A stretch of DNA of 64,000 nucleotides from NCBI GenBank assembly GCA_031082205.1, contig JAVHLJ010000010.1, positions 1-64,000 of the forward strand, given 5' to 3'. This document shows, piece after piece, positions 1-64,000 of this stretch (position 1 is its first letter; every line of letters begins with the position of its first letter). Source of the stretch: Elusimicrobiales bacterium. Its GTDB lineage: Bacteria; Elusimicrobiota; Elusimicrobia; Elusimicrobiales; UBA9959. The translations under genes were made by a program, and so were the position numbers. The notes under the pieces are model-generated. The model was not told the DNA's origin. It saw only the letters and a program-made list of their open reading frames with translations, and did not search any database.

Positions 1-2
1 CC

Positions 3-1379
3 TTCGATTCGCCCCTGGCCGCCCGGCTAACGGGGTTTCTCTGCTGCGCCCTGACGGCTCTCCTGATAAAAAAAGCCGGAGAGACGGACGGTGACGGAGG
101 CCGCGGCGCGGCCGCGGCCGCAATGCTGATCTTATCGCCCGCGTTCATAAAGGCGGCCCTCATCCTGGACACCGACAACACGCTTATAACTCTGGGCGCG
201 GCCGCCATGGCGCTGGCCGCGCTCAGGCAACGTCACTTCCTGCTTATCCCTCTTTTCTTCGTATGCCTTTGGTCTAAAGTGACGGCATGCGTACCGCTGG
301 CGGCCGCTTTCCTCTTTCATGCGGCCTGGGAGGACAGGCGCTCGGGCGGAAGCAGGACGCTGAGGACCGCGCTGGCCCTCGGCGCTGGACTGGCGGCCTG
401 GACGCTCTCGTTATATCTGTTCTGCTCGCTGAACGGCCTTCCCTTCAACGCGCCGTTCGAATACATGTATTCGGCCGTGTTCTCCAAAAAAGTCGGCGCG
501 ACCGCGGCGCATTACCAGATTCTTCAGGCGGTGTTATGGGCGGGACTGCCCCTTTGCGGACTCCTGCTGCTCGGCCTGCCGCGATCTTTCGCCGGGACCG
601 CCTCCTCCCTCGACAGGCTCGCGCTGTCGTTATGCGCGATCATAGGCGTCGGCTACGTGTCGCTGGGGGGCACCCCGTTCGGTTTCCCAAAGTTCCAGAT
701 ACCGGCCTGGCCCTTCATCTGCTGGCTGGCCGCCGGCGCTTTGCTGAAGGTCCAAAAACCGGCGCTGTTCGCGGCCGCAGCGGCCGCGCTGGCCATTTAC
801 GCCGGGGACCCCCTCTACTCTCTCCGGTTCTCCCTGAGGGAAGCGCTGGCGTCGGGATCGGGGCTCGCCCTACCGTCCGCACGTATCGCCGCGCAGATAC
901 TTCTTCCGCTCCTCCCAGCCGCCGCGGCCGCGATCATGTTCAGGAAGGCCATGGGCGCCAGGCGGGCGCTGGCGGCCGGCCTGACCGCGGTATTCGTAGG
1001 ACAGTCGCTGGCTATCAACGCCCTCCAGGCCGGGCGCTACAACAGCGCCTACAATTACGGCGGAGAAGGGCTGACCGAAGCCGCGGCCATGGCAGGAGAT
1101 GCTATCCGGGATGGAGGAAAAGCGATAGTTCCCCTGGAGATCTATGGCACCCTGCGCCTTTCCGGGCTGGTCCCGGAGAGGCTGCCCAACTCCATGTGGG
1201 AGAAGGACCGCCTGCTCGCCTCGGTAGGCGACGATGATTACAGGGCCGTGGTATACGGCATCCCCTCCAACACGGTGGAACAGGTTCGCCTGCTCAGGCA
1301 TCCCGGGACGGTCTCCCTGTTCAGAGCGGAGGGCTGGAGATTTGGACGGACGGGGACGTACGAGCTATGGACGAGATGA
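3..1379 (+). CDS. GT-C-like polytopic membrane protein, 5' partial
   Basis: The reading frame is open from base 3, so the N-terminus lies outside the window. The visible ~458 residues alternate hydrophobic helices with short loops and end in a small soluble tail. This looks like PMT/ArnT-type GT-C glycosyltransferases that use polyprenyl-phosphate sugars, but the catalytic first loop is not visible. It overlaps the following GT2 gene by 13 bp, which pairs a membrane transferase with a likely lipid-linked-sugar synthase. The GT-C assignment is inference from helix pattern and context; a polytopic polysaccharide protein of another class is possible. Confidence 0.6.
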   Translation, partial: FDSPLAARLTGFLCCALTALLIKKAGETDGDGGRGAAAAAMLILSPAFIKAALILDTDNTLITLGAAAMALAALRQRHFLLIPLFFVCLWSKVTACVPLAAAFLFHAAWEDRRSGGSRTLRTALALGAGLAAWTLSLYLFCSLNGLPFNAPFEYMYSAVFSKKVGATAAHYQILQAVLWAGLPLCGLLLLGLPRSFAGTASSLDRLALSLCAIIGVGYVSLGGTPFGFPKFQIPAWPFICWLAAGALLKVQKPALFAAAAAALAIYAGDPLYSLRFSLREALASGSGLALPSARIAAQILLPLLPAAAAAIMFRKAMGARRALAAGLTAVFVGQSLAINALQAGRYNSAYNYGGEGLTEAAAMAGDAIRDGGKAIVPLEIYGTLRLSGLVPERLPNSMWEKDRLLASVGDDDYRAVVYGIPSNTVEQVRLLRHPGTVSLFRAEGWRFGRTGTYELWTR

Positions 1380-2077
1380 AACCCGGACTTTCACTGGTAA
1401 TACCTTTCTATAACGAGGAAGCCTGCGCCGGACCGGTAGTGCGAGGCACGCTTGAGGCTCTTGAAAAAGCTGGGCTTGATTTCGAACTGATACTGGTGGA
1501 GAACGCGTCCTCCGACGGGACGCGCCGCATACTTGAAGGATTCTCCGGCGACCCGCGCGTAAAGGTGCTGAAGCTGGAGAGGAATATCGGCTACGGCGGC
1601 GCCGTCACGGAGGGACTGGCGGCGGCCGCCGGCCGGCACCTGGGCTTCACCTGCGGCGACGGGGAAATAGAACCGGGCGACACGGCAAAGGTATGCCGCA
1701 TAGCCATATGCTCCGGGGAACCGGTATGTAAGGCGCGGAGAGTTGACCGCCTCGACGGTCCCTGGAGAAAGTTCCTTTCGGTCGCGTATCACCTGCTGGT
1801 GGGACTGCTTTTCAGGGTCCACGTGACCGACGTCAACGGCTACCCGGTCATCCTGACGAGGGAAGCGTACGAGGCGATAGGTCTGACCTCCCGCAACTGG
1901 GTCTTCAACGTGGAACTGCTGGTCAAGGCCCGTCGGCTCGGATTCGGCATCCTCGAGCCGGAGATACTCCATAGAAGACGGGCCGGCGGGCGTTCGCACG
2001 TCGGCTTCGGCACGCCGCTGGCATTCCTGGCCCAGCTGCTGAGGCTGCGGCTTTCAGACTTCGGCGCCGGCAAGTAA
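1367..2077 (+). CDS. Family 2 glycosyltransferase, dolichyl-phosphate-mannose-synthase-like
   Basis: 236 aa. The N-terminus has the GT-A nucleotide-binding start LSLVIPFYNEE, followed by LVENASSDGTRRIL and the NIGYGGAVTEGL segment typical of DPM1/ArnC-like enzymes. These transfer a sugar from a nucleotide donor to polyprenyl phosphate at the inner face of the membrane. The usual DxD region reads CGDGEIEPGD, so the motif is not canonical. No C-terminal membrane helices are present, as in short DPM1 forms. It overlaps the upstream membrane protein by 13 bp and is probably co-translated with it. Donor and acceptor cannot be read from sequence. Confidence 0.8.
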   Translation: MDEMKPGLSLVIPFYNEEACAGPVVRGTLEALEKAGLDFELILVENASSDGTRRILEGFSGDPRVKVLKLERNIGYGGAVTEGLAAAAGRHLGFTCGDGEIEPGDTAKVCRIAICSGEPVCKARRVDRLDGPWRKFLSVAYHLLVGLLFRVHVTDVNGYPVILTREAYEAIGLTSRNWVFNVELLVKARRLGFGILEPEILHRRRAGGRSHVGFGTPLAFLAQLLRLRLSDFGAGK

Positions 2078-2095
2078 AGAGTTTCCGGTTCAGCG

Positions 2096-4351
2096 TCAGG
2101 GGCCATCGAACTCGTAAAGCGCCACGTTGCCCCCGGAATAGACCCGGGAAAGACATCCGGGCTCCGCCGCCCCCGGGAATCCGTAAGACCTGCCGTTTGA
2201 GTCCCAGTAAACGTGCCCGATACCCCGGGCCGCCAGCCAGCCGCAGGGGTCCGGCATGCTTCCCGAAAAAAAGGCGTCAGCCTCGGCCGCGGCTCCCGAA
2301 TAAAGCGGTTCGCTTTCCCATACCCAGTCGGAGTAAACGCTCGCGTACATGCGGCCTCCGCATAGCGCGGCCTGCGCGAAGACGGTGCGGTCCAGGACAT
2401 TGTGCAGGTAAAGCCCCCCGCCTCCCGTCGCCCTTTCCATGACCTCGCAAGCCCTCCTGTTGTCGTCCGTCCAGGGCTCTAAATTCGCGCGCTTGGCCCC
2501 GGAAGCCCAATAGACGAATTTAGGAGCGTGAGAAAGGGCGACAACGAAGGGGATCGCCGCCAGAACGCGCCAACCTCCGAGCCTGAAAGCGGGAGGGCCG
2601 AAAACGCGAAGGAGCGGATATGACGCGAGGGCCGGGATCCATGAGGCATAAAGCAGGAGGTTCGCGGCGGCGCCGCGCCTGAGCAAGCAATACACGGCGG
2701 CGAACAACAGGAACCCCGATAAAAAGACCTCCAGGGAACGACGCCGGGCTCCCCCGTCATCGGCAGGCTTCTTTTCGTCCCGGGACCGGGACGCCCAGCG
2801 CCACGCGGACCAGATGAAAAGCGTCCCGCCGGCTATAGCGCCCCGGACGCACCAGTCGCGGCCAGGCCAGGCGGTGAAAGCGCCGTACCTGTCCAGCGTG
2901 GAAACGGCAAGGTCGGCCAAAGGGGCCGCCAGGAAGACCGGGACGGACCGCGGCGTCAGGACCGGCTTCAGGTCCGAGAAAAAGAACGGGAGAGCGGCCG
3001 CCCCGCACAACCAGGCTGAAAAGAATACCCAGTAGCCGTGAGCGCCGACATGATTGTAGTAATGGAAAAGAACGAAAATGACGCAGGCGGCGGCCATGAC
3101 CGCGGCGGTCGAAAGGACCACCCGACCTTCCTCCGATATCCTGCCCCCCTCTTTTACGGCGCCGCGCGCCCAGAAAGAAAGGGCGATGAGAGGCAGCGCC
3201 GCCAGTATCAGGAACGTCGCCAGGTTCTCTATGACAGCGGGCAAAGCCGAAAGCAGACGGCCCGGGATCCCGCTCCACTCAGAGAAGTAAGCCAGCAGGC
3301 GAGGGGAAAGCGTGTAATCGGGAAGGAACTCCCTCAGCCAGCCCGGGACGGGGCCGAACTTGATCAGTCCGCCGGCGTTAAAACCCTGGCCCGAAAGAGA
3401 CAGATACGCCAGCAGCCATAGGGCCGCGCCCGCGGCCAATGTAAAAATTACCCGGGCCCGGCGGCCCGGAAAGAGAGATAGATAAGAGACGAAAAAAACC
3501 AGGTAAAGCGCGCCGAAAGTCCCCTTCGAAAGCGTGATAAGCGCCGGCATGAGGGCGGAGACCGCAAGCCCCGGAACGAGCCCTCTGGACGCCGAAAAAA
3601 CAAGCAAAGGCATAGCTGCCGCAGCCAGGCCAAGCGCGAAGGAATTCTGCCTGAAGGCGAAATTAAAAAGCATCTTAGGATGGACCAGGAAAAAAGCCAG
3701 AAAAGCCAGATACGGGGCAAGCCTCCAGTATCCCGGACGGAAAAGGGACAGGATGGCCCTCATCCCCAGGAACAGGCAGAACCAGTTGAAAGGCACCAGG
3801 TACCGCAGGTAGACGGTCTCGAGCGGTATCCGCGTTATGGCGGAGGCCGAGCCCGCCAGGAACTCGGCCGCGTAATAGTAATGCATCAAGCCCGAATGAA
3901 CGAATATATTCTGGGCCGGGAACTCCCGCATTGACGCGGCGGCCACCGCCATCCGCAGAAGTTCGTCCGAATGGTAAAGCGCCGCGGCGTCATGGGTGAG
4001 ATAGGCGGAGAAAACCGCGGCGAGAGAGAGGAACGCCGCGCTTTCGGCGGAAAAAACGGAGCGAAGCGCGGACAAGGAAAGGGAGCGAGCCGCCGGGTCG
4101 CGGGAAACTATGTACATCAGGACGGCGCTGATAAGAGCGCTGAAGAGAGCGACGGACCCGTGACCGATACCGGCCCAGCGCAGCGCGGGCCAAATGAGAA
4201 AGAAGAGGGCGGTACCGGCGGCGACCGCCGCGGCGCCCAGGAGGTCCCGCGGACACACTTCGCGCTCCCGGGCGCAAAGAAGCCCCGTGATCATGGAACC
4301 GGGAAGGATCACGGAGAGCGATACGAATAAAATGAAAAGAACGGGACCCAT
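2096..4351 (-). CDS. Large polytopic membrane protein, GT-C-like
   Basis: About 751 aa with many hydrophobic helices and a soluble C-terminal domain of about 110 residues. An early extracytoplasmic loop contains an acidic DAA...HSDE stretch followed by HYYYAAEFL, resembling the acidic first loop of GT-C or YfhO-like proteins. I chose ATG at 4351 because the hydrophobic start GPVLFILFVSL follows directly; a TTG at 4378 would add nine residues and sits nearer an AGGAG. It is convergent with the GT2 gene and divergent from the GT4 gene at 4477. Function in surface glycan assembly is inferred from location only. Confidence 0.55.
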   Translation of the reverse strand: MGPVLFILFVSLSVILPGSMITGLLCAREREVCPRDLLGAAAVAAGTALFFLIWPALRWAGIGHGSVALFSALISAVLMYIVSRDPAARSLSLSALRSVFSAESAAFLSLAAVFSAYLTHDAAALYHSDELLRMAVAAASMREFPAQNIFVHSGLMHYYYAAEFLAGSASAITRIPLETVYLRYLVPFNWFCLFLGMRAILSLFRPGYWRLAPYLAFLAFFLVHPKMLFNFAFRQNSFALGLAAAAMPLLVFSASRGLVPGLAVSALMPALITLSKGTFGALYLVFFVSYLSLFPGRRARVIFTLAAGAALWLLAYLSLSGQGFNAGGLIKFGPVPGWLREFLPDYTLSPRLLAYFSEWSGIPGRLLSALPAVIENLATFLILAALPLIALSFWARGAVKEGGRISEEGRVVLSTAAVMAAACVIFVLFHYYNHVGAHGYWVFFSAWLCGAAALPFFFSDLKPVLTPRSVPVFLAAPLADLAVSTLDRYGAFTAWPGRDWCVRGAIAGGTLFIWSAWRWASRSRDEKKPADDGGARRRSLEVFLSGFLLFAAVYCLLRRGAAANLLLYASWIPALASYPLLRVFGPPAFRLGGWRVLAAIPFVVALSHAPKFVYWASGAKRANLEPWTDDNRRACEVMERATGGGGLYLHNVLDRTVFAQAALCGGRMYASVYSDWVWESEPLYSGAAAEADAFFSGSMPDPCGWLAARGIGHVYWDSNGRSYGFPGAAEPGCLSRVYSGGNVALYEFDGP

Positions 4352-4387
4352 CGATCTTCGCGGCGCTCCTGAAATCAAAAATCCGTA

Positions 4388-4404
4388 AGCGAGCCGGGCT
4401 CGCT
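4388..4404. promoter_or_regulatory. 17-nt palindrome in a divergent intergenic region
   Basis: AGCGAGCC-G-GGCTCGCT is a perfect inverted repeat with one central base. It lies between the divergent starts at 4351 (minus) and 4477 (plus). An AT-rich stretch with a minus-strand TATAAT follows at about 4415-4430. It could be an operator or an RNA hairpin in the minus-strand leader. Confidence 0.4.
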
Positions 4405-4476
4405 AATCCTGTGGAATTATATATATTATTAGGTCGGGCAAAATCCCGGGGCCGGATAGCGTCCGGGAAACGCGAA

Positions 4477-5697
4477 ATGAACATCTGCATACTCTCCACT
4501 TCTTTGACGGTACATCGCATGGGCGGAACGGAAGTGCATGCCGAGGCCCTGGCGGCCGAGGCCGCCCGGCAGGGGCATGAGGTCACGGTGGTCACCTCGT
4601 CCCACCCGTCCGGCCTGAAGGCCGAGCGGAAGAACGGTTTCGAAACCTTCTATCTGGAAGGGACCAGCCACCTCATGTCGCGGGCGGACGCCCCCGCCTG
4701 GTGGCGCGCGAGCGCGGCGGAGGTCTCCCGGCTCGCGGCGAGCGGAAAGGCGGATGTGGTCTGGGCGGAGAATTTCGCGGGGCTCTCCTGCGCCGCGATC
4801 CCGCGGGGAAAAAGACCGCCGGTCATATCGGTGGTGCAAGGGCTGGGCATACGGGGCGAGATCGCCAGCAGGTTCTCTGAAACGTCTTCTCTCTCCGGCC
4901 TGGCTTATTTCCTGACAAGGTACGCGGCGCAGACACTCCTCTACTATATCCCCAGGTTCAGGGCCATGGTCAGGGATTCGGACCTGCTGGTAGGCGTCAG
5001 CAGGGAGACCATAGCGGCCCTGCACGCCGAATTCCCCCGAAGCAGGATGAAAACGTCCCTTATTTTCAACCCGGTGGACACCGGCCGCTTCAGGCCGGAC
5101 CCGGGACTGAGAGCGGAAGCCCTGAAAAGGCTGGCGCTGCCCGCCGGAACCCGCCTCGTAATGATGGCCGGGGTTATGAGCCGGCAGAAAGGCATGCACG
5201 TCGGGCTGGAAGCCTTCTCTGCGATAGCGGACCGGTTCCCGGAGGCGAGGCTGCTCATAGTCGGCGACGGACCGGAGCGCGGCGCCCTGGAAGCCGCGGC
5301 CGCCGGCCTGAAGGACAGGATAATCTTCGCGGGGCGGGCCGGCAACGCGGACATGCCGGCGCATTATAACTCGGCGGACGTCTACCTTAACCCCACGCTG
5401 CGGCTGGAAGGCCTGCCTCTCGTCATCGCCGAAGCGATGGCCTGCGGCCTGCCTTCCGTCGTTTCAAGGATCGGGGGCACGGCCTCTACTATAGAAGACG
5501 GGATAAGCGGTTTTTTCGCGGCCCCGGGCGACGCCGCGGGGCTGGCTTCCGGAATGGAAAAACTGCTCCGCGACCCCGGCACCGCCGCCGGCATGGGCAG
5601 GAAGGCGAGAGCCGACGCCGAAGCGAGATTCAGCCTTTCCAACGCAGTACGACGCTACGCGGAGGAATCCGGGAAATTGCTCGGGGAGGGATCATGA
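4477..5697 (+). CDS. Family 4 (GT-B) glycosyltransferase
   Basis: 406 aa from ATG 4477, where the protein opens with the Rossmann start MNICILSTSLT and the GGTEVHAEALA loop typical of GT4. A longer frame from 4411 adds 22 unconserved residues. The C-terminal half has GVMSRQKGMHVGLEAF, LLIVGDGPER and the E-x7-E motif region PLVIAEAMACGLPSV. Such enzymes are retaining transferases that add sugars from nucleotide donors to a lipid-linked acceptor in the cytoplasm. The stop overlaps the next start (ATGA at 5694), beginning a tight run of translationally coupled genes up to 11310. Confidence 0.88.
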   Translation: MNICILSTSLTVHRMGGTEVHAEALAAEAARQGHEVTVVTSSHPSGLKAERKNGFETFYLEGTSHLMSRADAPAWWRASAAEVSRLAASGKADVVWAENFAGLSCAAIPRGKRPPVISVVQGLGIRGEIASRFSETSSLSGLAYFLTRYAAQTLLYYIPRFRAMVRDSDLLVGVSRETIAALHAEFPRSRMKTSLIFNPVDTGRFRPDPGLRAEALKRLALPAGTRLVMMAGVMSRQKGMHVGLEAFSAIADRFPEARLLIVGDGPERGALEAAAAGLKDRIIFAGRAGNADMPAHYNSADVYLNPTLRLEGLPLVIAEAMACGLPSVVSRIGGTASTIEDGISGFFAAPGDAAGLASGMEKLLRDPGTAAGMGRKARADAEARFSLSNAVRRYAEESGKLLGEGS

Positions 5698-7319
5698 CCG
5701 CCCCGCTCGTCTCCGTCATAATCGTAAGCTATAACACCAAAGAGACGCTCCGGCGCTGCCTGGAATCCGTAAGAACCCGTTGCGCCGATATCGCGCATGA
5801 GGTTTTAGTGGTGGACAATGCCTCAGCTGATGGCAGTCCCGCCATGGTGCGCGAGGATTTCCCGGAAGCGGCGCTGATAGAGAACGCCGGGAACGCGGGA
5901 TTTGCCAAAGCAAACAATCAGGCCCTCCGCCTTATGAAGGGAGAATATGCTCTTCTTTTGAACAGCGACGCCTTTCTGCGGCCGGGATCGGTCGAAGCCA
6001 TGCTTTCCTGCATGGACAGACATCCCGGCGCGGCAATGGTCGGGCCGAAACTCCTGGACGAATCGGGCAGGACGGTCCCGTCCACCTACCCGCTGCCGTC
6101 GCCCTGGAAAGAGACGCTCCTGGCCCTCAGGGCTTACCTCCTGCTGCCCGCCGCTATTAACGCCCGCGTTTTCCTGGGTTCTTTTTTCAAGCATGACCGC
6201 CCGGCCGAAGCCGGCAGGCTCACCGGCGCCTGCGTTCTGATAAGGAAGCGCGCGCTGGAGGAGATAGGCCCGCTGGACGAGGACTTCTTCTTCTACGGCG
6301 AGGTCCACGACTGGTGCTGGCGGGCCGGGAAAAAGGGCTGGAAGGTCCTTTTTTGCCCCGGGGGCGAGGTGGTCCATCTCGGCGGCGCCAGCTCCGGCGC
6401 GAGCTGGCCGTCGGAGGAAAGACTGAAGATAAACCTGCGCGAGCAGGAGCGGATGCTGGCAAAAAACCTCGGAACTCTCTCGCGCTGGTGGATAATGTCG
6501 TGCAGGCTCTTCGGCACGGGCACCGCCGCGCTGGCGAACGCCCTCTTCAGGGAAGGCCGGCCGGAAGCGCGGCGGGCCAAGGCGGAATTCTCCTGGTTCC
6601 TGGGGCGTTTTTACGGGACAGCGGCCTGGATATTGAAGAAGAACCGGGCCGCCAGGGCTTTCTATTCGTCCGGATTCCACCGCGGCGGCACCGTGCGGCT
6701 TTTATCCGGGGAACTGGGCTGCGATGCCGCCCTCTTCAGGTCCTACCTGGACGAGGCGGCCGTTCTCGCGGGGGAGACGGAGCGGCGGCTAACCGAAGCG
6801 GCCGGCAGGGGCGCCAGGGCTGGCGCGATGGACCTTTTCGGAGCCCGCCTCCTCTACGCCGCGGTAAGGGCCCTCAGGCCGGTCTCCGCAGTGGAGACCG
6901 GCGTCGCGAACGGAGTGTCATCGCTTTTCATACTGTCCGCCATGGAACGGAACGGCCGCGGAAAACTTCATTCGATAGACCTTCCGGAAGCGGAAGGGTT
7001 CATCCCCGCGGGCAGGGAAGCCGGCTGGCTGGTGGAGGGCGGGCTCCGGGCGAGGTGGCGGCTGATCATAGGCGATACCCGCGAGCTGCTGCCCGCCCTT
7101 CTGTCGGAACTGGGCGGGACCGGCCTCTTCCTGCACGACAGCGCCCACACCGAAGAGAACATGCTCTTCGAATACAGGACAGCGTGGCCTTTCCTCGGAT
7201 CCGGCGGCCTCCTCATATCGGACGACACCGGCTTCAACCGGGCTTTCGCCGGGTTCGCCTCCGGGACCGGAAGAAAACCTATAATATACTCGGACAGGCT
7301 GGGGTTCCTTAGAAAATGA
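5694..7319 (+). CDS. Fusion: GT2 rhamnosyltransferase-like domain plus class I SAM methyltransferase domain
   Basis: 541 aa. Residues 1-290 form a GT2 domain: VSVIIVSYNTKETLRRCLES, VVDNASADGS, ENAGNAGFAKANN, LLNSDAFL as the DxD-equivalent, then DEDFFFYGEVHDWCWR and GEVVHLGG. This resembles WbbL-type rhamnosyltransferases. From about residue 390 there is a second domain with AVETGVANGVSSLFIL (SAM motif I) and a downstream LFLHDSAHTEENMLFEY segment, typical of Methyltransf_24-like proteins. One polypeptide could therefore add and then O-methylate a sugar, possibly a chain-capping step. The domain reading is clear; the coupled reaction is inference. Confidence 0.8.
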   Translation: MTAPLVSVIIVSYNTKETLRRCLESVRTRCADIAHEVLVVDNASADGSPAMVREDFPEAALIENAGNAGFAKANNQALRLMKGEYALLLNSDAFLRPGSVEAMLSCMDRHPGAAMVGPKLLDESGRTVPSTYPLPSPWKETLLALRAYLLLPAAINARVFLGSFFKHDRPAEAGRLTGACVLIRKRALEEIGPLDEDFFFYGEVHDWCWRAGKKGWKVLFCPGGEVVHLGGASSGASWPSEERLKINLREQERMLAKNLGTLSRWWIMSCRLFGTGTAALANALFREGRPEARRAKAEFSWFLGRFYGTAAWILKKNRAARAFYSSGFHRGGTVRLLSGELGCDAALFRSYLDEAAVLAGETERRLTEAAGRGARAGAMDLFGARLLYAAVRALRPVSAVETGVANGVSSLFILSAMERNGRGKLHSIDLPEAEGFIPAGREAGWLVEGGLRARWRLIIGDTRELLPALLSELGGTGLFLHDSAHTEENMLFEYRTAWPFLGSGGLLISDDTGFNRAFAGFASGTGRKPIIYSDRLGFLRK

Positions 7320-8038
7320 ACGACTGGGAAAAACTGAAGGCCTCTTATCCGGACGAAAAGCGCGCCTGGGACGCGACATACCCATGGATATTCCGCGTAG
7401 CGAGGCCGGCCTCTTTCCCGATAAGTCTCGCCTGCAGGCGCCTCGGCGTAAGCGCCAACGCGGTCACGGTCTTCACCGCCGTGCTCGGGGCGCTCTCCTT
7501 CCCGTGCCTGGCGTCCGGGTCAGCGCCCCTGATGACGGCCGGCGGCGCCTGCCTGCTCCTCTACACGATATTCGACTGCGTGGACGGCAACCTGGCCAGG
7601 GCATGGCCCGAGACAGGCTCCCCCGCGGGGCAATGGTGGGGAGAGCTCGTCGGCAACTTCTACGTGCTTTCCTATCCGGCGCTGGGCCTGGGCCTTGGCG
7701 GGGAATGGGCCCTGTACGGGGCTTTCACGGCCATAGCGAAGCAGCTGGTCTCGCTCATAAGGAACAATTTCTGGCAGACGCTCGGCGGGCTCTGGAAGGA
7801 ATCAAAGAACCGGGGCGGGTACGAACCGCATACGGGGCGATGGTACTACAAGGTCTATTACAACCTCACCGACCCGCAGGCTCATATAGCGGCGCTGCCT
7901 TTCCTGGTTTTTTACGGCCTGGGGCATCATTTCCTGGCGGCCTCTCTGGCGATAAGCCTCGCCGACCTGGCCTTCATACTTTTCTTTTACCTGCGCCGGG
8001 CTTCCAGCATCGGAGGAGAGCGTGGCAAAACGATATGA
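7316..8038 (+). CDS. CDP-alcohol phosphatidyltransferase-like membrane protein with altered active site
   Basis: 240 aa with about six hydrophobic helices. Helix 2 carries the first half of the family motif, DCVDGNLAR (D-x2-D-G-x2-A-R). In active enzymes this is followed by G-x3-D-x3-D; here the stretch reads GQWWGELVG, with glycines at both aspartate positions. Members transfer a phospho-alcohol from CDP-alcohols to a second alcohol in the membrane. Loss of the last two aspartates, including the catalytic base, suggests an altered chemistry or an inactive homologue. It is coupled by ATGA to the upstream gene and overlaps the next by 17 bp, so it belongs to the polysaccharide operon. Confidence 0.7.
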   Translation: MNDWEKLKASYPDEKRAWDATYPWIFRVARPASFPISLACRRLGVSANAVTVFTAVLGALSFPCLASGSAPLMTAGGACLLLYTIFDCVDGNLARAWPETGSPAGQWWGELVGNFYVLSYPALGLGLGGEWALYGAFTAIAKQLVSLIRNNFWQTLGGLWKESKNRGGYEPHTGRWYYKVYYNLTDPQAHIAALPFLVFYGLGHHFLAASLAISLADLAFILFFYLRRASSIGGERGKTI

Positions 8039-8804
8039 ACAGGGGCTGATGACCTTCCTCACATCGAGGCGGGGGGTCAGCGAGATCGTGGAACCGCTGC
8101 CCGGCCCGCTGGCCCCTTTGCTCGGCCTCAGGGCCGGGAACACAAGGCCTTTCCTCTCCCTCGCCCTCAGAGTCCCGCCGCTCCGGGAAAAACTGCTGGG
8201 CATCGCCTGGAAAGCCAGCGAACGCGTCATCGAGAACCCTCTGGCGCACTCGGCGGCGGCGCCGCTGCCGCCCGAAGCGGAGATCCTCGACGCCGGGTCT
8301 TACGAAAGCCTTCTGCCTTTCGAACTCGCGTGCCTGGGCCGCCGTGTGACCGCCGTAGACCTCAGGAAATATCCTATAGAACATCCGAACCTGCGCGTGG
8401 TAGAGGCGGACCTGTTCCGCCTTCCTTTCGGCGACGGCGCTTTCGATCTGGTGACCGCGGTATCCACGCTGGAACACCTTGGCCTGCCTTCCTGGGGCTG
8501 CCCGGAAACCGCGGACGGCGACAGGAAAGGCCTCGCGGAACTGACGCGCTGCCTTAAGCCCGGCGGACTTATCTTCATCAGCGCGCCCTTCGGCATACGC
8601 CAGACCTCCTGGCAGCGCTTTTACGATGCAGCCGCCTGGGGTTCCCTGACCGGCGGTCTTGAAAAGGTCTGGGAGAGGCATTTCAGGAGGCGGGAGCTGA
8701 AGATCTGGCTCCCCGCGGACCCCCTGGAACTGGAAAAAGAGAACACGGCAGGGGCTTTCGGCACGGACGGGGTCGTAGCCGGACTCTACCGGAAGCGGGC
8801 ATGA
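8022..8804 (+). CDS. Class I SAM-dependent methyltransferase
   Basis: 260 aa from a GTG start with a strong GGAGGAG six bases upstream, inside the end of the preceding gene. SAM motif I is degenerate (ILDAGSYESLLPFE, lacking the usual G-x-G). The later motifs are good: VTAVDLRKYP, VVEADLFRLPFGDGAFDLV and STLEHLGL, then GLAELTRCLKPGGLIFISAPFG. It is probably a sugar or lipid-carrier methyltransferase of the surface glycan. ATGA coupling at 8801 links it to the next glycosyltransferase. Confidence 0.8.
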   Translation: MAKRYEQGLMTFLTSRRGVSEIVEPLPGPLAPLLGLRAGNTRPFLSLALRVPPLREKLLGIAWKASERVIENPLAHSAAAPLPPEAEILDAGSYESLLPFELACLGRRVTAVDLRKYPIEHPNLRVVEADLFRLPFGDGAFDLVTAVSTLEHLGLPSWGCPETADGDRKGLAELTRCLKPGGLIFISAPFGIRQTSWQRFYDAAAWGSLTGGLEKVWERHFRRRELKIWLPADPLELEKENTAGAFGTDGVVAGLYRKRA

Positions 8805-9994
8805 AGCTCTGCCTCGTAACCCCGTATTCGGAGGAAGGCGCCGGGGGAGGCATAACCCGGCACGTACAGAACGTGGCCGAAGCCGCTAAAAGCCTCGGGC
8901 ACGAACTCACGATACTTTCCGGCCTGATGAGGCCGGACTCCACTAAGCCGGCTGAAATCTTCGGCTGCCCGGCCTTTTACGTGACGGACGCGCCCGGAAG
9001 CACTTTTTCCCCTTCGTTCTGGAAGGCGAGCCGCGAGTTATTCACGCGGCTGGACGCCCGCCGCGGATTCGACGCCGTTCTCTCCGAAGGTTCTTCGGCC
9101 AACGGGCTGAGGGGCCGCACGGGCGGAAGGCCCGTCCTGGCTTTCATGCACCAGTTCAAGCCGGTGCACCTGCTGAATTCATTCAAGGAAATATCGGGGC
9201 CCAGGTCACTGGCCTCGTACGCGTTGCGTACCGTCCCCCGCTGCTTCTACGAGGCTTTCTCCAGCGAACTGGCCTTCTTCAGGTCCGCGGACAGGGTCCT
9301 GTGCGGGGCCCGGCATATTATGCGCCTGGCCGGGGCCCTCTATCGCATACCGGAGGAGCGACTGGTATACACTCCGTATTCTATCGACCGCGGCGCCTTC
9401 CGGAAAGACCCCGCCCTCAGGAAAGAATCACGCGCCGCTCTCGGCATTTCCGAAAGAGATTTCGTGTTCCTTGTGCTCGGCAGGATACAGCGCACAAAAG
9501 GCATCGACACGGCTCTCCGCGCTTTCGAGAAGTTTTCAAGGGAACGCCCGGAGGCCTGGCTCGTGATCGCCGGCGGAGGGGACGCGGCGCTTGAGGCCGA
9601 GCTCAAAGCTTTCGCGGCCGGCAGGAAACTGCGGGTCCTCTTCACCGGCATGGTCCCGCAGGGCGGACTTCCGGGAATGTATAACGCGGCCGACTGCCTT
9701 ATAATGCCGTCCGTCCTGATCGAAGTGCTGCCTTATGTCATACTCGAAGCCGTTTCGTCGGGACTCCCCGTTCTGGCTTCTGACATGCCAGGAAGCCGGG
9801 AGGCGCTTGGCGATTCAGAAGGGCTGTTCCCTTCGCGGGATTACGAAGCGCTCGCCGGACTTATGACAAAGGCCTTCTCCGACGAGGCCTTGAGGAGGCG
9901 CCTTTCCGCATCGGCGTCGGAAAGACTCGACGCTCTTTTCAGCCCAGACGGGTTCAGGCAGGCACTGTCGGATTCCATAAAGGCCGTGATATGA
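8801..9994 (+). CDS. Family 4 (GT-B) glycosyltransferase
   Basis: 397 aa. The N-terminal Rossmann half begins MKLCLVTPYSEEGAGGGI and includes ARHIMRLAGALY. The C-terminal half has LVLGRIQRTKGIDTALRAFE, LVIAGGGDAALEAEL, and the donor-binding region SVLIEVLPYVILEAVSSGLP with two family glutamates. It is a retaining cytoplasmic transferase and the second GT4 of the locus. It overlaps both neighbours by ATGA, so it is part of the 4477-11310 operon. Confidence 0.88.
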   Translation: MKLCLVTPYSEEGAGGGITRHVQNVAEAAKSLGHELTILSGLMRPDSTKPAEIFGCPAFYVTDAPGSTFSPSFWKASRELFTRLDARRGFDAVLSEGSSANGLRGRTGGRPVLAFMHQFKPVHLLNSFKEISGPRSLASYALRTVPRCFYEAFSSELAFFRSADRVLCGARHIMRLAGALYRIPEERLVYTPYSIDRGAFRKDPALRKESRAALGISERDFVFLVLGRIQRTKGIDTALRAFEKFSRERPEAWLVIAGGGDAALEAELKAFAAGRKLRVLFTGMVPQGGLPGMYNAADCLIMPSVLIEVLPYVILEAVSSGLPVLASDMPGSREALGDSEGLFPSRDYEALAGLMTKAFSDEALRRRLSASASERLDALFSPDGFRQALSDSIKAVI

Positions 9995-11310
9995 GCAGGG
10001 GCGGCGGCTTCACCCGGGACGTCGCCGGAATATTTTTAAACCAGGCTTTCCTTCTCGGCGCGGGGATCCTGACGGGGGTCCTGACCGCCAGGGGCCTCGG
10101 CCCCGACGGCAGGGGCTTATACGCGATAGCCCTTCTTTTCCCCTCCTTCCTTTCGTCGATGCTGCCCCTGGGCCTCAATTTCGCCAATCTCTACCTTGTT
10201 AACAGGGAAGGGGCGCCTCCCGGCAGGCTGGCCTTCAATACGATCGCCTATTCGGCTTCCTCGGGGCTGCTCTTCACTTTGGGGCTGGTCATGTTCTCGG
10301 CCTCGCTGTCCGCGTCCTTTGCCGGCGGCGAGGGCCGGGGCCTGATAGCGCTGGCCGCGGCCGCGCTCATCCCCTCCATGCTTTTCGAGAACGTTTACTA
10401 CCTGCTGCTCGGCAGGCGGGATATAAAGGGGATGACGGCGATGAACCTGGCCCGAGCGGCCGCCTACGCGGCGCTGCTGGGCGGCATGTTCATCTTCCCG
10501 GGCTTCACTCCCGGGAAAGCGGTGATGGCGTACCTGGGAGGGCTCGGGGCCGGGCTGATACTGGGTTTCGCCCGCCTTAAAAAGAACGGCTTCCTCTCCG
10601 ATTTCAGACCGTCACGGACGCATTTCGGAGCGGCCCTGGGCTACGGCATAAGGCAGCACCCCTCATCGGTACTGCAGTTCCTTACCTACAGGACGGACCT
10701 GTTCATAGTGGGGGCTTTTCTTCCCGCCTCCGAGGCCGGCTTATACGCGGCGGCTGTGGTCATAGCGGAACTGTTGTGGCAACTGCCGGCGGCGGCGGCC
10801 CAGGTCCTTTTTCCCAAGGTCGCGGCGTCCTCCGAGAAGGAGTCCGGGGAATTCACCCCGCAGGTCGTCCGACATGTGCTGCTGATATCTGGCGTCTCCG
10901 CGGCCGGACTTTTCCTGGCCGCCGGATACGCCGTTACGCTGTTGTACGGGACGGAATTTTCCGGGGCGGCGCTACCCCTGCGCATCCTGCTGCCGGGCGC
11001 CGTCCTGATGGGTCTTTCCAAAATACTGGGAAGCGACATAGCGGCCCGCGGGCGGCCGGGTACGGTGTCCATGGCGTCAGCGGCCTCTTTCATTACGGCG
11101 GCCTGGCTCGGGATAGCGCTGACCCCGCTATTCGGCCTTCCGGGCGCCGCCCTGGCGACTTCCGCCGCTTACGCCGTCAACTCCGCGGTGATGACGCTGT
11201 CCTTCCTGCGGATATCCGGCAAAAAGGCCGCCGATATTTTTGTCTTCAAAAAAGAAGACCTCTCGGTATATCGCGGATTGAAAAGCAGAATTTTCCCGGG
11301 ACTACGGTAA
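9991..11310 (+). CDS. Wzx-like polysaccharide flippase (MATE/MOP superfamily)
   Basis: 439 aa with 12-14 predicted hydrophobic helices. The amphipathic N-terminus (AGIFLNQAFLLGAGILTGVL) and the helix pair around YLVNREGAPPG resemble polysaccharide-synthesis flippases that move undecaprenyl-linked repeat units across the inner membrane. It is the last gene of the plus-strand glycan operon and overlaps the convergent GT2 gene by 9 bp. No transcription terminator is visible between the two convergent units. Confidence 0.85.
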   Translation: MSRGGGFTRDVAGIFLNQAFLLGAGILTGVLTARGLGPDGRGLYAIALLFPSFLSSMLPLGLNFANLYLVNREGAPPGRLAFNTIAYSASSGLLFTLGLVMFSASLSASFAGGEGRGLIALAAAALIPSMLFENVYYLLLGRRDIKGMTAMNLARAAAYAALLGGMFIFPGFTPGKAVMAYLGGLGAGLILGFARLKKNGFLSDFRPSRTHFGAALGYGIRQHPSSVLQFLTYRTDLFIVGAFLPASEAGLYAAAVVIAELLWQLPAAAAQVLFPKVAASSEKESGEFTPQVVRHVLLISGVSAAGLFLAAGYAVTLLYGTEFSGAALPLRILLPGAVLMGLSKILGSDIAARGRPGTVSMASAASFITAAWLGIALTPLFGLPGAALATSAAYAVNSAVMTLSFLRISGKKAADIFVFKKEDLSVYRGLKSRIFPGLR

Positions 11311-12225
11311 GCGCTTTACCCTTTCGGGAACGGCCCCGAAAGCGCCGGCCAGCGCCGCTTTTAACACGATCAGGAGCTCCGCCGGGTCCGTGCCGCGGTT
11401 GCGGCGCAGCGATTCCAGCAGGTGCAGCGGGGTCCCGCCGAGCAGCAGGAAGGCCAGCTGCAGGGCTTTGAGCGGGAAAGAAAAATTACGCCTTATTACC
11501 CACAATTTATTCCTGTAGAGATAATACAGGCGTTCCTTCTTGGGCGCCTTCATCTCTATATCGTGCAGAACTTTGACCGAAGGAATGTAGCGGACCTTGA
11601 AGCCCGCTAGTCCTACGCCCAGGCAGAAATCCACTTCCTCGTGGGCGTTAATATAATCCCCGCAGAAACCTCCGCTGCGCCGCAGCGCCTCAGTACGGAT
11701 CAGGAAACAGCTGGAGTTCAGCCAGTCGCAATCCAGAGGGGACGTCGAGTCCATTTCCCGGTATCGGCCATTGAACCGGCCCACGAAATTAGCGCTATGC
11801 GCCGTTCTGCCCGGATCGGAAAGGAAACATATTCGCGGACCGGCCACGCCCAACGACGGGTCGCGTTCCGCCGCGGAGACCAGCGAGGAGACCAGGTCCG
11901 GGGGTAGTACCACGTCGTCGTCCAGGTAAAGCGCGTAACGACTCTCCCCCGCCAGCTCCCCCTGGAGTCTCTCCCGTCCTCTAGCGATGTCAGCTCGGGA
12001 AGAGTTGCGCAGCAGCCTTGCCCCCACCCAGCCGGCGCAGATGAAAGACCCCAATAATTTGCCGGCCGATTTATCGGACCCGTCGTCGCTGGCGTCATCG
12101 AGGACGGTGAGGTCCATAAGCGGAGCCGGATAATCCTGTGCCAGCAACGAATGCAGCGTGCGTTCCAGTTCACGCGCGCGGTTGCGGGTACAGAGAGCGA
12201 CGCTTATCCTCGCCTTGCCCCTCAT
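11302..12225 (-). CDS. Family 2 glycosyltransferase
   Basis: 307 aa. The GT-A fold begins RISVALCTRNRARELERTLHS; LTVLDDASDDGSDK follows, and LYLDDDVVLPPDL holds the DxD metal site. NAHEEVDFCLGVGLAGFKVRY matches the ED-x-D acceptor-loop region of GT2 enzymes. A C-terminal hydrophobic segment (LQLAFLLLGGTPLHLL) suggests membrane association. It is the last gene of the minus-strand export operon and overlaps the upstream polymerase-like gene by 4 bp. Confidence 0.85.
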   Translation of the reverse strand: MRGKARISVALCTRNRARELERTLHSLLAQDYPAPLMDLTVLDDASDDGSDKSAGKLLGSFICAGWVGARLLRNSSRADIARGRERLQGELAGESRYALYLDDDVVLPPDLVSSLVSAAERDPSLGVAGPRICFLSDPGRTAHSANFVGRFNGRYREMDSTSPLDCDWLNSSCFLIRTEALRRSGGFCGDYINAHEEVDFCLGVGLAGFKVRYIPSVKVLHDIEMKAPKKERLYYLYRNKLWVIRRNFSFPLKALQLAFLLLGGTPLHLLESLRRNRGTDPAELLIVLKAALAGAFGAVPERVKRLP

Positions 12226-13607
12226 GACTCTTTCCCGGCGGGCTTACCGTGGACTGAAAGCCCGTGAAGGACCATTATGAACGCCGTAAGCATCCAGAAA
12301 GGCTCCATTATGCGCACTATGATAAAAGTGTTCACTCCAAGGCCCTGGAAGAGAAGGCCGACGAGTCCGATCATGAGTCCCGCCGCGATCGCCTTGACCC
12401 AGTCCTCCTCGTAACTCCTGTACACGTGTCGCGCGGCCTTGAAGATGGCCTGGAGCATCCACAAAAAAATGAAAAAGCCGGCTATGCCCAGCTCTCCGAG
12501 CACGAGGGCGTACTGATTGTCTCCCAGGCCTATACCGGTCACACCGCGGCCCAGGAGGGGGTGCTTCGGCAAATGTTCGGTCAATACCCGGCGCAGTGAG
12601 TTATAACGCAGGTAAGCGGACTCCTCGAGGTTGAACTTCACCCCCAGCAACTCCACTCTTCTCGTCGCCAGCTCGCCCGAATAGGTCATCCTTACGCGGT
12701 CCCCCGCTCTTTCCGATATGCCCGGCAGAATAAAGGCCGCTATCGTCATGCCCAGTAGGGCCGTAAAAAGAAAAAGCTTCCGCCTGGAAAAAATAAGCAG
12801 GCTGGCGGGGATCATGGCCGCCAGACCGAGATAAGAGGCCCTGGAATAGGTGACCATAAAGGCGGGCAGCACCGCGAGCATCGCCGCTATTGCGGCCGCC
12901 GAAACGCGGAACGGCGCGTGGACGACCAGCCCCAGGAGAACCCCGAAAAGCAGAATGTAATATCCTCCCAGAGAAGCAGGCTCTGATTCTCCCGGGCTCC
13001 CTATATCCGCCTCGAAAGGCGCGGTCGCCCTGCCGCCGGGACCGGAGTTCAAATAGTAATAGTAAGCGTAAACGGTCACTATGGCGGCCACCAGCAGGGC
13101 GACCCGCAGGTACCGCTTGATCTCGTCCTTCGACTGCACGATATTCACGGTCATGAAATAAAGAAGGAAATACTGAACGTACTTGAGGACGTAGAAGAAC
13201 GACACCTTGGCCTCGATTTCCCCGCGGAGTATGCCGAGACCCGTGGAAACGACGCAGAGGATGGTATAGACGAGGATAGGCTTATGCACCGGGGTGTCCA
13301 CGATGAAAGCCCGGCCCTTTTCTATGGCGGTGCGGGCGAACCAGGAGATGAAGATGATGGCGATCAGGATGTCGTCATAGCGCACCACGACGTGGCGCTC
13401 GCTGATGGCGGTTCCGACCGGTATCTCCGGGGACAGGAGCATGGAGAACACCACGAGGAATAGGCTGAGCTTTGGCGAGAAAAAAGCGAAGATGGATATG
13501 CCGACGGCCAGGGCTCCTATCACGATGAAGCCCGGCTCCGCGACCGTGACGAACCAGCCGGCCAGGACGGCCAGAGCGGACGCGGCTATGGCCAGCAGGT
13601 AGTTCAT
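12222..13607 (-). CDS. O-antigen ligase / polymerase family (Wzy/WaaL-like)
   Basis: 461 aa, strongly hydrophobic, with 10-12 predicted membrane helices and one large periplasmic loop at roughly residues 290-370. The RASYLGLAAMIPASLLIF stretch before that loop matches the Wzy_C region, and the loop contains HPLLGRGVTGIGLGDNQY, similar to the conserved H-x-x-(F/L)-G-x-G motif. Such proteins polymerise or ligate lipid-linked repeat units on the periplasmic face. It lies directly after the BY-kinase gene, consistent with a Wzy-dependent pathway. Polymerase cannot be separated from ligase by sequence alone. Confidence 0.8.
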   Translation of the reverse strand: MNYLLAIAASALAVLAGWFVTVAEPGFIVIGALAVGISIFAFFSPKLSLFLVVFSMLLSPEIPVGTAISERHVVVRYDDILIAIIFISWFARTAIEKGRAFIVDTPVHKPILVYTILCVVSTGLGILRGEIEAKVSFFYVLKYVQYFLLYFMTVNIVQSKDEIKRYLRVALLVAAIVTVYAYYYYLNSGPGGRATAPFEADIGSPGESEPASLGGYYILLFGVLLGLVVHAPFRVSAAAIAAMLAVLPAFMVTYSRASYLGLAAMIPASLLIFSRRKLFLFTALLGMTIAAFILPGISERAGDRVRMTYSGELATRRVELLGVKFNLEESAYLRYNSLRRVLTEHLPKHPLLGRGVTGIGLGDNQYALVLGELGIAGFFIFLWMLQAIFKAARHVYRSYEEDWVKAIAAGLMIGLVGLLFQGLGVNTFIIVRIMEPFWMLTAFIMVLHGLSVHGKPAGKES

Positions 13608-13614
13608 CCGCGGT

Positions 13615-15480
13615 TCACCGTTTTACGTAATTATTGTAGTCGTAGTAATAGTAGCCGTACTGCGGGCCCATCTCGGAGGCGCGCACGCCGTTGAGGACCA
13701 CGCCGATCATCCGGGCGTTGACGCCGGTGATCTGCTCCTTGGCGCGGCGCAGGGCGCCGCGGGCGATCTTGCCGGCCTTGTAGACCAGCACGACGCCGTC
13801 CGTGTGCTTGGCGAGTATGACGGAATCTATGAAGAGCAGCACCGGGGGGGCGTCGAAGATCACCACGTCGAATTCGCTCTTGAGCGAGGTCATCAGTTCT
13901 TCCCAGCGCCAGGAGTCCAGCAGGTCCACGACGTTGGCCGGCGCGGCGCCGCAGTTCATTATCTTGAGGTTCTCCACGCCCTGGAAGCGCATCAGGTGTT
14001 CGAAATTCATGCCGCCCATGATGAAGTCGGCGCTCTCGGTCACCACGTCCTGCCATTCCGCGCGCCCGGAGAGAACGTCGCTGAGGCCCGGCTGCTTGTC
14101 CAGCCCGAAGATCTGGTAGATGGCGGGGCGCCGCATGTCGGCGTCTATCAGCAGCGTCTTGAGCCCTGAGTTGGCGCTGGCCAGGGCGAAATTGACGGCG
14201 GTGAGAGTCTTGCCTTCCGCGGCCCCGGCGGAGCTGAACACCACGGCGAAGCTCTCCTTGGTATTGAGGTTGGAGACGATATTGGTCCTAAGCGTGTGGT
14301 AGGCCTCGATCACGCTGGAGGCGTAACGCTTGTTGAAGATGAGGGCGCTGCGGAAGGCCTCGACGGTGTAGCGCTCCTTCTTGAAGAACTGCGTAAGCCA
14401 GTTGTCGAGGGGCTTCTCGCTGAGGATATTGGGGATCAGGCCGAGCACGGGCAGTTTCAGGAAGCCCTCGATGTCCTCTATGGTGCTGATCGAAACGTCC
14501 AGGTTCTCCAGTATGAATACCAGCACTATCGCCAGGAACAGGCCCATGAAGATGCCGACCATCAGGTTCAGCTGCTTGTTCGGCGATACGGGCGAACCTG
14601 ACGGCGTCGGCGGGTTTATCACCGTGACGAAGGAAACTATGGAGGAAACGCCGAGCTTGGCCGACTCGTGCTCCTTGTTGAGCGTGGTGTAGAGCTCCTC
14701 CTGCATGCGCAGTTCCCGGGTCATGCGAACCAGCTCGGTCTCCTGGGCGGGGATCTCGGCCAGCTTGCCCTGCAGCACGCCTATCCGCTGCTCGATATTC
14801 ATTATCTCGGGGTGGTTCGGCGTGTACTTCTCCAGGAGTTCGCGCTTGCGTATCTCCATGTCCGCCAGCTGATTGGCCAGCACCGAGCTCATGCCGGACT
14901 TGGGATTGCGCTCGTAGAAGGACTGCCGCTGGCGCTCCAGCGAGCGGAGGCTGCTTTCGACCTCCGCTTTCCTGGCTGAAATATCGTCGAGCGTCTTGCG
15001 CGCCTGGGCGCTCTTCTGCTCCAGGTCGTACTCGCGGTAGGATTCTATGACCGCCTGGACGGTCCTGGCGGCCATCTGCGGATTGGGGCTGAACGCCGAT
15101 ATGCTGATGAGGTTGGAGTCCTGCAGTCTTTCGGCCTTATAAGAGCCCAGAAGCGAAGCCACCCGCTGCGTGTCGGCTCCGTCGCGCTTGAGGACGCCCA
15201 GCCGGGACGCCGCCCGCTCCGCCACTTCCGAGGACATTATCACCCGCAGCTCGGTTGCTACGGCTCCCCACGGGTCCCACTCGGTAACCTCGGAGCCGGG
15301 CAGCCTGGCGTAACTGGCCGGCGGCTTGAATTTTATCACGCCCTGGCTCTTGTAGGTCACGGGCTGCAGGCGCGTGTAAAAAAGCACCGAGATTATGGTG
15401 ACCGCGAAAGTGAGCATCGCCACCCATTTGCGGCGGTTTATGATGCGCCAGTAGTCGTAAAGGGTCAGCTCGGAATTCAT
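13615..15480 (-). CDS. Polysaccharide co-polymerase with cytoplasmic BY-kinase domain (Wzc-like)
   Basis: 621 aa from ATG 15480; a longer frame to 15561 runs back through the wza gene. Residues 1-40 hold a Wzz N-terminus with TM1, a coiled-coil periplasmic region spans about 150-280, and a P-rich stretch before TM2 (305-325) reads INPPTPSGSPVSPNKQ. The cytoplasmic kinase has Walker A SAGAAEGKT (~417-425), Walker A' LLIDADMRRP and Walker B VVIFDAPPVL. A tyrosine-rich tail (YGYYYYDYNNY) is the autophosphorylation cluster. It regulates chain length and export. Its start overlaps the wza stop by one base. Confidence 0.92.
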   Translation of the reverse strand: MNSELTLYDYWRIINRRKWVAMLTFAVTIISVLFYTRLQPVTYKSQGVIKFKPPASYARLPGSEVTEWDPWGAVATELRVIMSSEVAERAASRLGVLKRDGADTQRVASLLGSYKAERLQDSNLISISAFSPNPQMAARTVQAVIESYREYDLEQKSAQARKTLDDISARKAEVESSLRSLERQRQSFYERNPKSGMSSVLANQLADMEIRKRELLEKYTPNHPEIMNIEQRIGVLQGKLAEIPAQETELVRMTRELRMQEELYTTLNKEHESAKLGVSSIVSFVTVINPPTPSGSPVSPNKQLNLMVGIFMGLFLAIVLVFILENLDVSISTIEDIEGFLKLPVLGLIPNILSEKPLDNWLTQFFKKERYTVEAFRSALIFNKRYASSVIEAYHTLRTNIVSNLNTKESFAVVFSSAGAAEGKTLTAVNFALASANSGLKTLLIDADMRRPAIYQIFGLDKQPGLSDVLSGRAEWQDVVTESADFIMGGMNFEHLMRFQGVENLKIMNCGAAPANVVDLLDSWRWEELMTSLKSEFDVVIFDAPPVLLFIDSVILAKHTDGVVLVYKAGKIARGALRRAKEQITGVNARMIGVVLNGVRASEMGPQYGYYYYDYNNYVKR

Positions 15481-16166
15481 CAGCGTCCGTCCGTGGCAAG
15501 GTGAAGGCTCAAAGCGAAAGTCCCCAGCATCAGCCAGGGCAGCAGGTTGTCCGTAAGCCATTTGGTGGTGGTGGTGAACTTCTTGCGCGGCACATAGACC
15601 ACGTCCCCGGGCTTGAGGGCTATATTCTTGTCCATCCGGCCTTCGAAGACCTCGTCCAGCCGGGCCTCGAAGACCTCTTCCCTCACGTCACCGCCGTCGG
15701 ACTTCACGCTCCTGAAGACGCGGAGATCTCCCGTACGGGCGTAATCCTGCAGCCCGCCCGACTGGGCGACAAGCTCCAGCAGTTTCATCCCCTCCCGGTA
15801 CTCGAAATAGCCGGGATTGCGCACCTGGCCGATGACGGCGACCCTGTAGGAGGAGAACTTCCTGACATTGACGGTGATAGAGGGGTTCGAAACGTACTTG
15901 GAGAACCTGGCCGTAAGGATGTTCTGCAGGTCTTCCGCCTTCATGCCCTGGACCTTGACCGAGCCCAGCAGGGGGATCTCGATGGTACCGTCGGGCTGCA
16001 CAGTGACCTCCCTGGAGAACTCCTCAGCGGGAAAGACATTGACGCTTATGACGTCGCCCGGAGATATGTAGTGGACGCCGGCCGCGGCGAGGGACAAACC
16101 CTGGGCGCAGAGTCCGGCCGGGAAGGAATTGAGCAAGAGTGTCAAAGCGACTGCCAGTCTTTTCAT
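15480..16166 (-). CDS. Polysaccharide export protein (Wza-like, Poly_export/SLBB)
   Basis: 228 aa. A signal peptide covers residues 1-22 without an obvious lipobox. A Poly_export domain follows (YISPGDVISVNVFPAEEF, IPLLGSVKVQGMKAEDLQ), then one SLBB domain (VAVIGQVRNPGYFEYREGM) and the end motif ALKPGDVVYVPRK. The C-terminal hydrophobic stretch LPWLMLGTFALSLHLAT would be the outer-membrane helix. It is shorter than E. coli Wza, with only one SLBB repeat, a common minimal form. A minus-strand TATAAT lies about 30 bases upstream of the start, so the export genes may have their own promoter. Confidence 0.9.
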   Translation of the reverse strand: MKRLAVALTLLLNSFPAGLCAQGLSLAAAGVHYISPGDVISVNVFPAEEFSREVTVQPDGTIEIPLLGSVKVQGMKAEDLQNILTARFSKYVSNPSITVNVRKFSSYRVAVIGQVRNPGYFEYREGMKLLELVAQSGGLQDYARTGDLRVFRSVKSDGGDVREEVFEARLDEVFEGRMDKNIALKPGDVVYVPRKKFTTTTKWLTDNLLPWLMLGTFALSLHLATDGR

Positions 16167-16209
16167 ATAAGCCCCCGGATCGCCGCGGATACTTAATTAT
16201 AACTATTTA

Positions 16210-16809
16210 TCAGCGCCGGCCGGGATTTTCCACGGCCTTCGAAAGGGTGCGCACGATGGCCCTCAACTCCTCTACCTTCCTCTCCAGTTCCTTTTCCCTG
16301 GCGCCGTCCTGGGCGGGAGCGACGGAGAAGGACTGGCCGGATGGCGAGCGCATCTCGAGGGCCTCTATCTTGCGCCTGAGCCGCTCTATCTTCTCGGTGA
16401 CGCCGAACTCCAGCGCCCCGCGGCGGCGGGAATTGAAATAGTACCCGACCAGCATCAGGAAGGATGCTATGGCGAAGAGCATGAAGGCGACCGACCCGAA
16501 AAGCACCAGGTAAGGATAGCCGCCGATCACCCCCAGCGCCGAGGCCAGGACCGATATCAGCAGGCCGAAGATCAGGGTCTCCTTGTTCTCGGCCCAGATG
16601 AGGGAACCGTGATGGGCCGCGGGCTGCTCGGCCGCGGGCTCGGGCAAGGGCCGCCGTCCTCGGCTGGTTATACCGGGGCCGGGCGCGGGCCTGAACGCCG
16701 GGGCCTGGGAAACCGGCGGCTCGGGAGCCCGGTTTCTGCGTTCGGCCTCCGGGGTCTCCTCGCGCAGCCTGCCCAGCATCCGGGCGAGGTCTTCCATGCC
16801 GCCGCCCAT
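16210..16809 (-). CDS. Two-TM protein with proline-rich N-terminus and coiled-coil tail, unknown function
   Basis: 199 aa. Residues 1-70 are low complexity and rich in Pro, Arg and Ala. Two adjacent hydrophobic helices lie at about 78-97 and 100-124. The cytoplasmic tail from about 138 shows heptad-like spacing (EKIERLRRKIEALE, REKELERKVEELRAIVRTL). No enzymatic motif is seen. It overlaps the upstream coiled-coil gene by one base and precedes wza by 43 bp. The arrangement suggests a membrane anchor for the coiled-coil partners, perhaps connected to polysaccharide export; this is inference. Confidence 0.7.
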   Translation of the reverse strand: MGGGMEDLARMLGRLREETPEAERRNRAPEPPVSQAPAFRPAPGPGITSRGRRPLPEPAAEQPAAHHGSLIWAENKETLIFGLLISVLASALGVIGGYPYLVLFGSVAFMLFAIASFLMLVGYYFNSRRRGALEFGVTEKIERLRRKIEALEMRSPSGQSFSVAPAQDGAREKELERKVEELRAIVRTLSKAVENPGRR

Positions 16810-17507
16810 TATTTCCTCCCCGCGTCGCGCAGCGCGGCTTCCCGCTCGGCCAGCGATCTCTCCCTGGCCTGCAGTTCGGCGCGAGCCCTTTCGAAAGTCT
16901 TTATCAGTTCGGCCTTCTTGAGGGCGAACTCGTCCTCCATGATCTTCTCACGGGCGTCCAGCGCCCTGGCCTTCTCGGCCCGGGCCTTTTCCTGGGCCTG
17001 CGCCCGAAGTTCCAGTTCGCGGCTCTTGCCCTCCCACGAGGCGAGCATCTCCTGCTCCTTCTTGTTGAGCTTGTCGTAGAGCTCCTGCATCCTGGTCACG
17101 TAGCGGGAATTGAGCTCGCTCTCGCTCTCTGCGCCGGCGGCGCGGGCGTCGGCCAGCTCGGAATCCTTGCGCCTGAGCGTTTCGGCCAGTTCCGCCATCT
17201 TCTTGTGCAGCCCGGCGCGTTCGGCGTCGCCGGCCGCCGCGCGCTCCTTGAGGTCCTTTATCTGGGCCTCCAGCACCGCGACTTTTTCCGCGTGCTCGCG
17301 CTCGGCTATGGCCAGCCGGCCGGCATAGCCGGCCTCGTACTCGCCCAGCACTTTCTCCATCGAGGTCACTTCGTCGCCGAATTCCTCTATGAGCGCGCTG
17401 ACATGGACGGCGGCCGGGTTCTTCTCGTCCCAGAGCCTGCGGGAGAGGGTCTGCAGGTTGCGCACCAGGTCGAGCGGCACGCATTTTACGGCTTTTTCCT
17501 TTTCCAT
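16809..17507 (-). CDS. Coiled-coil protein, unknown function
   Basis: 232 aa, almost wholly helical and charged. The first ~65 residues look globular (VPLDLVRNLQTLSRRLWDE, VHVSALIEEFGDEVTSMEKV). From about 70 to the end there is continuous coiled coil rich in Glu, Ala, Arg and Lys. No signal peptide or membrane helix is present. It lies 1 bp downstream of the 902-aa coiled-coil gene and overlaps the two-TM gene by 1 base, so the three are surely co-transcribed. Homology to named filament proteins cannot be judged by eye because coiled-coil composition dominates. Confidence 0.72.
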   Translation of the reverse strand: MEKEKAVKCVPLDLVRNLQTLSRRLWDEKNPAAVHVSALIEEFGDEVTSMEKVLGEYEAGYAGRLAIAEREHAEKVAVLEAQIKDLKERAAAGDAERAGLHKKMAELAETLRRKDSELADARAAGAESESELNSRYVTRMQELYDKLNKKEQEMLASWEGKSRELELRAQAQEKARAEKARALDAREKIMEDEFALKKAELIKTFERARAELQARERSLAEREAALRDAGRK

Positions 17508-17508
17508 A

Positions 17509-20214
17509 TTATTTCTTGCCCTTGTACTCGGCTATGGCGCGGGAGAGCTCTATGCGCATCTTCTCCAGCTCCGCGGACTTGCGCGCGTAATCCTTATCCA
17601 GCTCCAGCCGGCGCGCTTCCAGGTCCCGCTCCCTGGCGGCGTCTGCGCGGCGCATCTCTCCTATCTCCTGGTCTATGGCCGCGGCTTTCGTGGCCAGTTC
17701 GGCCTGGCGCGCGTCCAGGTCCAGCTGCTTGCGCCCGTAGACGGCCTCGCGTTCCTTGAGCATCCGGTCCTTGCTGCCTGCCAGCTCTTCCAGCCGCGCC
17801 AGGCGCTCCTCGTAATCCTTGCGGGTCTGCTCGACCTGCCTGAAGTAGCCCTCTTCCAGCTCAAGCTGGCGCTTCTGGAACTCGGCGATGACGTCCTTGA
17901 ACTTCTCCTCCTGCTCGGCCAGCTGCCGGACCACTATCTCGGCGGCTTCCTGCTTGTGGGCTATGAGCTGGCGTTCGAGGTCGGCTATCTTGAGGCCGGC
18001 GGCTTCCGTGTACTTCTCGCGCTTGGAAAGCTCGGCCAGCAGCCGGTCTTTCTCGGCGGCGGCTGCTTCGCGCGACTTGGCGAGCTCCAGCTCGTAGTCG
18101 TCGCGCATGGAGGAGATCTCCTCCTCGGCCATCGCTATCTTCCTCACCAGGCCCTCGGTGGCTTTCTCCACCGCGGCGCGGGTGCGGGCGTCCAGCTCGG
18201 CGGCGTGGGACTCGCGCAGGGCCAGGGTCTCTTCCTTGTGCTCGCGGACCTTCTGCATCATCTCGTCGAAGACCTTGGCGGAACGCGTGCCGGCGGCGGC
18301 GGCCTCTTCGCGCAGCGCGGCTATGTTGGCGCGCAGGGCCTCGTTCTCCGCGCGGAGCTGGGCCAGTCGCACCTCTGCGGTCTTATCGCTCTGCTCGGAC
18401 TTGCGGGCGTAGTCGGCCTCGAGGGCGGCGCGCAGCTGCGCGGTCTCGTCCTCGAGCTCCGCCCGCCTGGCCTCGTAGCGGCCTTCGAGCTCGGCGACCT
18501 TCTGCGAGAGGGCGCTGCTCTCCTCGAAAGCCTGCCTGGCGCGGCATTCGCGCTCCGTCCTGGCCGCCGACGAACGGGCTTCGGCGAGGTCGTTCTCCAG
18601 CCTTGAAACCTTGTCCTCGAGCTCCGCCCTGAGCGACTTCAGTTCCTCGAGCGCGGAAGCCAGGGCCGCGGTGCGCACGGCGACGGCCTCCTCTATGCGG
18701 GCCAGCGCCTCTTTCTCCGAGGCGGCGCGCGCCTCGCCCAGCTCGCGGCTGAACCGGGCTTCCGCGGCCACCAGCTCCTCGCCGGCCCGGCGGTTGGCCT
18801 CCATCAGCGAGCGGGCCTCGGAACGGGCGGACTCGGCGCTCTTCTCGGCGCCCGCCACGAGCGCCTCCAGGCGTTCCTTCTCGGCGGCCCAGAGGTTCCT
18901 CTGTGATTCCAGCGCGGCGGAGAATTCCTCCTCGCGCGCCCTGAACGTTTCGTTGGCGGACGCCAGGGCGGCGTCGCGCTCGGCGCGCGCGCCGGCCTCA
19001 AGAGCTATGATCTTGTTCTCAAGTTCCTTTATGCGCTCAGCCGACTCCGAGGACACGGCCGACGCCCTTTTCTGTGACTCAAGTCGTATCGCCGCGCCCC
19101 TGGCGCGCTCCGCTTCAAGCTCCGCCCCGAGAGCGGAAACCTGGGCCGAGTAACGTCGCTCTATCTCTGACGACCTTTTTTCAAGGGCCGCTTCGTAGGA
19201 GGCGGCCAGTTCGGCCTCGCGGGCGGCGAAAGCGGCGGTCGCGGACTCCATCTCGGCCACGCGCGCGCGGAAAAATTCGTCCTTCTTCGCCAACTGACGC
19301 ATGACCTCATCCGCGGTCCGTTCCTGCACTGAAGCCATTGAGTTCTCGAGCTCGCGTATCTTATCCTGCGCGTTGCGGAACTGTTCCTCCCGCACGCGCT
19401 GTTCGTCCACCAGGCGGGAGCGCTCCACGGCCCAGGTGGATTCCAGCGAGCGCAGCTGCTGCGCGTGCTCGGAGTCCACGGAGCGCATCCTGGCGTCCAG
19501 CGAGGCTTCGAGTTCGGCGCGCAGACGGCGGAAATTCCCCTCCAGCTCTGTCTTCTTGGCGAGGAACTCGCTCTCGAGCTCCTTGCGGCGCGACTCGATG
19601 CCGCCCTCGGAGCCGCGCAGGGACTTCTCCAGCATCTCTATGCGGGACTTCAGTTCGGCTTCCTTGGATTTGTAGTTGCGCTCCAGAGAGGTCAGGCGGG
19701 ACTGGTGCTCGGCCTCCACTTCGGAGCGGAGCGAATCGTATTTGGCCTGCGCTTCGCTCAGGCGCGCGGCGTACTGGGTCTCGACGTCCAGCAGGCGCTG
19801 GTTCCAGCGCTCTATGACGCCCTTCTGCTTGCGGTCGAGTTCCTCGAACTTGGCCTGGTACTCCTCCTCCAGCGCGGAGCGGAGCTGGTCGAGGCGGTTC
19901 TCCTTGCGCAGCAGCTGCTGCAGGTCGAGCTTGCCCTCCCCCAGGAGGGACATGGTGGCTTCCAGCTTGGAGTAGAAGCCCTCTTTTTCATCGAGTGTCT
20001 TGGAGCGGCTGCGGAAGGATTCCTCCAGCTCGCGGACGCGGGATTCCAGCTGCTTGCGGTCCCCTTCGGAAAGGTTCAGGTTCTTCTTGAGCTCGGCGCG
20101 CTCTTTCTCGATGCCGTTGAGGCGCTCCAGCGCCCAGCGCAGCGTCATCCTCGCGGTGTCTATGCTGGTAACGTCGTTGACCAGCTGCTCGAGCTCGTTG
20201 TATTCGTCGGCCAT
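17509..20214 (-). CDS. Giant coiled-coil protein (~902 aa), unknown function
   Basis: Start ATG 20214 follows AAGGAG at a good distance (GTTTAAGGAGCGAACT then ATG); an upstream in-frame codon at 20250 lacks such a site. A short N-terminal segment (MADEYNELEQLVNDVTS) is followed by about 870 residues of uninterrupted heptad-type sequence dominated by Glu, Ala, Arg, Leu and Lys. There are no membrane helices, signal peptide or catalytic motif. The shape resembles cytoskeletal or scaffold proteins (SMC-arm-like, Scy/FilP-like), but no ATPase heads are present. It begins the operon that continues into wza-wzc-wzy, suggesting a scaffold for envelope or polysaccharide assembly; that role is inference. 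Confidence 0.75.
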   Translation of the reverse strand: MADEYNELEQLVNDVTSIDTARMTLRWALERLNGIEKERAELKKNLNLSEGDRKQLESRVRELEESFRSRSKTLDEKEGFYSKLEATMSLLGEGKLDLQQLLRKENRLDQLRSALEEEYQAKFEELDRKQKGVIERWNQRLLDVETQYAARLSEAQAKYDSLRSEVEAEHQSRLTSLERNYKSKEAELKSRIEMLEKSLRGSEGGIESRRKELESEFLAKKTELEGNFRRLRAELEASLDARMRSVDSEHAQQLRSLESTWAVERSRLVDEQRVREEQFRNAQDKIRELENSMASVQERTADEVMRQLAKKDEFFRARVAEMESATAAFAAREAELAASYEAALEKRSSEIERRYSAQVSALGAELEAERARGAAIRLESQKRASAVSSESAERIKELENKIIALEAGARAERDAALASANETFRAREEEFSAALESQRNLWAAEKERLEALVAGAEKSAESARSEARSLMEANRRAGEELVAAEARFSRELGEARAASEKEALARIEEAVAVRTAALASALEELKSLRAELEDKVSRLENDLAEARSSAARTERECRARQAFEESSALSQKVAELEGRYEARRAELEDETAQLRAALEADYARKSEQSDKTAEVRLAQLRAENEALRANIAALREEAAAAGTRSAKVFDEMMQKVREHKEETLALRESHAAELDARTRAAVEKATEGLVRKIAMAEEEISSMRDDYELELAKSREAAAAEKDRLLAELSKREKYTEAAGLKIADLERQLIAHKQEAAEIVVRQLAEQEEKFKDVIAEFQKRQLELEEGYFRQVEQTRKDYEERLARLEELAGSKDRMLKEREAVYGRKQLDLDARQAELATKAAAIDQEIGEMRRADAARERDLEARRLELDKDYARKSAELEKMRIELSRAIAEYKGKK

Positions 20215-20240
20215 AGTTCGCTCCTTAAATCGACAGTAAC

Positions 20241-20300
20241 AGTTTAACATGGCCCGCCCCCCTCTTCAATAAAGGGATTGTTAAATGAATGTTAAATGAT
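20241..20300. repeat. TGTTAAA-type repeats in a divergent promoter region
   Basis: Two tandem copies, GTTAAATGAAT at 20280-20290 and GTTAAATGAT at 20291-20300, lie between the coiled-coil operon (minus) and the CcmI-like gene (plus). A third, inverted copy (ATGTTAAAC on the minus strand) lies at 20242-20250. Spacing of about one helical turn between the tandem copies is compatible with a regulator-binding site. Confidence 0.4.
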
Positions 20301-20334
20301 TATTACGCCCCATGTGCGCCGGCAGCGCCTATTT

Positions 20335-20342
20335 TATAGAAT
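20335..20342 (+). promoter_or_regulatory. -10 box TATAGAAT close to start codon
   Basis: TATAGAAT ends nine bases before ATG 20352, so transcription would begin within about 2-4 nt of the start codon. No Shine-Dalgarno sequence is possible in such a leader. No convincing -35 is visible. Confidence 0.5.
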
Positions 20343-20351
20343 CATACCTGG

Positions 20352-20777
20352 ATGCTCAGGAAAAAGCGGTTCTATTTCTTACTTCTGCTGGCAGGCGCGG
20401 CCGCCGCCGCCTGGCACCTGCACCCTTATCTCTTCAGGAGTTTTTTCAGGGTTTCCGGCACCGTGGACCTGGCCCCCGCTTCCGCGGGCTTCAAGCCCAG
20501 GCCGAATACCATGCTGTTCATAGTAGCCCGGGACGAAGGCGGCGTCCCGTTCGCGGTCCTCAAGGTCATAAACCCGTCCTTCCCGCTGTCCTACTCGATG
20601 GACAGCTCCGACCTGATACTGCCGGAGCTGCTGCCGCTGAGGCTGCGGCTGGAGGCCTTTCTCAACACCCACGGGGAGATAGGCTCGCCCAGGCGGGGAG
20701 ATCTTTACGGCTCGCTGGACCGGGACGTTTTCCTGTCCGATAAGGACTGCGACCTGCTGCTCGACAGGGAGGAATAG
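20352..20777 (+). CDS. Membrane-anchored protein with CcmI/CycH C-terminal-like domain
   Basis: 141 aa. One N-terminal membrane helix (about residues 7-25) precedes a periplasmic domain. The order VSGTVDLAP, then TMLFIVARDEGGVPFAVLKV, FPLSYSMDSSDLILPEL and a final GEIGSPRRGDLYGS closely follows the C-terminal domain of the cytochrome-c maturation protein CcmI/CycH. In that family the domain binds apocytochrome or its chaperone. Here it stands alone, without the TPR part and without ccm genes nearby. It may therefore serve another periplasmic assembly role. The domain similarity is from memory of the family pattern. Confidence 0.6.
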   Translation: MLRKKRFYFLLLLAGAAAAAWHLHPYLFRSFFRVSGTVDLAPASAGFKPRPNTMLFIVARDEGGVPFAVLKVINPSFPLSYSMDSSDLILPELLPLRLRLEAFLNTHGEIGSPRRGDLYGSLDRDVFLSDKDCDLLLDREE

Positions 20778-20785
20778 GGACCTTG

Positions 20786-20834
20786 GGCCCATCACGGACT
20801 GGGCCCCGGGACCCTGCCGCGGAGGGGCGGCAGG
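20786..20834 (+). other. Two GC-rich hairpins between genes
   Basis: GGGCCC at 20786-20791 can pair with GGGCCC at 20802-20807, and CCTGCCGC at 20813-20820 can pair with GGCGGCAGG ending at 20834. Neither has a long U-tract directly after it (AGCTATACTTTTT follows the second). They may act as a weak terminator for the CcmI-like gene or as a leader structure. Confidence 0.3.
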
Positions 20835-20837
20835 AGC

Positions 20838-20890
20838 TATACTTTTTACAGGGTGGTCCCCGCGGCTTCAGCGCCCGAAGCGGGGGACCA
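20838..20890 (+). promoter_or_regulatory. TATACT -10 box followed by a 5'-leader hairpin
   Basis: TATACT at 20838-20843 would start RNA near 20850. The first transcribed bases form a long hairpin: TGGTCCCC at 20854-20861 pairs with GGGGACCA at 20883-20890, and GCTTC at 20865-20869 pairs with GAAGC at 20877-20881. The hairpin ends just before the ribosome site AGAGGGGG of the small ORF at 20904. It could stabilise the message or control access to that site. Confidence 0.5.
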
Positions 20891-20903
20891 AAGAGGGGGC
20901 AGT

Positions 20904-21077
20904 ATGACTTGGGAAGAGCTCTCCAGGAAGTACGATAGCGACAATGACCGCAGGAGGGAGTCCAGGACGGCCGTAAAAGGCAGGCCCTGGCAGGAGATAA
21001 TGAAGTCGACCGACAAGCTGGTCTGGCTTTTCCTGCTGACCGACGGCAACAAAAGCAAGGCCGCTAAAGCGGGCTGA
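20904..21077 (+). CDS. Small protein of 57 aa, unknown function
   Basis: Start ATG 20904 has AGAGGGGG 4-5 bases upstream; a longer frame from 20853 would be encoded by the leader hairpin. The protein begins MTWEELSRKYDSDND, is hydrophilic and basic, and has one short hydrophobic stretch (DKLVWLFLLTDG) near the end. The gene has its own promoter, 5' hairpin and strong terminator, so it is an independent unit and probably real. The C-terminal NKSKAAKAG is lysine-rich. I recognise no family. Confidence 0.55.
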   Translation: MTWEELSRKYDSDNDRRRESRTAVKGRPWQEIMKSTDKLVWLFLLTDGNKSKAAKAG

Positions 21078-21099
21078 CGGCGGGAACCGCCGGAAATGA

Positions 21100-21138
21100 G
21101 GACCGCCGGGGTTCAAGCCCGGCGGTCCTTTTTTTTTT
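21100..21138 (+). terminator. Intrinsic terminator after the 57-aa gene
   Basis: GGACCGCCGGG at 21100-21110 pairs perfectly with CCCGGCGGTCC at 21118-21128 and is followed by ten T residues. A second small hairpin (CGGCGG-GAA-CCGCCG) precedes it at 21078-21092. This is the clearest plus-strand terminator in the window. Confidence 0.9.
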
Positions 21139-21156
21139 GCGGCGCGGGCGCGCCGG

Positions 21157-21396
21157 TCAGGGATAAAGGGGGCCCAGGCGGTCGAAACCCATGTAGAGCA
21201 GGAGGGCGCCAAGCAGCGCCAGCAGCAGTCCCACGCTCCTGCGGTTGAGGGCGACCCAGGAATCGTTGAGTACCGTCTCGCGCAGGACCTTGTTGAGCTT
21301 GAGCATCAGGTCCGGCTTATAGAGATATCCCATGCCGGCCGCCAGGAAGAGGAAGCCGAGGATTATTTTCAGCAGCGGTGGCACGTTAAATTGCAT
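21157..21396 (-). CDS. Small membrane protein, two TM helices
   Basis: 79 aa. Helix 1 covers about residues 8-25 (LLKIILGFLFLAAGMGYLY) and helix 2 about 53-70 (SVGLLLALLGALLLYMGF), separated by a polar loop with KPDLMLKLNKVLRE. The start overlaps the end of pth by 11 bp, so it is the last gene of that operon. No family recognised; small two-helix proteins of this shape are common after housekeeping operons. Confidence 0.6.
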   Translation of the reverse strand: MQFNVPPLLKIILGFLFLAAGMGYLYKPDLMLKLNKVLRETVLNDSWVALNRRSVGLLLALLGALLLYMGFDRLGPLYP

Positions 21397-21967
21397 TGTT
21401 GAAAGCGTTCATGGCCTTCTCCACCCCGTCCGAGAAAGTCCCGGCCAGGGCGTCGCAGGCGGCGGCCAGGAAGGCCGGCAGACGCTCCTCCTCTTCCTTC
21501 GAGAATCTTGAAAGCACGAAATTGGTCCCGGGAATATGCGCCGGCCGAGGACCTATCCCCAGCCGCAGGCGCGGCAGCGAGGGCCCCACGGCTTCTATAA
21601 CGGAGTTCATGCCGTTATGCGAACCGCCGGACCCGTCCTTTCGCAGACGCAGCTTGCCGAAGGGCAGGGCCAGGTCGTCGTAGACGGCCAGTATGGCCCG
21701 GGGAGGGACCTTGTAGAATCCGCCAAGGCTCTGTACCGCGCGGCCGGAGAGGTTCATGTAGGTCTGCGGCTTGAGGAGGAAGCAGCGCCGGCCGCCGCTC
21801 TGGAACTCCACGTAAAGGCCGACGCCTTTCCAGTCGCGCCAGCGCTCGCCGGGCGCGAGGCGCCCGGCGGCCAGGTCGGCCACCATGAAGCCGATATTGT
21901 GCCGGGTCTTTTCGTATTCCGGTCCGGGGTTCCCCAGCAGGACCGCGAGCTGAACCTGGTCTTCCAA
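21386..21967 (-). CDS. pth: Peptidyl-tRNA hydrolase
   Basis: 193 aa, normal family length. It releases tRNA from peptidyl-tRNAs that drop off ribosomes. Family motifs are clear: LLGNPGPEYEKTRHNIGFMV with the catalytic His, LKPQTYMNLSG, AVYDDLALPFGKLRLRKDGSGGSHNGMNSV, and RLRLGIGRP-like GIGPRPAH. It follows the ctc gene across a terminator-like hairpin, in the conserved glmU-prs-ctc-pth order. Confidence 0.95.
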   Translation of the reverse strand: MEDQVQLAVLLGNPGPEYEKTRHNIGFMVADLAAGRLAPGERWRDWKGVGLYVEFQSGGRRCFLLKPQTYMNLSGRAVQSLGGFYKVPPRAILAVYDDLALPFGKLRLRKDGSGGSHNGMNSVIEAVGPSLPRLRLGIGPRPAHIPGTNFVLSRFSKEEEERLPAFLAAACDALAGTFSDGVEKAMNAFNNAI

Positions 21968-21980
21968 TCCCCCTCCTGCT

Positions 21981-22027
21981 CAAAAAGAGGGGAGCGGGAA
22001 CCGAAACTGATGTCGGCTCCCGCTCCC
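21981..22027 (-). terminator. Hairpin terminator after ctc/rplY
   Basis: On the minus strand a 14-bp stem (arms 22014-22027 and 21990-22003, one mismatch) is followed by CTCTTTTT. It lies directly downstream of the L25 gene and upstream of pth. It may be a true stop or an attenuating hairpin, since pth starts only 14 bases further on. Confidence 0.75.
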
Positions 22028-22046
22028 GTTCCGAGAAGGGCCGCCC

Positions 22047-22754
22047 TTACTTCTTGGGCTCGGCCTTCTTCTCTTCCGGTTTGGCTCCGGCGGCGGGCTT
22101 GGCTCCGGCGGCGGGGGCCGCGCCTTCCTCTTCCTTCTTGCCCTTGGCTATGACCTCGGGCTCGGCGGCGCCTGCGGCGGCCGCGGGAGTCTCCACGACC
22201 TCTTCCTTGGCCGCGATCACGCTGACCACCACGAGGTTCGGATCGTCCGTGAGTTCCACCTTGGACTTTACGTCCCGGACGCGTATAGAATCGCCGATCT
22301 TGAGCGCCGTAACGTCGACCTCGATCTCCTTGGGGATCTCGGTCGGCAGGCAGAGGATGTTGAATTCGCGCATGGCGTGCTCCATGATGCCGCCCTGGAT
22401 CTTCACGCCCTGGGGCTCGCCGACAAGTTTGACGTGGACCTTGAACTTCATCTTGTCGGTCAGCTTGATGCGCTGGAAGTCCAGGTGTATGACCCTGTCG
22501 GTCACGACGTGGCGCTGCACGACCTTGATGATGACGTTCTCCTCTTCGGAGCCGTACTTGAGCTTTATGAGGGCGTTATCGCCGAACTTGAGCACGCCGG
22601 CGATATCCTTCTCCCCCACCATGACGGAGACGGGGCTCTTCTCGCCGCCGTAAACCACGGCCGGGACCATGCCCTTTCCGAGCACGGAGCTTATGGCGCC
22701 CTTGCCTCCCGTCTTCTCGCGGGGCTGGGCTGAAACGTTAACCTGTTGCATCAC
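22047..22754 (-). CDS. rplY: Ribosomal protein bL25 / general stress protein Ctc
   Basis: 235 aa: a two-domain TL5/Ctc type rather than the short E. coli L25. The N-terminal 5S-rRNA-binding domain (~1-100) begins VNVSAQPREKTGGKGAISSVL; the C-terminal beta domain (~100-190) includes VKIQGGIMEHAMREFNILCLP and IPKEIEVDVTALKIGDSI. An Ala/Glu/Lys-rich tail (190-235, APAAGAKPAAGAKPEE) ends the protein and is probably disordered. The start has GGAGGAAGTG just upstream. It sits between prs and pth. Confidence 0.93.
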   Translation of the reverse strand: MMQQVNVSAQPREKTGGKGAISSVLGKGMVPAVVYGGEKSPVSVMVGEKDIAGVLKFGDNALIKLKYGSEEENVIIKVVQRHVVTDRVIHLDFQRIKLTDKMKFKVHVKLVGEPQGVKIQGGIMEHAMREFNILCLPTEIPKEIEVDVTALKIGDSIRVRDVKSKVELTDDPNLVVVSVIAAKEEVVETPAAAAGAAEPEVIAKGKKEEEGAAPAAGAKPAAGAKPEEKKAEPKK

Positions 22755-22787
22755 TTCCTCCTGAACCGCTGAAAAAAAGCCGGCCTC

Positions 22788-23735
22788 TCAATAGAAAAGC
22801 TCGCTTATGGAATGGCCGCCGTGGTTGCGTTTAATGGCTTCGGCCAGAAGCGGGGCCACGGTGACAGTCTTGATTTTAGCACTTTTTGAGGCCACCGGTA
22901 TAGTGTCGGTCAGCACCAGCTCGCTTATGGGCGAAGCGTCTATCTTCTCCACCGCGTCGCGGGACAGGACCCCGTGGGTGCAGAAAGTGGTGATACTGGC
23001 GGCCCCGCGCTCGGTTATGGCGGCGGCCACGGCGGTCAGCGTGCCGGCGGTATCGACCATATCGTCGAATATGAGGCAGTGCTTGCCCTCGACCGAGCCG
23101 ATGATATTGTAGACCGAGGCGACGTTGGGGCGCGGGCGGCGCTTGTCTATGATGACCAGGCCCGCGTCCAGCCGCTTGGCGAAGGACCTGGCGCGCTCCA
23201 CGCTGCCCATGTCCGGCGAGACCACGATGAAGTTGGACATCTTCCGCTCGCGCACATAGTCCAGCACGACGGGGCGGGCGTAGAGGTGGTCCATGGGTAT
23301 GTCGAAAAAGCCCTGTATCTGGGCCGCGTGAAGGTCTATGGTGACCACGCGGTTGGCGCCGGCCGAGGTTATCAGGTTGGCGACCAGCTTGGCCGTGATG
23401 GCCACGCGCGGGGCCGGCTTGCGGTCGGCCCGGCCGTAGCCGTAATAGGGAATGACCGCGGTTATCCTGCCGGCCGAGGCCCGGCGCAGCGCGTCGAGCA
23501 TGACCAGCAGCTCCATCAGGTTCTCGTTCACCGGCGGGCAGGTGGGCTGGATGACGTAGCAGTCGCAGCCGCGGACGTTCTCCATGATCTGCACGTCTAT
23601 TTCGCCGTCGGCGAAACGGCCGGTCTTGGCCTGGCCGAGCGGGACGCTGAGCGCGTCGCAGATCTTCTGCGCCAGCGCGGGGTTCGCGCTGCCGGTGAAT
23701 ATGCGGAGCGGGCCGGTCTTCCAGGAGTCAACCAT
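22788..23735 (-). CDS. prs: Ribose-phosphate pyrophosphokinase
   Basis: 315 aa, normal length for class I PRPP synthase. It makes PRPP from ribose-5-P and ATP for nucleotide, His and Trp synthesis. Visible motifs are IFTGSANPALAQKI, GRFADGEIDVQIMENVRG, YYGYGRADRKPAPR, the metal-binding VVTIDLHAAQIQGFFDIPMD, and the PRPP-binding loop CLIFDDMVDTAGTLTA. It starts one base from the end of glmU with AAAGGGGAT upstream. Confidence 0.96.
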   Translation of the reverse strand: MVDSWKTGPLRIFTGSANPALAQKICDALSVPLGQAKTGRFADGEIDVQIMENVRGCDCYVIQPTCPPVNENLMELLVMLDALRRASAGRITAVIPYYGYGRADRKPAPRVAITAKLVANLITSAGANRVVTIDLHAAQIQGFFDIPMDHLYARPVVLDYVRERKMSNFIVVSPDMGSVERARSFAKRLDAGLVIIDKRRPRPNVASVYNIIGSVEGKHCLIFDDMVDTAGTLTAVAAAITERGAASITTFCTHGVLSRDAVEKIDASPISELVLTDTIPVASKSAKIKTVTVAPLLAEAIKRNHGGHSISELFY

Positions 23736-23736
23736 T

Positions 23737-25128
23737 TTATATCCCCTTTCTTTTTTTGAGCACCTGCCGCGAGCGGGCCAGGGCCAGCGCCCCCGCGGGA
23801 ACGTTCTCGGTTATGGTGGAGCCCGCCGCTATCAGCGCGCCCTTGCCGATCTTCACCGGGGCAACGAGATTGGCGTTGGAGCCGATGAAGGCGCCGTCGC
23901 CTATCACGGTCCTGTGCTTGTTCTTCCCGTCGTAGTTGCAGGTGATGGTGCCGGCGCCGACATTGACCTTCTGGCCCATCGTCGTGTCGCCGACATAGCT
24001 GAGGTGCGGGACTTTGGAGCCGCGGCCCACGCGCGACTTCTTCACCTCGGAGAAATTGCCGACCTTGGCGGCGGGGCCGATGTCAGCGCCGGGGCGCAGG
24101 TGGGCGAAAGGTCCGACGACCGAGCCCTCGCGCAGCCGGCTGCCGTTGAGATAGCAGGAGAACTTGACTTCGCAGCCGTCTTCGATGCGGCAGTCCTCTA
24201 TGACGGCGGAGGGACCGATGCGGCAGCCCGAGCCTATGACCGTGCCGCCCTTTATGTGGACGCCGGGGTAGACGACGGTGTCCGGCCCTATCTTCACGCC
24301 TTCCTCTATGTAGGTGGCGGCGGGATCCTTGACGGTCACGCCCTTGTCCATCAGTTCCTCGATAACGCGCTTGTTAAGCATCTTATAGGCTCCGGCCAGG
24401 TCTTTTCTCGAATTTATCCCCGCTATCTCGCTCTCGTCGGCGGCCTTTACGGCCAGGACCCGCCCTCCGGAGTCCAGTATGGCCTCCAGCGTGTCGGTCA
24501 GGTAGTACTCGCGCTTGGGGCCCTTGGGTTTAAGCGTTTTCAGCGCCTTCAGGAGCGCCGGCGTATGGAAGAAATAGGTGCCGGAATTGACCTCTTTCAC
24601 GGCCAGTTCCGCAGGGGAGGCGTCCGAGGCCTCGACAATGGCCCTCACCGCGCCGCCGTGGCCGCGTATTATCCGGCCGTAGCTGCCCGGGTTCGCCAGA
24701 TCGGCCGTCATCACCACGCAGCCGGGCCGTTTCCGGAAATAGAAAGAGGCGAGTTTTTTGATGGTGGCCGGACGGAAGAGCGGCGCGTCGCCGCATATTA
24801 TCAGCGTATGGGCGAAACCTTTTATCGCCGGCACGGCCTCCTGAACGGCGCGGCCGCTGCCGGTCAGCGACTTCTGCTTTACGAAGACGACTTCGGCGCC
24901 GACCGGGTTCTTATCCAGCCAGGCGCCCAGCCGCTCCCGGACCATCTCCCCCTTGTGCCCGACAACGATCACGATGCGCGCCGGGCCGAGTGCGGCGGTT
25001 TTCTTTATGACGCGGGCGGCCAGCGGCAGGTCGCCCAGCTCATGGAGAACCTTGGGCAGCGCGGACTTCATCCTCGTCCCCATGCCGGCGGCGAGTATGA
25101 GAGCGCAGAGGTCTTTTTTTTCAGGCAT
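23737..25128 (-). CDS. glmU: Bifunctional GlcN-1-P acetyltransferase / GlcNAc-1-P uridylyltransferase
   Basis: 463 aa. The N-terminal pyrophosphorylase domain (~1-235) has LCALILAAGMGTRMKSALPKVLH and the GDAPLF site. The C-terminal left-handed beta-helix (~255-450) has hexapeptide repeats and the acetyltransferase segment LRPGADIGPAAKVGNFSEVKK, followed by LSYVGDTTMGQKVNVGAGTITCNYDG. It makes UDP-GlcNAc for peptidoglycan and lipid A. With glmS and glmM in the same window the pathway from fructose-6-P is complete. Confidence 0.96.
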   Translation of the reverse strand: MPEKKDLCALILAAGMGTRMKSALPKVLHELGDLPLAARVIKKTAALGPARIVIVVGHKGEMVRERLGAWLDKNPVGAEVVFVKQKSLTGSGRAVQEAVPAIKGFAHTLIICGDAPLFRPATIKKLASFYFRKRPGCVVMTADLANPGSYGRIIRGHGGAVRAIVEASDASPAELAVKEVNSGTYFFHTPALLKALKTLKPKGPKREYYLTDTLEAILDSGGRVLAVKAADESEIAGINSRKDLAGAYKMLNKRVIEELMDKGVTVKDPAATYIEEGVKIGPDTVVYPGVHIKGGTVIGSGCRIGPSAVIEDCRIEDGCEVKFSCYLNGSRLREGSVVGPFAHLRPGADIGPAAKVGNFSEVKKSRVGRGSKVPHLSYVGDTTMGQKVNVGAGTITCNYDGKNKHRTVIGDGAFIGSNANLVAPVKIGKGALIAAGSTITENVPAGALALARSRQVLKKRKGI

Positions 25129-25156
25129 CCGTTGGAAAGGAAGCTAGGTTATCTGC

Positions 25157-25441
25157 CTATAGTTTACCAAATCGGGCGGACGGGCGGGAAATGAGGGCCT
25201 CTTTTCCGGTCCGTGTCAGCTTTTTTATCGCCGCTTCCAGCTTAGAGGCGGCCGAGCGGTCCTTCTTCCGGCGCCGCCAGGCCAGCGCTACAGGGCCGAA
25301 GGCGGCGGTGTATTTCGCGCCCCTGCCGGCGTTATGGTCGGCGATCCGGCCCGCCAGGTCGTTGGTTATACCGGTATAGAGAGAGCCATTCGCGCAGCGC
25401 ACGATATAGACCGTCCAGGATTTTTTATTCGAGCTTCCCAT
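25157..25441 (-). CDS. GIY-YIG domain protein (UPF0213/YhbQ-like)
   Basis: 94 aa, a single GIY-YIG domain: WTVYIVRCANGSLYTGIT contains both halves of the motif, then DLAGRIADHNAGRGAKYTA and a basic C-terminus with a conserved Glu (ASKLEAAIKKL). Members are predicted small nucleases of uncertain role. No Shine-Dalgarno precedes the start. A 96-bp dispersed repeat copy lies immediately upstream. It interrupts the otherwise conserved spoVG-glmU order. Confidence 0.85.
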   Translation of the reverse strand: MGSSNKKSWTVYIVRCANGSLYTGITNDLAGRIADHNAGRGAKYTAAFGPVALAWRRRKKDRSAASKLEAAIKKLTRTGKEALISRPSARFGKL

Positions 25442-25451
25442 AAGGAGACGA

Positions 25452-25547
25452 CCGGGGGAGACGCCGTGAGGGTTCGCGGGGGCGCCCCGGAGCCGCGAGC
25501 ATCGTAAGCGCGAGCGGCGAGGGCCGAGGACCGACGCGCTATGCGCG
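25452..25547 (+). repeat. 96-bp dispersed repeat, copy 1
   Basis: This stretch matches the reverse complement of 44766-44861 over 96 ungapped positions with about nine differences; the 3' two thirds (AGCCGCGAGCATCGTAAGCG onward) have only one. It contains a small palindrome, CGCGC-TAT-GCGCG. GCCGTGAGGG at 25463-25472 is the inverse of CCCTCACGGC at 25567-25576, so this copy lies within a larger inverted repeat. Confidence 0.85.
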
Positions 25548-25607
25548 CGAGTCCGTACCCCGCGACGCCCTCACGGCGGCTACCCCGTTATAGGTCTCCT
25601 GTTTTAT

Positions 25608-25678
25608 CTCCCGGGCATGGATTCGAACCATGTCTAACCGAGTCAAAGTCGGTTGTGCTACCGTTACACCACCCGGGA
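25608..25678 (-). tRNA. tRNA-Gln (TTG)
   Basis: Minus-strand cloverleaf: acceptor TCCCGGG pairs with CCCGGGA, anticodon loop CTTTGAC gives anticodon TTG, and the T-arm is CATGG-TTCGAAT-CCATG. No CCA is encoded. It lies between spoVG and the GIY-YIG gene on the same strand. Confidence 0.95.
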
Positions 25679-25686
25679 ATAAATCG

Positions 25687-25724
25687 GGCCGCAAAACCCG
25701 GCCTCTCGGCCGGGCCTTGCGGCC
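25687..25724 (-). terminator. Long hairpin after spoVG
   Basis: GGCCGCAA and CCCGGCC (25687-25703) pair with GGCCGGG and TTGCGGCC (25708-25724) around a four-base loop, with a two-base mismatch between the stems. On the minus strand the inner stem is followed by TTTT. It would end the spoVG message just before tRNA-Gln. Confidence 0.6.
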
Positions 25725-25754
25725 GGGCTGTCTCCGCGCGGGGCGCGGAGCGGC

Positions 25755-26060
25755 TCAGTCCTCTTCCGCTCCGGTCGGCGCCGGTATGCCGCCTGACGCC
25801 TCGGCCCTGGCCAGTTCCTTGTTGTACTCGCCCAGTATTATCTCTTCCAGCCGGCCGCGGAACTCGTTGCTGATCGGGTGGGCGATGTCCTTGTAAGTGC
25901 CGTCCTTTATCTTGCGGGACGGCATGCAGACTATCAGCCCCTTGTTCCCGTTCACTACCTTCATGTTGTGCACCACGAAGGCGTTGTCGAAAGTTACCGT
26001 CGCGAAGGCCTTCAGCCTGGCCTCGTTGCGCAGATGTATGCGTACCTCGGTGATTTCCAT
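25755..26060 (-). CDS. spoVG: SpoVG family RNA/DNA-binding regulator
   Basis: 101 aa with the complete SpoVG core: MEITEVRIHLRNEARLKAFA, TFDNAFVVHNMKV, KGLIVCMPSRKIKDGTYKDIAHPI, then a variable acidic tail. SpoVG proteins bind nucleic acids and modulate gene expression in many phyla, not only spore formers. GGGGGAAGGG precedes the start. Its position between ispE and glmU matches the Bacillus-type gene order. Confidence 0.95.
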   Translation of the reverse strand: MEITEVRIHLRNEARLKAFATVTFDNAFVVHNMKVVNGNKGLIVCMPSRKIKDGTYKDIAHPISNEFRGRLEEIILGEYNKELARAEASGGIPAPTGAEED

Positions 26061-26160
26061 CCCTTCCCCCAGTTGTAAGAGCCCCCGCTACAGAGTCAGT
26101 AGGCGCGCAGTCCCCGTAGACGCCAGCGACTTACTTCGTTGGATCCGACGGCCCCTGCCG

Positions 26161-27051
26161 TCAGGCAAATTCTGCCAAAAAAACCATGCCTTTGCAAGGT
26201 TTGATGGCGCGCGCCAGCCTGGCGGCTTCCGCCCGGCTCCCGGCCACGGCGAAGACCGTTGAGCCGGAGCCTGACATCATGACCCCGGCCGACCCGGCCT
26301 CGGCGAGGCGCCGGCGGGCCCGTGCTATGGACGGATGGGCCGGCAGAACGGGGTCCTCCAGCCGGTTCTTCATGAGCGGCGCCCAGGCCGCCGGACCGGC
26401 GCCCGCGGACATGGCCTTTAACAGCCGGCGATATTCCCGGCGCGAGGCGGAGACCTCCGCCGGACCCGGCCGCCTGAGCGCGGCGTAGACGCCGGGCGTG
26501 GGCACGGGAAAACCGGGGAAATACACTACGAGGAAAGTCCGGCCCGGCCGCAGGCGCAGCGGCTTGAGCTTCTCGCCGCGGCCCCGGCCCTCGCAGAAAA
26601 CGGAGCCGGCCAGGAAGAACGGCACGTCGGAGCCCAGCCCCGCCGCCAGGCGCATCAGCTTGCGCCGGTCGGCCGGAGAGCGGCGCCGGTGCAGCCGGGA
26701 GAGTCCTTCGAGTACGGCCGCGGCGTTGGACGAGCCCCCGCCCAGGCCCGCGCCGGACGGTATACGCTTGACCAGCCGCATATCCAGCGCCGGTTCCAGG
26801 CCGAAACGCCGGTAAAAAGCGTCGGCGGCCCTCCAGGCCAGGTTCTTCTCCGGCGGTATGGGGGCGAAATTAGACTTGTTATCGACGGTCAGCCTGATAC
26901 CGGGCTTCCCGGAAGGGCGCAGCGTCAGCGAATCGGCCAGGCTTATCCTGCCGAAGAGCGTGAGCAGATCGTGATAGCCGTCGGGCCTTTTCCCGGTGAC
27001 TTCCAGGAAGAGGTTCACCTTGGCCCGCGACTTTAAGACGAGGGTCTTCAT
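26161..27051 (-). CDS. ispE: 4-diphosphocytidyl-2-C-methyl-D-erythritol kinase
   Basis: 296 aa GHMP kinase of the non-mevalonate isoprenoid pathway. It begins KSRAKVNLFLEVTGKRPDGYH with the substrate-binding Lys/Asn, and has the ATP loop IPSGAGLGGGSSNAAAVL with its catalytic-region Asp in GSDVPFFLAGS, plus the C-terminal GVMMSGSGSTVFAV. It overlaps the TPR gene by 4 bp. The 100-bp gap to spoVG shows no further gene. Confidence 0.94.
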   Translation of the reverse strand: MKTLVLKSRAKVNLFLEVTGKRPDGYHDLLTLFGRISLADSLTLRPSGKPGIRLTVDNKSNFAPIPPEKNLAWRAADAFYRRFGLEPALDMRLVKRIPSGAGLGGGSSNAAAVLEGLSRLHRRRSPADRRKLMRLAAGLGSDVPFFLAGSVFCEGRGRGEKLKPLRLRPGRTFLVVYFPGFPVPTPGVYAALRRPGPAEVSASRREYRRLLKAMSAGAGPAAWAPLMKNRLEDPVLPAHPSIARARRRLAEAGSAGVMMSGSGSTVFAVAGSRAEAARLARAIKPCKGMVFLAEFA

Positions 27052-29213
27052 TCGTCGGCAGGCGCGGGAACGAAGAGCGGGTTCTCCGCGGGGATATTGA
27101 CCTGCCTCCGGTCGATGACCAGCTTCAGCCTGGCCGACGGGACTTTCATCTCTATCTCGCCGGGCACCCAGTAGCCCTTCCGGGGGAAATAAGCGCCGAA
27201 GGTGAGCGTCACGCCGCCGCCGGTGTCGAGCGATCCGAGCCTTGCGCCGGTCTCGTCCAGCGCGGCCTTTTTCTTCCCGGACTTCAGCGAGGCGGAACGC
27301 CTGCCGCCCTCGAAGACCAGTCCCGGCTCGTTGAAAAAAGAGCCGGAATAGAAGTATTTCATCTCGGCCGCCAGCGCCGGCGCCCAGTAGACGAAACCGT
27401 CCCGGGCCTTGCCCTCCAGGGCGGCCGGCTCGTCCATCTCCACGATGCCTCCCCGGACCCTTATCCTCCAGAGAGGGGCCATCAGCGGCCCCGTTATGGT
27501 GAAAGTGAACTCGTCGGGAGCGATGTAGCTGATGACGCCGTCGAACTTGAAGCTCTTGCCGAAGGAGGAGACTTCCAGACCGCAGAACGAGGCGTAGCCG
27601 GAACCGGCCGGCATGAAACGCGCGATGGCGCCCGCCAGGAGCGGGCCGGCCTCGGCCGGCGGCATCTTCCCCAGTTCGGCGAAGAGCCTGCCGCGCACGG
27701 CGGGCACCCGCTTGGCGTCCGCGTCCAGCTGCAGCGAGACGGTCCAGGCGTGGACGGCTTCGCGAGCGCGCCCCAGCGCCGAGTAGGCGTCGCCGACATG
27801 CTCCCAGATCACGGGGTCCGCGTTTATCAGGCGGGAGGCCTCGAGCAGTTTCTCCAGCGCTTCGGCGTGCCGTCCTTTTTTATACAGCACCCAGCCGAGC
27901 GAATCGACATAGGCGCCGTTGCCGGGGTCCAGCTCCACCGCGCGGCGGATGAACCCCTCCGCCTCGTCGAGTTTCAGACCCCTGTCGGCCAGCGAGTAGC
28001 CGAGGTAGTTGAGGACCACGGCGTTGTCGGGCTCGGAGGAGAGTATGATCCGGAACTGCGCCTCGGCCTCTCCGATGTTCCCCTCCCTTTCGGAAACTAT
28101 GGCGTACTGCATCCTGGCCTCTCGGTAGCCGGGAGAGGACTCGACTATCCTCTTCATAAGCTCCAGCGCGCGCTTGGTCTTCCCGGTATCGTCCAGCCCC
28201 AGCGCCAGGAAATAGGCGATCTCGTCGTTCTTCGGCCACCTGGCGTGGGAGTCCTCCAGCAGTTTCACCGCCTTCTCCGGCTGACGCGCCTGACTGTAAT
28301 AGTAGGCCAGCCGCATGACCAGCCCCGGATTCTCCTTGAGCCCGGCGGAACGCTCCATGTAGGCCACGGCCGAGGCGTAATCCTCGCGCTGCTCCGCGAT
28401 CAGCGAAAGCCAGAAGCAGGAGTCCGGGTCCGTCTGGTCCAGCGCGTTCGCCTTCAGGAAATATTTTTCGGCGCGGGCGAGATCCCCCACGGCGGGCCCG
28501 GCCAGCAGCGCGCCGAGATGATTGAACAGTTCCCTGTTGGAAGGGTCGAGATCGGCCAGTTCCTCGTACTGCGCGACCGCGGCGGCGGTGTCGCCGTTCA
28601 CCTCGTAATGATTGGCCAGGGCGAAGCGCGGCTGCAGGTAGTAGGAGTCCTCCGCCGCGGACTTGACCATGTACTCTTTCGCCAGGTCGGCGCGGCCTCG
28701 CATGCCGTGCAGCGTGGCGATCTGGAAATACGTCTCGGCCGCGGCGTCGGGCCGCAGCTCGGCGTAACGCAGAAGATACTTTATGCTGGCGTCGGGGTCG
28801 CGCCCGCTGTTGGCGCCCGCAAGCTGGTAGACCGCCTCGTCGTTCTCGGGCTCCAGTTCCACGGCCCGGGCGAAGGCCTTTATCGCGCCGTCGATGTCGT
28901 TCTTCGCCCAGCGCACGTTCCCGTAGAGTATCCAGTTGTCTGCCGAGGACGGGTCGGCGTTTATTATGTGCTCCGCCCAGGCCTCGGCCTCGGCCACGCG
29001 CCCGACATGAAGCGCCAGGTTGAGGGCCTGGCGGCGGACATAGACCGACTGCGGGTCCAGCAGCATGGCGGCCTTGTATTCGCCCAGGGCCGCGTCGTAA
29101 TCGCCCTTGCGTTCGCGCGACACCCCGGCCATGAAGTGCAGGTAGGCCGATTTATCCGCGGCGGCCGCGGCCGGCGCGGCCAGCAGCATGAAAGCGATGG
29201 TCAGGTTCCTCAT
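27048..29213 (-). CDS. Exported TPR protein with C-terminal LolA/LolB-like domain
   Basis: 721 aa. Signal peptide at residues 1-19 (LTIAFMLLAAPAAAAA). Residues ~25-500 are serial TPR units, recognisable by spacing such as ADNWILYGNVRWAKNDIDGAIKAFARAVELEPEN. The last ~200 residues form a beta-rich domain (KFDGVISYIAPDEFTFTITG, YFPRKGYWVPGEIEMKVPSA) like DUF4292/LolB-type lipid-binding domains. A periplasmic or outer-membrane assembly role is likely but inferred. It is coupled to rimI and ispE by 4-bp overlaps. Confidence 0.78.
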   Translation of the reverse strand: MRNLTIAFMLLAAPAAAAADKSAYLHFMAGVSRERKGDYDAALGEYKAAMLLDPQSVYVRRQALNLALHVGRVAEAEAWAEHIINADPSSADNWILYGNVRWAKNDIDGAIKAFARAVELEPENDEAVYQLAGANSGRDPDASIKYLLRYAELRPDAAAETYFQIATLHGMRGRADLAKEYMVKSAAEDSYYLQPRFALANHYEVNGDTAAAVAQYEELADLDPSNRELFNHLGALLAGPAVGDLARAEKYFLKANALDQTDPDSCFWLSLIAEQREDYASAVAYMERSAGLKENPGLVMRLAYYYSQARQPEKAVKLLEDSHARWPKNDEIAYFLALGLDDTGKTKRALELMKRIVESSPGYREARMQYAIVSEREGNIGEAEAQFRIILSSEPDNAVVLNYLGYSLADRGLKLDEAEGFIRRAVELDPGNGAYVDSLGWVLYKKGRHAEALEKLLEASRLINADPVIWEHVGDAYSALGRAREAVHAWTVSLQLDADAKRVPAVRGRLFAELGKMPPAEAGPLLAGAIARFMPAGSGYASFCGLEVSSFGKSFKFDGVISYIAPDEFTFTITGPLMAPLWRIRVRGGIVEMDEPAALEGKARDGFVYWAPALAAEMKYFYSGSFFNEPGLVFEGGRRSASLKSGKKKAALDETGARLGSLDTGGGVTLTFGAYFPRKGYWVPGEIEMKVPSARLKLVIDRRQVNIPAENPLFVPAPADE

Positions 29214-29662
29214 TTATTCTCCCCGGAAGGAAGCGCCTTCCTCATCAGCAGCGCGTCCTCCGCGTTATCGTAGAACTTGGGCCGGCGGCCTTCCACCTCG
29301 AAACCCTCGGCGGCGTAGAGGGTCCTGGCCGGCGAGTTGTTCTCGCCCACCTCCAGCGTGATGGAGGTACAGGCGCTCTTGCGCGCGTACTCCGCGCATT
29401 TGTTCAGCAGCGCGCGGGCGGCCCCGCGGCGGATGAAAGCGGAAGAGACGGCAAGTGAATTTATCTGCGCCTCGGGCCGCACTATCCAGAAATTGATGAA
29501 GCCGGCGGGGGCGCCGTCCTGCTCGGCGACCAGCGTCACCGAAGAGGGTTTGGCCAGTTCCTCCCGCAGCCCTTTCTCCCCCCAGGCCGGGTAGCCCGGC
29601 CAGGCGGCCTCGATGGCGGCCAGCGCGGGGATATCCTTTTCGAAGGCGCGGCGCACCGTCAT
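29210..29662 (-). CDS. rimI: GNAT acetyltransferase, RimI type
   Basis: 150 aa from ATG 29662, which overlaps the tsaB stop as ATGA. The GNAT core is clear: MTVRRAFEKDIPALAAIE, INSLAVSSAFIRRGAARALL (acetyl-CoA site, with R-R-G-A-A in place of R/Q-x2-G-x-G/A) and TLEVGENNSPARTLYAAEGF. RimI acetylates the ribosomal protein bS18 N-terminus. The tsaB-rimI pairing is widely conserved. An upstream extension of this frame is a shadow of tsaB. Confidence 0.9.
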   Translation of the reverse strand: MTVRRAFEKDIPALAAIEAAWPGYPAWGEKGLREELAKPSSVTLVAEQDGAPAGFINFWIVRPEAQINSLAVSSAFIRRGAARALLNKCAEYARKSACTSITLEVGENNSPARTLYAAEGFEVEGRRPKFYDNAEDALLMRKALPSGENK

Positions 29663-30369
29663 TTCCCGCGGCCCCCGGCCCTGGCTTTTTTGGCCCTGGC
29701 GTCCAGTTCGTACTTGGCTGGCTTGAGGTAAAGCGGCTCGAGCGGCCCGCCGAAAATTTCCCCGGCGGCCATGACGGCCTCCGGCCTGACCATCGACAAG
29801 CCGGGAGGCGCTTTGCGGCAGCCGGCCGGAGCGAGCGAGTATATTTCCGGCTTCTCCTCGGCGTCGGCCACGCAGAGGTCCGGCGCGGCCGAGGCCAGCA
29901 GTTCGCGGGCCCCGGCTTCGGGCAGCCAGACCGGCGCGCCGAGCGGCTTCGGGACCTTTCCGCCGGAAGGTACCCGGTAGAACTGGACGAAATATTCTTC
30001 CTTGAAGGCGTGCAGCAGCACCGCCAGTTTCCCGCCGGCCGGCAGCAGCGGGGCGGCGGAGAGGGCCAGGACTTCGAAAACGGTGACCCCGCGGGCGCGG
30101 CAGCCCAGCAGCAGTTCCAGAGAGCCGGCCAGCGTGAGGCCTATCCTGATGCCGGTGAACCGGCCAGGCCCGCGCACGGCGCAGACGCCGGAGAGGTCCT
30201 CCAGGCGCGCGCCGGATTTCTTGAGCAGCAGGTCCAGCGACGGGAAGAGCTGTTTCTCCTGGTTCGGCTCCTTTACGCTTGAGGCGTGGAACTTCCCCGC
30301 CTCCAGCCCCAGCTTGAGGCGGCCGCCGCTGGTGCATATCGAAAGTTTCACTTCTTTTTTCTGCGCCAT
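29659..30369 (-). CDS. tsaB: tRNA t6A biosynthesis protein TsaB
   Basis: 236 aa from ATG 30369, just inside the end of tsaE. It is an ASKHA-fold pseudo-enzyme: LSICTSGGRLKLGLEAG, then VRGPGRFTGIRIGLTLAGSL, the TsaB signature. TsaB scaffolds TsaD and TsaE in forming threonylcarbamoyl-adenosine at tRNA position 37. It is organised as tsaE-tsaB-rimI; tsaD and tsaC are not in this window. Confidence 0.93.
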   Translation of the reverse strand: MAQKKEVKLSICTSGGRLKLGLEAGKFHASSVKEPNQEKQLFPSLDLLLKKSGARLEDLSGVCAVRGPGRFTGIRIGLTLAGSLELLLGCRARGVTVFEVLALSAAPLLPAGGKLAVLLHAFKEEYFVQFYRVPSGGKVPKPLGAPVWLPEAGARELLASAAPDLCVADAEEKPEIYSLAPAGCRKAPPGLSMVRPEAVMAAGEIFGGPLEPLYLKPAKYELDARAKKARAGGRGK

Positions 30370-30848
30370 TCCCTCTCCATCCGCGCCAGGGCGGCCCCGT
30401 GTACTCCGCCCTCGGCGCGGGCACGTATCTCCCGGCGGTCGCCGCCGGCCAGCCTGAAATCCAGTTCCAGCCTCTCGGCGCCGTAGGCCGTGTCCCTTAT
30501 ATCCCCGCCCCATTCCACGGCCATTATACCGTCGGCGCGGCCGGCGTAATCGGAGAAGCCGGTGTTCTCCAGTTCGCCCGGGCCCAGCCTGAAAAGGTCG
30601 AAATGAAAGATCTTAAGCCTTCCGCCATAGGTCCTGAGTATGTTGAAGCTGGCGCTGACCGGCGAATCCTTGGACCCCAGCGCCGCCGCCAGGCCTTTGA
30701 CGAACTCCGTCTTGCCGGCGCCTATCGGCCCCGTAAGCACCAGGCATTCGCCGCCGCGGGCCGCGCGGGCGAGCGCCGCCGCCAGGCGGCGGGTCCCGTC
30801 CGGACCGTCCGTTTTAAAAATGCTCGAAGACGGGGATCTCGCCGTCAT
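30348..30848 (-). CDS. tsaE: tRNA t6A biosynthesis ATPase TsaE
   Basis: 166 aa. P-loop GPIGAGKTEFVKGLA; SASFNILRTY and the HFDLFRL segment are the TsaE signature, with the SPT/SASF loop and the Asp that binds Mg. The C-terminal ~45 residues are a basic extension (RREIRARAEGGVHGAALARM) beyond the usual length. It overlaps thiL by 35 bp and tsaB by 22 bp. Confidence 0.93.
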   Translation of the reverse strand: MTARSPSSSIFKTDGPDGTRRLAAALARAARGGECLVLTGPIGAGKTEFVKGLAAALGSKDSPVSASFNILRTYGGRLKIFHFDLFRLGPGELENTGFSDYAGRADGIMAVEWGGDIRDTAYGAERLELDFRLAGGDRREIRARAEGGVHGAALARMEREWRRKKK

Positions 30849-31770
30849 AACCCTCCACTTCGACTCCCCTGCCTTTCAGCGCTTCCCCGACCCGCAGCGC
30901 GCCGGGCAAGAGCCGCCGGACCAGGGCCTCCTTGGAAGGCCGGCAGGAGAAAACGAGGCCGTAATCCTCGCCGCCGGCGAGGGCGTAAAGCCGCCAGTCC
31001 TTTTTTTTCGCCGCGGCCCAGCGCCGCAGGTCCGGGGAGCAGGCCTCCTCCGGCAGCCGGGCCTTCACGCGGCAGCCCGAGAGCCTGGCGATGATGCCGA
31101 GACTGCGGTACAGCCCGTCGGAATTGTCCAGCATGGCCGAAGCCAGCCCCCGGCGGCCGATGAGGGCTCCCTCGGCCAGCATGGGCCGGGGGCGCCAGAA
31201 AGCGTCGACGAGCCCGGCGAAACCGCGGCGCCGCGCTCCTTTAGACATGAGCAGTTCCAGTCCCGCGCGCGACCGGCCCAGCGGGCCCAGCGAGTAGACA
31301 AGGTCGCCCGGGCGGGCGCCGTACCTGGTGACGAAGCCGCGGCATTCGCCCAGCACGGTCATCGAAAAATGCTTCTTGTCCGAACGGGCGATGTTGCCTC
31401 CGGCCACGGCCACGCCTGAACGGCGCGCCTCGGCGCGCAGGGCTTTTATGAACCGCCGCGCCCATCCGCCGCTGGCGGAGCGCGGCAGGCCGGCGGCGGT
31501 GAGCAGCGCCAGCGGCCGCACTTCGCCCATGGCGGCCAGGTCGCTGAGGTTCATGCGCAGCAGCTTGCCGGCTATGAGTTCCGGGGAAGAAAAAGAGTCC
31601 AGGAAATGCGCGCCCTCGCACATCTCGTCCACGGTGGCTACAAGCCGGCGGCCCGGGCGGACCTTCAGCACGGCCGCGTCGTCGCCGGGTCCCAGCAGCA
31701 GCGGACCTCCGCCGGGGAAGACCCGCTCTATGCGCTCTATCAGCGCGTCCTCGCCGCGCGGCTTCTTCAT
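30814..31770 (-). CDS. thiL: Thiamine-monophosphate kinase
   Basis: 318 aa. The N-terminal AIR-synthase-like domain shows GPGDDAAVLKV and VATVDEMCEGAHFL (family TTDMLVEGVHF), then KLLRMNLSDLAAMG. Later motifs are LLDNSDGLYRSL-like MLDNSDGLYRSLG and AGGEDYGLVFS. It phosphorylates thiamine-P to the coenzyme TPP. No other thiamine genes are nearby; it is carried in the nnrD-thiL-tsaE run with overlaps on both sides. Confidence 0.92.
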   Translation of the reverse strand: MKKPRGEDALIERIERVFPGGGPLLLGPGDDAAVLKVRPGRRLVATVDEMCEGAHFLDSFSSPELIAGKLLRMNLSDLAAMGEVRPLALLTAAGLPRSASGGWARRFIKALRAEARRSGVAVAGGNIARSDKKHFSMTVLGECRGFVTRYGARPGDLVYSLGPLGRSRAGLELLMSKGARRRGFAGLVDAFWRPRPMLAEGALIGRRGLASAMLDNSDGLYRSLGIIARLSGCRVKARLPEEACSPDLRRWAAAKKKDWRLYALAGGEDYGLVFSCRPSKEALVRRLLPGALRVGEALKGRGVEVEGYDGEIPVFEHF

Positions 31771-32651
31771 CGCTCAAGCCTCCGGAAGGCGGCGGGCAGG
31801 TATTCCACCAGGTCGGAGGCGGTCACGCTCCGCGCGTTCAGCCTGCGCGCCGCCATTGAACCGGCCAGCCCGTGGAGGTGAACCGCCAGGCGCGCGGCGG
31901 CGCAGGCGGTCTCCCGGTTAAAACCGTCACGCCGGCCGAGCTGCGCCCAGAGCCCGCCGATGAAGCCGGCCAGCGCGTCGCCGGAGCCGCCCTTGGCCAG
32001 CTCCGGGCCGCCGCCGGCGTTTTTCCACATACTGCCTCCGCAGGCCGTGATCGTGCCGGGGCCCTTGAGGACGGCGACGACGCCGCGCGCGGCCAGCGCC
32101 GCGGCGGCCTCCGGCCGGCTTCCCCGGAAACCGGGGAAAAGCCTGGCGAACTCGCCGGGATGGGGAGTGAAAACGGCCGGCGAACCGTTCAGGATGCCGC
32201 CGCCTTTCCAGCCGGAGGCCGCGAGGGCGTTGAGAGCGTCGGCGTCGACGACGCAGGGCAGGCGCAGCCCGCGAAGCACCTTCAAGACGAAAGAGGAGGA
32301 CTTCATGGAGAGACCCGGACCTATGACGGCCAGGTCGTATTTGCCGCGGGAGGCGGCTTCAAGAAGGGCGGACGAAGCCGGAGCCCCGAAGCGATCCTTC
32401 CCGGGCAGCGGCAGCGTCATGGCCTCGGGCACCGCGGCGGCCATGACAGCCCGCTCGGACTCCGGCAGCGCCGCCGTCACGAGGCCCGCGCCGGCGCGCA
32501 GAGCGGCCCGGGCGCAGATAACGGCCGCCCCGTTCATGCCGCGGGAACCGGCGATCAGCAGCAGCCGGCCGAAATCACCCTTATGCGCGCCGCGCGGGCG
32601 GGGAGGCAGCAGGCGCCGCAGGGCGGGGGCGTTATCCGTCGGGACTTTCAT
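31767..32651 (-). CDS. nnrD: ADP-dependent NAD(P)H-hydrate dehydratase
   Basis: 294 aa, the ribokinase-like YjeF C-terminal domain only. It begins LLPPRPRGAHKGDFGRLLLIAGSRG; FTPHPGEFARLFPG and the late LAKGGSGDALAGFIGGLWAQ are the family signatures. It repairs hydrated NAD(P)H. The NnrE epimerase domain, often fused at the N-terminus, is absent. It overlaps acpS and thiL by 4 bp each. Confidence 0.93.
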   Translation of the reverse strand: MKVPTDNAPALRRLLPPRPRGAHKGDFGRLLLIAGSRGMNGAAVICARAALRAGAGLVTAALPESERAVMAAAVPEAMTLPLPGKDRFGAPASSALLEAASRGKYDLAVIGPGLSMKSSSFVLKVLRGLRLPCVVDADALNALAASGWKGGGILNGSPAVFTPHPGEFARLFPGFRGSRPEAAAALAARGVVAVLKGPGTITACGGSMWKNAGGGPELAKGGSGDALAGFIGGLWAQLGRRDGFNRETACAAARLAVHLHGLAGSMAARRLNARSVTASDLVEYLPAAFRRLER

Positions 32652-33024
32652 TTTCGCCAGGCCAGCGCCGCGGCGCAGGCGTACGAGGAAGTGTGGGTGA
32701 GCGAAAGTTCTATCCGCGCGCCGGCGTGGCGGCGGGCGCTTATCTTCACGGAAGGCCGACCGGAGGAGCTCTTGATTATCTCGATGGACTTGAGAGGCAG
32801 GCTCCTGTCGTCGAGGGCCTTTATGACCGCCTCCTTGGCCGCGAACCGCGCGGCCATCCGCTCGTAGCGGTTGGCGGAGGCGCCGCAGTACTCTATCTCT
32901 CCGGGAGTGAAGAAACGGGTCAGGAAGGAGGGCCTGCGCGAGGCGAGCCTGCGCACGCGCGAGACCTCTACGATGTCTATGCCCAGGCCCGGGACGAATT
33001 CCCCGGGCTTTCCGCGGGAGCTCA

Positions 33025-33025
<1 letters not shown>
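32648..33025 (-). CDS. acpS: Holo-[acyl-carrier-protein] synthase
   Basis: 125 aa from ATG 33025, which overlaps the glmS stop by one base. GLGIDIVEVSRVRRL holds the Mg-binding Asp; RFFTPGEIEYC and RMAARFAAKEAVIKAL holds the conserved Glu/Lys; LSLTHTSSYACAAAL ends the fold. It transfers phosphopantetheine from CoA to ACP. The same reading frame continues far upstream through glmS, but that extension is a shadow. Confidence 0.94.
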
Positions 33026-34890
<1,865 letters not shown>

Positions 34891-34965
34891 GGTAGATAGC
34901 GACGGGACGGCGGAGGGCCGTGGCGGCTAAGCCGCGCTGGCGTGACCTCCGGCGCGCCGGCCTCC

Positions 34966-35685
34966 TTATTGCATCAGGCGCTTCATCTCGGCGACGGCCG
35001 AGCGGAGGCCGGTGAAAACGGCGCGGGAGATTATGGCGTAGCCTATGTTCAGGCAGTCCATGCCCTCTATGCGGGCCACCTGCCCGACATTGTAGTAGTC
35101 CAGGCCGTGGCCGGCGTGCAGGCCCATCTTGAGTTCCTTGACCAGGAACGAGGCCAGCTGCAGCCGCTCCAGTTCCCTGGCCTGCAGCTTCTTCCCCCAG
35201 GACGAGGAATAGGCGCTGGTGCAGAGCTCTATGGAATCGGCGCCCAGCTTATGGACCTTGCGTATGGCCTCGGGCTCGGGATCGGTGAAGACGGCGACCT
35301 CTATGCCGGCCCCGGAGAGCGACTTTATCACGCGCTCCAACTCGGCGTTCTTGCCGGAGAGCTTTATTCCGCCCTGGGTCGTGACCTCGTTGGGCGATTC
35401 CGGGACCAGGCAGACCGAATCGGGCTTGGTCTTCAACGCGAATTTCTCCATCTCGGAGGTAGCGGCCATCTCCAGGTGCAGCATGCCCTTCACTTCCGCG
35501 CGCACCCTCTCCACGTCGGCGTCCTGCACGTGGCGCCGGTCGGCGCGCAGGTGCATGACTATCATCTCGGCCCCGGCGGCCAGCGCCACGCGCGCGGCCT
35601 CGACGGGGTCCGGGTTCTTCTCCCTGCGGGCCTGCCTGACGGTGCAGACATGATCTATGTTGACTCCGAGTTTGACCTTTTTCAT
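34966..35685 (-). CDS. pdxJ: Pyridoxine 5'-phosphate synthase
   Basis: 239 aa. TIM-barrel enzyme with LGVNIDHVCTVRQARREKNPDP, GAEMIVMHLRADRRHVQDAD, VPESPNEVTTQGGIKL and the C-terminal HAGHGLDYYNV, all family signatures. It joins 1-deoxyxylulose-5-P and 3-amino-2-oxopropyl phosphate in the DXP-dependent B6 pathway. GGAGGGG precedes the start, within the end of glmM (4-bp overlap). Confidence 0.96.
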   Translation of the reverse strand: MKKVKLGVNIDHVCTVRQARREKNPDPVEAARVALAAGAEMIVMHLRADRRHVQDADVERVRAEVKGMLHLEMAATSEMEKFALKTKPDSVCLVPESPNEVTTQGGIKLSGKNAELERVIKSLSGAGIEVAVFTDPEPEAIRKVHKLGADSIELCTSAYSSSWGKKLQARELERLQLASFLVKELKMGLHAGHGLDYYNVGQVARIEGMDCLNIGYAIISRAVFTGLRSAVAEMKRLMQ

Positions 35686-37088
35686 TTCCCCTCCACGTTA
35701 TGGCGGCTTGAAGCGCCCCCCTGGGCGCCGCCGGCCGCTGCGCGGCCCGAATTCCTGCCGTAAAATCCGATTATCCCGTCGGCTATCTCCTTCACCAGCG
35801 CGCCGTCCTCTCCCTCCACCAGCACCCGCAGCAGCGGCTCCGTGCCGGAATAGCGGACGAAGATGCGCCCCTCCCCGCCCATGCGCCCCTCCTGCTCCTC
35901 TACCATCTCCGTGAAGCCCGGTATGTTCTCCAGCGGGGGCTTGGACTCCACCTTCAGCGAACGGACCTCCTGCGGGAAGCGCTTCCAGGCGGCGTGCGCG
36001 CTCATGGGGCGGGAGTCCTCCCGGGCGGCGGCTATCACCTGCAGCGCCGTCAGAAGGCCGTCGCCCGTGGGGGCGAACTCGCGGAATATCGTGTGGCCGC
36101 TGGATTCGCCTCCCAGGCTGAGGTCCTCTTTCTCTATGGCCTCGGTGACGTTCTTGTCGCCGACGGCGACCTGGGTCACGCCGACGCCTATGGAGTGCAG
36201 GTACTTGATAAGGCCGCAGTTGGACATCAGGGTCAGCACCACCCTGGAATTCCTGAGCCTGCCGCCGGCCTTGAGGTGCGGCGCGGCTATGGAGATGATG
36301 TCGTCCCCGTCGAGCAGGCGGCCGTTCTCGTCGGAGAGCATGCAGCGGTCGGCGTCGCCGTCGAAGCTGACGCCGCACCAGGCGCCCCAGGCGGCGGTCT
36401 CCGCGCGCATCGGCCCGGTCTCGAGCGCCCCGCAGCCGACGTTTATGTTGGAGCCGTCGGGGCTGGCCCCGATGACCTTTATCTCGGCGCCGAGTTTCCT
36501 GAATACGCGCGGCGCCAGCTCGCTGGCCGCTCCGTTGGCGCAGTCGAGCACCACCTTGACGCCGGCCAGGCTGAAGCCGGGCGGCAGGGTCGACAGCAGG
36601 AACTCTTCGTAGTCCGCGGAAAAATCAGATTTTTTTATTCCCGGCTCCGCTGAAGGCACGGCCAGGTCCGGCGAGGCCAGCAGCCTCTCCACGGCGGCCT
36701 CGTCGGCGTCGGACAGCTTGAGGCCGTCCGCGGAAAAGAACTTTATGCCGTTGAATTCCGGGGGATTATGGCTGGCCGAGATGACCACGCCGAGGTCGGC
36801 CCCCTCCCTCTTGACCAGGTAGGAGACCGCGGGGGTCGGGATCAGGCCCAGGTCCAGTATCTCGAAACCGCCGGCGGCGAAACCCTCGGCGAGGGCGGCC
36901 TTGATGGACGGGCCGGACCCGCGGGAATCCATGCCTATGATGACGGAGGGCCTGGCCTTGCGGGACCCGTTGAGGCGAGCCAGCGATACGCTGGCCGCGG
37001 CGAAACCTATTTTTTTGACGAAATCGGGCTCGAAGGGATGCCGGCCGGCCAGCCCCCTTATTCCATCGGTGCCGAAAAGTTTCTTCAT
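35682..37088 (-). CDS. glmM: Phosphoglucosamine mutase
   Basis: 468 aa, slightly longer than the usual ~445. It begins LFGTDGIRGLAGRHPFEPDF; the phosphoserine loop reads GVVISASHNPPEFNGIKFF; the metal loop is SFDGDADRCML; GGESSGHTIF and RYSGTEPLLRVLVEG bind the substrate. It converts GlcN-6-P to GlcN-1-P. The last ~20 residues are an Ala/Gly-rich extension. A TATAAT lies nine bases upstream of the ATG, so the message may be leaderless. Confidence 0.95.
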   Translation of the reverse strand: MKKLFGTDGIRGLAGRHPFEPDFVKKIGFAAASVSLARLNGSRKARPSVIIGMDSRGSGPSIKAALAEGFAAGGFEILDLGLIPTPAVSYLVKREGADLGVVISASHNPPEFNGIKFFSADGLKLSDADEAAVERLLASPDLAVPSAEPGIKKSDFSADYEEFLLSTLPPGFSLAGVKVVLDCANGAASELAPRVFRKLGAEIKVIGASPDGSNINVGCGALETGPMRAETAAWGAWCGVSFDGDADRCMLSDENGRLLDGDDIISIAAPHLKAGGRLRNSRVVLTLMSNCGLIKYLHSIGVGVTQVAVGDKNVTEAIEKEDLSLGGESSGHTIFREFAPTGDGLLTALQVIAAAREDSRPMSAHAAWKRFPQEVRSLKVESKPPLENIPGFTEMVEEQEGRMGGEGRIFVRYSGTEPLLRVLVEGEDGALVKEIADGIIGFYGRNSGRAAAGGAQGGASSRHNVEGK

Positions 37089-37097
37089 GAACCCGCT

Positions 37098-37103
37098 ATT
37101 ATA
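37098..37103 (-). promoter_or_regulatory. -10 box TATAAT of glmM
   Basis: The minus strand reads TATAAT with only nine bases to ATG 37088. The predicted transcription start is at or next to the start codon. No clear -35 is seen in the AT-rich stretch upstream. Confidence 0.55.
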
Positions 37104-37148
37104 TCATTTAATAATATTGGACCGAATCCCCCCTCCCCCGCCGTTTTG

Positions 37149-37154
37149 TATAAT
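37149..37154 (+). promoter_or_regulatory. -10 box TATAAT of tRNA-Ser
   Basis: TATAAT ends eight bases before the mature 5' end of tRNA-Ser, so the primary transcript would start almost at base 1 of the tRNA. Confidence 0.6.
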
Positions 37155-37162
37155 TGAAGGAC

Positions 37163-37250
37163 GGAGGGATGGCCGAGCGGTTTAAGGCGCCGGTCTTGAA
37201 AACCGGTGTACGGTTAACCCGTACCGTGGGTTCGAATCCCACTCCCTCCG
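37163..37250 (+). tRNA. tRNA-Ser (TGA)
   Basis: 88-nt class II cloverleaf with a long variable arm. Acceptor GGAGGGA pairs with TCCCTCC, anticodon loop CTTGAAA gives TGA, and the variable arm is GTACGG-TTAA-CCGTAC. No CCA is encoded (discriminator G followed by AAG). Confidence 0.96.
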
Positions 37251-37567
37251 AAGATTTTTGCATTTTTCTTTTCCGGAATTTAAATTTAAAATTTCTGCGC
37301 GCGCGGAATTAAAATTAAATATAAATTCCCAAGGTTTTTTGAACTCGACGGAAAGCCGCCGCCTGCCCCTACGGAAGTTTCAGGGCTGGCGCCCTGGGGA
37401 AACGCTGGCGCGTTTTCCGAACCAATCTTCTCTTTATGCGCCGCACGTAAGGCCAGCTTAGCTTTCAGCAAAGCCGGCCTTACGCTCGGCGGAGAGTTGC
37501 AGAATAGCACTTAATGCAGGTTTCGCCCTGCTGGGCCAAACCTGCATTAAGAGCACGGAGGTAAGGT
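37251..37567 (+). other. AT-rich to palindrome-rich intergenic region upstream of the recombinase
   Basis: No gene is seen. An imperfect AT-rich inverted repeat spans 37275-37329 and is unlike the surrounding GC-rich DNA. CCCCTACGG at 37366-37374 repeats nine bases of the tRNA-Glu acceptor/T-arm at 39050-39058. CAGGGC-TGGC-GCCCTG lies at 37381-37396. CGTAAGGCC (37446-37454) pairs with GGCCTTACG (37476-37484), with GCTTT/AAAGC inside. The region probably holds one end of the integrated element. Confidence 0.5.
37507..37554 (+). repeat. Large perfect palindrome before the recombinase start
   Basis: CTTAATGCAGGTTT (37510-37523) is perfectly complementary to AAACCTGCATTAAG (37538-37551). Inside, GCCC-TGCT-GGGC forms a second stem, and outside GC/GC adds two more pairs. 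It ends three bases before the ribosome site GGAGG at 37557. Candidate operator, leader hairpin or recombination site. Confidence 0.75.
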
Positions 37568-39073
37568 ATGCAGAACCTTAATATGCGGTATTTCCTTTAC
37601 GCCAGAAAATCAACCGACGAGCCGGACCGCCAAATCCTGTCCATAGAGGCGCAGCTCTCCGAACTGCGCGAGTACGCCCAAAAGGAAGGTCTTACAATCG
37701 CCCGCGAGTTCATCGAGAGCAAAACCGCCAAGGAGCCGGGGCGCGAAATCTTTAATGACATGATCGCCTCTATAGAGGACGGCATGGCGCAGGGCATTAT
37801 CGCCTGGCACCCGGACCGCCTGGCTCGCAACTCAATAGATGGCGGGCGCATTATCTATCTGGTGGACATCGGCAAGATCACCGCCTTGAAGTTCCCTACC
37901 TTTTGGTTTGACCCCACACCGCAGGGCAAGTTCATGCTGTCTATCGCCTTCGGGCAGTCTAAGTACTATGTGGACAACCTCTCGGAGAACATCAAGCGAG
38001 GCTTCCGCCAAAAACTTCGCAATGGTATCTGGCCCGCCTGCGCCCCGCTCGGTTACATCAACGACAAGAACACCAAGACGATCTATCCGGATAAAGACCG
38101 GGCGGTCTTTATCCGGAAGACCTTTGAGCTTTACGCCACAGGCGATTACCCGCTGGCGGAAGTCAGGCGTATAATGAACGGCGTTGGCCTGAAAGGGCGG
38201 CATACCACCCTTTCAGTGGGCAACTACCAGTATATGCTTAAGAACCCGGTCTATTATGGCCTTATTCGCTACAAGGGCGAACTTTACGAGGGCAAGCATG
38301 AGCCCATCATATCCAAGGCCCTCTTCGATAAATGCCAGGAGGTACTGCTTCGCAAAAGCAAACCCAAAGGGCCGCGCTTAAAGCCTTACACTTACCGGGG
38401 CGTATTTCATTGCGCTACCTGCGGTTGCTTCATCACTACGGAAACCCAAAAGGCGCACAACTACCTGCGTTGCACAAAGCGCAAAGGCTCCTGCGACGAG
38501 CCTTTCGTGCGCGAGGAAGTTATTGAGGAACAGATAAAAGGTGAACTAAAAAATGTTTCCTTACCCCCGGCCCTGGCCGCCTTGCTTATACAACACGCAG
38601 AAGCGGAAAAAGCGGCGGCGGCCCAAGCCGGGGAGAGTGCCCGGCAAAAGCTGCGAGATAACTTGGTTATCCTTACGGACCAATTGGGCAAGTTGCTGGA
38701 CCTGGTACTGCAAGGCCATCTTACACAGGCCGAGTACGCCAGCAAGAAAGCCCAATTGGTCAACGACAAAAAGGAAATTGAAAACAAACTCGCAGCTTTT
38801 GCGCGGGAGGGGAGGAATCGGCTCGAACCGCTCAAACGGTTCTACGCGCTCTGTGAAATTGCTGGGAAATCCGCGGTTTCTGGCAGTCCGTCTGAAAACC
38901 TGCAAATAATGAGAAAAATCGGCTCGAACTTCTTTTTGGGCGGGCAAAAAATAAAATTAAAATTTAATTTTCCGTCGGAGCAGGTGCGGGAGTTGCGGCA
39001 GGCGGCGGGCTTCGGAAAGCCCGGTTTTGAGACTTCAGAAATTTGGCGCCCCCTACGGGATTCGAACCCGTGA
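37568..39073 (+). CDS. Large serine recombinase (site-specific integrase)
   Basis: 501 aa with GGAGG six bases upstream. The N-terminal resolvase domain (~7-150) has YARKSTDEPDRQ with candidate nucleophile Ser15, and IIAWHPDRLARNSIDG. The Recombinase domain (~165-265) has GFRQKLRNGIWPACAPLGY, followed by a zinc ribbon (CATCGCF, then LRCTKRKGSC) and a coiled-coil region (~340-430). The last residues (IWRPLRDSNP) are encoded by the 3' end of tRNA-Glu on the other strand, as seen when such elements integrate into tRNA genes. Codon use is more AT-rich than the neighbours. No other element genes are present. Confidence 0.93.
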   Translation: MQNLNMRYFLYARKSTDEPDRQILSIEAQLSELREYAQKEGLTIAREFIESKTAKEPGREIFNDMIASIEDGMAQGIIAWHPDRLARNSIDGGRIIYLVDIGKITALKFPTFWFDPTPQGKFMLSIAFGQSKYYVDNLSENIKRGFRQKLRNGIWPACAPLGYINDKNTKTIYPDKDRAVFIRKTFELYATGDYPLAEVRRIMNGVGLKGRHTTLSVGNYQYMLKNPVYYGLIRYKGELYEGKHEPIISKALFDKCQEVLLRKSKPKGPRLKPYTYRGVFHCATCGCFITTETQKAHNYLRCTKRKGSCDEPFVREEVIEEQIKGELKNVSLPPALAALLIQHAEAEKAAAAQAGESARQKLRDNLVILTDQLGKLLDLVLQGHLTQAEYASKKAQLVNDKKEIENKLAAFAREGRNRLEPLKRFYALCEIAGKSAVSGSPSENLQIMRKIGSNFFLGGQKIKLKFNFPSEQVRELRQAAGFGKPGFETSEIWRPLRDSNP

Positions 39074-39120
39074 TCTCTGCCTTGAAAGGGCAGCGTCCTA
39101 GGCCGCTAGACGAAGGGGCC
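39044..39120 (-). tRNA. tRNA-Glu (TTC) with encoded CCA and an acceptor mismatch
   Basis: Minus-strand cloverleaf: anticodon loop CTTTCAA gives TTC, T-arm ACGGG-TTCGAAT-CCCGT. Acceptor 5' strand GGCCCCT faces 3' strand AGGGGGC, leaving a G2-G71 mismatch. CCA is encoded at 39046-39044, unlike the other three tRNA genes here. Its 3' end is overlapped by the recombinase ORF, so the end was probably supplied by the element. Confidence 0.93.
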
Positions 39121-39146
39121 GTACACCCAGATTATACTAAATTCGC

Positions 39147-39218
39147 AGCCGGCGAGAGGAATCGAACCTCCAACCTACTGTTTACAAAACAGTTGCTCTA
39201 CCGTTGAGCTACGCCGGC
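39147..39218 (-). tRNA. tRNA-Thr (TGT)
   Basis: Minus-strand cloverleaf: acceptor GCCGGCG pairs with CGCCGGC, anticodon loop TTTGTAA gives TGT, T-arm GGAGG-TTCGATT-CCTCT. No encoded CCA. It lies 26 bases upstream of tRNA-Glu and is probably co-transcribed; the spacer contains a TATAAT on the minus strand (39131-39136 region). Confidence 0.95.
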
Positions 39219-39274
39219 GTCGCGACCTCTATTATAGGACTTTTTTAAAGGGCTTGCCGCCGGGCGGCCGCGGG

Positions 39275-39862
39275 TCAGTCGTTGGCGAAGTAGTCCGTCG
39301 TTTTCCGGAGGGGGGCGTTCCAGAGGTAGAGCTTGCTGACCTTGCCGTCGTAATGCGGGACCGTTATCTCGGCGTCGGGGCGGTATCCCTCTATGCCGAA
39401 ATCGTGCGAGACTATCCGCGCGCCGGGACGGAGCTTTTTGAGCTGCGGCAGGAGCTTTACGTTGAGCTCCGGCAGGAGGTAGAGCGTCACCACGGTGGCG
39501 CTGCTCAGGTCCAGCCCGAAGATGTCGCGCTCCTCTATGGTTACCAGGCGGGAGACCTTCTCCTTCTCGGCGTTGAGGCGCGCCTCCTCCACGAGGTCGG
39601 GGTCTATCTCGAAGCCCCAGGCCCGGGCCCCGGTGGTCCGGGCCGCGGTGATGACTATCCGTCCGTCGCCGCAGCCCAGGTCGTAGACTATGTCCTTGGC
39701 GGTCACGCGGGCGAGCCTGAGCATCTCGCGCACCACCTTGTGGGGGGTAGGGACATAATCTACGTCGGGGGGGCGGGACGGCCCGCCGGAAGCGGAAGCC
39801 GCGGATATGGCGGCGGCGATCAGCGCTGCGGCGACGCTCTTCAACCGGAGTCCCGGGGTCAT
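39275..39862 (-). CDS. Exported class I SAM methyltransferase-like protein
   Basis: About 195 aa from ATG 39862 (an in-frame ATG at 39871 adds three residues). Residues 1-25 look like a signal peptide (LKSVAAALIAAAISAASA). The mature part opens YVPTPHKVVREMLRLA and has SAM motif I VYDLGCGDGRIVI, GFEIDPDLVEEARLNA and VVTLYLLPELNVKLLPQL. A methyltransferase outside the cytoplasm would lack SAM, so either the leader is a membrane anchor or the domain binds something else. TATAAT ends nine bases before ATG 39862, which supports that start and a leaderless message. Confidence 0.75.
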   Translation of the reverse strand: MTPGLRLKSVAAALIAAAISAASASGGPSRPPDVDYVPTPHKVVREMLRLARVTAKDIVYDLGCGDGRIVITAARTTGARAWGFEIDPDLVEEARLNAEKEKVSRLVTIEERDIFGLDLSSATVVTLYLLPELNVKLLPQLKKLRPGARIVSHDFGIEGYRPDAEITVPHYDGKVSKLYLWNAPLRKTTDYFAND

Positions 39863-39871
39863 AAGTCCCAT

Positions 39872-39877
39872 ATTATA
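39872..39877 (-). promoter_or_regulatory. -10 box TATAAT of the exported methyltransferase gene
   Basis: TATAAT on the minus strand is nine bases from ATG 39862 and directly abuts the alternative ATG 39871, which could not be in the transcript. This decides the start in favour of 39862. Confidence 0.5.
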
Positions 39878-39925
39878 ATTTTTCGCCCGGGATTTCGTAT
39901 GATATACCCGGGCCGGGGCCCGTCC

Positions 39926-40552
39926 ATGCTCACCGACGAACTCAGGAAACTGCTGACACTGGAACATTCCGCCGACGGCGTGACGCTGGGCGAGGTGTTC
40001 GGGCGCATCGGCGACCGCGGCTTCGGCCTGCTGCTGCTGATCCTTTCGCTGCCCAGCGCGCTGCCTTTGCCCGCGCCCGGCTACAGCACCCCGTTCGGCA
40101 TACTCCTTTTCATCCTGGCGCTGCAGATGATATACGGCCGGCGGACCCCCTGGCTGCCGGCGCGCGCGGCCGGCCTCAGGCTGAAGGGGAAATTCGTCGG
40201 CGCGATGCTTTCCTTCCTCGAGAAGTTCTTCGGCAAGGTGGAGTTCCTTATAAAGCCGCGGCTGCGCTGGGTGGGCTCGCGCGGCGGACTGGTCTTTCTC
40301 GGCCTGCTGGTGCTCATCATGGCTGGGCTGATGATACTCCCGATACCCCTGACCAACACCGCGCCGGCTTTCGTTATCTTCCTTATCGGGGTGGGGCTGA
40401 GCGAGGAGGACGGCGTATTCTGCCTGCTGGCCGCCGCCCTCGGCGTGATGGCGACCGGCGTTTACGCGCTGGTGGTCTACCTGTTCTACCGCTTCGGCGT
40501 GGCCGGGCTGGGCCAGATAACCGAGTGGCTCAGGGAGTTCGCCCGGGGCTGA
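39926..40552 (+). CDS. ExoD-like membrane protein
   Basis: 208 aa from ATG 39926 (ATG 39899 would add nine residues). A soluble start (MLTDELRKLLTLEHSADGVTLGEVFGRIGDRGFGLLLLI) leads into four to five membrane helices, with LSLPSALPLPAPGYSTPFGI, the ExoD family signature, and PRLRWVGSRGGLVFLGLL. ExoD proteins are linked to exopolysaccharide production and stress resistance, mechanism unknown. The 3' end overlaps the convergent pcm gene by 23 bp. Confidence 0.82.
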   Translation: MLTDELRKLLTLEHSADGVTLGEVFGRIGDRGFGLLLLILSLPSALPLPAPGYSTPFGILLFILALQMIYGRRTPWLPARAAGLRLKGKFVGAMLSFLEKFFGKVEFLIKPRLRWVGSRGGLVFLGLLVLIMAGLMILPIPLTNTAPAFVIFLIGVGLSEEDGVFCLLAAALGVMATGVYALVVYLFYRFGVAGLGQITEWLREFARG

Positions 40553-41282
40553 CCCCGCCGTCCGGCTTCTTTTTCAGGGCTTCGCCGGTCATCGGGACGA
40601 AGATCACCGGCAGCAGTTTCTCCTCTTTCAGTTTCCCTTTGACCCTGCGTATCCTGACCAGGTCCTGCGAGCGCCCGCCCACGGGCGCCACCAGCCTGCC
40701 TCCCTCCGCAAGCTGGTCCAGCAGCGGACGCGGCACCCGCGGCGGCGCGGCGGTCAGTATTATCGCGTCGAAAGGGGCCTCTTCCGGCCAGCCCTTATAG
40801 CCGTCGGCGCAGCGGGTCCTTACTGTCCCGAACCCCAGCCGGTCCAGCGCGGCCCGGGCGGTCCTTTCCAGCGGGCAGATTATCTCTATCGAGAACACTT
40901 TCGGCGTTAGTTTCGCCAGGACGGCGGCCTGGTAGCCGGAGCCGGTGCCTATCTCCAGCACCTTGTCGCCGGGTTTGAGCTCCAGCAGCTCCGTCATGTA
41001 TGCGACTATGTATGGCTGGCTGATGGTCTGTCGGCGGCCTATCGGCAGCGGGAAGTCGCCGTGCGCGTCCTCCCAGTACTCCTCGGGGACGAACTCGTGG
41101 CGCGGGACCTCGCGCATGGCGGCCAGCACCCGCCCGTCCTTCACTCCGCGGGCCTCTATCTGTTCGGCTACCATGCGCGACCGTTCTTCCGCGTACGGGA
41201 CGAAGACGTCCGCCGTCCCGGCCGCGGCCGGCCGCGCCGCCAGGGCGGCGGCGAGGACGAAAAAGAGGCGGTACGCGGCCAT
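40530..41282 (-). CDS. pcm: Protein-L-isoaspartate O-methyltransferase with signal peptide
   Basis: 250 aa from ATG 41282. Residues 1-21 form a signal peptide (LFFVLAAALAARPAAAG). The PCMT core is intact: REVPRHEFVPEEYWEDAH, LPIGRRQTISQPYIVAYMTELL, VLEIGTGSGYQAAVLAKL, and EGGRLVAPVG. PCMT methylates isoaspartyl residues for protein repair using SAM. An exported form is puzzling because SAM is cytoplasmic, although signal-bearing PCMTs occur in several phyla. It is the second exported methyltransferase within 1.5 kb. Confidence 0.88.
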   Translation of the reverse strand: MAAYRLFFVLAAALAARPAAAGTADVFVPYAEERSRMVAEQIEARGVKDGRVLAAMREVPRHEFVPEEYWEDAHGDFPLPIGRRQTISQPYIVAYMTELLELKPGDKVLEIGTGSGYQAAVLAKLTPKVFSIEIICPLERTARAALDRLGFGTVRTRCADGYKGWPEEAPFDAIILTAAPPRVPRPLLDQLAEGGRLVAPVGGRSQDLVRIRRVKGKLKEEKLLPVIFVPMTGEALKKKPDGGVSPGRTP

Positions 41283-41311
41283 CCCTTCCCCCTGGAAACA
41301 GGCGCCGCGGC

Positions 41312-42205
41312 TCAGTAGTCCCAGGCGCCGCCGCCGGAATTGTAAGGCAGGTCGTAGAGGCTGATGTCGAAGCGGTATTCCTTGCCGCCGGCGCGGTAGA
41401 CGAAGCACCCGTCCTTCTGCGCGCTGAAGTTGAACCCGGCGCCCCACCAGTGATGGCCCGGAGCGCCGTGCACGGTGTTGGCGGCGCTCTCAGGGTTCTG
41501 GTAGACGGTCAGTTCGGCGTCGGGCGTTATGGGGCCCGCGATGTTGCGGGTCTTATGCCGGAAACGGACCCGCTCGTCGGCCACCAGCTGCCCGTCCTCC
41601 AGCATTTTTAGCTGTTCCGCGGTGTGATAGAAGATCTTCAGCCGGGGGTCGGAGAGCATGTCGCGGTACAGTTCGGACATCTTCGGCACGGGATACTTCG
41701 AGTATTTCGAAGCCCACAGGGAGTCGGGCACCAGTATGTGCGAGTGCCCCATGTCGGGGAAGAAGACGGCGTCGATATAATCCAGCTCGAAGGCCCGCTC
41801 TATGTGGCGGGCGACGGCTTTTACGAGCCCTTCGCTTATCTCGACATCCCCGCCCCTCCCGGCGTCATAGGGCAGCATCAGTTTTCCAGCCGCGGCGTCC
41901 CAGTAGGCGCGCCGGTCTAGGCGCTTGGGTGAGGCGTACATCTCCGCGAAGCGGGCCTTCATCTCGGGCAGCGAATAGTTCCAGTGGAAATCGGACTGCC
42001 ATATCTTCTCCTCGCCGGCGGCGGGAGGGGAACAGCGGGCGGCGATGGCGGCCGGCGAGTTGGGGTCCTTGTCGGAGGCCGGGGCCGCGGCGACGGCGGC
42101 GGGGGCGGGCGGTTCGATGTCGGAGCGTCCCAGCTGTTCCAGCGCCCCGGCGGCGAAAGCGGCGCCGGGCAGCGCCAGGGACAAAGAGAGGAGAAGCTTT
42201 TTCAT
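41312..42205 (-). CDS. Exported protein of unknown function, His-rich
   Basis: 297 aa with a signal peptide at 1-19 (KKLLLSLSLALPGAAFA) and an Ala/Pro-rich linker to about residue 55. The mature domain contains several histidine clusters: FFPDMGHSHILVPD, HGAPGHHWWGAGFNF, plus FHWNYS near its start, suggesting a metal site. I do not recognise the family. TATACT on the minus strand ends six bases before the ATG, so the transcript is probably leaderless. A longer frame toward 42619 is a shadow of the PfpI gene. Confidence 0.7.
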   Translation of the reverse strand: MKKLLLSLSLALPGAAFAAGALEQLGRSDIEPPAPAAVAAAPASDKDPNSPAAIAARCSPPAAGEEKIWQSDFHWNYSLPEMKARFAEMYASPKRLDRRAYWDAAAGKLMLPYDAGRGGDVEISEGLVKAVARHIERAFELDYIDAVFFPDMGHSHILVPDSLWASKYSKYPVPKMSELYRDMLSDPRLKIFYHTAEQLKMLEDGQLVADERVRFRHKTRNIAGPITPDAELTVYQNPESAANTVHGAPGHHWWGAGFNFSAQKDGCFVYRAGGKEYRFDISLYDLPYNSGGGAWDY

Positions 42206-42211
42206 AGTGAT

Positions 42212-42217
42212 AGTATA
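42212..42217 (-). promoter_or_regulatory. -10 box TATACT of the His-rich exported protein
   Basis: Minus-strand TATACT with six bases to ATG 42205; RNA would begin at the start codon. Confidence 0.5.
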
Positions 42218-42286
42218 GACCCGCGGCCGGCAGTTTTCAAGGGCCCGGTTCCGCCCCATTTTGATAGAATAGCCGGGGGGGCCATT

Positions 42287-42796
42287 ATGCCTAAAAAAAT
42301 CGCGATGTTCATAGCGTTCCAGGGATTCCGTGACGAGGAGTATATCGAGCCTAAGAAAGCGCTCGAAGCCGCCGGCGTGAAGGTGGACACCGTTTCCACC
42401 GCCAAGGGCCAGGCGCAGGGCAAGTTCAGGCTGACCGCGCAGGTGGACAAGGTCGTGGACGAGGTGAAGGCCGGGGATTACGACGCCCTGGCGCTGGTCG
42501 GCGGGCCCGGCGCGCTGGAACACCTGGACACCCCGAAAGTCCACGCTCTTTTCCGCGAGGCCATGGCCGCCGGCAAGGTGATAGGCGCGATCTGCATCTC
42601 GCCCGTGGTGCTGGCCCACGCCGGCCTGCTGAAAGGCCGAAGGGCCACCTGTTTCCCCGACGGCGGGCCGGAGCTGGAGAAGGCCGGGGCCAGGTATACC
42701 GGTTCCGAGCTGGAGATAGACGGCAAGCTTATAACCGCCAGCGGCCCGGTGCCGGCCAGGCGGTACGGGCAGGCGCTGGCCGAGGCCCTCAAATAA
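42287..42796 (+). CDS. DJ-1/PfpI family protein
   Basis: 169 aa from ATG 42287. The class I amidotransferase-like fold shows IAMFIAFQGFRDEEYIEPKK with the conserved Glu, DYDALALVGGPGALEHL, and the nucleophile elbow IGAICISPVVLAHAG with its Cys near residue 104. Family members act as glyoxalases/deglycases, chaperones or peptidases; the specific activity cannot be told. TAGAAT at 42265-42270 is a likely -10 box. The next gene follows after 11 bases with GGAGAAAGG. Confidence 0.88.
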   Translation: MPKKIAMFIAFQGFRDEEYIEPKKALEAAGVKVDTVSTAKGQAQGKFRLTAQVDKVVDEVKAGDYDALALVGGPGALEHLDTPKVHALFREAMAAGKVIGAICISPVVLAHAGLLKGRRATCFPDGGPELEKAGARYTGSELEIDGKLITASGPVPARRYGQALAEALK

Positions 42797-42807
42797 GGAG
42801 AAAGGCG

Positions 42808-43470
42808 ATGAAAAAAATACTGTTGATGGCGGCGCTGGCCCTGATGGCGGGCGGCGCGTCCGCGGCTGAAAAGGCCGGGGGTAAAAAGGCGGAAGAGTGG
42901 AAGGAAAAGGTCTTCACCGCCGAGGAGCTCAAAAAATTCGACGGCAAGGCGGGCCGCCCCGTCTACGTGGCCGTGGACGGCGTGGTCTACGACCTTTCGA
43001 AGGTGAAGTACTGGAGGGGCGGTTCGCATATGAACATGCACGACGCCGGCGGGGACCTCTCCGACGACATAAAGAACCGGGCGCCCGAGGCGATACACAA
43101 AAAGGGCGCCATATTGTCCCGATACCCAAAGGTCGGCGTCCTGGCGCCGGCGCCCGAGAAGGGCGAAGAGGAAAAGCCGGTGGTGACCGTGCCGGAAGAG
43201 AGCGAGATAGGCCTGGAGAAGTTCTGCCCGGTCATGGAGCACAGTTTCGTGGTGGAGGCGAAAACCCCGGTCGTGATATACAAAGGCGAGCGCTACTTCA
43301 TGTGCTGCCCCGCCTGCCCGCCGCAGTTCGCCAAGGACCCGGAGAAGTACATAAAGAGCGACAAGGTGAAGGCGGAAAAGCGCAGGGAGAAGCTCGAGCG
43401 CGAGAAGCGCGAGCGCGCGGAGAAACAGAAAAAGAAAAAAGGCGGGAAAGACAAAAAGAAAAGCGAATAA
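42808..43470 (+). CDS. Exported cytochrome-b5-like plus YHS domain protein
   Basis: 220 aa. Signal peptide 1-20 (KKILLMAALALMAGGASA). Residues ~36-90 form a prokaryotic cytochrome-b5-like heme/steroid-binding domain: FTAEELKKFDGKAGRPVYVA, VVYDLSKVKYW, SHMNMHDAGGDLSDDI. Residues ~135-180 form a YHS-type metal domain: FCPVMEHSFV and YFMCCPACPPQFAKDPEKYI. The last 45 residues are a Lys/Glu/Arg helix. The combination suggests a periplasmic metal- or heme-handling protein. It likely forms an operon with the PfpI-like gene. Confidence 0.82.
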   Translation: MKKILLMAALALMAGGASAAEKAGGKKAEEWKEKVFTAEELKKFDGKAGRPVYVAVDGVVYDLSKVKYWRGGSHMNMHDAGGDLSDDIKNRAPEAIHKKGAILSRYPKVGVLAPAPEKGEEEKPVVTVPEESEIGLEKFCPVMEHSFVVEAKTPVVIYKGERYFMCCPACPPQFAKDPEKYIKSDKVKAEKRREKLEREKRERAEKQKKKKGGKDKKKSE

Positions 43471-43473
43471 GAA

Positions 43474-44706
43474 TCAGAAGACGCGGCGGAAGTCGCGGAA
43501 GAAGCCCGGGTATGATTTGTCCACGCAGCCCGGGCTCTTTATTTTCAGGCCGGGGCAGGCGGCGGAGGCGGCGGCGGCGGCCATGGCGACGCGGTGGTCG
43601 TCAAAGGTCGTCACGGGCCGGAGCGGGCGGAAAGCCTGGCCGCCGGGTACGGTCAGCGTACCGCCGCGGTACGAGGCCCGCGCGCCCAGCGAGGCCAGCA
43701 GTGCCAGGGTGGACGCTATCCTGTCGCTTTCCTTTTTCCGCAGTTCATCGGCTCCTTTAATGACGGTGACGCCGCGCGCCCGCGCGGCCAGCAGGACCAG
43801 CAGCGGCACCTCGTCTATCATGGACGGTATTTCGCGGGCGGAGACCCTGGCCGCGCGCAGTTCCGAGGGCGATATCTCAATGTCGCCGGCCGGCTCCGGC
43901 TTCCCCGCCGCGCGGGTGATCTTTATCCGCGCTCCCATCCTGCTCAGGATCTTGACGAAGCCCAGCCGGCCGGGGTTGAGGCCCGCCCGCTTTATTTTGA
44001 GCGGCCGTCCGGCGAGCAGCGCGGCGGCGATGAAAGGAGCCGCGGAGGAGATGTCTCCCGGGACTTCCATGGCGCGGCCTCTCAGCGCGCCCGGATATGC
44101 GCTGAGGCGGGGGCCGGACCTTTTCAGCCGCGCGCCCATGAATTCCAGCAGGCGCTCGGTGTGGTCGCGCGACGGCGCGGACTCGCGGAAAGAGACGGGG
44201 CGCCGCGCGCCGAGGCCGGCCAGCAGGAGGGACGACTTTATCTGGGCGCTGGCAGTGGCGAACTTAAGAGTCCCGCCGAGGGGACGGGCGGGGCTTATCG
44301 TCAGCGGCAGGCGGCCCCGCGCCGCGCGGACATCCGCCCCGGCCATCCTCAGGGCGGCGGCCACGGGTCCCATCGGCCTGCGGCGCAGCGTGCCGCGGCC
44401 GGTGATCACGGCCGCCGTACCGGACCCGGCCAGCAGTCCGGCCAGCAGCCTGGCCAGCGTGCCGGATTCGCGGGCGTCGAGGCGGAAGGGGCCGGGGCCG
44501 AAGCCGGCGGGCCCCGCGCCGGTTATCTCGAGGCTGTTCCCTGCGGTCTTGATCTTTACGCCGAGCGCGCGCAGGCAGCGCAGGGCGGCTTCTGTGTCGC
44601 TGGAGCGGAGCGGGTTCTTTACGACGGTACGGCCGCGGGCTATGGCGCCCAGGAGCAGGGCCCTTATCGTTATCGATTTATCCGGCGGCGGGGTGTAAGT
44701 CTGCAT
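43474..44706 (-). CDS. aroA: 3-phosphoshikimate 1-carboxyvinyltransferase (EPSP synthase)
   Basis: 410 aa from ATG 44706, where the protein opens MQTYTPPPDKSITIRALLL with the catalytic-site Lys-Ser. A longer frame to 44772 enters the dispersed repeat. Further motifs: ESGTLARLLAGLLAG, GRGTLRRRPMGPVAAALRMAGA, KESDRIAST and TFDDHRVAMAAA. It joins shikimate-3-P and PEP. It is the last gene of the aro operon and is separated from aroQ by the 96-bp repeat. Confidence 0.95.
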   Translation of the reverse strand: MQTYTPPPDKSITIRALLLGAIARGRTVVKNPLRSSDTEAALRCLRALGVKIKTAGNSLEITGAGPAGFGPGPFRLDARESGTLARLLAGLLAGSGTAAVITGRGTLRRRPMGPVAAALRMAGADVRAARGRLPLTISPARPLGGTLKFATASAQIKSSLLLAGLGARRPVSFRESAPSRDHTERLLEFMGARLKRSGPRLSAYPGALRGRAMEVPGDISSAAPFIAAALLAGRPLKIKRAGLNPGRLGFVKILSRMGARIKITRAAGKPEPAGDIEISPSELRAARVSAREIPSMIDEVPLLVLLAARARGVTVIKGADELRKKESDRIASTLALLASLGARASYRGGTLTVPGGQAFRPLRPVTTFDDHRVAMAAAAASAACPGLKIKSPGCVDKSYPGFFRDFRRVF

Positions 44707-44765
44707 AAAAATATGAAAACTATCCGCGGGCATGGCAGGGGGCCGGCCCGCAAAACACGCGGTCT

Positions 44766-44861
44766 CGCGCATAGCGCGTCGGTCCTCGGCTCTCGCCGCT
44801 CGCGCTTACGATGCTCGCGGCTCCGAGGCGCCCCGCCGGGCTGTCACGCCGTCTCCCCCGG
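44766..44861 (-). repeat. 96-bp dispersed repeat, copy 2
   Basis: The reverse complement of this stretch matches 25452-25547 with about nine differences in 96 and no gaps. Here it fills most of the aroQ-aroA gap, and its first 18 bases encode the last five residues (PGETA) and the stop codon of AroQ. The orientation is opposite to copy 1. Confidence 0.85.
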
Positions 44862-45302
44862 TTGTCTCTTTATATAACCCGCTAAAAATTCCAGGGCTTC
44901 GATATAGGAGAGCTCGCCTTTGCCTTTGAACTGGCGCAGGCAGACGGGCTTTATTACGGAAATCCGGCGGAAGGGTTCGCGTTTGGAGATGTCGGTCAGG
45001 TGGACTTCCGCGGCGGGCAGGCCGCAGGCCTCGACGGCGTCGCGCAGGGCGTAGGAGTAATGGGTGTAGGCGGCCGGGTTTATCAGGAGGCCGCGGGCCC
45101 GCGCGTGATTTTTTTCGAGCCAGTCGATAAGTTCGCCCTCGCCGTTGGCCTGGAAGGTCCTTACGGCGAGACCCAGTTCCGCGGCGCGCTTCTTTATGAG
45201 GCCGTTAAGCTCCGGCAGCGTCATGGCGCCGTATAGTTCCGGCCTGCGCAGGCCGAGGCGGCCGAGGTTGGGGCCGTGCATCACCAGGACGGTCTTCTTC
45301 AT
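44844..45302 (-). CDS. aroQ: 3-dehydroquinate dehydratase, type II
   Basis: 152 aa dodecameric-type dehydroquinase. It opens VLVMHGPNLGRLGLRRPELYG with the catalytic Tyr, then FQANGEGELIDWLEKN, LLINPAAYTHYSYALRDA and VEVHLTDISKREPFR-like AEVHLTDISKREPFR. It dehydrates dehydroquinate to dehydroshikimate. Its C-terminal PGETA and stop are supplied by the dispersed repeat. The start overlaps the aroB stop by 4 bp. Confidence 0.95.
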   Translation of the reverse strand: MKKTVLVMHGPNLGRLGLRRPELYGAMTLPELNGLIKKRAAELGLAVRTFQANGEGELIDWLEKNHARARGLLINPAAYTHYSYALRDAVEACGLPAAEVHLTDISKREPFRRISVIKPVCLRQFKGKGELSYIEALEFLAGYIKRQPGETA

Positions 45303-46348
45303 ATCTCCTCCAGCGCGGCCAGCAGCACCCGCTCGGGTATATTGTCGGCCGGCTCCACGTCGCCCGGGCTGCGCAGCAGGAGGAACCGGTTGTCGCGGCC
45401 GCCGCGCTTCTTGTCGGCGCGCACGAGCTTCAGGAACGCCTTGGGCCGGCGGCAGGCGGCGGGCAGCGGCAGCGGGTCTATCATGCCGGCGGTTTTCCAG
45501 GCGCCGGGGGTGTTGTCCAGGACTTTCATTTTTTCGGACACCTTCAGCGCGTAGCGCAGGCCCCAGAGGACGGCCTCGCCGTGCGGCAGCCGGCCGCCCG
45601 AGAGTATCTCGAAGGCGTGGCCGGCGGTGTGGCCGAAGTTCAGCGTCTCGCGCAGGCCGGTCTCCTCGCGCTCGTCGGCGGCGCAGACGCCGGCCTTGTA
45701 CTCGGCGCAGGCCCGCACGCAGGCCAGCAGGTCGCCCGGCCGGCCGGCCATGGCCCCGTCGAAAGAGCGCATTATGGACAGGCGCAGGTCGCCGGGGCCG
45801 ATGAGGGCGTACTTTATCAGTTCGCCCGCCGCGGCCCGCCTGACGGCGGGCCTGAGGGTCGAAAGGAAAGCGGTGTCGCAGACGGTCAGCGCGGGCTGGT
45901 GGAAGGAACCGATAATGTTCTTCGTCCCGAGGAAGTCCACGGCGGTCTTGCCGCCTATGCCGGCGTCTATCTGCCCCAGGAGCGTGGTGGGGACGCTGAC
46001 CCAGTTTATTCCCCGCATGTAGAGGGAGGCCGCGAAGCCGGCCGCGTCGGTGACGGCGCCGCCGCCGGCGGCTATCAGTACGGATTGCCGGCTGAAGCCG
46101 GCTTTGAAGAGGTCCGAGCAGAGTTTTGTCACGGCGGCCGGCGTCTTCTCGCGGCCGGCCGGCAGGGAGAAGCGGCGGGCCTTGGGGGCCAGGGAGGGGC
46201 CGAGCATTTTTTTGAGCGCCGGCGAGCCGGCGGCGGAGCGGTCGGTGACGAGCGCGATATGGTCCGCGCGCCCCAGAACCTCCGGCAGCAGGACGGAGAT
46301 GTCGCCGACGTTCCGGCCGCAGGCCAGCCTGAAAGAAGGCCTGCGCAT
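45299..46348 (-). CDS. aroB: 3-dehydroquinate synthase
   Basis: 349 aa from ATG 46348, preceded by GGGAG; a TTG at 46387 would overlap aroK. Motifs: GGGAVTDAAGFAASLYMRGI with the NAD-binding glycines, PTTLLGQIDAGIGGKTAVDF with the metal-binding Asp/Lys, NFGHTAGHAFE and LPHGEAVLWGLRYA with zinc-binding histidines. It cyclises DAHP to dehydroquinate, second step of the pathway. Confidence 0.95.
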   Translation of the reverse strand: MRRPSFRLACGRNVGDISVLLPEVLGRADHIALVTDRSAAGSPALKKMLGPSLAPKARRFSLPAGREKTPAAVTKLCSDLFKAGFSRQSVLIAAGGGAVTDAAGFAASLYMRGINWVSVPTTLLGQIDAGIGGKTAVDFLGTKNIIGSFHQPALTVCDTAFLSTLRPAVRRAAAGELIKYALIGPGDLRLSIMRSFDGAMAGRPGDLLACVRACAEYKAGVCAADEREETGLRETLNFGHTAGHAFEILSGGRLPHGEAVLWGLRYALKVSEKMKVLDNTPGAWKTAGMIDPLPLPAACRRPKAFLKLVRADKKRGGRDNRFLLLRSPGDVEPADNIPERVLLAALEEI

Positions 46349-46358
46349 GATCTCCCGG

Positions 46359-46874
46359 TTAAGAAGGGATAAAACCGTTCTTTTCAAGCTGCCTCCTTAT
46401 TTCCCGCGCCGCCGCGGCTGGCGCGAGGCCGGCCGCGCCCGCCCGCAGGTCGCACATGGCGTAGAACTTTTCCCGGCGCGCGAAGAGCCTTCTTACCGCC
46501 GCGGCGCTGCCGCGCGCCAGCAGGGGCCGGCAGCCTTCGGACGAGGCCAGCCGCAGCATTTCAGGCAGGGGGCGCCTGACCCAGACCGTGACGCCGGCCC
46601 GCCTGAAGAGGGGCAGGCGCCGGCCCGACGGGTATATGCCGCCGCCCAGCGCCACCACGGCGGCCGGCCCGGCGGCCAGCTTTTTCAGCGCAGCGTCCTC
46701 CGCCTTCCTGAAAGCGCCCAGGCCGCGCCGCAGGATGAACTCGCCCGCCGGGAGGCCGGAGTCCCGGCGCACCTCCTCGTCGGTGTCCCTGAACGGCAGG
46801 CGCAGCAGGCGGGCCAGCTCTCGTCCCGCCGAGGTCTTGCCCGCCCCCATGAAGCCCGCGAGGAATATCCTCAG
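46359..46874 (-). CDS. aroK: Shikimate kinase with apparent CTG start
   Basis: 171 aa. The P-loop is at the very start: RIFLAGFMGAGKTSAGREL, then DTDEEVRRDSG, LGGGIYPSGRR and RPLLARG, the normal shikimate-kinase set. No ATG, GTG or TTG lies in a sensible place. A CTG at 46874 overlaps the aroC stop as CTGA, exactly like the ATGA junctions elsewhere, so it is the likely start by coupling. The last ~15 residues are longer than in E. coli AroK. It phosphorylates shikimate at the 3-OH. Confidence 0.88.
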   Translation of the reverse strand: MRIFLAGFMGAGKTSAGRELARLLRLPFRDTDEEVRRDSGLPAGEFILRRGLGAFRKAEDAALKKLAAGPAAVVALGGGIYPSGRRLPLFRRAGVTVWVRRPLPEMLRLASSEGCRPLLARGSAAAVRRLFARREKFYAMCDLRAGAAGLAPAAAAREIRRQLEKNGFIPS

Positions 46875-47887
46875 CGGCGCGCGGATTTCGCGGTCTTTTT
46901 TCGCCAGACGCGCACCCTCTCTTTTATCTCGTCCATCGTGTCGCCGCCGAATTTTTCCAGCAGGGCCGCGGCCAGTTCCAGCGCGGCCGCGTGCTCCGCC
47001 ACCACGGCGGCGGCGTAGACCGCTGTGACGTCGGAAGTGGCCGAGCGCGATACCGCCGGCTCGTCGGTGCGGGCGTCGAAGGAGGGGACGCCCGCTTCCA
47101 CGCCGGGCACCGGCTTCATGGCGCAGCGCAGCACCAGGTCGCCGCCGTTGGTCATGCCGCCGTCCAGGCCGCCGGAGACCCTTCGGTCGCGGGCCGCGAG
47201 AGTGCCTTTCCACGAAGCCAGATCGAAGCCTCCGCCCGTCTCGAAACCTTTTATGCCGTTGATCCCCAGCAGGGCCGCGCCCAGCCGCGCGCCGAGGCGC
47301 CTGTCGTGATGGACATGCGAGCCCAGCCCGGCGGGCAGGCCGGCGCAGGTCAGTTCGAAGACGCCGCCAAGGGTGTCGCCGTCTGCCGCCGCCCGCGCTA
47401 TCAGCCCGCGGGCCTCGTCCGGCGACGGGTTCTCCGTCATGCTGAGCCGGACGACCCGCGACGAGAACCGCGCGCCGGTCTCCGCCAGCAGCCGCAGGGC
47501 GAAGGCGCCCATGGCCGAGACGCAGGCGGTGTGGCGCGCGCTGGCCCGCTCGCGGACCTGCGCGGCGTCTAGGCCGTACTTGAGCATGCCCGGCAGGTCG
47601 GCGTGGCCGGGCCTGGGGACCCAGCATGGCGCGACCCGACCGGCGGCGGCGTTGGGTATCAGGATGGCGACCGGCGCGCCGGTGGTGGCGCCGCGGTCCA
47701 TGCCGGAGAGGACTTTGAACGCGTCGGTCTCTTTCTTCTGGCGGAGGCTCCTGCCGGGGGCCGCGCGCCGCCGCGCGAGCTCGCGCTTGATGTCGGCCGG
47801 CGAAACTTTCAGCCCGGCGGGGAGGCCTTCCAGTATGCAGGCCAGCGCTTCTCCGTGGGATTCTCCGGCAGTCAGGTATCTCAGCAT
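46871..47887 (-). CDS. aroC: Chorismate synthase
   Basis: 338 aa. FMN-dependent enzyme with LRYLTAGESHGEALACILEGLP, the signature GRSLRQKKETDAFKVLSG, RHTACVSAMGAFALRLL, and SGGLDGGMTNGGDLVLRCAMKP. RSATSDVTAVYAAAVVAE near the end matches the family active-site Asp/Arg region. It forms chorismate from EPSP. It is separated from aroE by 4 bp and overlaps aroK by 4 bp. Confidence 0.96.
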   Translation of the reverse strand: MLRYLTAGESHGEALACILEGLPAGLKVSPADIKRELARRRAAPGRSLRQKKETDAFKVLSGMDRGATTGAPVAILIPNAAAGRVAPCWVPRPGHADLPGMLKYGLDAAQVRERASARHTACVSAMGAFALRLLAETGARFSSRVVRLSMTENPSPDEARGLIARAAADGDTLGGVFELTCAGLPAGLGSHVHHDRRLGARLGAALLGINGIKGFETGGGFDLASWKGTLAARDRRVSGGLDGGMTNGGDLVLRCAMKPVPGVEAGVPSFDARTDEPAVSRSATSDVTAVYAAAVVAEHAAALELAAALLEKFGGDTMDEIKERVRVWRKKTAKSARR

Positions 47888-47891
47888 GTGT

Positions 47892-48728
47892 TCAGCCTCC
47901 GGTCCTTTCGCGCAGGAGCTTGCGCGCCTCGCGCGTGAGATCGGCTATCTCGCTCTCCCTGCAGCCGCCCCAGAGGAAGAGTGAAAGCGCGCCCTGGCGC
48001 ACCAGCAGTTCCATCCCGTCTATGACGTGCGCGCCCAGTTCCTTCGCCCTGCGGGTGAAGAAGGTCCCCCCGGGGCTGTAAGGCCAGTCCACGCAGATCT
48101 GTCCTCTCTCCGGCTCGAAAGGCAGGTGTCCGTCCTCGTACATGCCTATGGGCGTGGCGTTGACCACGGCCGCGGCGCCGGCCGGCGGTCCGAAAGGCTC
48201 CGCGGAAAATACCGCGCCCGGGAAAGCGGCGGAGAGCCGGGCCGCAGCGGGGCCGGCCCTGCCGGGATCCCGCGCGTAGAAGGTCACGTTCGCGGCGCCG
48301 GCCGAGGCCAGCACGTAGGCCGAGGTGGAGGCCGACCCCCCGGAACCGTATACCGCCGCTTTTTTGCCGGTGAGGTCCATTCCGCGGTCCAGCATCGCCG
48401 CTGCCAGGGCCGAAGCGTCGGTATTGCGCGCCTCCAGGCCCTCGGGCGTGAACCGGGCGCAGTTGGCGGAGCCGGCTATCGCGGCGGCGCGGTCCTTCTT
48501 CGAGGAGATCTCCCCGGCGAGCAGCTGCTTGTCGGGCAGCGTGACGTTGAAACCGGACCAGCCCTCCGCGCGGGCCTTCGCCGCGGCCTCATGGAATTTA
48601 GCCGTGCCGCATTCCCAGAGCGAATATTCTATCTCGCGGCCGCAGAGTCCGGCCAGCACGGCGAAGAGCTGGGGGGAGAGCGACCTGCTGAGTGGAAGGC
48701 CGATGAGGCCCGCTTTTATCGGCGGCAT
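47892..48728 (-). CDS. aroE: Shikimate dehydrogenase
   Basis: 278 aa. Shikimate-binding SLSPQLFAVLAG, catalytic Lys in GFNVTLPDKQLL and Asp in ARNTDASALAAAM are all present; the NADP loop is AAVYGSGGSASTSAYVLASA. It reduces dehydroshikimate to shikimate. The usual GA-x-NT segment reads GSANCARF, a small deviation. It overlaps neither neighbour but has gaps of only 3-4 bases. Confidence 0.94.
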   Translation of the reverse strand: MPPIKAGLIGLPLSRSLSPQLFAVLAGLCGREIEYSLWECGTAKFHEAAAKARAEGWSGFNVTLPDKQLLAGEISSKKDRAAAIAGSANCARFTPEGLEARNTDASALAAAMLDRGMDLTGKKAAVYGSGGSASTSAYVLASAGAANVTFYARDPGRAGPAAARLSAAFPGAVFSAEPFGPPAGAAAVVNATPIGMYEDGHLPFEPERGQICVDWPYSPGGTFFTRRAKELGAHVIDGMELLVRQGALSLFLWGGCRESEIADLTREARKLLRERTGG

Positions 48729-48731
48729 GGG

Positions 48732-49694
48732 TTATTTCCGGAGGGCCCTGAGTTTTTTAGCCAGGGCGGCGAACTCCGCCAGGCCCATGGTCTGCCGGCC
48801 GTCCACCAGCGCCGAGGACGGATCCGCGGCGGACTCTATCATTACGCCGTCGGCGCCGGCGCGCGCGGCGGCCAGGGCCTGTTCCGCCACCAGCTCCCTG
48901 CGGCCGCAGGCGTGGCTGGGGTCGGCTATGACCGGCAGCGCCGTCGCCTTCATGGCGAGCTCCATGATCCGCATGTTCAGGCGCCCTCCGCCGAAGGAAT
49001 CCCCCCGCTCGCAAAGGATGACGCGGGGGTCTCCGTGCTTAAGCAGGTACTCGGCCGACAGCAGCCACTCGCGAAGCGAGGCGCCCGGGGCCCGCTTGAG
49101 TACGACCGGCGCGCCGGTCCGCCCCGCCGCCTTGAGTAGCTCGTAGTTGCGCATGTTCCGCGCGCCTATCTGGAGGACGAAGCCGGCCGCGGCGAGCCTG
49201 GCGGCCTGGGGAAGGTCGACGATCTCCGTCACCGGGGGCAGTCCCGCCGCCCGGGCGGCGCGCCGCGCCGCCGGCAGCGCCGCCAGGCCGAGCCCCTGGA
49301 AGGCGTAAGGGGAGCTTCGCGGCTTGAAGAGGGCCGCCCGCAGGCCGGTGGCGCCGGCCCGGGCCAGGGACTTGGCCGTTCTCGCGTAAGACCCCGCGTC
49401 CTCCACGGCGCAGGGACCGGCTATGATAACGAACCCTTTCCTGAACGGGAGTTCCGGCGGGGGGGCCGAGCAGGCCAGCGGGCAGGCCTCCGCGTCGGAA
49501 AGAAGGACGGCGGAGACGCCCGGGAGATTCTCTATCAGGGCGAGTCTTTCGGAAAATATTGCGGGCCGTCCGGAACTGACCGATATCGAGCCGCCGGCCC
49601 GGCGCGGGGAGGTCCCGGGCAGCAGGCGCGCCAGCGCCTCGGACAAAGCGCGCGCTCCCGCGGCGGAGAGACCATTTTCGAGAAGTATTTTCAT
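48732..49694 (-). CDS. aroF: 3-deoxy-7-phosphoheptulonate synthase (DAHP synthase), type I-beta
   Basis: 320 aa. A ~80-residue N-terminal ferredoxin-like regulatory domain precedes the TIM barrel, which shows IAGPCAVEDAGSYARTA, FKPRSSPYAFQGLG, LQIGARNMRNYELLK, VVLKRAPGASLREWL and ADPSHACGRRELV with metal and PEP ligands. It commits PEP and erythrose-4-P to aromatic synthesis. KRAP replaces the usual KRG, a local variation. It is coupled to the upstream chorismate mutase by ATGA. Confidence 0.93.
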   Translation of the reverse strand: MKILLENGLSAAGARALSEALARLLPGTSPRRAGGSISVSSGRPAIFSERLALIENLPGVSAVLLSDAEACPLACSAPPPELPFRKGFVIIAGPCAVEDAGSYARTAKSLARAGATGLRAALFKPRSSPYAFQGLGLAALPAARRAARAAGLPPVTEIVDLPQAARLAAAGFVLQIGARNMRNYELLKAAGRTGAPVVLKRAPGASLREWLLSAEYLLKHGDPRVILCERGDSFGGGRLNMRIMELAMKATALPVIADPSHACGRRELVAEQALAAARAGADGVMIESAADPSSALVDGRQTMGLAEFAALAKKLRALRK

Positions 49695-49942
49695 CGGCGG
49701 CCCTGCAGCAGGCGGGACTGCTTGATTATCTCCGCGTAGGCGGCGCGGGCCGCCTTGCGGAAGCCGGGCCTTGTCAGGCGCGAGATATTGGCCAGGACAC
49801 GGGCCTCGCGGCGGGGGTCGCGCGCCTTCTTCTTCAGCGGACCCAGTGCCGCGGCCAGGGCGAAGCGCCGGTCCAGGAGCCGGGCCACGGCCCGGTCCAG
49901 CGCGTCTATCCTCTTCCTGGCCTTCTCGAGGCGTCCGTCCAT
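49691..49942 (-). CDS. Chorismate mutase, AroQ class
   Basis: 83 aa helical domain: LEKARKRIDALDRAVARLLDRRFALAAALGPLKK holds the conserved Arg, and DPRREARVLANISR, then IIKQSRLLQGR, complete the fold. It converts chorismate to prephenate. Being first in the aro operon, and next to type I-beta DAHP synthase, it may bind it to give feedback control as in Bacillus-type fused or complexed enzymes (inference). Confidence 0.88.
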   Translation of the reverse strand: MDGRLEKARKRIDALDRAVARLLDRRFALAAALGPLKKKARDPRREARVLANISRLTRPGFRKAARAAYAEIIKQSRLLQGRR

Positions 49943-49980
49943 GGGATTAATTCTATTAAATTTGCTCCGCGGCCGCGCTG

Positions 49981-50014
49981 AAAAAAAAGCCCCCCTCCGC
50001 GGGGAGGGGGGCTT
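49981..50014 (-). terminator. Intrinsic terminator after the protease gene
   Basis: AGCCCCCCTCC pairs with GGAGGGGGGCT around GCGG; on the minus strand it is followed by eight T residues. It separates the protease gene from the aro operon, whose promoter must therefore lie in 49943-49980. Confidence 0.92.
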
Positions 50015-50035
50015 CGTCGGGCGGGACGGGCCCGC

Positions 50036-51085
50036 TTATTCGAATTCGAGGCCGAAGCGGTCCAGTATCGGCGCGGTGTCCCGGGTCGGGGCCTCCGGGG
50101 CGGTAACCGCCGCCGGCGCCGCGGCGTGGCCGCTCTTTATGGTCAGCACCGCCAGGATGTCCTGGTTTATCTTGGTGACGCCTTCGCCGCCGCCGCCGTC
50201 CTGCGCGACGCGGTTGGACTCCACGCAGGGCTTCTCCTCGGTGCCGCCGGCGCGGAAGTCCTGGTCGCCGCGCACGAGTATGCCCTCGACCTTGTTGGTC
50301 TTGGCGTTGAAGACCGCCGAGCCGGAGTTGCCGCCGTAGGTGTCGAGGTTGGCGAGGAAGTAGGTCTTGCCGTCGCCGATGTCGCGCACGCTGGCGTCGT
50401 CGGCCACCTTGAGCGGGAGCCCGACGGGATGACCGATGACGAACAGGGCGTCGCCGTTCTTAAGGGTGCTCTCGGGGTTGACCGCCAGCGCCTTGCGGCC
50501 GGTCACTTTCCTGTCGAGACGGACTATCGCGAAGTCCTGGTCGCTTATCTTGCCCAGCAGCTGGTCGAGCATCGGGTTGCCGGTGGTCTCGCTGGACTCG
50601 AGCTTGCGGGTCTCCACCTTGGAGCAGCCGTAGACGTCGGAGGCGGGCACCTCGGCGGGAGCCTTTCCTCCCCGGGCCTTCACCGCGAAGCCGAAGATGA
50701 ACTTGGTGGTGGAGCATTTTTCCTCGGTGATGCAGTGTCCGGCCGTCATGATCAGGTCCTCGCCGACCAGCGAGCCGGAGCAGAAGGCGCCGACGGGCTG
50801 TTCGCGGAAGGGCTCGGTCGCGCAGAGAGGCGCGCCGGCCTGTTCCTGTATCATGTCGGTGAACTTGGCGGTCTTGAGCTTGAACTTGGAGCCGCTGGCC
50901 TCCACGTCCTCGGCCTTCCAGAGGGAGACCACCGAGTCGGCCAGGGCTTTCCTGGCGGCGGGGGCCTCGAAATAGTCGAGGCGGTTGTCTTCCCCGTAAA
51001 TTATCTTGTTCTCCGCGAAAGCGCCGGCGGGCAGCAGCAGCGACGCGAGCAGCGCGGTAAGTCCTAAGTCCAGCATCCGTTTCAT
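50036..51085 (-). CDS. Secreted trypsin-like serine protease
   Basis: 349 aa from ATG 51085 with GGAGG upstream. Signal peptide 1-22 (LTALLASLLLPAGAFA). The S1 triad is complete: LIMTAGHCIT (His), QDFAIVRLDR (Asp) and YGGNSGSAVFN (Ser). Six cysteines, including GAFCSGSLVG and AGHC, suggest disulfides. It resembles glutamyl-endopeptidase/V8-like secreted proteases in the GNSGSAV loop. A consensus promoter (51120-51148) and a strong terminator make it a single-gene unit. Confidence 0.88.
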   Translation of the reverse strand: MKRMLDLGLTALLASLLLPAGAFAENKIIYGEDNRLDYFEAPAARKALADSVVSLWKAEDVEASGSKFKLKTAKFTDMIQEQAGAPLCATEPFREQPVGAFCSGSLVGEDLIMTAGHCITEEKCSTTKFIFGFAVKARGGKAPAEVPASDVYGCSKVETRKLESSETTGNPMLDQLLGKISDQDFAIVRLDRKVTGRKALAVNPESTLKNGDALFVIGHPVGLPLKVADDASVRDIGDGKTYFLANLDTYGGNSGSAVFNAKTNKVEGILVRGDQDFRAGGTEEKPCVESNRVAQDGGGGEGVTKINQDILAVLTIKSGHAAAPAAVTAPEAPTRDTAPILDRFGLEFE

Positions 51086-51119
51086 ATTACCTCCGGGAAC
51101 GGTCGTTTCTCCACGCCAT

Positions 51120-51148
51120 ATCGTAGCGGAACGGTTGACGGATGTCAA
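51120..51148 (-). promoter_or_regulatory. Sigma70-type promoter of the protease gene
   Basis: Minus strand: TTGACA (51148-51143), 17-base spacer, TACGAT (51125-51120). The predicted start is near 51113, giving a 28-nt leader that holds the GGAGG site. TTGAC-GGAT-GTCAA around the -35 is a small inverted repeat and could be an operator. Confidence 0.8.
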
Positions 51149-51209
51149 TCCCCCATGGTCCCGGGCGGGTTCTGGGCCTTTTGGCCCGGGGAAACGGCCC
51201 TCCGGCTGT

Positions 51210-52577
51210 TCAGCGGCGGATATGGGTGGTGACGAGGTCGTCTATCTTCTGTATCAGGCGTATGGCGGCCGAGGCCAGGCTGCCGCCGCCGGGTTCGTAG
51301 CGGGCTTCCTTGAGGCTCTCCATCTCCTTGCCCAGCTCCACCTGTATGTCCTCCGACTTGCGGATGGAGAGGACCTGGGAAGGGAAGACGCTGAGATTTC
51401 CGCTCATGAGGAAGCTGACCACGCAGGCGACGGTGGCGTAAGGCGCTATGGCCGGGCCGAAAAGTTCCACGGCCAGTATGCTGGCGGCTATCGGGGTGTT
51501 GGCCGCGCCTGCGATGAGTGCGCACATGCCGATGGCCGCGAAAGTGGCCGGGTTGAGGCCCAGCGCCTGCGCGTAGGCGCTGCCCGCCGCGCTGCCTATG
51601 AAGAAGATCGGAGTGACGATGCCGCCGCTGCCGCCGAAGGCCAGCGTCACTGAGGTGAACATTCCCTTGACGATGAAGTCGTACCAGTTGGCCGGCGTCC
51701 CGGAAAGGAAGGACTCTATGGATTCCAGCCCCAGCCCCAGGTAGGCCCGGGAGGTGAGCAGGGCCAGCAGCGCCAGGATGACGCCGCCCAGCAGGCCCTT
51801 GGCCGGCTCCCAGCCGCCGATCTTCCTGGCCCGCTTCTCCGCGTATTTGAGCATCTCGACCAGCATTATGGCGACCAGGCCGAAGAAGACGCCGGCCAGC
51901 ATCACCTTGACCATGAAGGTCTCGGAGAAGACCGGCACGAAATTTATGGGATGGTAGAAATAGGCGGTGCCCATGGCGGAGGCCACCTGGTAGGCGGTTA
52001 TGCCTGCGATGAACGACGGCAGGAGCACCTCGTACATTATCGCGCCGACGAAGAGCACCTCCACCCCGAATATCGCCCCGGCTATCGGCGTGCCGAAGAC
52101 GGCGGCGAAGCCGGCGCTGATGCCGCAGATGACCAGCTTCCTGCGGTCACGGTCGTTGAACCGCAACAGGCCGCTTATGGCCGAGGTCAGGCCGGCGCCT
52201 ATCTGCGCGCAGGGGCCCTCCTTCCCGGCGGAGCCGCCGCAGGCCAGTGTTATTATGGTCGCCAGCAGCTTGACCGGCACCACCTTCAGCTCTATCCTGC
52301 CCGAGCGCTTGTGCACGGCCTCTATCACCTTCTCCGTTCCGTGGCCCCTGGCGTCGCGCGCGAAGTACCAGGTCAGCAGCGAGCTGGCGAACAGCGCCGC
52401 CGGCAGCAGCAGCCAGTAATACGGGAAACCGCCGGCCGCGCCCGTGGCGGCGTGCAGCAGCTTAAGGAACACGGCGGTGGCGGCCCCCACGACGGCGCCG
52501 GCGCCGCTGGCCAGCGCCACCCATTTGACCACGCTTATGAAAAGAAGGGTCGATTCCGTGATGCGGGACTTCATCAT
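51210..52577 (-). CDS. ClC family chloride channel/transporter
   Basis: 455 aa with about 12 hydrophobic segments. ClC motifs: DARGHGTEKVIEAVH in the first motif position, GGSAGKEGPCAQIGAGL (the G-K/R-E-G-P motif with the gating Glu), and FGGSGGIVTPIFFIGSAAG in the third. There is no C-terminal CBS pair; about 45 soluble residues end the protein. Chloride/proton exchange or chloride channel activity is likely. The serine of the first selectivity motif is not obvious, so the anion is uncertain. RBS AAGGAAG precedes the start. Confidence 0.9.
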   Translation of the reverse strand: MMKSRITESTLLFISVVKWVALASGAGAVVGAATAVFLKLLHAATGAAGGFPYYWLLLPAALFASSLLTWYFARDARGHGTEKVIEAVHKRSGRIELKVVPVKLLATIITLACGGSAGKEGPCAQIGAGLTSAISGLLRFNDRDRRKLVICGISAGFAAVFGTPIAGAIFGVEVLFVGAIMYEVLLPSFIAGITAYQVASAMGTAYFYHPINFVPVFSETFMVKVMLAGVFFGLVAIMLVEMLKYAEKRARKIGGWEPAKGLLGGVILALLALLTSRAYLGLGLESIESFLSGTPANWYDFIVKGMFTSVTLAFGGSGGIVTPIFFIGSAAGSAYAQALGLNPATFAAIGMCALIAGAANTPIAASILAVELFGPAIAPYATVACVVSFLMSGNLSVFPSQVLSIRKSEDIQVELGKEMESLKEARYEPGGGSLASAAIRLIQKIDDLVTTHIRR

Positions 52578-52630
52578 CTTCCTTTATCTTAATAAATACC
52601 CGCCGGTCCTTCCAAAAAACCCCTTTCCCT

Positions 52631-52659
52631 ATGACGGCGCGGGCATAAAGTTGTAGAAT
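52631..52659 (+). promoter_or_regulatory. Promoter of prfB operon
   Basis: ATGACG at 52631-52636 (one base from TTGACG), a 17-base spacer, then TAGAAT at 52654-52659. ATG 52670 is ten bases further on, so the leader would be only about 3-5 nt and no ribosome site fits. Confidence 0.6.
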
Positions 52660-52669
52660 CAACGTATAA

Positions 52670-53809
52670 ATGGCCGCCAACATAGAGTTCAAGGACATAC
52701 TTAACAGGCTGGAGAGGCTTGAAGCCTCCCTGGCGGATTTTTCCAGGCTGGTGGACCTCGACGCCAAGAAGGAGCAGCTCCGGCAGAAGGAGGCCTTCTC
52801 CGCCGAGCCCGGCTTCTGGGACGATGCCGGCAAGGCGCAGTCCCATCTCAAGGGTCTCAACGACCTCAAGCACTGGGTGGACGGCGTCGGCGCCGTGGCC
52901 CGCGAGCTGGGCGACGCGCGCGCCCATTACGAACTGGCCAAAGAGATGGACGACACCGGCGAGCTGCCGGCCATTATGGCCGCGCTGGAGACCGCCGAGA
53001 ACCGGCTTGCCGACATGGATTTCGAGCTCAAGCTCTCCGGCCCCTACGACAAGAACGACGCCATCCTGAGCGTGCACGCCGGCGCCGGCGGCACCGAGGC
53101 CTGCGACTGGGCGCAGATGCTGCTGCGCATGTACACGCGCTGGGCGCAGGCGCGCGGCTACGATTTCAAGATCACCGACATGCTGCAGGGCGAGGAGGCC
53201 GGCGTGCGCAACGCCACCGCCTTCGTCAGCGGCAAGTACGCCTACGGCTTCCTCAAGAGCGAGATAGGCGTGCACCGGCTGGTGCGCATCTCGCCCTACG
53301 ACGCCAACAAGCGCCGCCACACCTCCTTCGCCTCCATCGACGTTCTGGCCGACATCGAGGAGGAGGTGGAGATAAAGATCGAGGACAAGGACGTCAAGCT
53401 CGACACCTTCCGTTCCGGCGGCGCAGGCGGCCAGAACGTCAATAAGGTGGAGACCGCCGTCCGCCTCACCCATATCCCGTCGGGCGTCGTCGTCGCCTGC
53501 CAGGTGGAGCGCAGCCAGCTCAAGAACCGCGAGCGCGCGATGAAGATGCTCAAGGCCCGCCTCTACGAGATAGAGATGGACAAGAAGCGCGCGGAGCAGG
53601 AGAAGCATTACGACGCCAAGGGCGACATCGGCTGGGGCCACCAGATCCGCTCCTACGTGTTCATGCCCTACCAGCTGGTCAAGGACATGCGCACCGGCTA
53701 CGAGACCTCGCAGATAGACGCCGTCATGGACGGCGCGCTCGATCCCTTCATGCGCTCCTTCCTTTCCCTGAAAGCGGACGAGGCCAGGAAAGAAGCGGAA
53801 AAGAAATAG
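52670..53809 (+). CDS. prfB: Peptide chain release factor 2
   Basis: 379 aa in one open frame. GGQ is in [18 protein letters not shown] (around residue 252) and acts in peptidyl-tRNA hydrolysis; the codon-recognition tripeptide region reads [15 protein letters not shown], with SPY where SPF is usual. The N-terminal helical domain is complete ([20 protein letters not shown]). The programmed +1 frameshift with an in-frame UGA near codon 25, common in RF2 genes, is absent, so autoregulation by that route does not occur here. Confidence 0.95.
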
Positions 53810-54615
53810 TGCTGATAGAGACCCACTGCCATCTTAACGACCGCGCTTTCGCGGAGGACCGCGGCGCGGTGATAGGCCGCGCGCTGGCCGCCGGCGTCGA
53901 GAAGTTCGTCGAGATAGCCTGCGCCGCCCCCGAATGGGAGCCGGCCCGCTCGCTCTGCGCCGCCTGGCCGGGAAAATTCGCCTGCGCCTACGGCCTGCAC
54001 CCCGAATACGTCAAGGACTACCGGCCGGAGCAGCTGCCGGAGCTGGAGAAGTTCCTGGCCGACCCGACGGCCGCCGCGCTGGGCGAGATAGGCCTGGACT
54101 ACTGGTGGGAGCCGGAGCGCGCCGGGGAGCAGAGCGCGCTGCTGGAAGCGCAGCTGCCGCTCTCCGTCAAGTACGGCAAGCCGGTGGTCTTCCACGCGCG
54201 CAACGGCAAGGAGCCGGGGCAGGACGCCTACGCCGCCCTTTTCGCCGCGCTGAAGGGCTGGGACTATTTTCCCATGGGCCGCCGCCACCGCGGCGTGCTG
54301 CACTGCTTCTCCGGCTCTTACGACGACGCCAGGGCCGCCGCGGACCTGGGGCTGCTGCTGGGCGTCAACGGCAGCTACACCTATCCCCGCAACTCGGACC
54401 TGCGCGAGACTGTGAAGCGGATGGGCATAGGTTCGGTGGTGCTCGAGACCGACTGTCCCTACCTGCCGCCGCAGTCGGCGCGCGGCAAGCGCAACGATCC
54501 CTCCTTCATTCCCGAGATAGCCCTGGCCGTCGGCGACGGCCTGGGGATGAGCGCCGCCCTGGTGGCGGAAAAGACCAGCGGAACCGCGTCGGACCTTTTC
54601 GGCTTACAGGGGTAA
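53809..54615 (+). CDS. TatD family metal-dependent hydrolase
   Basis: 268 aa from GTG 53809, which shares one base with the prfB stop (TAGTG). Metal ligands are seen in LIETHCHLNDRAF, GEIGLDYWW, VVFHARNGK, HCFSGSYDDA and VLETDCPYLPP. TatD/YcfH proteins are 3'-5' DNA exonucleases or related amidohydrolases. LPPQSARGKRNDPSF near the end is the family signature. It leads into metH two bases later, so the three genes form one operon. Confidence 0.9.
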   Translation: MLIETHCHLNDRAFAEDRGAVIGRALAAGVEKFVEIACAAPEWEPARSLCAAWPGKFACAYGLHPEYVKDYRPEQLPELEKFLADPTAAALGEIGLDYWWEPERAGEQSALLEAQLPLSVKYGKPVVFHARNGKEPGQDAYAALFAALKGWDYFPMGRRHRGVLHCFSGSYDDARAAADLGLLLGVNGSYTYPRNSDLRETVKRMGIGSVVLETDCPYLPPQSARGKRNDPSFIPEIALAVGDGLGMSAALVAEKTSGTASDLFGLQG

Positions 54616-54617
54616 AA

Positions 54618-57600
54618 ATGACCGGCTTCACATCGGCTATGAAAGACCGCGTCCTCGTCTTCGACGGGGCGATGGGCACTTACCTGCAGGGCTGCGGGCT
54701 TAAGCCGGAGGATTACGACGGTCACGAGGGGCTCAACGAGATACTTTCCGTTTCCCGCCCCGACATGATAAAGAAAGTCCACCTGGATTACCTCGAGGCG
54801 GGGGCCGACATAATAGAGACCAACACCTTCGGCGCCAACGCCGCCGTCCTGGCCGAGTACGGCCTGGAGGGGAGGGTCACCGAGTTGAATCTGGCCGCCG
54901 CGCGGCTGGCGCGCGAGGCCGCGGACAGGTTTTCCGCGGATAAGCCGCGCTTCGTCGCCGGCTCCGTCGGACCCACGAACAAAGCCATTTTTGTCACCGG
55001 CGGGATCTCCTTCGACGACATGCGTTCGCTTTACCTCGACCAGATGCTGGCGCTCATCGAGGGCGGCGCGGACCTCCTGACGATAGAGACCGCTCACGAC
55101 GCGGTCAACCTCCGCGCGGCGCTGGCGGCCGCCCGGCTGGCTTTCAAAAAGACGGGGCGCGAGCTCCCCGTGATCGCCTCCGCAACGATGGACGAAAAGG
55201 GCAAGATGCTCTCCGGCCACGACCCGGAGTCCTTCTACGCCGCCGTCGGCCATTTCCCGCTGGCCGCCATCGGTTTCAATTGCTCCTCGGGGCCGGAGGG
55301 CATGCGCCCGCGGCTGGAGAGACTGGCCGCGCGCGCGCATTTCCCGACGCTGGTCATGCCCAACGCCGGCCTGCCCGACGAGAGCGGCCGCTACTCGCAG
55401 ACCCCGGAGACTTTCGCCGCGCTGATGGGCGGCTTCGCCTCGGGCGGGCTGCTCAACCTGGCGGGCGGCTGCTGCGGCACCGGCCCGGCGCATATAAAGG
55501 CGCTGGCCGCCGCCGTGAAAAGCCTGAAGCCCCGCGCGCCGAAGGCGGAAGAGCCCTGGGTCATCTCCGGCACCGAGGCGCTTTTCTTCGACGAGATAGA
55601 GCCGCCGGCCATGGCCGGCGAGCGGAACAACTCCATCGGCTCCAAGAAGTTCCGCGACATGGTGGCCGCCGGCGACCGCGACGGCGCTCTGGCGCTGGCC
55701 CGCGCGCAGGCCGCCGCCGGGGCGCACCTGCTCGACGTCTGCCTGGCCAATCCCGAGCGGGACGAGCTCGCCGACGTGAAGGACCTTTTTCCCGCGCTGG
55801 CGCGCGCCGTGCGCCTGCCGCTGATGATAGACACCACCGACCCCGCCGTCATGGAGGAAGCCCTCAAGAACGCCGCCGGCAAGTCGGTCATCAATTCCGT
55901 CAATTTCGAGTTCGGGCCGGATAAGCCGCGCGCGGCGGCCGAACTGGTGAAGACCTACGGCGCCAAGCTCGTGGTCGGCTGCATCGACGAGGACAAAGAG
56001 AAGGGCCTGCCGCTCGAGTCCGGCCGCAAGCTGGAGATAGCCCGGCGCGCCCACGCTTTCCTGACCGGCGAATGCGGCCTGAAGCCCGCGGACCTGGTCT
56101 TCGACGCGCTGGTCTTCCCGGTCGGCGTCGGCGGCGAGCACGCCGCCAGCGCCCACGAGACCATAAAGGCCATAGAGGCGATAAAGAAAGAATTCCCCGG
56201 CGTGAAGACGATACTGGGCGTCAGCAACGTTTCTTTCGGCCTGCCGCCCGCTTCGCGCGAGGTCCTTAATTCCGTCTTCCTGCATCACGCCGTGAAGGCC
56301 GGGCTGGACCTGGCGATAGTGAACATCGAGAAACTGCGCCGCTACTCAGCCATCCCGGAGAACGAGCGGGCCGCCGCCGAGGACCTGGTCTTCGCCCGCC
56401 GTCCCGACGCGGCGCAGGCCTTCGCCGCTCTTTACCGCGACGCGAAGAAGAAGGCCGCGGAGCCCGCGGCCGCCGCGGCGCTGCCGCCCGAAGAGAGGCT
56501 CAAGGCCGCCGTGCTGGGAGGGTCGCGCGCCGGCGTGCCCGAAGCCGTCGCCGGACTGCTCTCCTCGCTGGGACCGCTCGAGATCATCAACGGCCCGCTG
56601 ATGGAGGCCATGAAGGAAGTGGGCCGCCAGTTCGCGGCCGGCGACCTGATAGTCACCGAGGTGCTGCAGAGCGCCGAGGCCGCCCGCGCCGCCGTCAACG
56701 CGCTGGAGCCCGCGCTGAAGGCCCATAAGGCCCCGAAGCGCGGCCGGCTTCTGCTGGCCACGGTCCGCGGCGACGTGCACGATATCGGCAAGAACCTGGT
56801 CGGCATAATCTTCGAGAGCAACGGTTTCGAGGTGGAGGACCTGGGCGTCAAGGTCCCGCCCGAAGAAATAGCGGCGGCCGCGGTGAAGAACCCGCCCGAT
56901 TTCATCGGCCTCTCCGGCCTGCTGGTGCGCTCCTGCGAGCAGATGGCCGTCACGGCGCGCGAGCTGGCCGCGGCCGGCGTGAAGGCCCCGCTGCTTGTGG
57001 GCGGCGCCGCCCTAACGCCCAAATTCACCGGGACGGTGATCGCTCCCGCCTACGTCGGCCCCGTCTTCTACGCGGCCGACGCCATGGAGGGCCTCAATTA
57101 CGCCCTGGAAAGGGCCGGTTCTCCCGCGAGTCCTTCCGCGGCGGCGGCCCCGGCCGCCGTTCCCGCCCCCGCGCCCGCCTCTTCGGGATTCCGCCCTTCG
57201 CCGCTTTATTACCCCGGGTATATCCCGGTCCCGCGCGACCTGGACCGCCATTTCGTGGACGACCAGCCCCTGGCGGAGCTTTTCGACAACCTCGACGAGG
57301 ACCTCTTCAACCTGCGCTTCCTCAGGCTCAGGAAGGGAGAGGGGGAGAAGAACGAGAAGGCGAAAGAACTTTTCGGGGTTCTGAAAGCGGAAATACTGCG
57401 CGGCGGCCTGATAAAACCCCGCGGCGTGTACCGCTTCTTCAGGGTCAACAGCCACGGCGACGAGATCCGTTTCCGCGGCGGGGAAGCGACCGAAGTGTTC
57501 CGCTTTCCGCGGCAGCCTTCCGGGCGCCGCCTCTGCCTGGCCGACTACGTGGCGCCGGAGTCCGGCGGCAAGGACGATCACGCCGCGCTTTTCGCCGTGA

Positions 57601-57980
57601 CCTGCGGCCTGGGCGTGACGGAAATGGCCCGCCGCGAGCGCGAGGCCGGCGAATATGTCCGCTCCTACATGATAGAGGCCCTGGCGCTTACACTGGCCGA
57701 GGCCTTCGCCGACGTCATCCATTACCGGATAAGGAAGGACTGGGGCATAGCCGAGGCCGATCCCGTCGTGCCGCTGCTGCGCAGCAAATACCGGGGCAAG
57801 CGCTATTCCTTCGGCTACCCGGTCTGCCCGGCGCTGGAGAACCAGGAGCGGCTGTTCCGGCTGCTGCGCCCCGAGCCCGACGCCGGCATCGGGCTGACCG
57901 ACGGCTTCATGATGGACCCCGAGGCCTCGGTCTCGGCCATAGTGCTGCATAATCCCAAGGCGGAGTATTTCAATGTCTGA
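54618..57980 (+). CDS. metH: Cobalamin-dependent methionine synthase
   Basis: 1120 aa with all four modules. Homocysteine-binding (1-310): VFDGAMGTYLQGCGL and zinc ligands in GFNCSSGPEGM and GGCCGTGPAH. Pterin domain (320-590): GERNNSIGSKKFRDM and DTTDPAVMEEAL. B12 module (600-840): RGDVHDIGKNLVGIIFESNG with the His that ligates cobalt near residue 721. Activation domain (860-1120): ADYVAPESGGKDDHAALFAV and RGKRYSFGYPVCPALENQ. It methylates homocysteine from methyl-THF. An Ala/Pro-rich linker separates the last two modules. No B12 riboswitch precedes it, as only two bases separate it from the TatD-like gene. Confidence 0.97.
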   Translation: MTGFTSAMKDRVLVFDGAMGTYLQGCGLKPEDYDGHEGLNEILSVSRPDMIKKVHLDYLEAGADIIETNTFGANAAVLAEYGLEGRVTELNLAAARLAREAADRFSADKPRFVAGSVGPTNKAIFVTGGISFDDMRSLYLDQMLALIEGGADLLTIETAHDAVNLRAALAAARLAFKKTGRELPVIASATMDEKGKMLSGHDPESFYAAVGHFPLAAIGFNCSSGPEGMRPRLERLAARAHFPTLVMPNAGLPDESGRYSQTPETFAALMGGFASGGLLNLAGGCCGTGPAHIKALAAAVKSLKPRAPKAEEPWVISGTEALFFDEIEPPAMAGERNNSIGSKKFRDMVAAGDRDGALALARAQAAAGAHLLDVCLANPERDELADVKDLFPALARAVRLPLMIDTTDPAVMEEALKNAAGKSVINSVNFEFGPDKPRAAAELVKTYGAKLVVGCIDEDKEKGLPLESGRKLEIARRAHAFLTGECGLKPADLVFDALVFPVGVGGEHAASAHETIKAIEAIKKEFPGVKTILGVSNVSFGLPPASREVLNSVFLHHAVKAGLDLAIVNIEKLRRYSAIPENERAAAEDLVFARRPDAAQAFAALYRDAKKKAAEPAAAAALPPEERLKAAVLGGSRAGVPEAVAGLLSSLGPLEIINGPLMEAMKEVGRQFAAGDLIVTEVLQSAEAARAAVNALEPALKAHKAPKRGRLLLATVRGDVHDIGKNLVGIIFESNGFEVEDLGVKVPPEEIAAAAVKNPPDFIGLSGLLVRSCEQMAVTARELAAAGVKAPLLVGGAALTPKFTGTVIAPAYVGPVFYAADAMEGLNYALERAGSPASPSAAAAPAAVPAPAPASSGFRPSPLYYPGYIPVPRDLDRHFVDDQPLAELFDNLDEDLFNLRFLRLRKGEGEKNEKAKELFGVLKAEILRGGLIKPRGVYRFFRVNSHGDEIRFRGGEATEVFRFPRQPSGRRLCLADYVAPESGGKDDHAALFAVTCGLGVTEMARREREAGEYVRSYMIEALALTLAEAFADVIHYRIRKDWGIAEADPVVPLLRSKYRGKRYSFGYPVCPALENQERLFRLLRPEPDAGIGLTDGFMMDPEASVSAIVLHNPKAEYFNV

Positions 57981-58518
57981 ACCCGGGCGCTACTTCAAAG
58001 CCTCCATGGATTCCAGGCTGCGCAGCCTGACCTGGATATTTTCGGCCGTGGTCGTAGGCGCCTCGCTGGCGGCCGCCCTGCCGATGACCGCCATGAAAGC
58101 GAGTTGCCCGGACGCGTGCTCCGCGGCCGCGGTAAACTTCGGCGGCTGGGCCATACTGACGCTGGCCGCCGCGCTGCTCTGGTCCTGCTGGGCGCTGGCC
58201 CCGAAAGGATTTATCGCGGAGCCGGGTAGGGTCACGGTCGACCGGCCGATCATGCCGGTAAAGATAGTTCTGCGTCCCGGGACTATAGTCGAGGCCGCCG
58301 GCGCCGGGCTGTTCGACGGCTCGCTGCGCACCATGGGCAACGGCGGCCTTTTCGGCTACTACGGGAATTTCTGGAAGAAGGAGATCGGGAACTACCTGCT
58401 CTACGCCACCCGCTCCGACCGGCTGGTCCTCATCGACAACGGCAAAAAATATTTCCTGACCCCGGACGAGCCGGAGCTTTTCATAGAGGAGGTCAGGCGC
58501 CGTCTGCCCGGCGCCTGA
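57973..58518 (+). CDS. Membrane protein with bacterial PH-like domain
   Basis: 181 aa. Two membrane helices (about 20-42 and 55-75), then a C-terminal beta domain with GYYGNFWKKEIGNYLLYATR and LIDNGKKYFLTPDEPELFIE, the pattern of bacterial PH domains (DUF1850/YdbT-like). Such proteins are usually of unknown function. It overlaps metH by 8 bp. Confidence 0.7.
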   Translation: MSEPGRYFKASMDSRLRSLTWIFSAVVVGASLAAALPMTAMKASCPDACSAAAVNFGGWAILTLAAALLWSCWALAPKGFIAEPGRVTVDRPIMPVKIVLRPGTIVEAAGAGLFDGSLRTMGNGGLFGYYGNFWKKEIGNYLLYATRSDRLVLIDNGKKYFLTPDEPELFIEEVRRRLPGA

Positions 58519-58523
58519 GATCC

Positions 58524-58940
58524 ATGGTGAGGGTTTTTGAGAAAGAGATAAAGGTCGGCCCCGAGGCCATCGACGGGCTTAACCACGTGAACAACGTCGT
58601 CTACCTGGAGTGGTTCCTGGACATAGCCACCGCCCACGGCTCCTCGACGGGCTGGGACCTGCCGCGAATGCTGAAGATGGGCGAGGGCTGGGTGGTGCGA
58701 AAGCACGAGATCGAGTATCTCGCCCAGGTGCTGGAGGGAGAGGAGCTTACGCTGCGGACCTGGATAGAATCCGTGGACAGGGTGTCCGCCGTCCGCCGCT
58801 ACGAACTGGTGCGCAGGTCCGACGGCCGGTCCTGCGCGCGCGGCTCCACGGTCTGGGTCTGGATAAACTATAAGACGGGCCGGCCCTGCCGCATCCCCGC
58901 CGACCTGGTCGAGAGCTACGGCTTCGCCGGCGGGGATTGA
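58524..58940 (+). CDS. Hotdog-fold acyl-CoA thioesterase (YbgC/FadM type)
   Basis: 138 aa single hotdog domain. IDGLNHVNNVVYLEWFLDIA matches the D-x3-H-(V/M)-N-N-x2-Y signature of 4-hydroxybenzoyl-CoA/YbgC-type thioesterases, and HEIEYLAQVLEGEELTLRTW follows. It hydrolyses acyl-CoA thioesters; substrate unknown. It is the last gene of the prfB operon, and its stop codon lies within a TTGACCGGTCAA palindrome. Confidence 0.88.
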   Translation: MVRVFEKEIKVGPEAIDGLNHVNNVVYLEWFLDIATAHGSSTGWDLPRMLKMGEGWVVRKHEIEYLAQVLEGEELTLRTWIESVDRVSAVRRYELVRRSDGRSCARGSTVWVWINYKTGRPCRIPADLVESYGFAGGD

Positions 58941-58948
58941 CCGGTCAA
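58937..58948. promoter_or_regulatory. 12-bp perfect palindrome beside a strong promoter
   Basis: TTGACCGGTCAA includes the thioesterase stop and lies 12 bases upstream of the -35 box at 58961. Possible operator. Confidence 0.35.
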
Positions 58949-58960
58949 GGACCCCTCCCC

Positions 58961-58988
58961 TTGACAAAACGGAAGCGTCTGCTATACT
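58961..58988 (+). promoter_or_regulatory. Near-consensus extended -10 sigma70 promoter
   Basis: TTGACA at 58961-58966, 16-base spacer, TATACT at 58983-58988 with the extended -10 TGC just before it. This is the strongest promoter-like site in the window. It points toward no gene on its own strand; a terminator hairpin follows within about seven bases. Confidence 0.82.
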
Positions 58989-58994
58989 ATCCGT

Positions 58995-59042
58995 GAGCCC
59001 GCGGCCCCATATTAACGGGGATCCTCGCGGGCTCTTCCTTTT
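58995..59042 (+). ncRNA. Candidate ~50-nt RNA that is itself a terminator hairpin
   Basis: GAGCCCGCG (58995-59003) pairs perfectly with CGCGGGCTC (59026-59034), with CCCC/GGGG stacked inside and TTCCTTTT after it. It also works as the terminator of the prfB operon. Because a near-consensus promoter fires right at its left edge, a very short abundant RNA is predicted. Existence as a functional RNA is inference. Confidence 0.5.
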
Positions 59043-59056
59043 GGCGCCGCCCGGCG

Positions 59057-60019
59057 CTATTTCTTTATGTATTCCCGCCCCGACCTGTCTATGTAGAAAG
59101 ACTTGCCGTCCCTGACCGCTTTGGCCAGGCCGCCCTCGAAGCCGGTCACCGAGTCGTAAAGCGGTTTTATGGCCTCTTTCCCCGCGGCGTCTATGAAGCC
59201 CCATTTCCCGGAACGCTCCCTGAGCACCGGCGCCAGCCCGCCGCTGAAAGAGGCGCACATGAAGAACCTGAAGATTATTTTCTCGTTTCCTTCCGCGTCG
59301 ATATAGCCGCAGCGGTCCCCGGCGCCGCCGCGGTCCCTGGCGGGGGCCAGTCCTTCCGAGTAGGGGCCTATGTCGATGAAGTCCTTCTCCTTGAAGGAGA
59401 GGGAGTCGCGCAGAATGAAGCCGTATTTGCCGCGCAGCCGCGCGGAGGCGAAGCCGCCCGAGAAGGGAAAGGCGTCGTCGTATACGGCCGGCGCGGCCTC
59501 GCGGCATTGCGGGTCGACAAAGCCGTAAAGGCCGCCGCGGCGCACCCGGGCCAGGCCTTCGCTGAAAGGCTGTATCTCCTCGTAGGGGCAGGGCACGAAT
59601 TTCATCTCCTTGTCCAGCAGGCCGGTCCCGCCGTCCTTTTTAGCGGGCGCAAGGCCGCCGGAGAAAAAGCCGGCCTCGTCCAGCGTGAACGGGTGCGCTT
59701 CGCTGCCGTCTTTCCTTATATATCCCCAGCGTCCGCGTGTCTTCACCGGGGCGAATCCGTCAGCGAAGGGGCCGGCGGACTGGTAGACGGGCTTTATCTT
59801 CTCCCTCCCCTTGTGGTCTATGAAGCCGTAGCGGCCGCGGTCCAGCACGAGGGCGAGCCCTTCGGAGAACGGGAAGGCGTTGTCGTAGCGGGCCTTTATC
59901 TTCACCTTGCCGCCGGGGGCGGCGTAGCCCCAGCGGGCCCCGTCCCGCCAGGGTATGAGCTCCTGGGCGGCCGCGGCGGCCGGCAGGAGCAGTGCGGACA
60001 GTAATATGGCTTTTTTCAT
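59057..60019 (-). CDS. Exported WG-repeat protein
   Basis: 320 aa. Signal peptide 1-18. The mature protein is made of about eight WG-type repeats of 30-40 residues, each with a (W/Y)G(F/Y)I turn: RWGYAAPGGKVKIKARYDN, RYGFIDHKGREKIKPVYQS, KWGFIDAAGKEAIKPLYDS. The repeats probably form a beta-propeller-like or solenoid binding surface on the cell exterior. Ligand unknown. GAGGGAA precedes the start. It is convergent with the promoter-terminator unit above. Confidence 0.85.
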   Translation of the reverse strand: MKKAILLSALLLPAAAAAQELIPWRDGARWGYAAPGGKVKIKARYDNAFPFSEGLALVLDRGRYGFIDHKGREKIKPVYQSAGPFADGFAPVKTRGRWGYIRKDGSEAHPFTLDEAGFFSGGLAPAKKDGGTGLLDKEMKFVPCPYEEIQPFSEGLARVRRGGLYGFVDPQCREAAPAVYDDAFPFSGGFASARLRGKYGFILRDSLSFKEKDFIDIGPYSEGLAPARDRGGAGDRCGYIDAEGNEKIIFRFFMCASFSGGLAPVLRERSGKWGFIDAAGKEAIKPLYDSVTGFEGGLAKAVRDGKSFYIDRSGREYIKK

Positions 60020-60063
60020 GTTCCCTCATTGAGATTTTAGCAAAGCCCGGAGGGTTTAAATAA

Positions 60064-60069
60064 TATAAT
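60064..60069 (+). promoter_or_regulatory. -10 box TATAAT of the U32 pair
   Basis: TATAAT lies 12 bases before ATG 60082, in the 62-bp divergent region. The leader would be about 5 nt. Confidence 0.5.
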
Positions 60070-60081
60070 TCCAGTCATACC

Positions 60082-60939
60082 ATGACGGGATACGGGATAA
60101 AGATACAGGCCGGGGTCGGGGGCTTCGCGGAAATGAGGCGCTTCATCGCCGCGGGAGCGGACGAGCTCTACGGCGGTATTTCGTCCGTGCCCAGCCACGT
60201 CTACGGCGCCGATAATTTTTCTTCGCCCGGGGAGCTGCTGCGGGCGGCCGCGGAGGCCCGCGCCGCCGGGCTCAAATTCTTCTTCGTGGCCAACGAGGTC
60301 GGCGGCCGGCTGCTGGAGCATGCCGCGCGCGTCATAAAGAAGCTCGGCCCGGGCGTGGACGGCGTGATAGTGAAGGACCTGGCGCTGCTGCGCCGTCTGG
60401 CGGAACTTAAGGTTAAAGGCTTTTACATCCTGAGCACGCTGGCCTGCTGCTACAACTCGCGGACCCTGGAACTCTACCGCCGTCTGGGCGTGCGGCGCCT
60501 GGCGCTTCCCGAGCACCTGACGCCGGCCGAAGCCGCGGGGATGATGCGCCGCGGCGTCGGGACGGAGGTTTTCATCAAGGCCCGCGAGTATTGCGTCAAC
60601 GCCAACGGTCTCTGCTTCCTGCAGTTCGGTCCGGAGAACCGCTGCTTCTGCCGCGACGAGTTCCGTGCCGCCGGGAAGGCTTTCCGTATGCCAGGGCCGT
60701 CCGCCGCCGAACAGTTCGGGCAACTCTACGATTTTGTAAAGCTGGGCGCCCGCACGATAAAGGTCGGCCGCTCGCCCAGGCCCGAAGGCGCGGCGCTGGT
60801 CTTCAAAGAGGCCTCGGCGCTGCGCGATATGCTGGAGGCGGGGGAGCCGCGCGGCTCTTTCGTTAAAAAAGCGCTGCGCGTGCACGCCGCCATCGAGAAG
60901 GGCTTCGACGCCCTGCGCGCCGGGGAGGCCCGGAAATGA
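60082..60939 (+). CDS. Peptidase U32 family protein, UbiU-like
   Basis: 285 aa. TIM-barrel U32 pattern: FIAAGADELYGGISS, GVDGVIVKDLALLRRL, then REYCVNANGLCFL and NRCFCRDEF, whose four cysteines could hold a [4Fe-4S] cluster as in UbiU and RlhA-type proteins. RTIKVGRSPRPEGAA near the end is a U32 signature (KIEGR-like). Members act in O2-independent hydroxylation of quinones or RNA. ATGA coupling to the next gene makes a heterodimer likely. Confidence 0.78.
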   Translation: MTGYGIKIQAGVGGFAEMRRFIAAGADELYGGISSVPSHVYGADNFSSPGELLRAAAEARAAGLKFFFVANEVGGRLLEHAARVIKKLGPGVDGVIVKDLALLRRLAELKVKGFYILSTLACCYNSRTLELYRRLGVRRLALPEHLTPAEAAGMMRRGVGTEVFIKAREYCVNANGLCFLQFGPENRCFCRDEFRAAGKAFRMPGPSAAEQFGQLYDFVKLGARTIKVGRSPRPEGAALVFKEASALRDMLEAGEPRGSFVKKALRVHAAIEKGFDALRAGEARK

Positions 60940-61649
60940 GGCCGGAAAAAGCCGCCGTCCTCCCTTACGGGCTGACCGCGAGGGAGTATCCCGACTTTGT
61001 CCGCCGCTGGGACCGGGTATATTGCGGCAGTTCCTTCTGTCCCGGCCTCGCCCCGTCGAAGGAGGCGGTGTCCGCCCTATACCGCGCCGGCGCGCGGGCG
61101 GTCACCGTGCTGACCCCTTTCGTCACCGACGAGGCCCTGGCGAAGCTCGTGAAGCTCTTCGGCGGAATGGCGAGAGCCGGCCTCCGCCCGGAGATAGCCG
61201 TCAGCGACCTGGGCCTGCTCTCCGCCCTGCGCTCCGGTCCCTGGCGCCGCGGCTCCTTCACTCTTGGCCGTCCTCTCTCCCACGATTTCCTGCGCATGCC
61301 GGTCACCTTCCTGAAGAAGTTCTTCGCGGAGAACGGTATCGCAATGCTGGAGACCGACGAGGCGGACATGGCGGAGGGACTTCCGGCGCGGGGATTGAAA
61401 GTCGCTTTCCATTACCCGCTGCGCTTCGTGACCATGAGCCGCTGCTGCCCGTGGACCGGGCGGATGGGGAGCTGCTCCCGTCCCGTCTGCGCCGGGCGGC
61501 GCAAAGTGCTGACGGCCCCGGGAATGACCGCGCCCGGAGGGAAGAAGCCGGGACGGCTGATACTGTCGGAGAACGCCTATTTCTTCGGCGGCGGCCGTCC
61601 GCCGGACCATCCCGCCGTCGCTCGCACGGTATTCGCTCCCGGAGCCTAG
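60936..61649 (+). CDS. Peptidase U32-like protein, UbiV-like partner
   Basis: 237 aa. It shares the barrel pattern (SALYRAGARAVTVL, EIAVSDLGLLSAL). Cysteine spacing resembles UbiV: one Cys in VYCGSSFCPG near residue 30, then SRCCPWTGRMGSCSRPVC near 170-187, suited to a [4Fe-4S] cluster. UbiV pairs with UbiU in anaerobic ubiquinone hydroxylation; no quinone genes are in this window, so the substrate may differ. It is convergent with the DUF4130-type gene. Confidence 0.7.
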   Translation: MRPEKAAVLPYGLTAREYPDFVRRWDRVYCGSSFCPGLAPSKEAVSALYRAGARAVTVLTPFVTDEALAKLVKLFGGMARAGLRPEIAVSDLGLLSALRSGPWRRGSFTLGRPLSHDFLRMPVTFLKKFFAENGIAMLETDEADMAEGLPARGLKVAFHYPLRFVTMSRCCPWTGRMGSCSRPVCAGRRKVLTAPGMTAPGGKKPGRLILSENAYFFGGGRPPDHPAVARTVFAPGA

Positions 61650-61666
61650 CGCGGCCCGGGCCGGCC

Positions 61667-62404
61667 TCACTCCTCGCCGAATTCCGTTATGTTCTTCCTG
61701 TATTTGAGCGGCACGAACTGCCGCTGCAGGCCGGGGTTGAGCCTTTCCTTTATCGCGACGGAATCGAAGAAGGCGCGCCAGAGCGACGCGGTGCGCTTTT
61801 CTTTTTCGGACGGCGGCGGCACCGAGGCTTCCAGCGCCGAGACCAGCCGCAGCCGGCCGCCGGCGTGCATCGCGGCCAGGCCGCGCTTTTTATCGTGGAG
61901 TATCCAGTTGAAGCCCGCCATCCGGCGGCGAAAATGATTGGTGATGAGCGGCAGTATATTGTGGTCCGGCTCTATTTCCGAGTAGAGCGTGCCGTCTTCG
62001 AGCTCGCGGAAGCGGACCAGGCCCTTGAATCGGTGCGCCTCGCGCAGGACCGCCAGGGCCGTCTTATGCGCCCGGTTGACCACCGGATCGGCCAGCCGGT
62101 CGTTAAGTCCTTTGCCCGCGGCGAAAGCGCGCCGCGCGTAGGCCAGCATCAGCGCGTCGCGGTCCTTCTCTTTGGAGAGGAAGCAGAGCTTTATATTGTC
62201 CACGGTGTCCGGGCCCGAAACCGCGGACACCCGCTCCAGGAACTCGGCCGCCTTCCTGCCGTCGCTCTCGACTTCGTTGGCCGGGGCGAACAGATCGTCC
62301 TGGGCGGGCGTCCGGTCGGCCATCTCGGCGGCCGGGTCGCTCACCGCCGCGGCCAGGGCGCAGACCAGGCCAGTGAAGGTGCCGTCGTGGACGTAGGCGC
62401 TCAC
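61667..62404 (-). CDS. TIGR03915/DUF4130-type DNA metabolism protein
   Basis: 245 aa. It opens AYVHDGTFTGLVCALAAAVS, then KDRDALMLAYARRAFAAGKG, RFRELEDGTLYSEIEPDHN and RRMAGFNWILHDKKRGLAAMH, all typical of the partner encoded next to radical-SAM TIGR03916. Predicted role is in DNA repair or modification, unproven. It overlaps its radical-SAM partner by 4 bp. A C-terminal uracil-DNA-glycosylase fusion found in some relatives is absent. Confidence 0.85.
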   Translation of the reverse strand: MSAYVHDGTFTGLVCALAAAVSDPAAEMADRTPAQDDLFAPANEVESDGRKAAEFLERVSAVSGPDTVDNIKLCFLSKEKDRDALMLAYARRAFAAGKGLNDRLADPVVNRAHKTALAVLREAHRFKGLVRFRELEDGTLYSEIEPDHNILPLITNHFRRRMAGFNWILHDKKRGLAAMHAGGRLRLVSALEASVPPPSEKEKRTASLWRAFFDSVAIKERLNPGLQRQFVPLKYRKNITEFGEE

Positions 62405-63666
62405 GCGGGCGCCCCCGCCGGGGCGGTTTCCGGGGCCGGCTCAAAAAGTTCCGGCTGCGCGGGTTTTCCCGACGGGCCTTCCAGAAGCTTTGCGCGTATA
62501 GCCGCGGGGTCGTCGCGCCGCAGGCCGCCGTATATCCCGCCCGCCGTCACGAAATAGACCGCCCGCTTCATCACCGCGCCAAGGCGGGAGAGGTCCTCCA
62601 GCCGCAGGCTCCCGGCCCGCCGCGCGCGCACTATCCTTTTGGCCGTCAGCACGCCGAAGCCGGGCACTCGCAGCAGCTCCTCGTAGGGCGCTTTGTTGAC
62701 CTCCACCGGGAAGCGGTCCAGGTTGCGCAGCGCCCAGACCGTCTTGGGGTCGAAGGTCAGGTCCAGGCAGGGGCATTTCTCGTCGAGCAGTTCGTCCGTG
62801 CTGAAGCCGTAGAAGCGCAGCAGCCAGTCGGCCTGGTAGAGCCGGTGCTCGCGCCGCAGCGGCGGCTCTTTCACTGCCGGCAGGCGGCTGTCCGTGGTCG
62901 CGGGCACGAAGGCGGAATAGTAAACCCGTTTGAGCCCCAGCTTGTCGTATAGCGACTGGCTGAGCTTCATTATCTGCAGGTCGCTCTCGGGGCTGGCGCC
63001 GACTATGAACTGAGTGCTCTGGCCGCCGGGCGCGCAGGGCGGGGCCTTGTGGCTTTTGCGGCGCTCTTCTTTGCCGGCCGCGATTGAATCGGCGAGTTGC
63101 GCCATCGGCTTGAGCACGCCGTCGCGGCTTTTCTCGGGCGCCAGGCGCTCCAGCGAAGCGGCGCTGGGCAGCTCTATGTTGACGCTGACGCGGTCGGCGT
63201 AGAGCGCGGCCAGGTCCACCAGCCGCCTGTCGCAGCCGGGTATCACTTTGAGGTGTATGTAGCCGGGGAACTTGTGATCGACGCGGAGCTTGCGCGCGGC
63301 GCCTATCATCAGCTCCATCGTGTAATCCGGGCTGCGCGCGACGCCGGAGCTCAGGAACAGTCCCTCGATATAGTTGCGGCGGTAGAAATCCATGGTGAGG
63401 CCGGCTATCTCGTCGGGAGTGAGGAGAGCGCGCGGCGTATCGGAGGAGCGGCGGTTCACGCAGTAGGCGCAGTCGTAGACGCAGAGATTGGTCATCAGGA
63501 TCTTGAGCAGCGAGACGCACCTGCCGTCGGCCGACCAGCTGTGGCAGCAGCCGGGCACGCGCTCCGCGCGGCCGCCCGCGCCCGGGCGCGTCGAGCCCGA
63601 CGAAGCGCAAGAGGCGTCGTACTTGGCGCCGGCCGTGAGTATCTCTATCTTGCGCCGCAGGTCCAT
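62401..63666 (-). CDS. Putative DNA modification/repair radical SAM protein (TIGR03916-like)
   Basis: 421 aa from ATG 63666. The radical-SAM site is MTNLCVYDCAYCVNR (C-x3-C-x2-C), after a Cys-rich start GCCHSWSADGRCVSLLKIL. YIHLKVIPGCDRRLVDLAAL and VSVNIELPSAASLERLAPEK follow. A helix-hairpin-helix segment (LLRVPGFGVLTAKRIVRARR) near 330 supports DNA binding. TATAAT lies six bases from the ATG, with TAAGG between. Function is inferred from the conserved pair only. Confidence 0.9.
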   Translation of the reverse strand: MDLRRKIEILTAGAKYDASCASSGSTRPGAGGRAERVPGCCHSWSADGRCVSLLKILMTNLCVYDCAYCVNRRSSDTPRALLTPDEIAGLTMDFYRRNYIEGLFLSSGVARSPDYTMELMIGAARKLRVDHKFPGYIHLKVIPGCDRRLVDLAALYADRVSVNIELPSAASLERLAPEKSRDGVLKPMAQLADSIAAGKEERRKSHKAPPCAPGGQSTQFIVGASPESDLQIMKLSQSLYDKLGLKRVYYSAFVPATTDSRLPAVKEPPLRREHRLYQADWLLRFYGFSTDELLDEKCPCLDLTFDPKTVWALRNLDRFPVEVNKAPYEELLRVPGFGVLTAKRIVRARRAGSLRLEDLSRLGAVMKRAVYFVTAGGIYGGLRRDDPAAIRAKLLEGPSGKPAQPELFEPAPETAPAGAPA

Positions 63667-63672
63667 CCTTAC

Positions 63673-63678
63673 ATTATA
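63673..63678 (-). promoter_or_regulatory. -10 box TATAAT of the radical-SAM gene
   Basis: Minus-strand TATAAT with six bases to ATG 63666. RNA would start at or inside the first codon, so TAAGG in the spacer could not act as a ribosome site. Confidence 0.5.
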
Positions 63679-63826
63679 GAAAAGGGGCGCGACAGCGTAG
63701 TGTCGCACCCCCTCCGCCCCGGCGCCCGCCGGGCGGAAGAGGGAACCGGCGGTTCCCACGCGAAAATTTCAGAAAAACGCGCCGCCGGAAGGGGAGAAAG
63801 CGGGGGAGTTTGCGATAATCGCGCTT

Positions 63827-64000
63827 ATGTTCCCTACAGATAAGACCGCCGCCGCGGACCTGATGTCCGACATCACCGGCCGCCTGGTGGGCACAACCGG
63901 ACCAACAACCAGCCCGCCTTCTGCTGGTACCCGGCCGTGGGCCACTCGCCCTCCAAGGGGATAGAGGCCTGCTTCCCCTCGGGCAGCCCCCGACGGCTAC
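63827..64000 (+). CDS. Possible start of a truncated gene at the window edge
   Basis: ATG 63827 follows GATAAT by seven bases and opens MFPTDKTAADLMSDI, but that frame stops at TAG 63962. The -1 frame is open from 63844 to the window end and reads QPAFCWYPAVGHSP, which looks more protein-like. Either a frameshift lies near 63895 or neither frame is a gene. Too little sequence to name it. Confidence 0.25.

Follow-up and report, generated by a model that had tools for sequence, protein, structure and literature searches.

Serine-recombinase islands predicted to insert at the 3' ends of tRNA and tmRNA genes, and a hybrid tRNA-Glu at the edge of one of them

In the window, by which we mean the whole 64-kb stretch of DNA analysed, the open reading frame of a large serine recombinase (37568-39073, plus strand) runs into a gene for tRNA-Glu, and its final codons overlap the tRNA in antisense. 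The same tRNA carries a G2-G71 mismatch in its acceptor stem, G2 lying at 39119 and G71 at 39049. Both features had been reported in the original prediction and were seen again in the sequence. The locus raises the question of how a recombinase gene came to end within a tRNA gene, and why this tRNA looks abnormal. The features concerned are the following.

37162 to 37251, plus strand: tRNA-Ser(UGA), called by ARAGORN; its 3' end is joined to the element (attL-like, Ser side) and the genomic CCA is lost
37252 to 37390, minus strand: 3' tail of a Ser-type recombinase in inverted copy, putatively the left arm of a second attP; compared in 60-bp blocks, 68-100% identical to Ser-type elements
37391 to 37567, plus strand: recombinase gene leader, in which several hairpins occur, from the sequence and the alignment with relatives
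37568 to 39073, plus strand: large serine recombinase (integrase), by Pfam; mosaic, with a Ser-type body and a Glu(UUC)-type 3' end; the stop codon lies within tRNA-Glu
38750 to 38802, plus strand: stretch in which Ser type switches to Glu(UUC) type; 53 bp identical to the Ser-type locus L219, the Glu-type locus L220 being followed downstream
38803 to 39043, plus strand: Glu(UUC)-type recombinase tail, the putative element arm of attL, from its identity to L220
39044 to 39120, minus strand: hybrid tRNA-Glu(UUC); bases 1-2 and the 5' flank as in a Glu(CUC) locus, anticodon to CCA as in Glu(UUC), with GGCGCCA as the core at the crossover region
39147 to 39218, minus strand: tRNA-Thr, called by ARAGORN

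ARAGORN placed tRNA-Glu(UUC) at 39044-39119 on the minus strand, and base 1 was assigned to 39120 from the relatives and the Rfam match. The recombinase of 501 aa contains Resolvase, Recombinase and zinc ribbon domains (Pfam E 1.6e-18, 1.4e-12 and 1.8e-7, respectively) and shows the catalytic-serine Resolvase domain of large serine recombinases, with a YARKS motif that is invariant in the alignment. The gene points away from tRNA-Ser and runs antisense into tRNA-Glu, so that the protein ends in ...EIWRPLRDSNP followed by the stop, the last residues being encoded by the antisense of the tRNA. Judged by its sequence, the locus is the putative integrase end of a serine-recombinase integrative island belonging to a widespread family.

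The original prediction had instead proposed a 1.7-kb remnant enclosed by two copies of CCCCTACGG, bearing the tRNA 3' end of a CCA-encoding host. The repeat does occur at 37366 and 39050 but fails as an att repeat: two copies of this 9-mer in 64 kb compare with a mean of 0.89 in shuffled sequences, 23 of 100 shuffles contained at least two copies, and the copy at 37366 is embedded in a 25-mer, GCCGCCGCCTGCCCCTACGGAAGTT, located upstream of the recombinase start and found at the equivalent place in Ser-type elements of other genomes. There is no second att site at 37366; the left side of the element is tRNA-Ser(UGA). The CCA fared no better as a mark of import. Within the window tRNA-Glu is indeed the only one of four tRNA genes to encode it, but at least 14 of the 38 tRNA genes examined genome-wide do so, and relatives without a recombinase at that gene, which the original prediction expected to lack CCA, have it, as in the tRNA-Glu(UUC) of G002:C45, which is identical to the window over 80 bp. 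The CCA is thus native to tRNA-Glu in the relatives, and delivery by the element was discarded. Nor is the mismatch explained by such a host, since all bases between the anticodon (T34) and G71-CCA, both included, are those of the relatives' Glu(UUC). What stands of the proposal is that the 3' part of tRNA-Glu differs in origin from its 5' part; with a chance-level repeat inside a conserved Ser-type repeat, a native CCA and a left junction at tRNA-Ser, the remnant is nevertheless very improbable. The sequence comparison places the true loss of CCA at the other end of the element: tRNA-Ser(UGA) reads CCTCCGCCA in relatives with an empty site and CCTCCGAAG in the window, and empty sites with CCA and terminator are present in G001 and G003. 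The Ser-type element thus changed the trailer of tRNA-Ser(UGA).

A scan of genome contigs returned at least 488 relatives of the recombinase, and the 80 listed came mostly from Elusimicrobia and Patescibacteria bins. In 63 of the 70 listed loci with enough sequence, the recombinase gene meets at its 3' end a tRNA or tmRNA encoded by the other strand, in agreement with the Islander-type definition of insertion at the 3' end of such genes; this adjacency is not due to chance, because tRNA genes make up less than one percent of genomes of this kind. Several loci lie at contig ends, which makes gene orientation uncertain in some assemblies. The targets comprise tRNAs for Ser, Glu, Asp, His, Gln, Asn and Lys together with tmRNA (...GCGCCTCCACCA, identified as tmRNA by ARAGORN). 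Close homologues in relatives of the same family were mostly matched over all 501 residues, and their genes end inside a tRNA (Ser, Glu, Asp or His) or a tmRNA. The loci thus define a large family in Elusimicrobiota and Patescibacteria whose predicted attB sites are the 3' ends of tRNA and tmRNA genes. A phage or plasmid origin was considered and rejected, as a single relative occurred in viral contigs and plasmid relatives were only distant (<60% identity, best rows <30%). In the order-level relatives with small genomes (L022-L033), distant recombinases of about 27% identity often end beside a tRNA (His, Pro, Leu or Glu), which suggests that the habit may predate the subfamily. No description of tRNA-wide serine integrases in these phyla was found in the open-access literature searched.

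An inverted copy of the gene's 3' end was present upstream of its start in all 33 testable loci. In fully assembled loci the copy usually spans 120-134 bp with 91-100% identity, and it starts at the boundary between tRNA and tail. The window is the exception, as no inverted repeat of its element's own tail was found there. Both attL and attR could be mapped end to end in two islands only. For G024:C5 these are GACCCCGCCAAATTTTTGAG next to tRNA-Asp and AAAACCCCGCCAAATTTTCGAAG at the far side, and for G031:C27 they are CTTCCGCCAAATTTTCTTC next to tRNA-Ser and AAGGCCCGCCAGATCTTTGG at the far side; what attL and attR have in common is in each case no more than a core around CCA, about 6-15 bp long. 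Each far side terminates in a unit of about 350 bp that is conserved and is also found inside the island, inverted, beside the left repeat. Identity of this unit with a known RNA was dismissed, Rfam giving only tRNAs above the gathering score. The G024 island, of about 24 kb (G024:C5, 20.6-45.0 kb; L114/L115), carries Gabija GajA/GajB and Pbe-like defence proteins as well as signalling genes for a histidine kinase and response regulators.

The antisense strand of the end unit encodes an alternative C-terminus of the recombinase. When the frame is read from the tail into the unit, it yields IWRxFQDEVRxYFAQHPEVTL and then a stop, and it is kept in all 15 distinct sequences; its pN/pS of 0.55, against 0.72-1.1 in the other frames tested, is only suggestive, the sequences having been picked by motif. 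Patescibacterial copies without a tRNA have similar ends (WRCAFEKIRTDFAQNL, RRVVDDVRTYW), and in four loci (L249, L263, L268 and L280) the gene is flanked on either side by an attP-like junction and no tRNA is present, the record of L268 being titled a complete genome.

These observations are best explained by an integrative island with attP inside the recombinase gene and tRNA or tmRNA 3' ends as attB, a reading to which we assign a probability of roughly 85%. One arm of attP would be the 3' tail of the gene and the other its last ~18 codons. Insertion, presumably catalysed by the recombinase on a circular form, would generate an attL in which the tRNA 3' end meets the recombinase tail and an attR in which the conserved end unit meets the old tRNA flank. 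As attP would lie within the gene, insertion would replace the last ~18 codons by antisense tRNA, swapping the C-terminus from ...WRxFQDEVRxYFAQHPEVTL to antisense tRNA codons. Since the second attP arm is inverted upstream, the circle should hold two equivalent attP sites in opposite orientation around the integrase gene, and the gene could end up facing the tRNA or away from it. The four loci with attP-like junctions on both sides would fit such a circle, and the recombinases of G002 and of the window, both facing away from tRNA-Ser, would fit integration through the other attP site. We incline, with a little more than even confidence, to the fuller proposal of a family specialised in tRNA and tmRNA genes with two inverted attP sites, a gene split across attP and a C-terminus rewritten at each integration, which could serve as a switch of activity or direction.

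The end unit was also observed in antisense directly behind tRNA-Glu at L166 (G005) and L168 (G004). No match to the recombinase was found in G004 and only a fragment in G005, and these units may be scars of lost islands. At L064 (G001:C44), the attL shows a tRNA-Glu(UUC) without nine bases (CCGTAGGGG) of T-stem and acceptor, which points either to a defective tRNA at this site or to an error in the contig.

Among described systems, A118/LI integrase and its relatives have the same order Resolvase-Recombinase-zinc ribbon, and structures of A118 integrase are matched by the profile. The well-known phage integrases have their attP outside the gene; the present family differs from phage-type large serine integrases in its predicted attP within the coding sequence and in its target, the 3' ends of tRNAs. 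The ssrA islands of Dehalococcoides, with the serine recombinase DsiB, insert at the 3' end of tmRNA (McMurdie et al. 2011, PMC3146451), and the 3' end of the DsiB gene invariably overlaps attL, which led the authors to suggest that the gene is fully functional only on the circle (PMC3146451). The two systems share a serine recombinase, the 3' end of a structural RNA gene and a gene overlapping attL. However, the DsiB islands have tmRNA as their single target, and their six-gene module includes DsiA, a second small recombinase, whereas the present family occurs at many tRNAs and at tmRNA and shows the inverted second arm of attP in all testable copies; no DsiA-like ORF (>=90 aa) was found beside the recombinase gene in the one island examined, that of G024. 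According to the Islander paper of 2014, only tyrosine integrases were known to target tRNA genes (PMC4383910). As in Islander islands, the target is the 3' part of tRNA and tmRNA genes and the integrase gene adjoins the tRNA, but the enzyme has serine recombinase domains in place of a tyrosine integrase and belongs to an unrelated integrase family. Moreover, Islander islands leave a long displaced tRNA fragment at attR, in contrast to the short core around CCA in G024 and G031.

With respect to the window itself, the copy is mosaic. From 37252 to about 38800 it is of Ser type, with 98-100% identity at 37321-37380 and, within the gene, 80-100% for the majority of 60-bp blocks, and the protein body falls in the Ser-targeting clade (tree support 100/97) as sister to L216 (96/95), although the gene ends in tRNA-Glu. 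Further downstream, 214 bp (38879-39092) are identical to L220, which lies at the tRNA-Glu(UUC) of a different genome, and the tRNA-Glu matches the Glu(UUC) of G002 exactly over 80 bp (39039-39118). Its first two bases, the tRNA-Thr neighbourhood and the upstream sequence are instead those of the Glu(CUC) locus of G001-G003, and the relatives' Glu(CUC) has a G2-C71 pair. Since the tRNA is Glu(UUC) from the anticodon and Glu(CUC) at its 5' end, the exchanged segment would comprise anticodon to 3' end plus the recombinase tail, i.e., 300-350 bp, between two switches that each lie in high local identity. The odd tRNA-Glu is thus a hybrid of two glutamate tRNA genes that arose by later recombination or by assembly error.

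Other contigs of the same genome bear on the origin of the two parts. Contig C5 starts with the attR of a Glu(UUC) element, in which the unit encoding RRHLDIVRDYFAQHPEVTL adjoins the native terminator. C12 stops about 130 bp short of the place where the Glu(UUC) gene is expected, and C39 breaks off at the start of the tRNA-Ser(UGA) flank; from these ends we infer that elements probably reside at both tRNA-Ser(UGA) and tRNA-Glu(UUC) in the window's genome. The flank of the Glu(CUC) element of G001 was not found in this genome. A bridge between tRNA-Ser and tRNA-Glu as a shared trait of the genus was not supported, the two genes lying on separate contigs in the relatives and the Ser and Glu(CUC) tails of G002 being different. 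A small GC-rich repeat (GGGATTCGAAAGCCGGAGCCGCGAGC...GTGGCCGAATCCC) was also noted at five places in the genome, some near tRNA genes: C5 (L073 ~825-925), C39 (L206 end), C53:11487, C66:77668 and C30:122. In C5 and C39 it lies between two copies of a tRNA 3' flank with terminator, and its ends resemble the tRNA T-arm TTCGAATCCC.

Two accounts of the window junctions were weighed. An assembly chimera, in which the assembler joined a Ser-type element at tRNA-Ser(UGA), facing away from the tRNA, with the tail from a Glu(UUC) element, and the tRNA of that tail with the 5' end of Glu(CUC), has about an even chance of being correct. It agrees with the separation of tRNA-Ser(UGA) and tRNA-Glu/Thr in the relatives, with the presence of another gene after tRNA-Ser in G001 and G003, with the ends of C12 and C39, with a contig of another bin (L219) that ends at the same gene position, and with exact stretches of 24-35 bp common to Ser- and Glu-type genes. 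That the only tRNA-Glu found in the genome carries the mismatch points the same way, as such a tRNA would be harmful if real. On the other hand, the chimera requires two misjoins 300-350 bp apart where one gene-conversion tract would explain both, and the ORF is open across the join.

That tract is the core of the other account, a true gene conversion or rearrangement involving two elements that resided in one cell, by which the tail and the tRNA 3' part of Glu(UUC) entered a locus bridging tRNA-Ser and tRNA-Glu(CUC)-Thr, to which we give somewhat less than even odds. Here the two switches in register, the intact ORF and the mosaicism of the family elsewhere find a ready explanation, and the long identity to L220 suggests that the exchange was recent; yet the differing tails of the Ser and Glu(CUC) elements of G002 offer no independent bridge. 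We place the chimera slightly ahead. If it is correct, the family and its mechanism stand, but the contig as assembled is present in no cell.

The finding carries a warning on genome quality, as multi-copy elements of this kind interrupt contigs and may give rise to hybrid tRNA genes during assembly. The reconstructable att pairs and the target-specific recombinase tails make target choice, and possible control by C-terminal exchange, directly testable, and the family could supply integrases for tRNA landing sites. An enzyme class said not to target tRNA genes is thus represented, in two bacterial groups, by a serine recombinase family at several kinds of tRNA and at tmRNA, which appears to act as a carrier of defence genes among poorly cultured bacteria.
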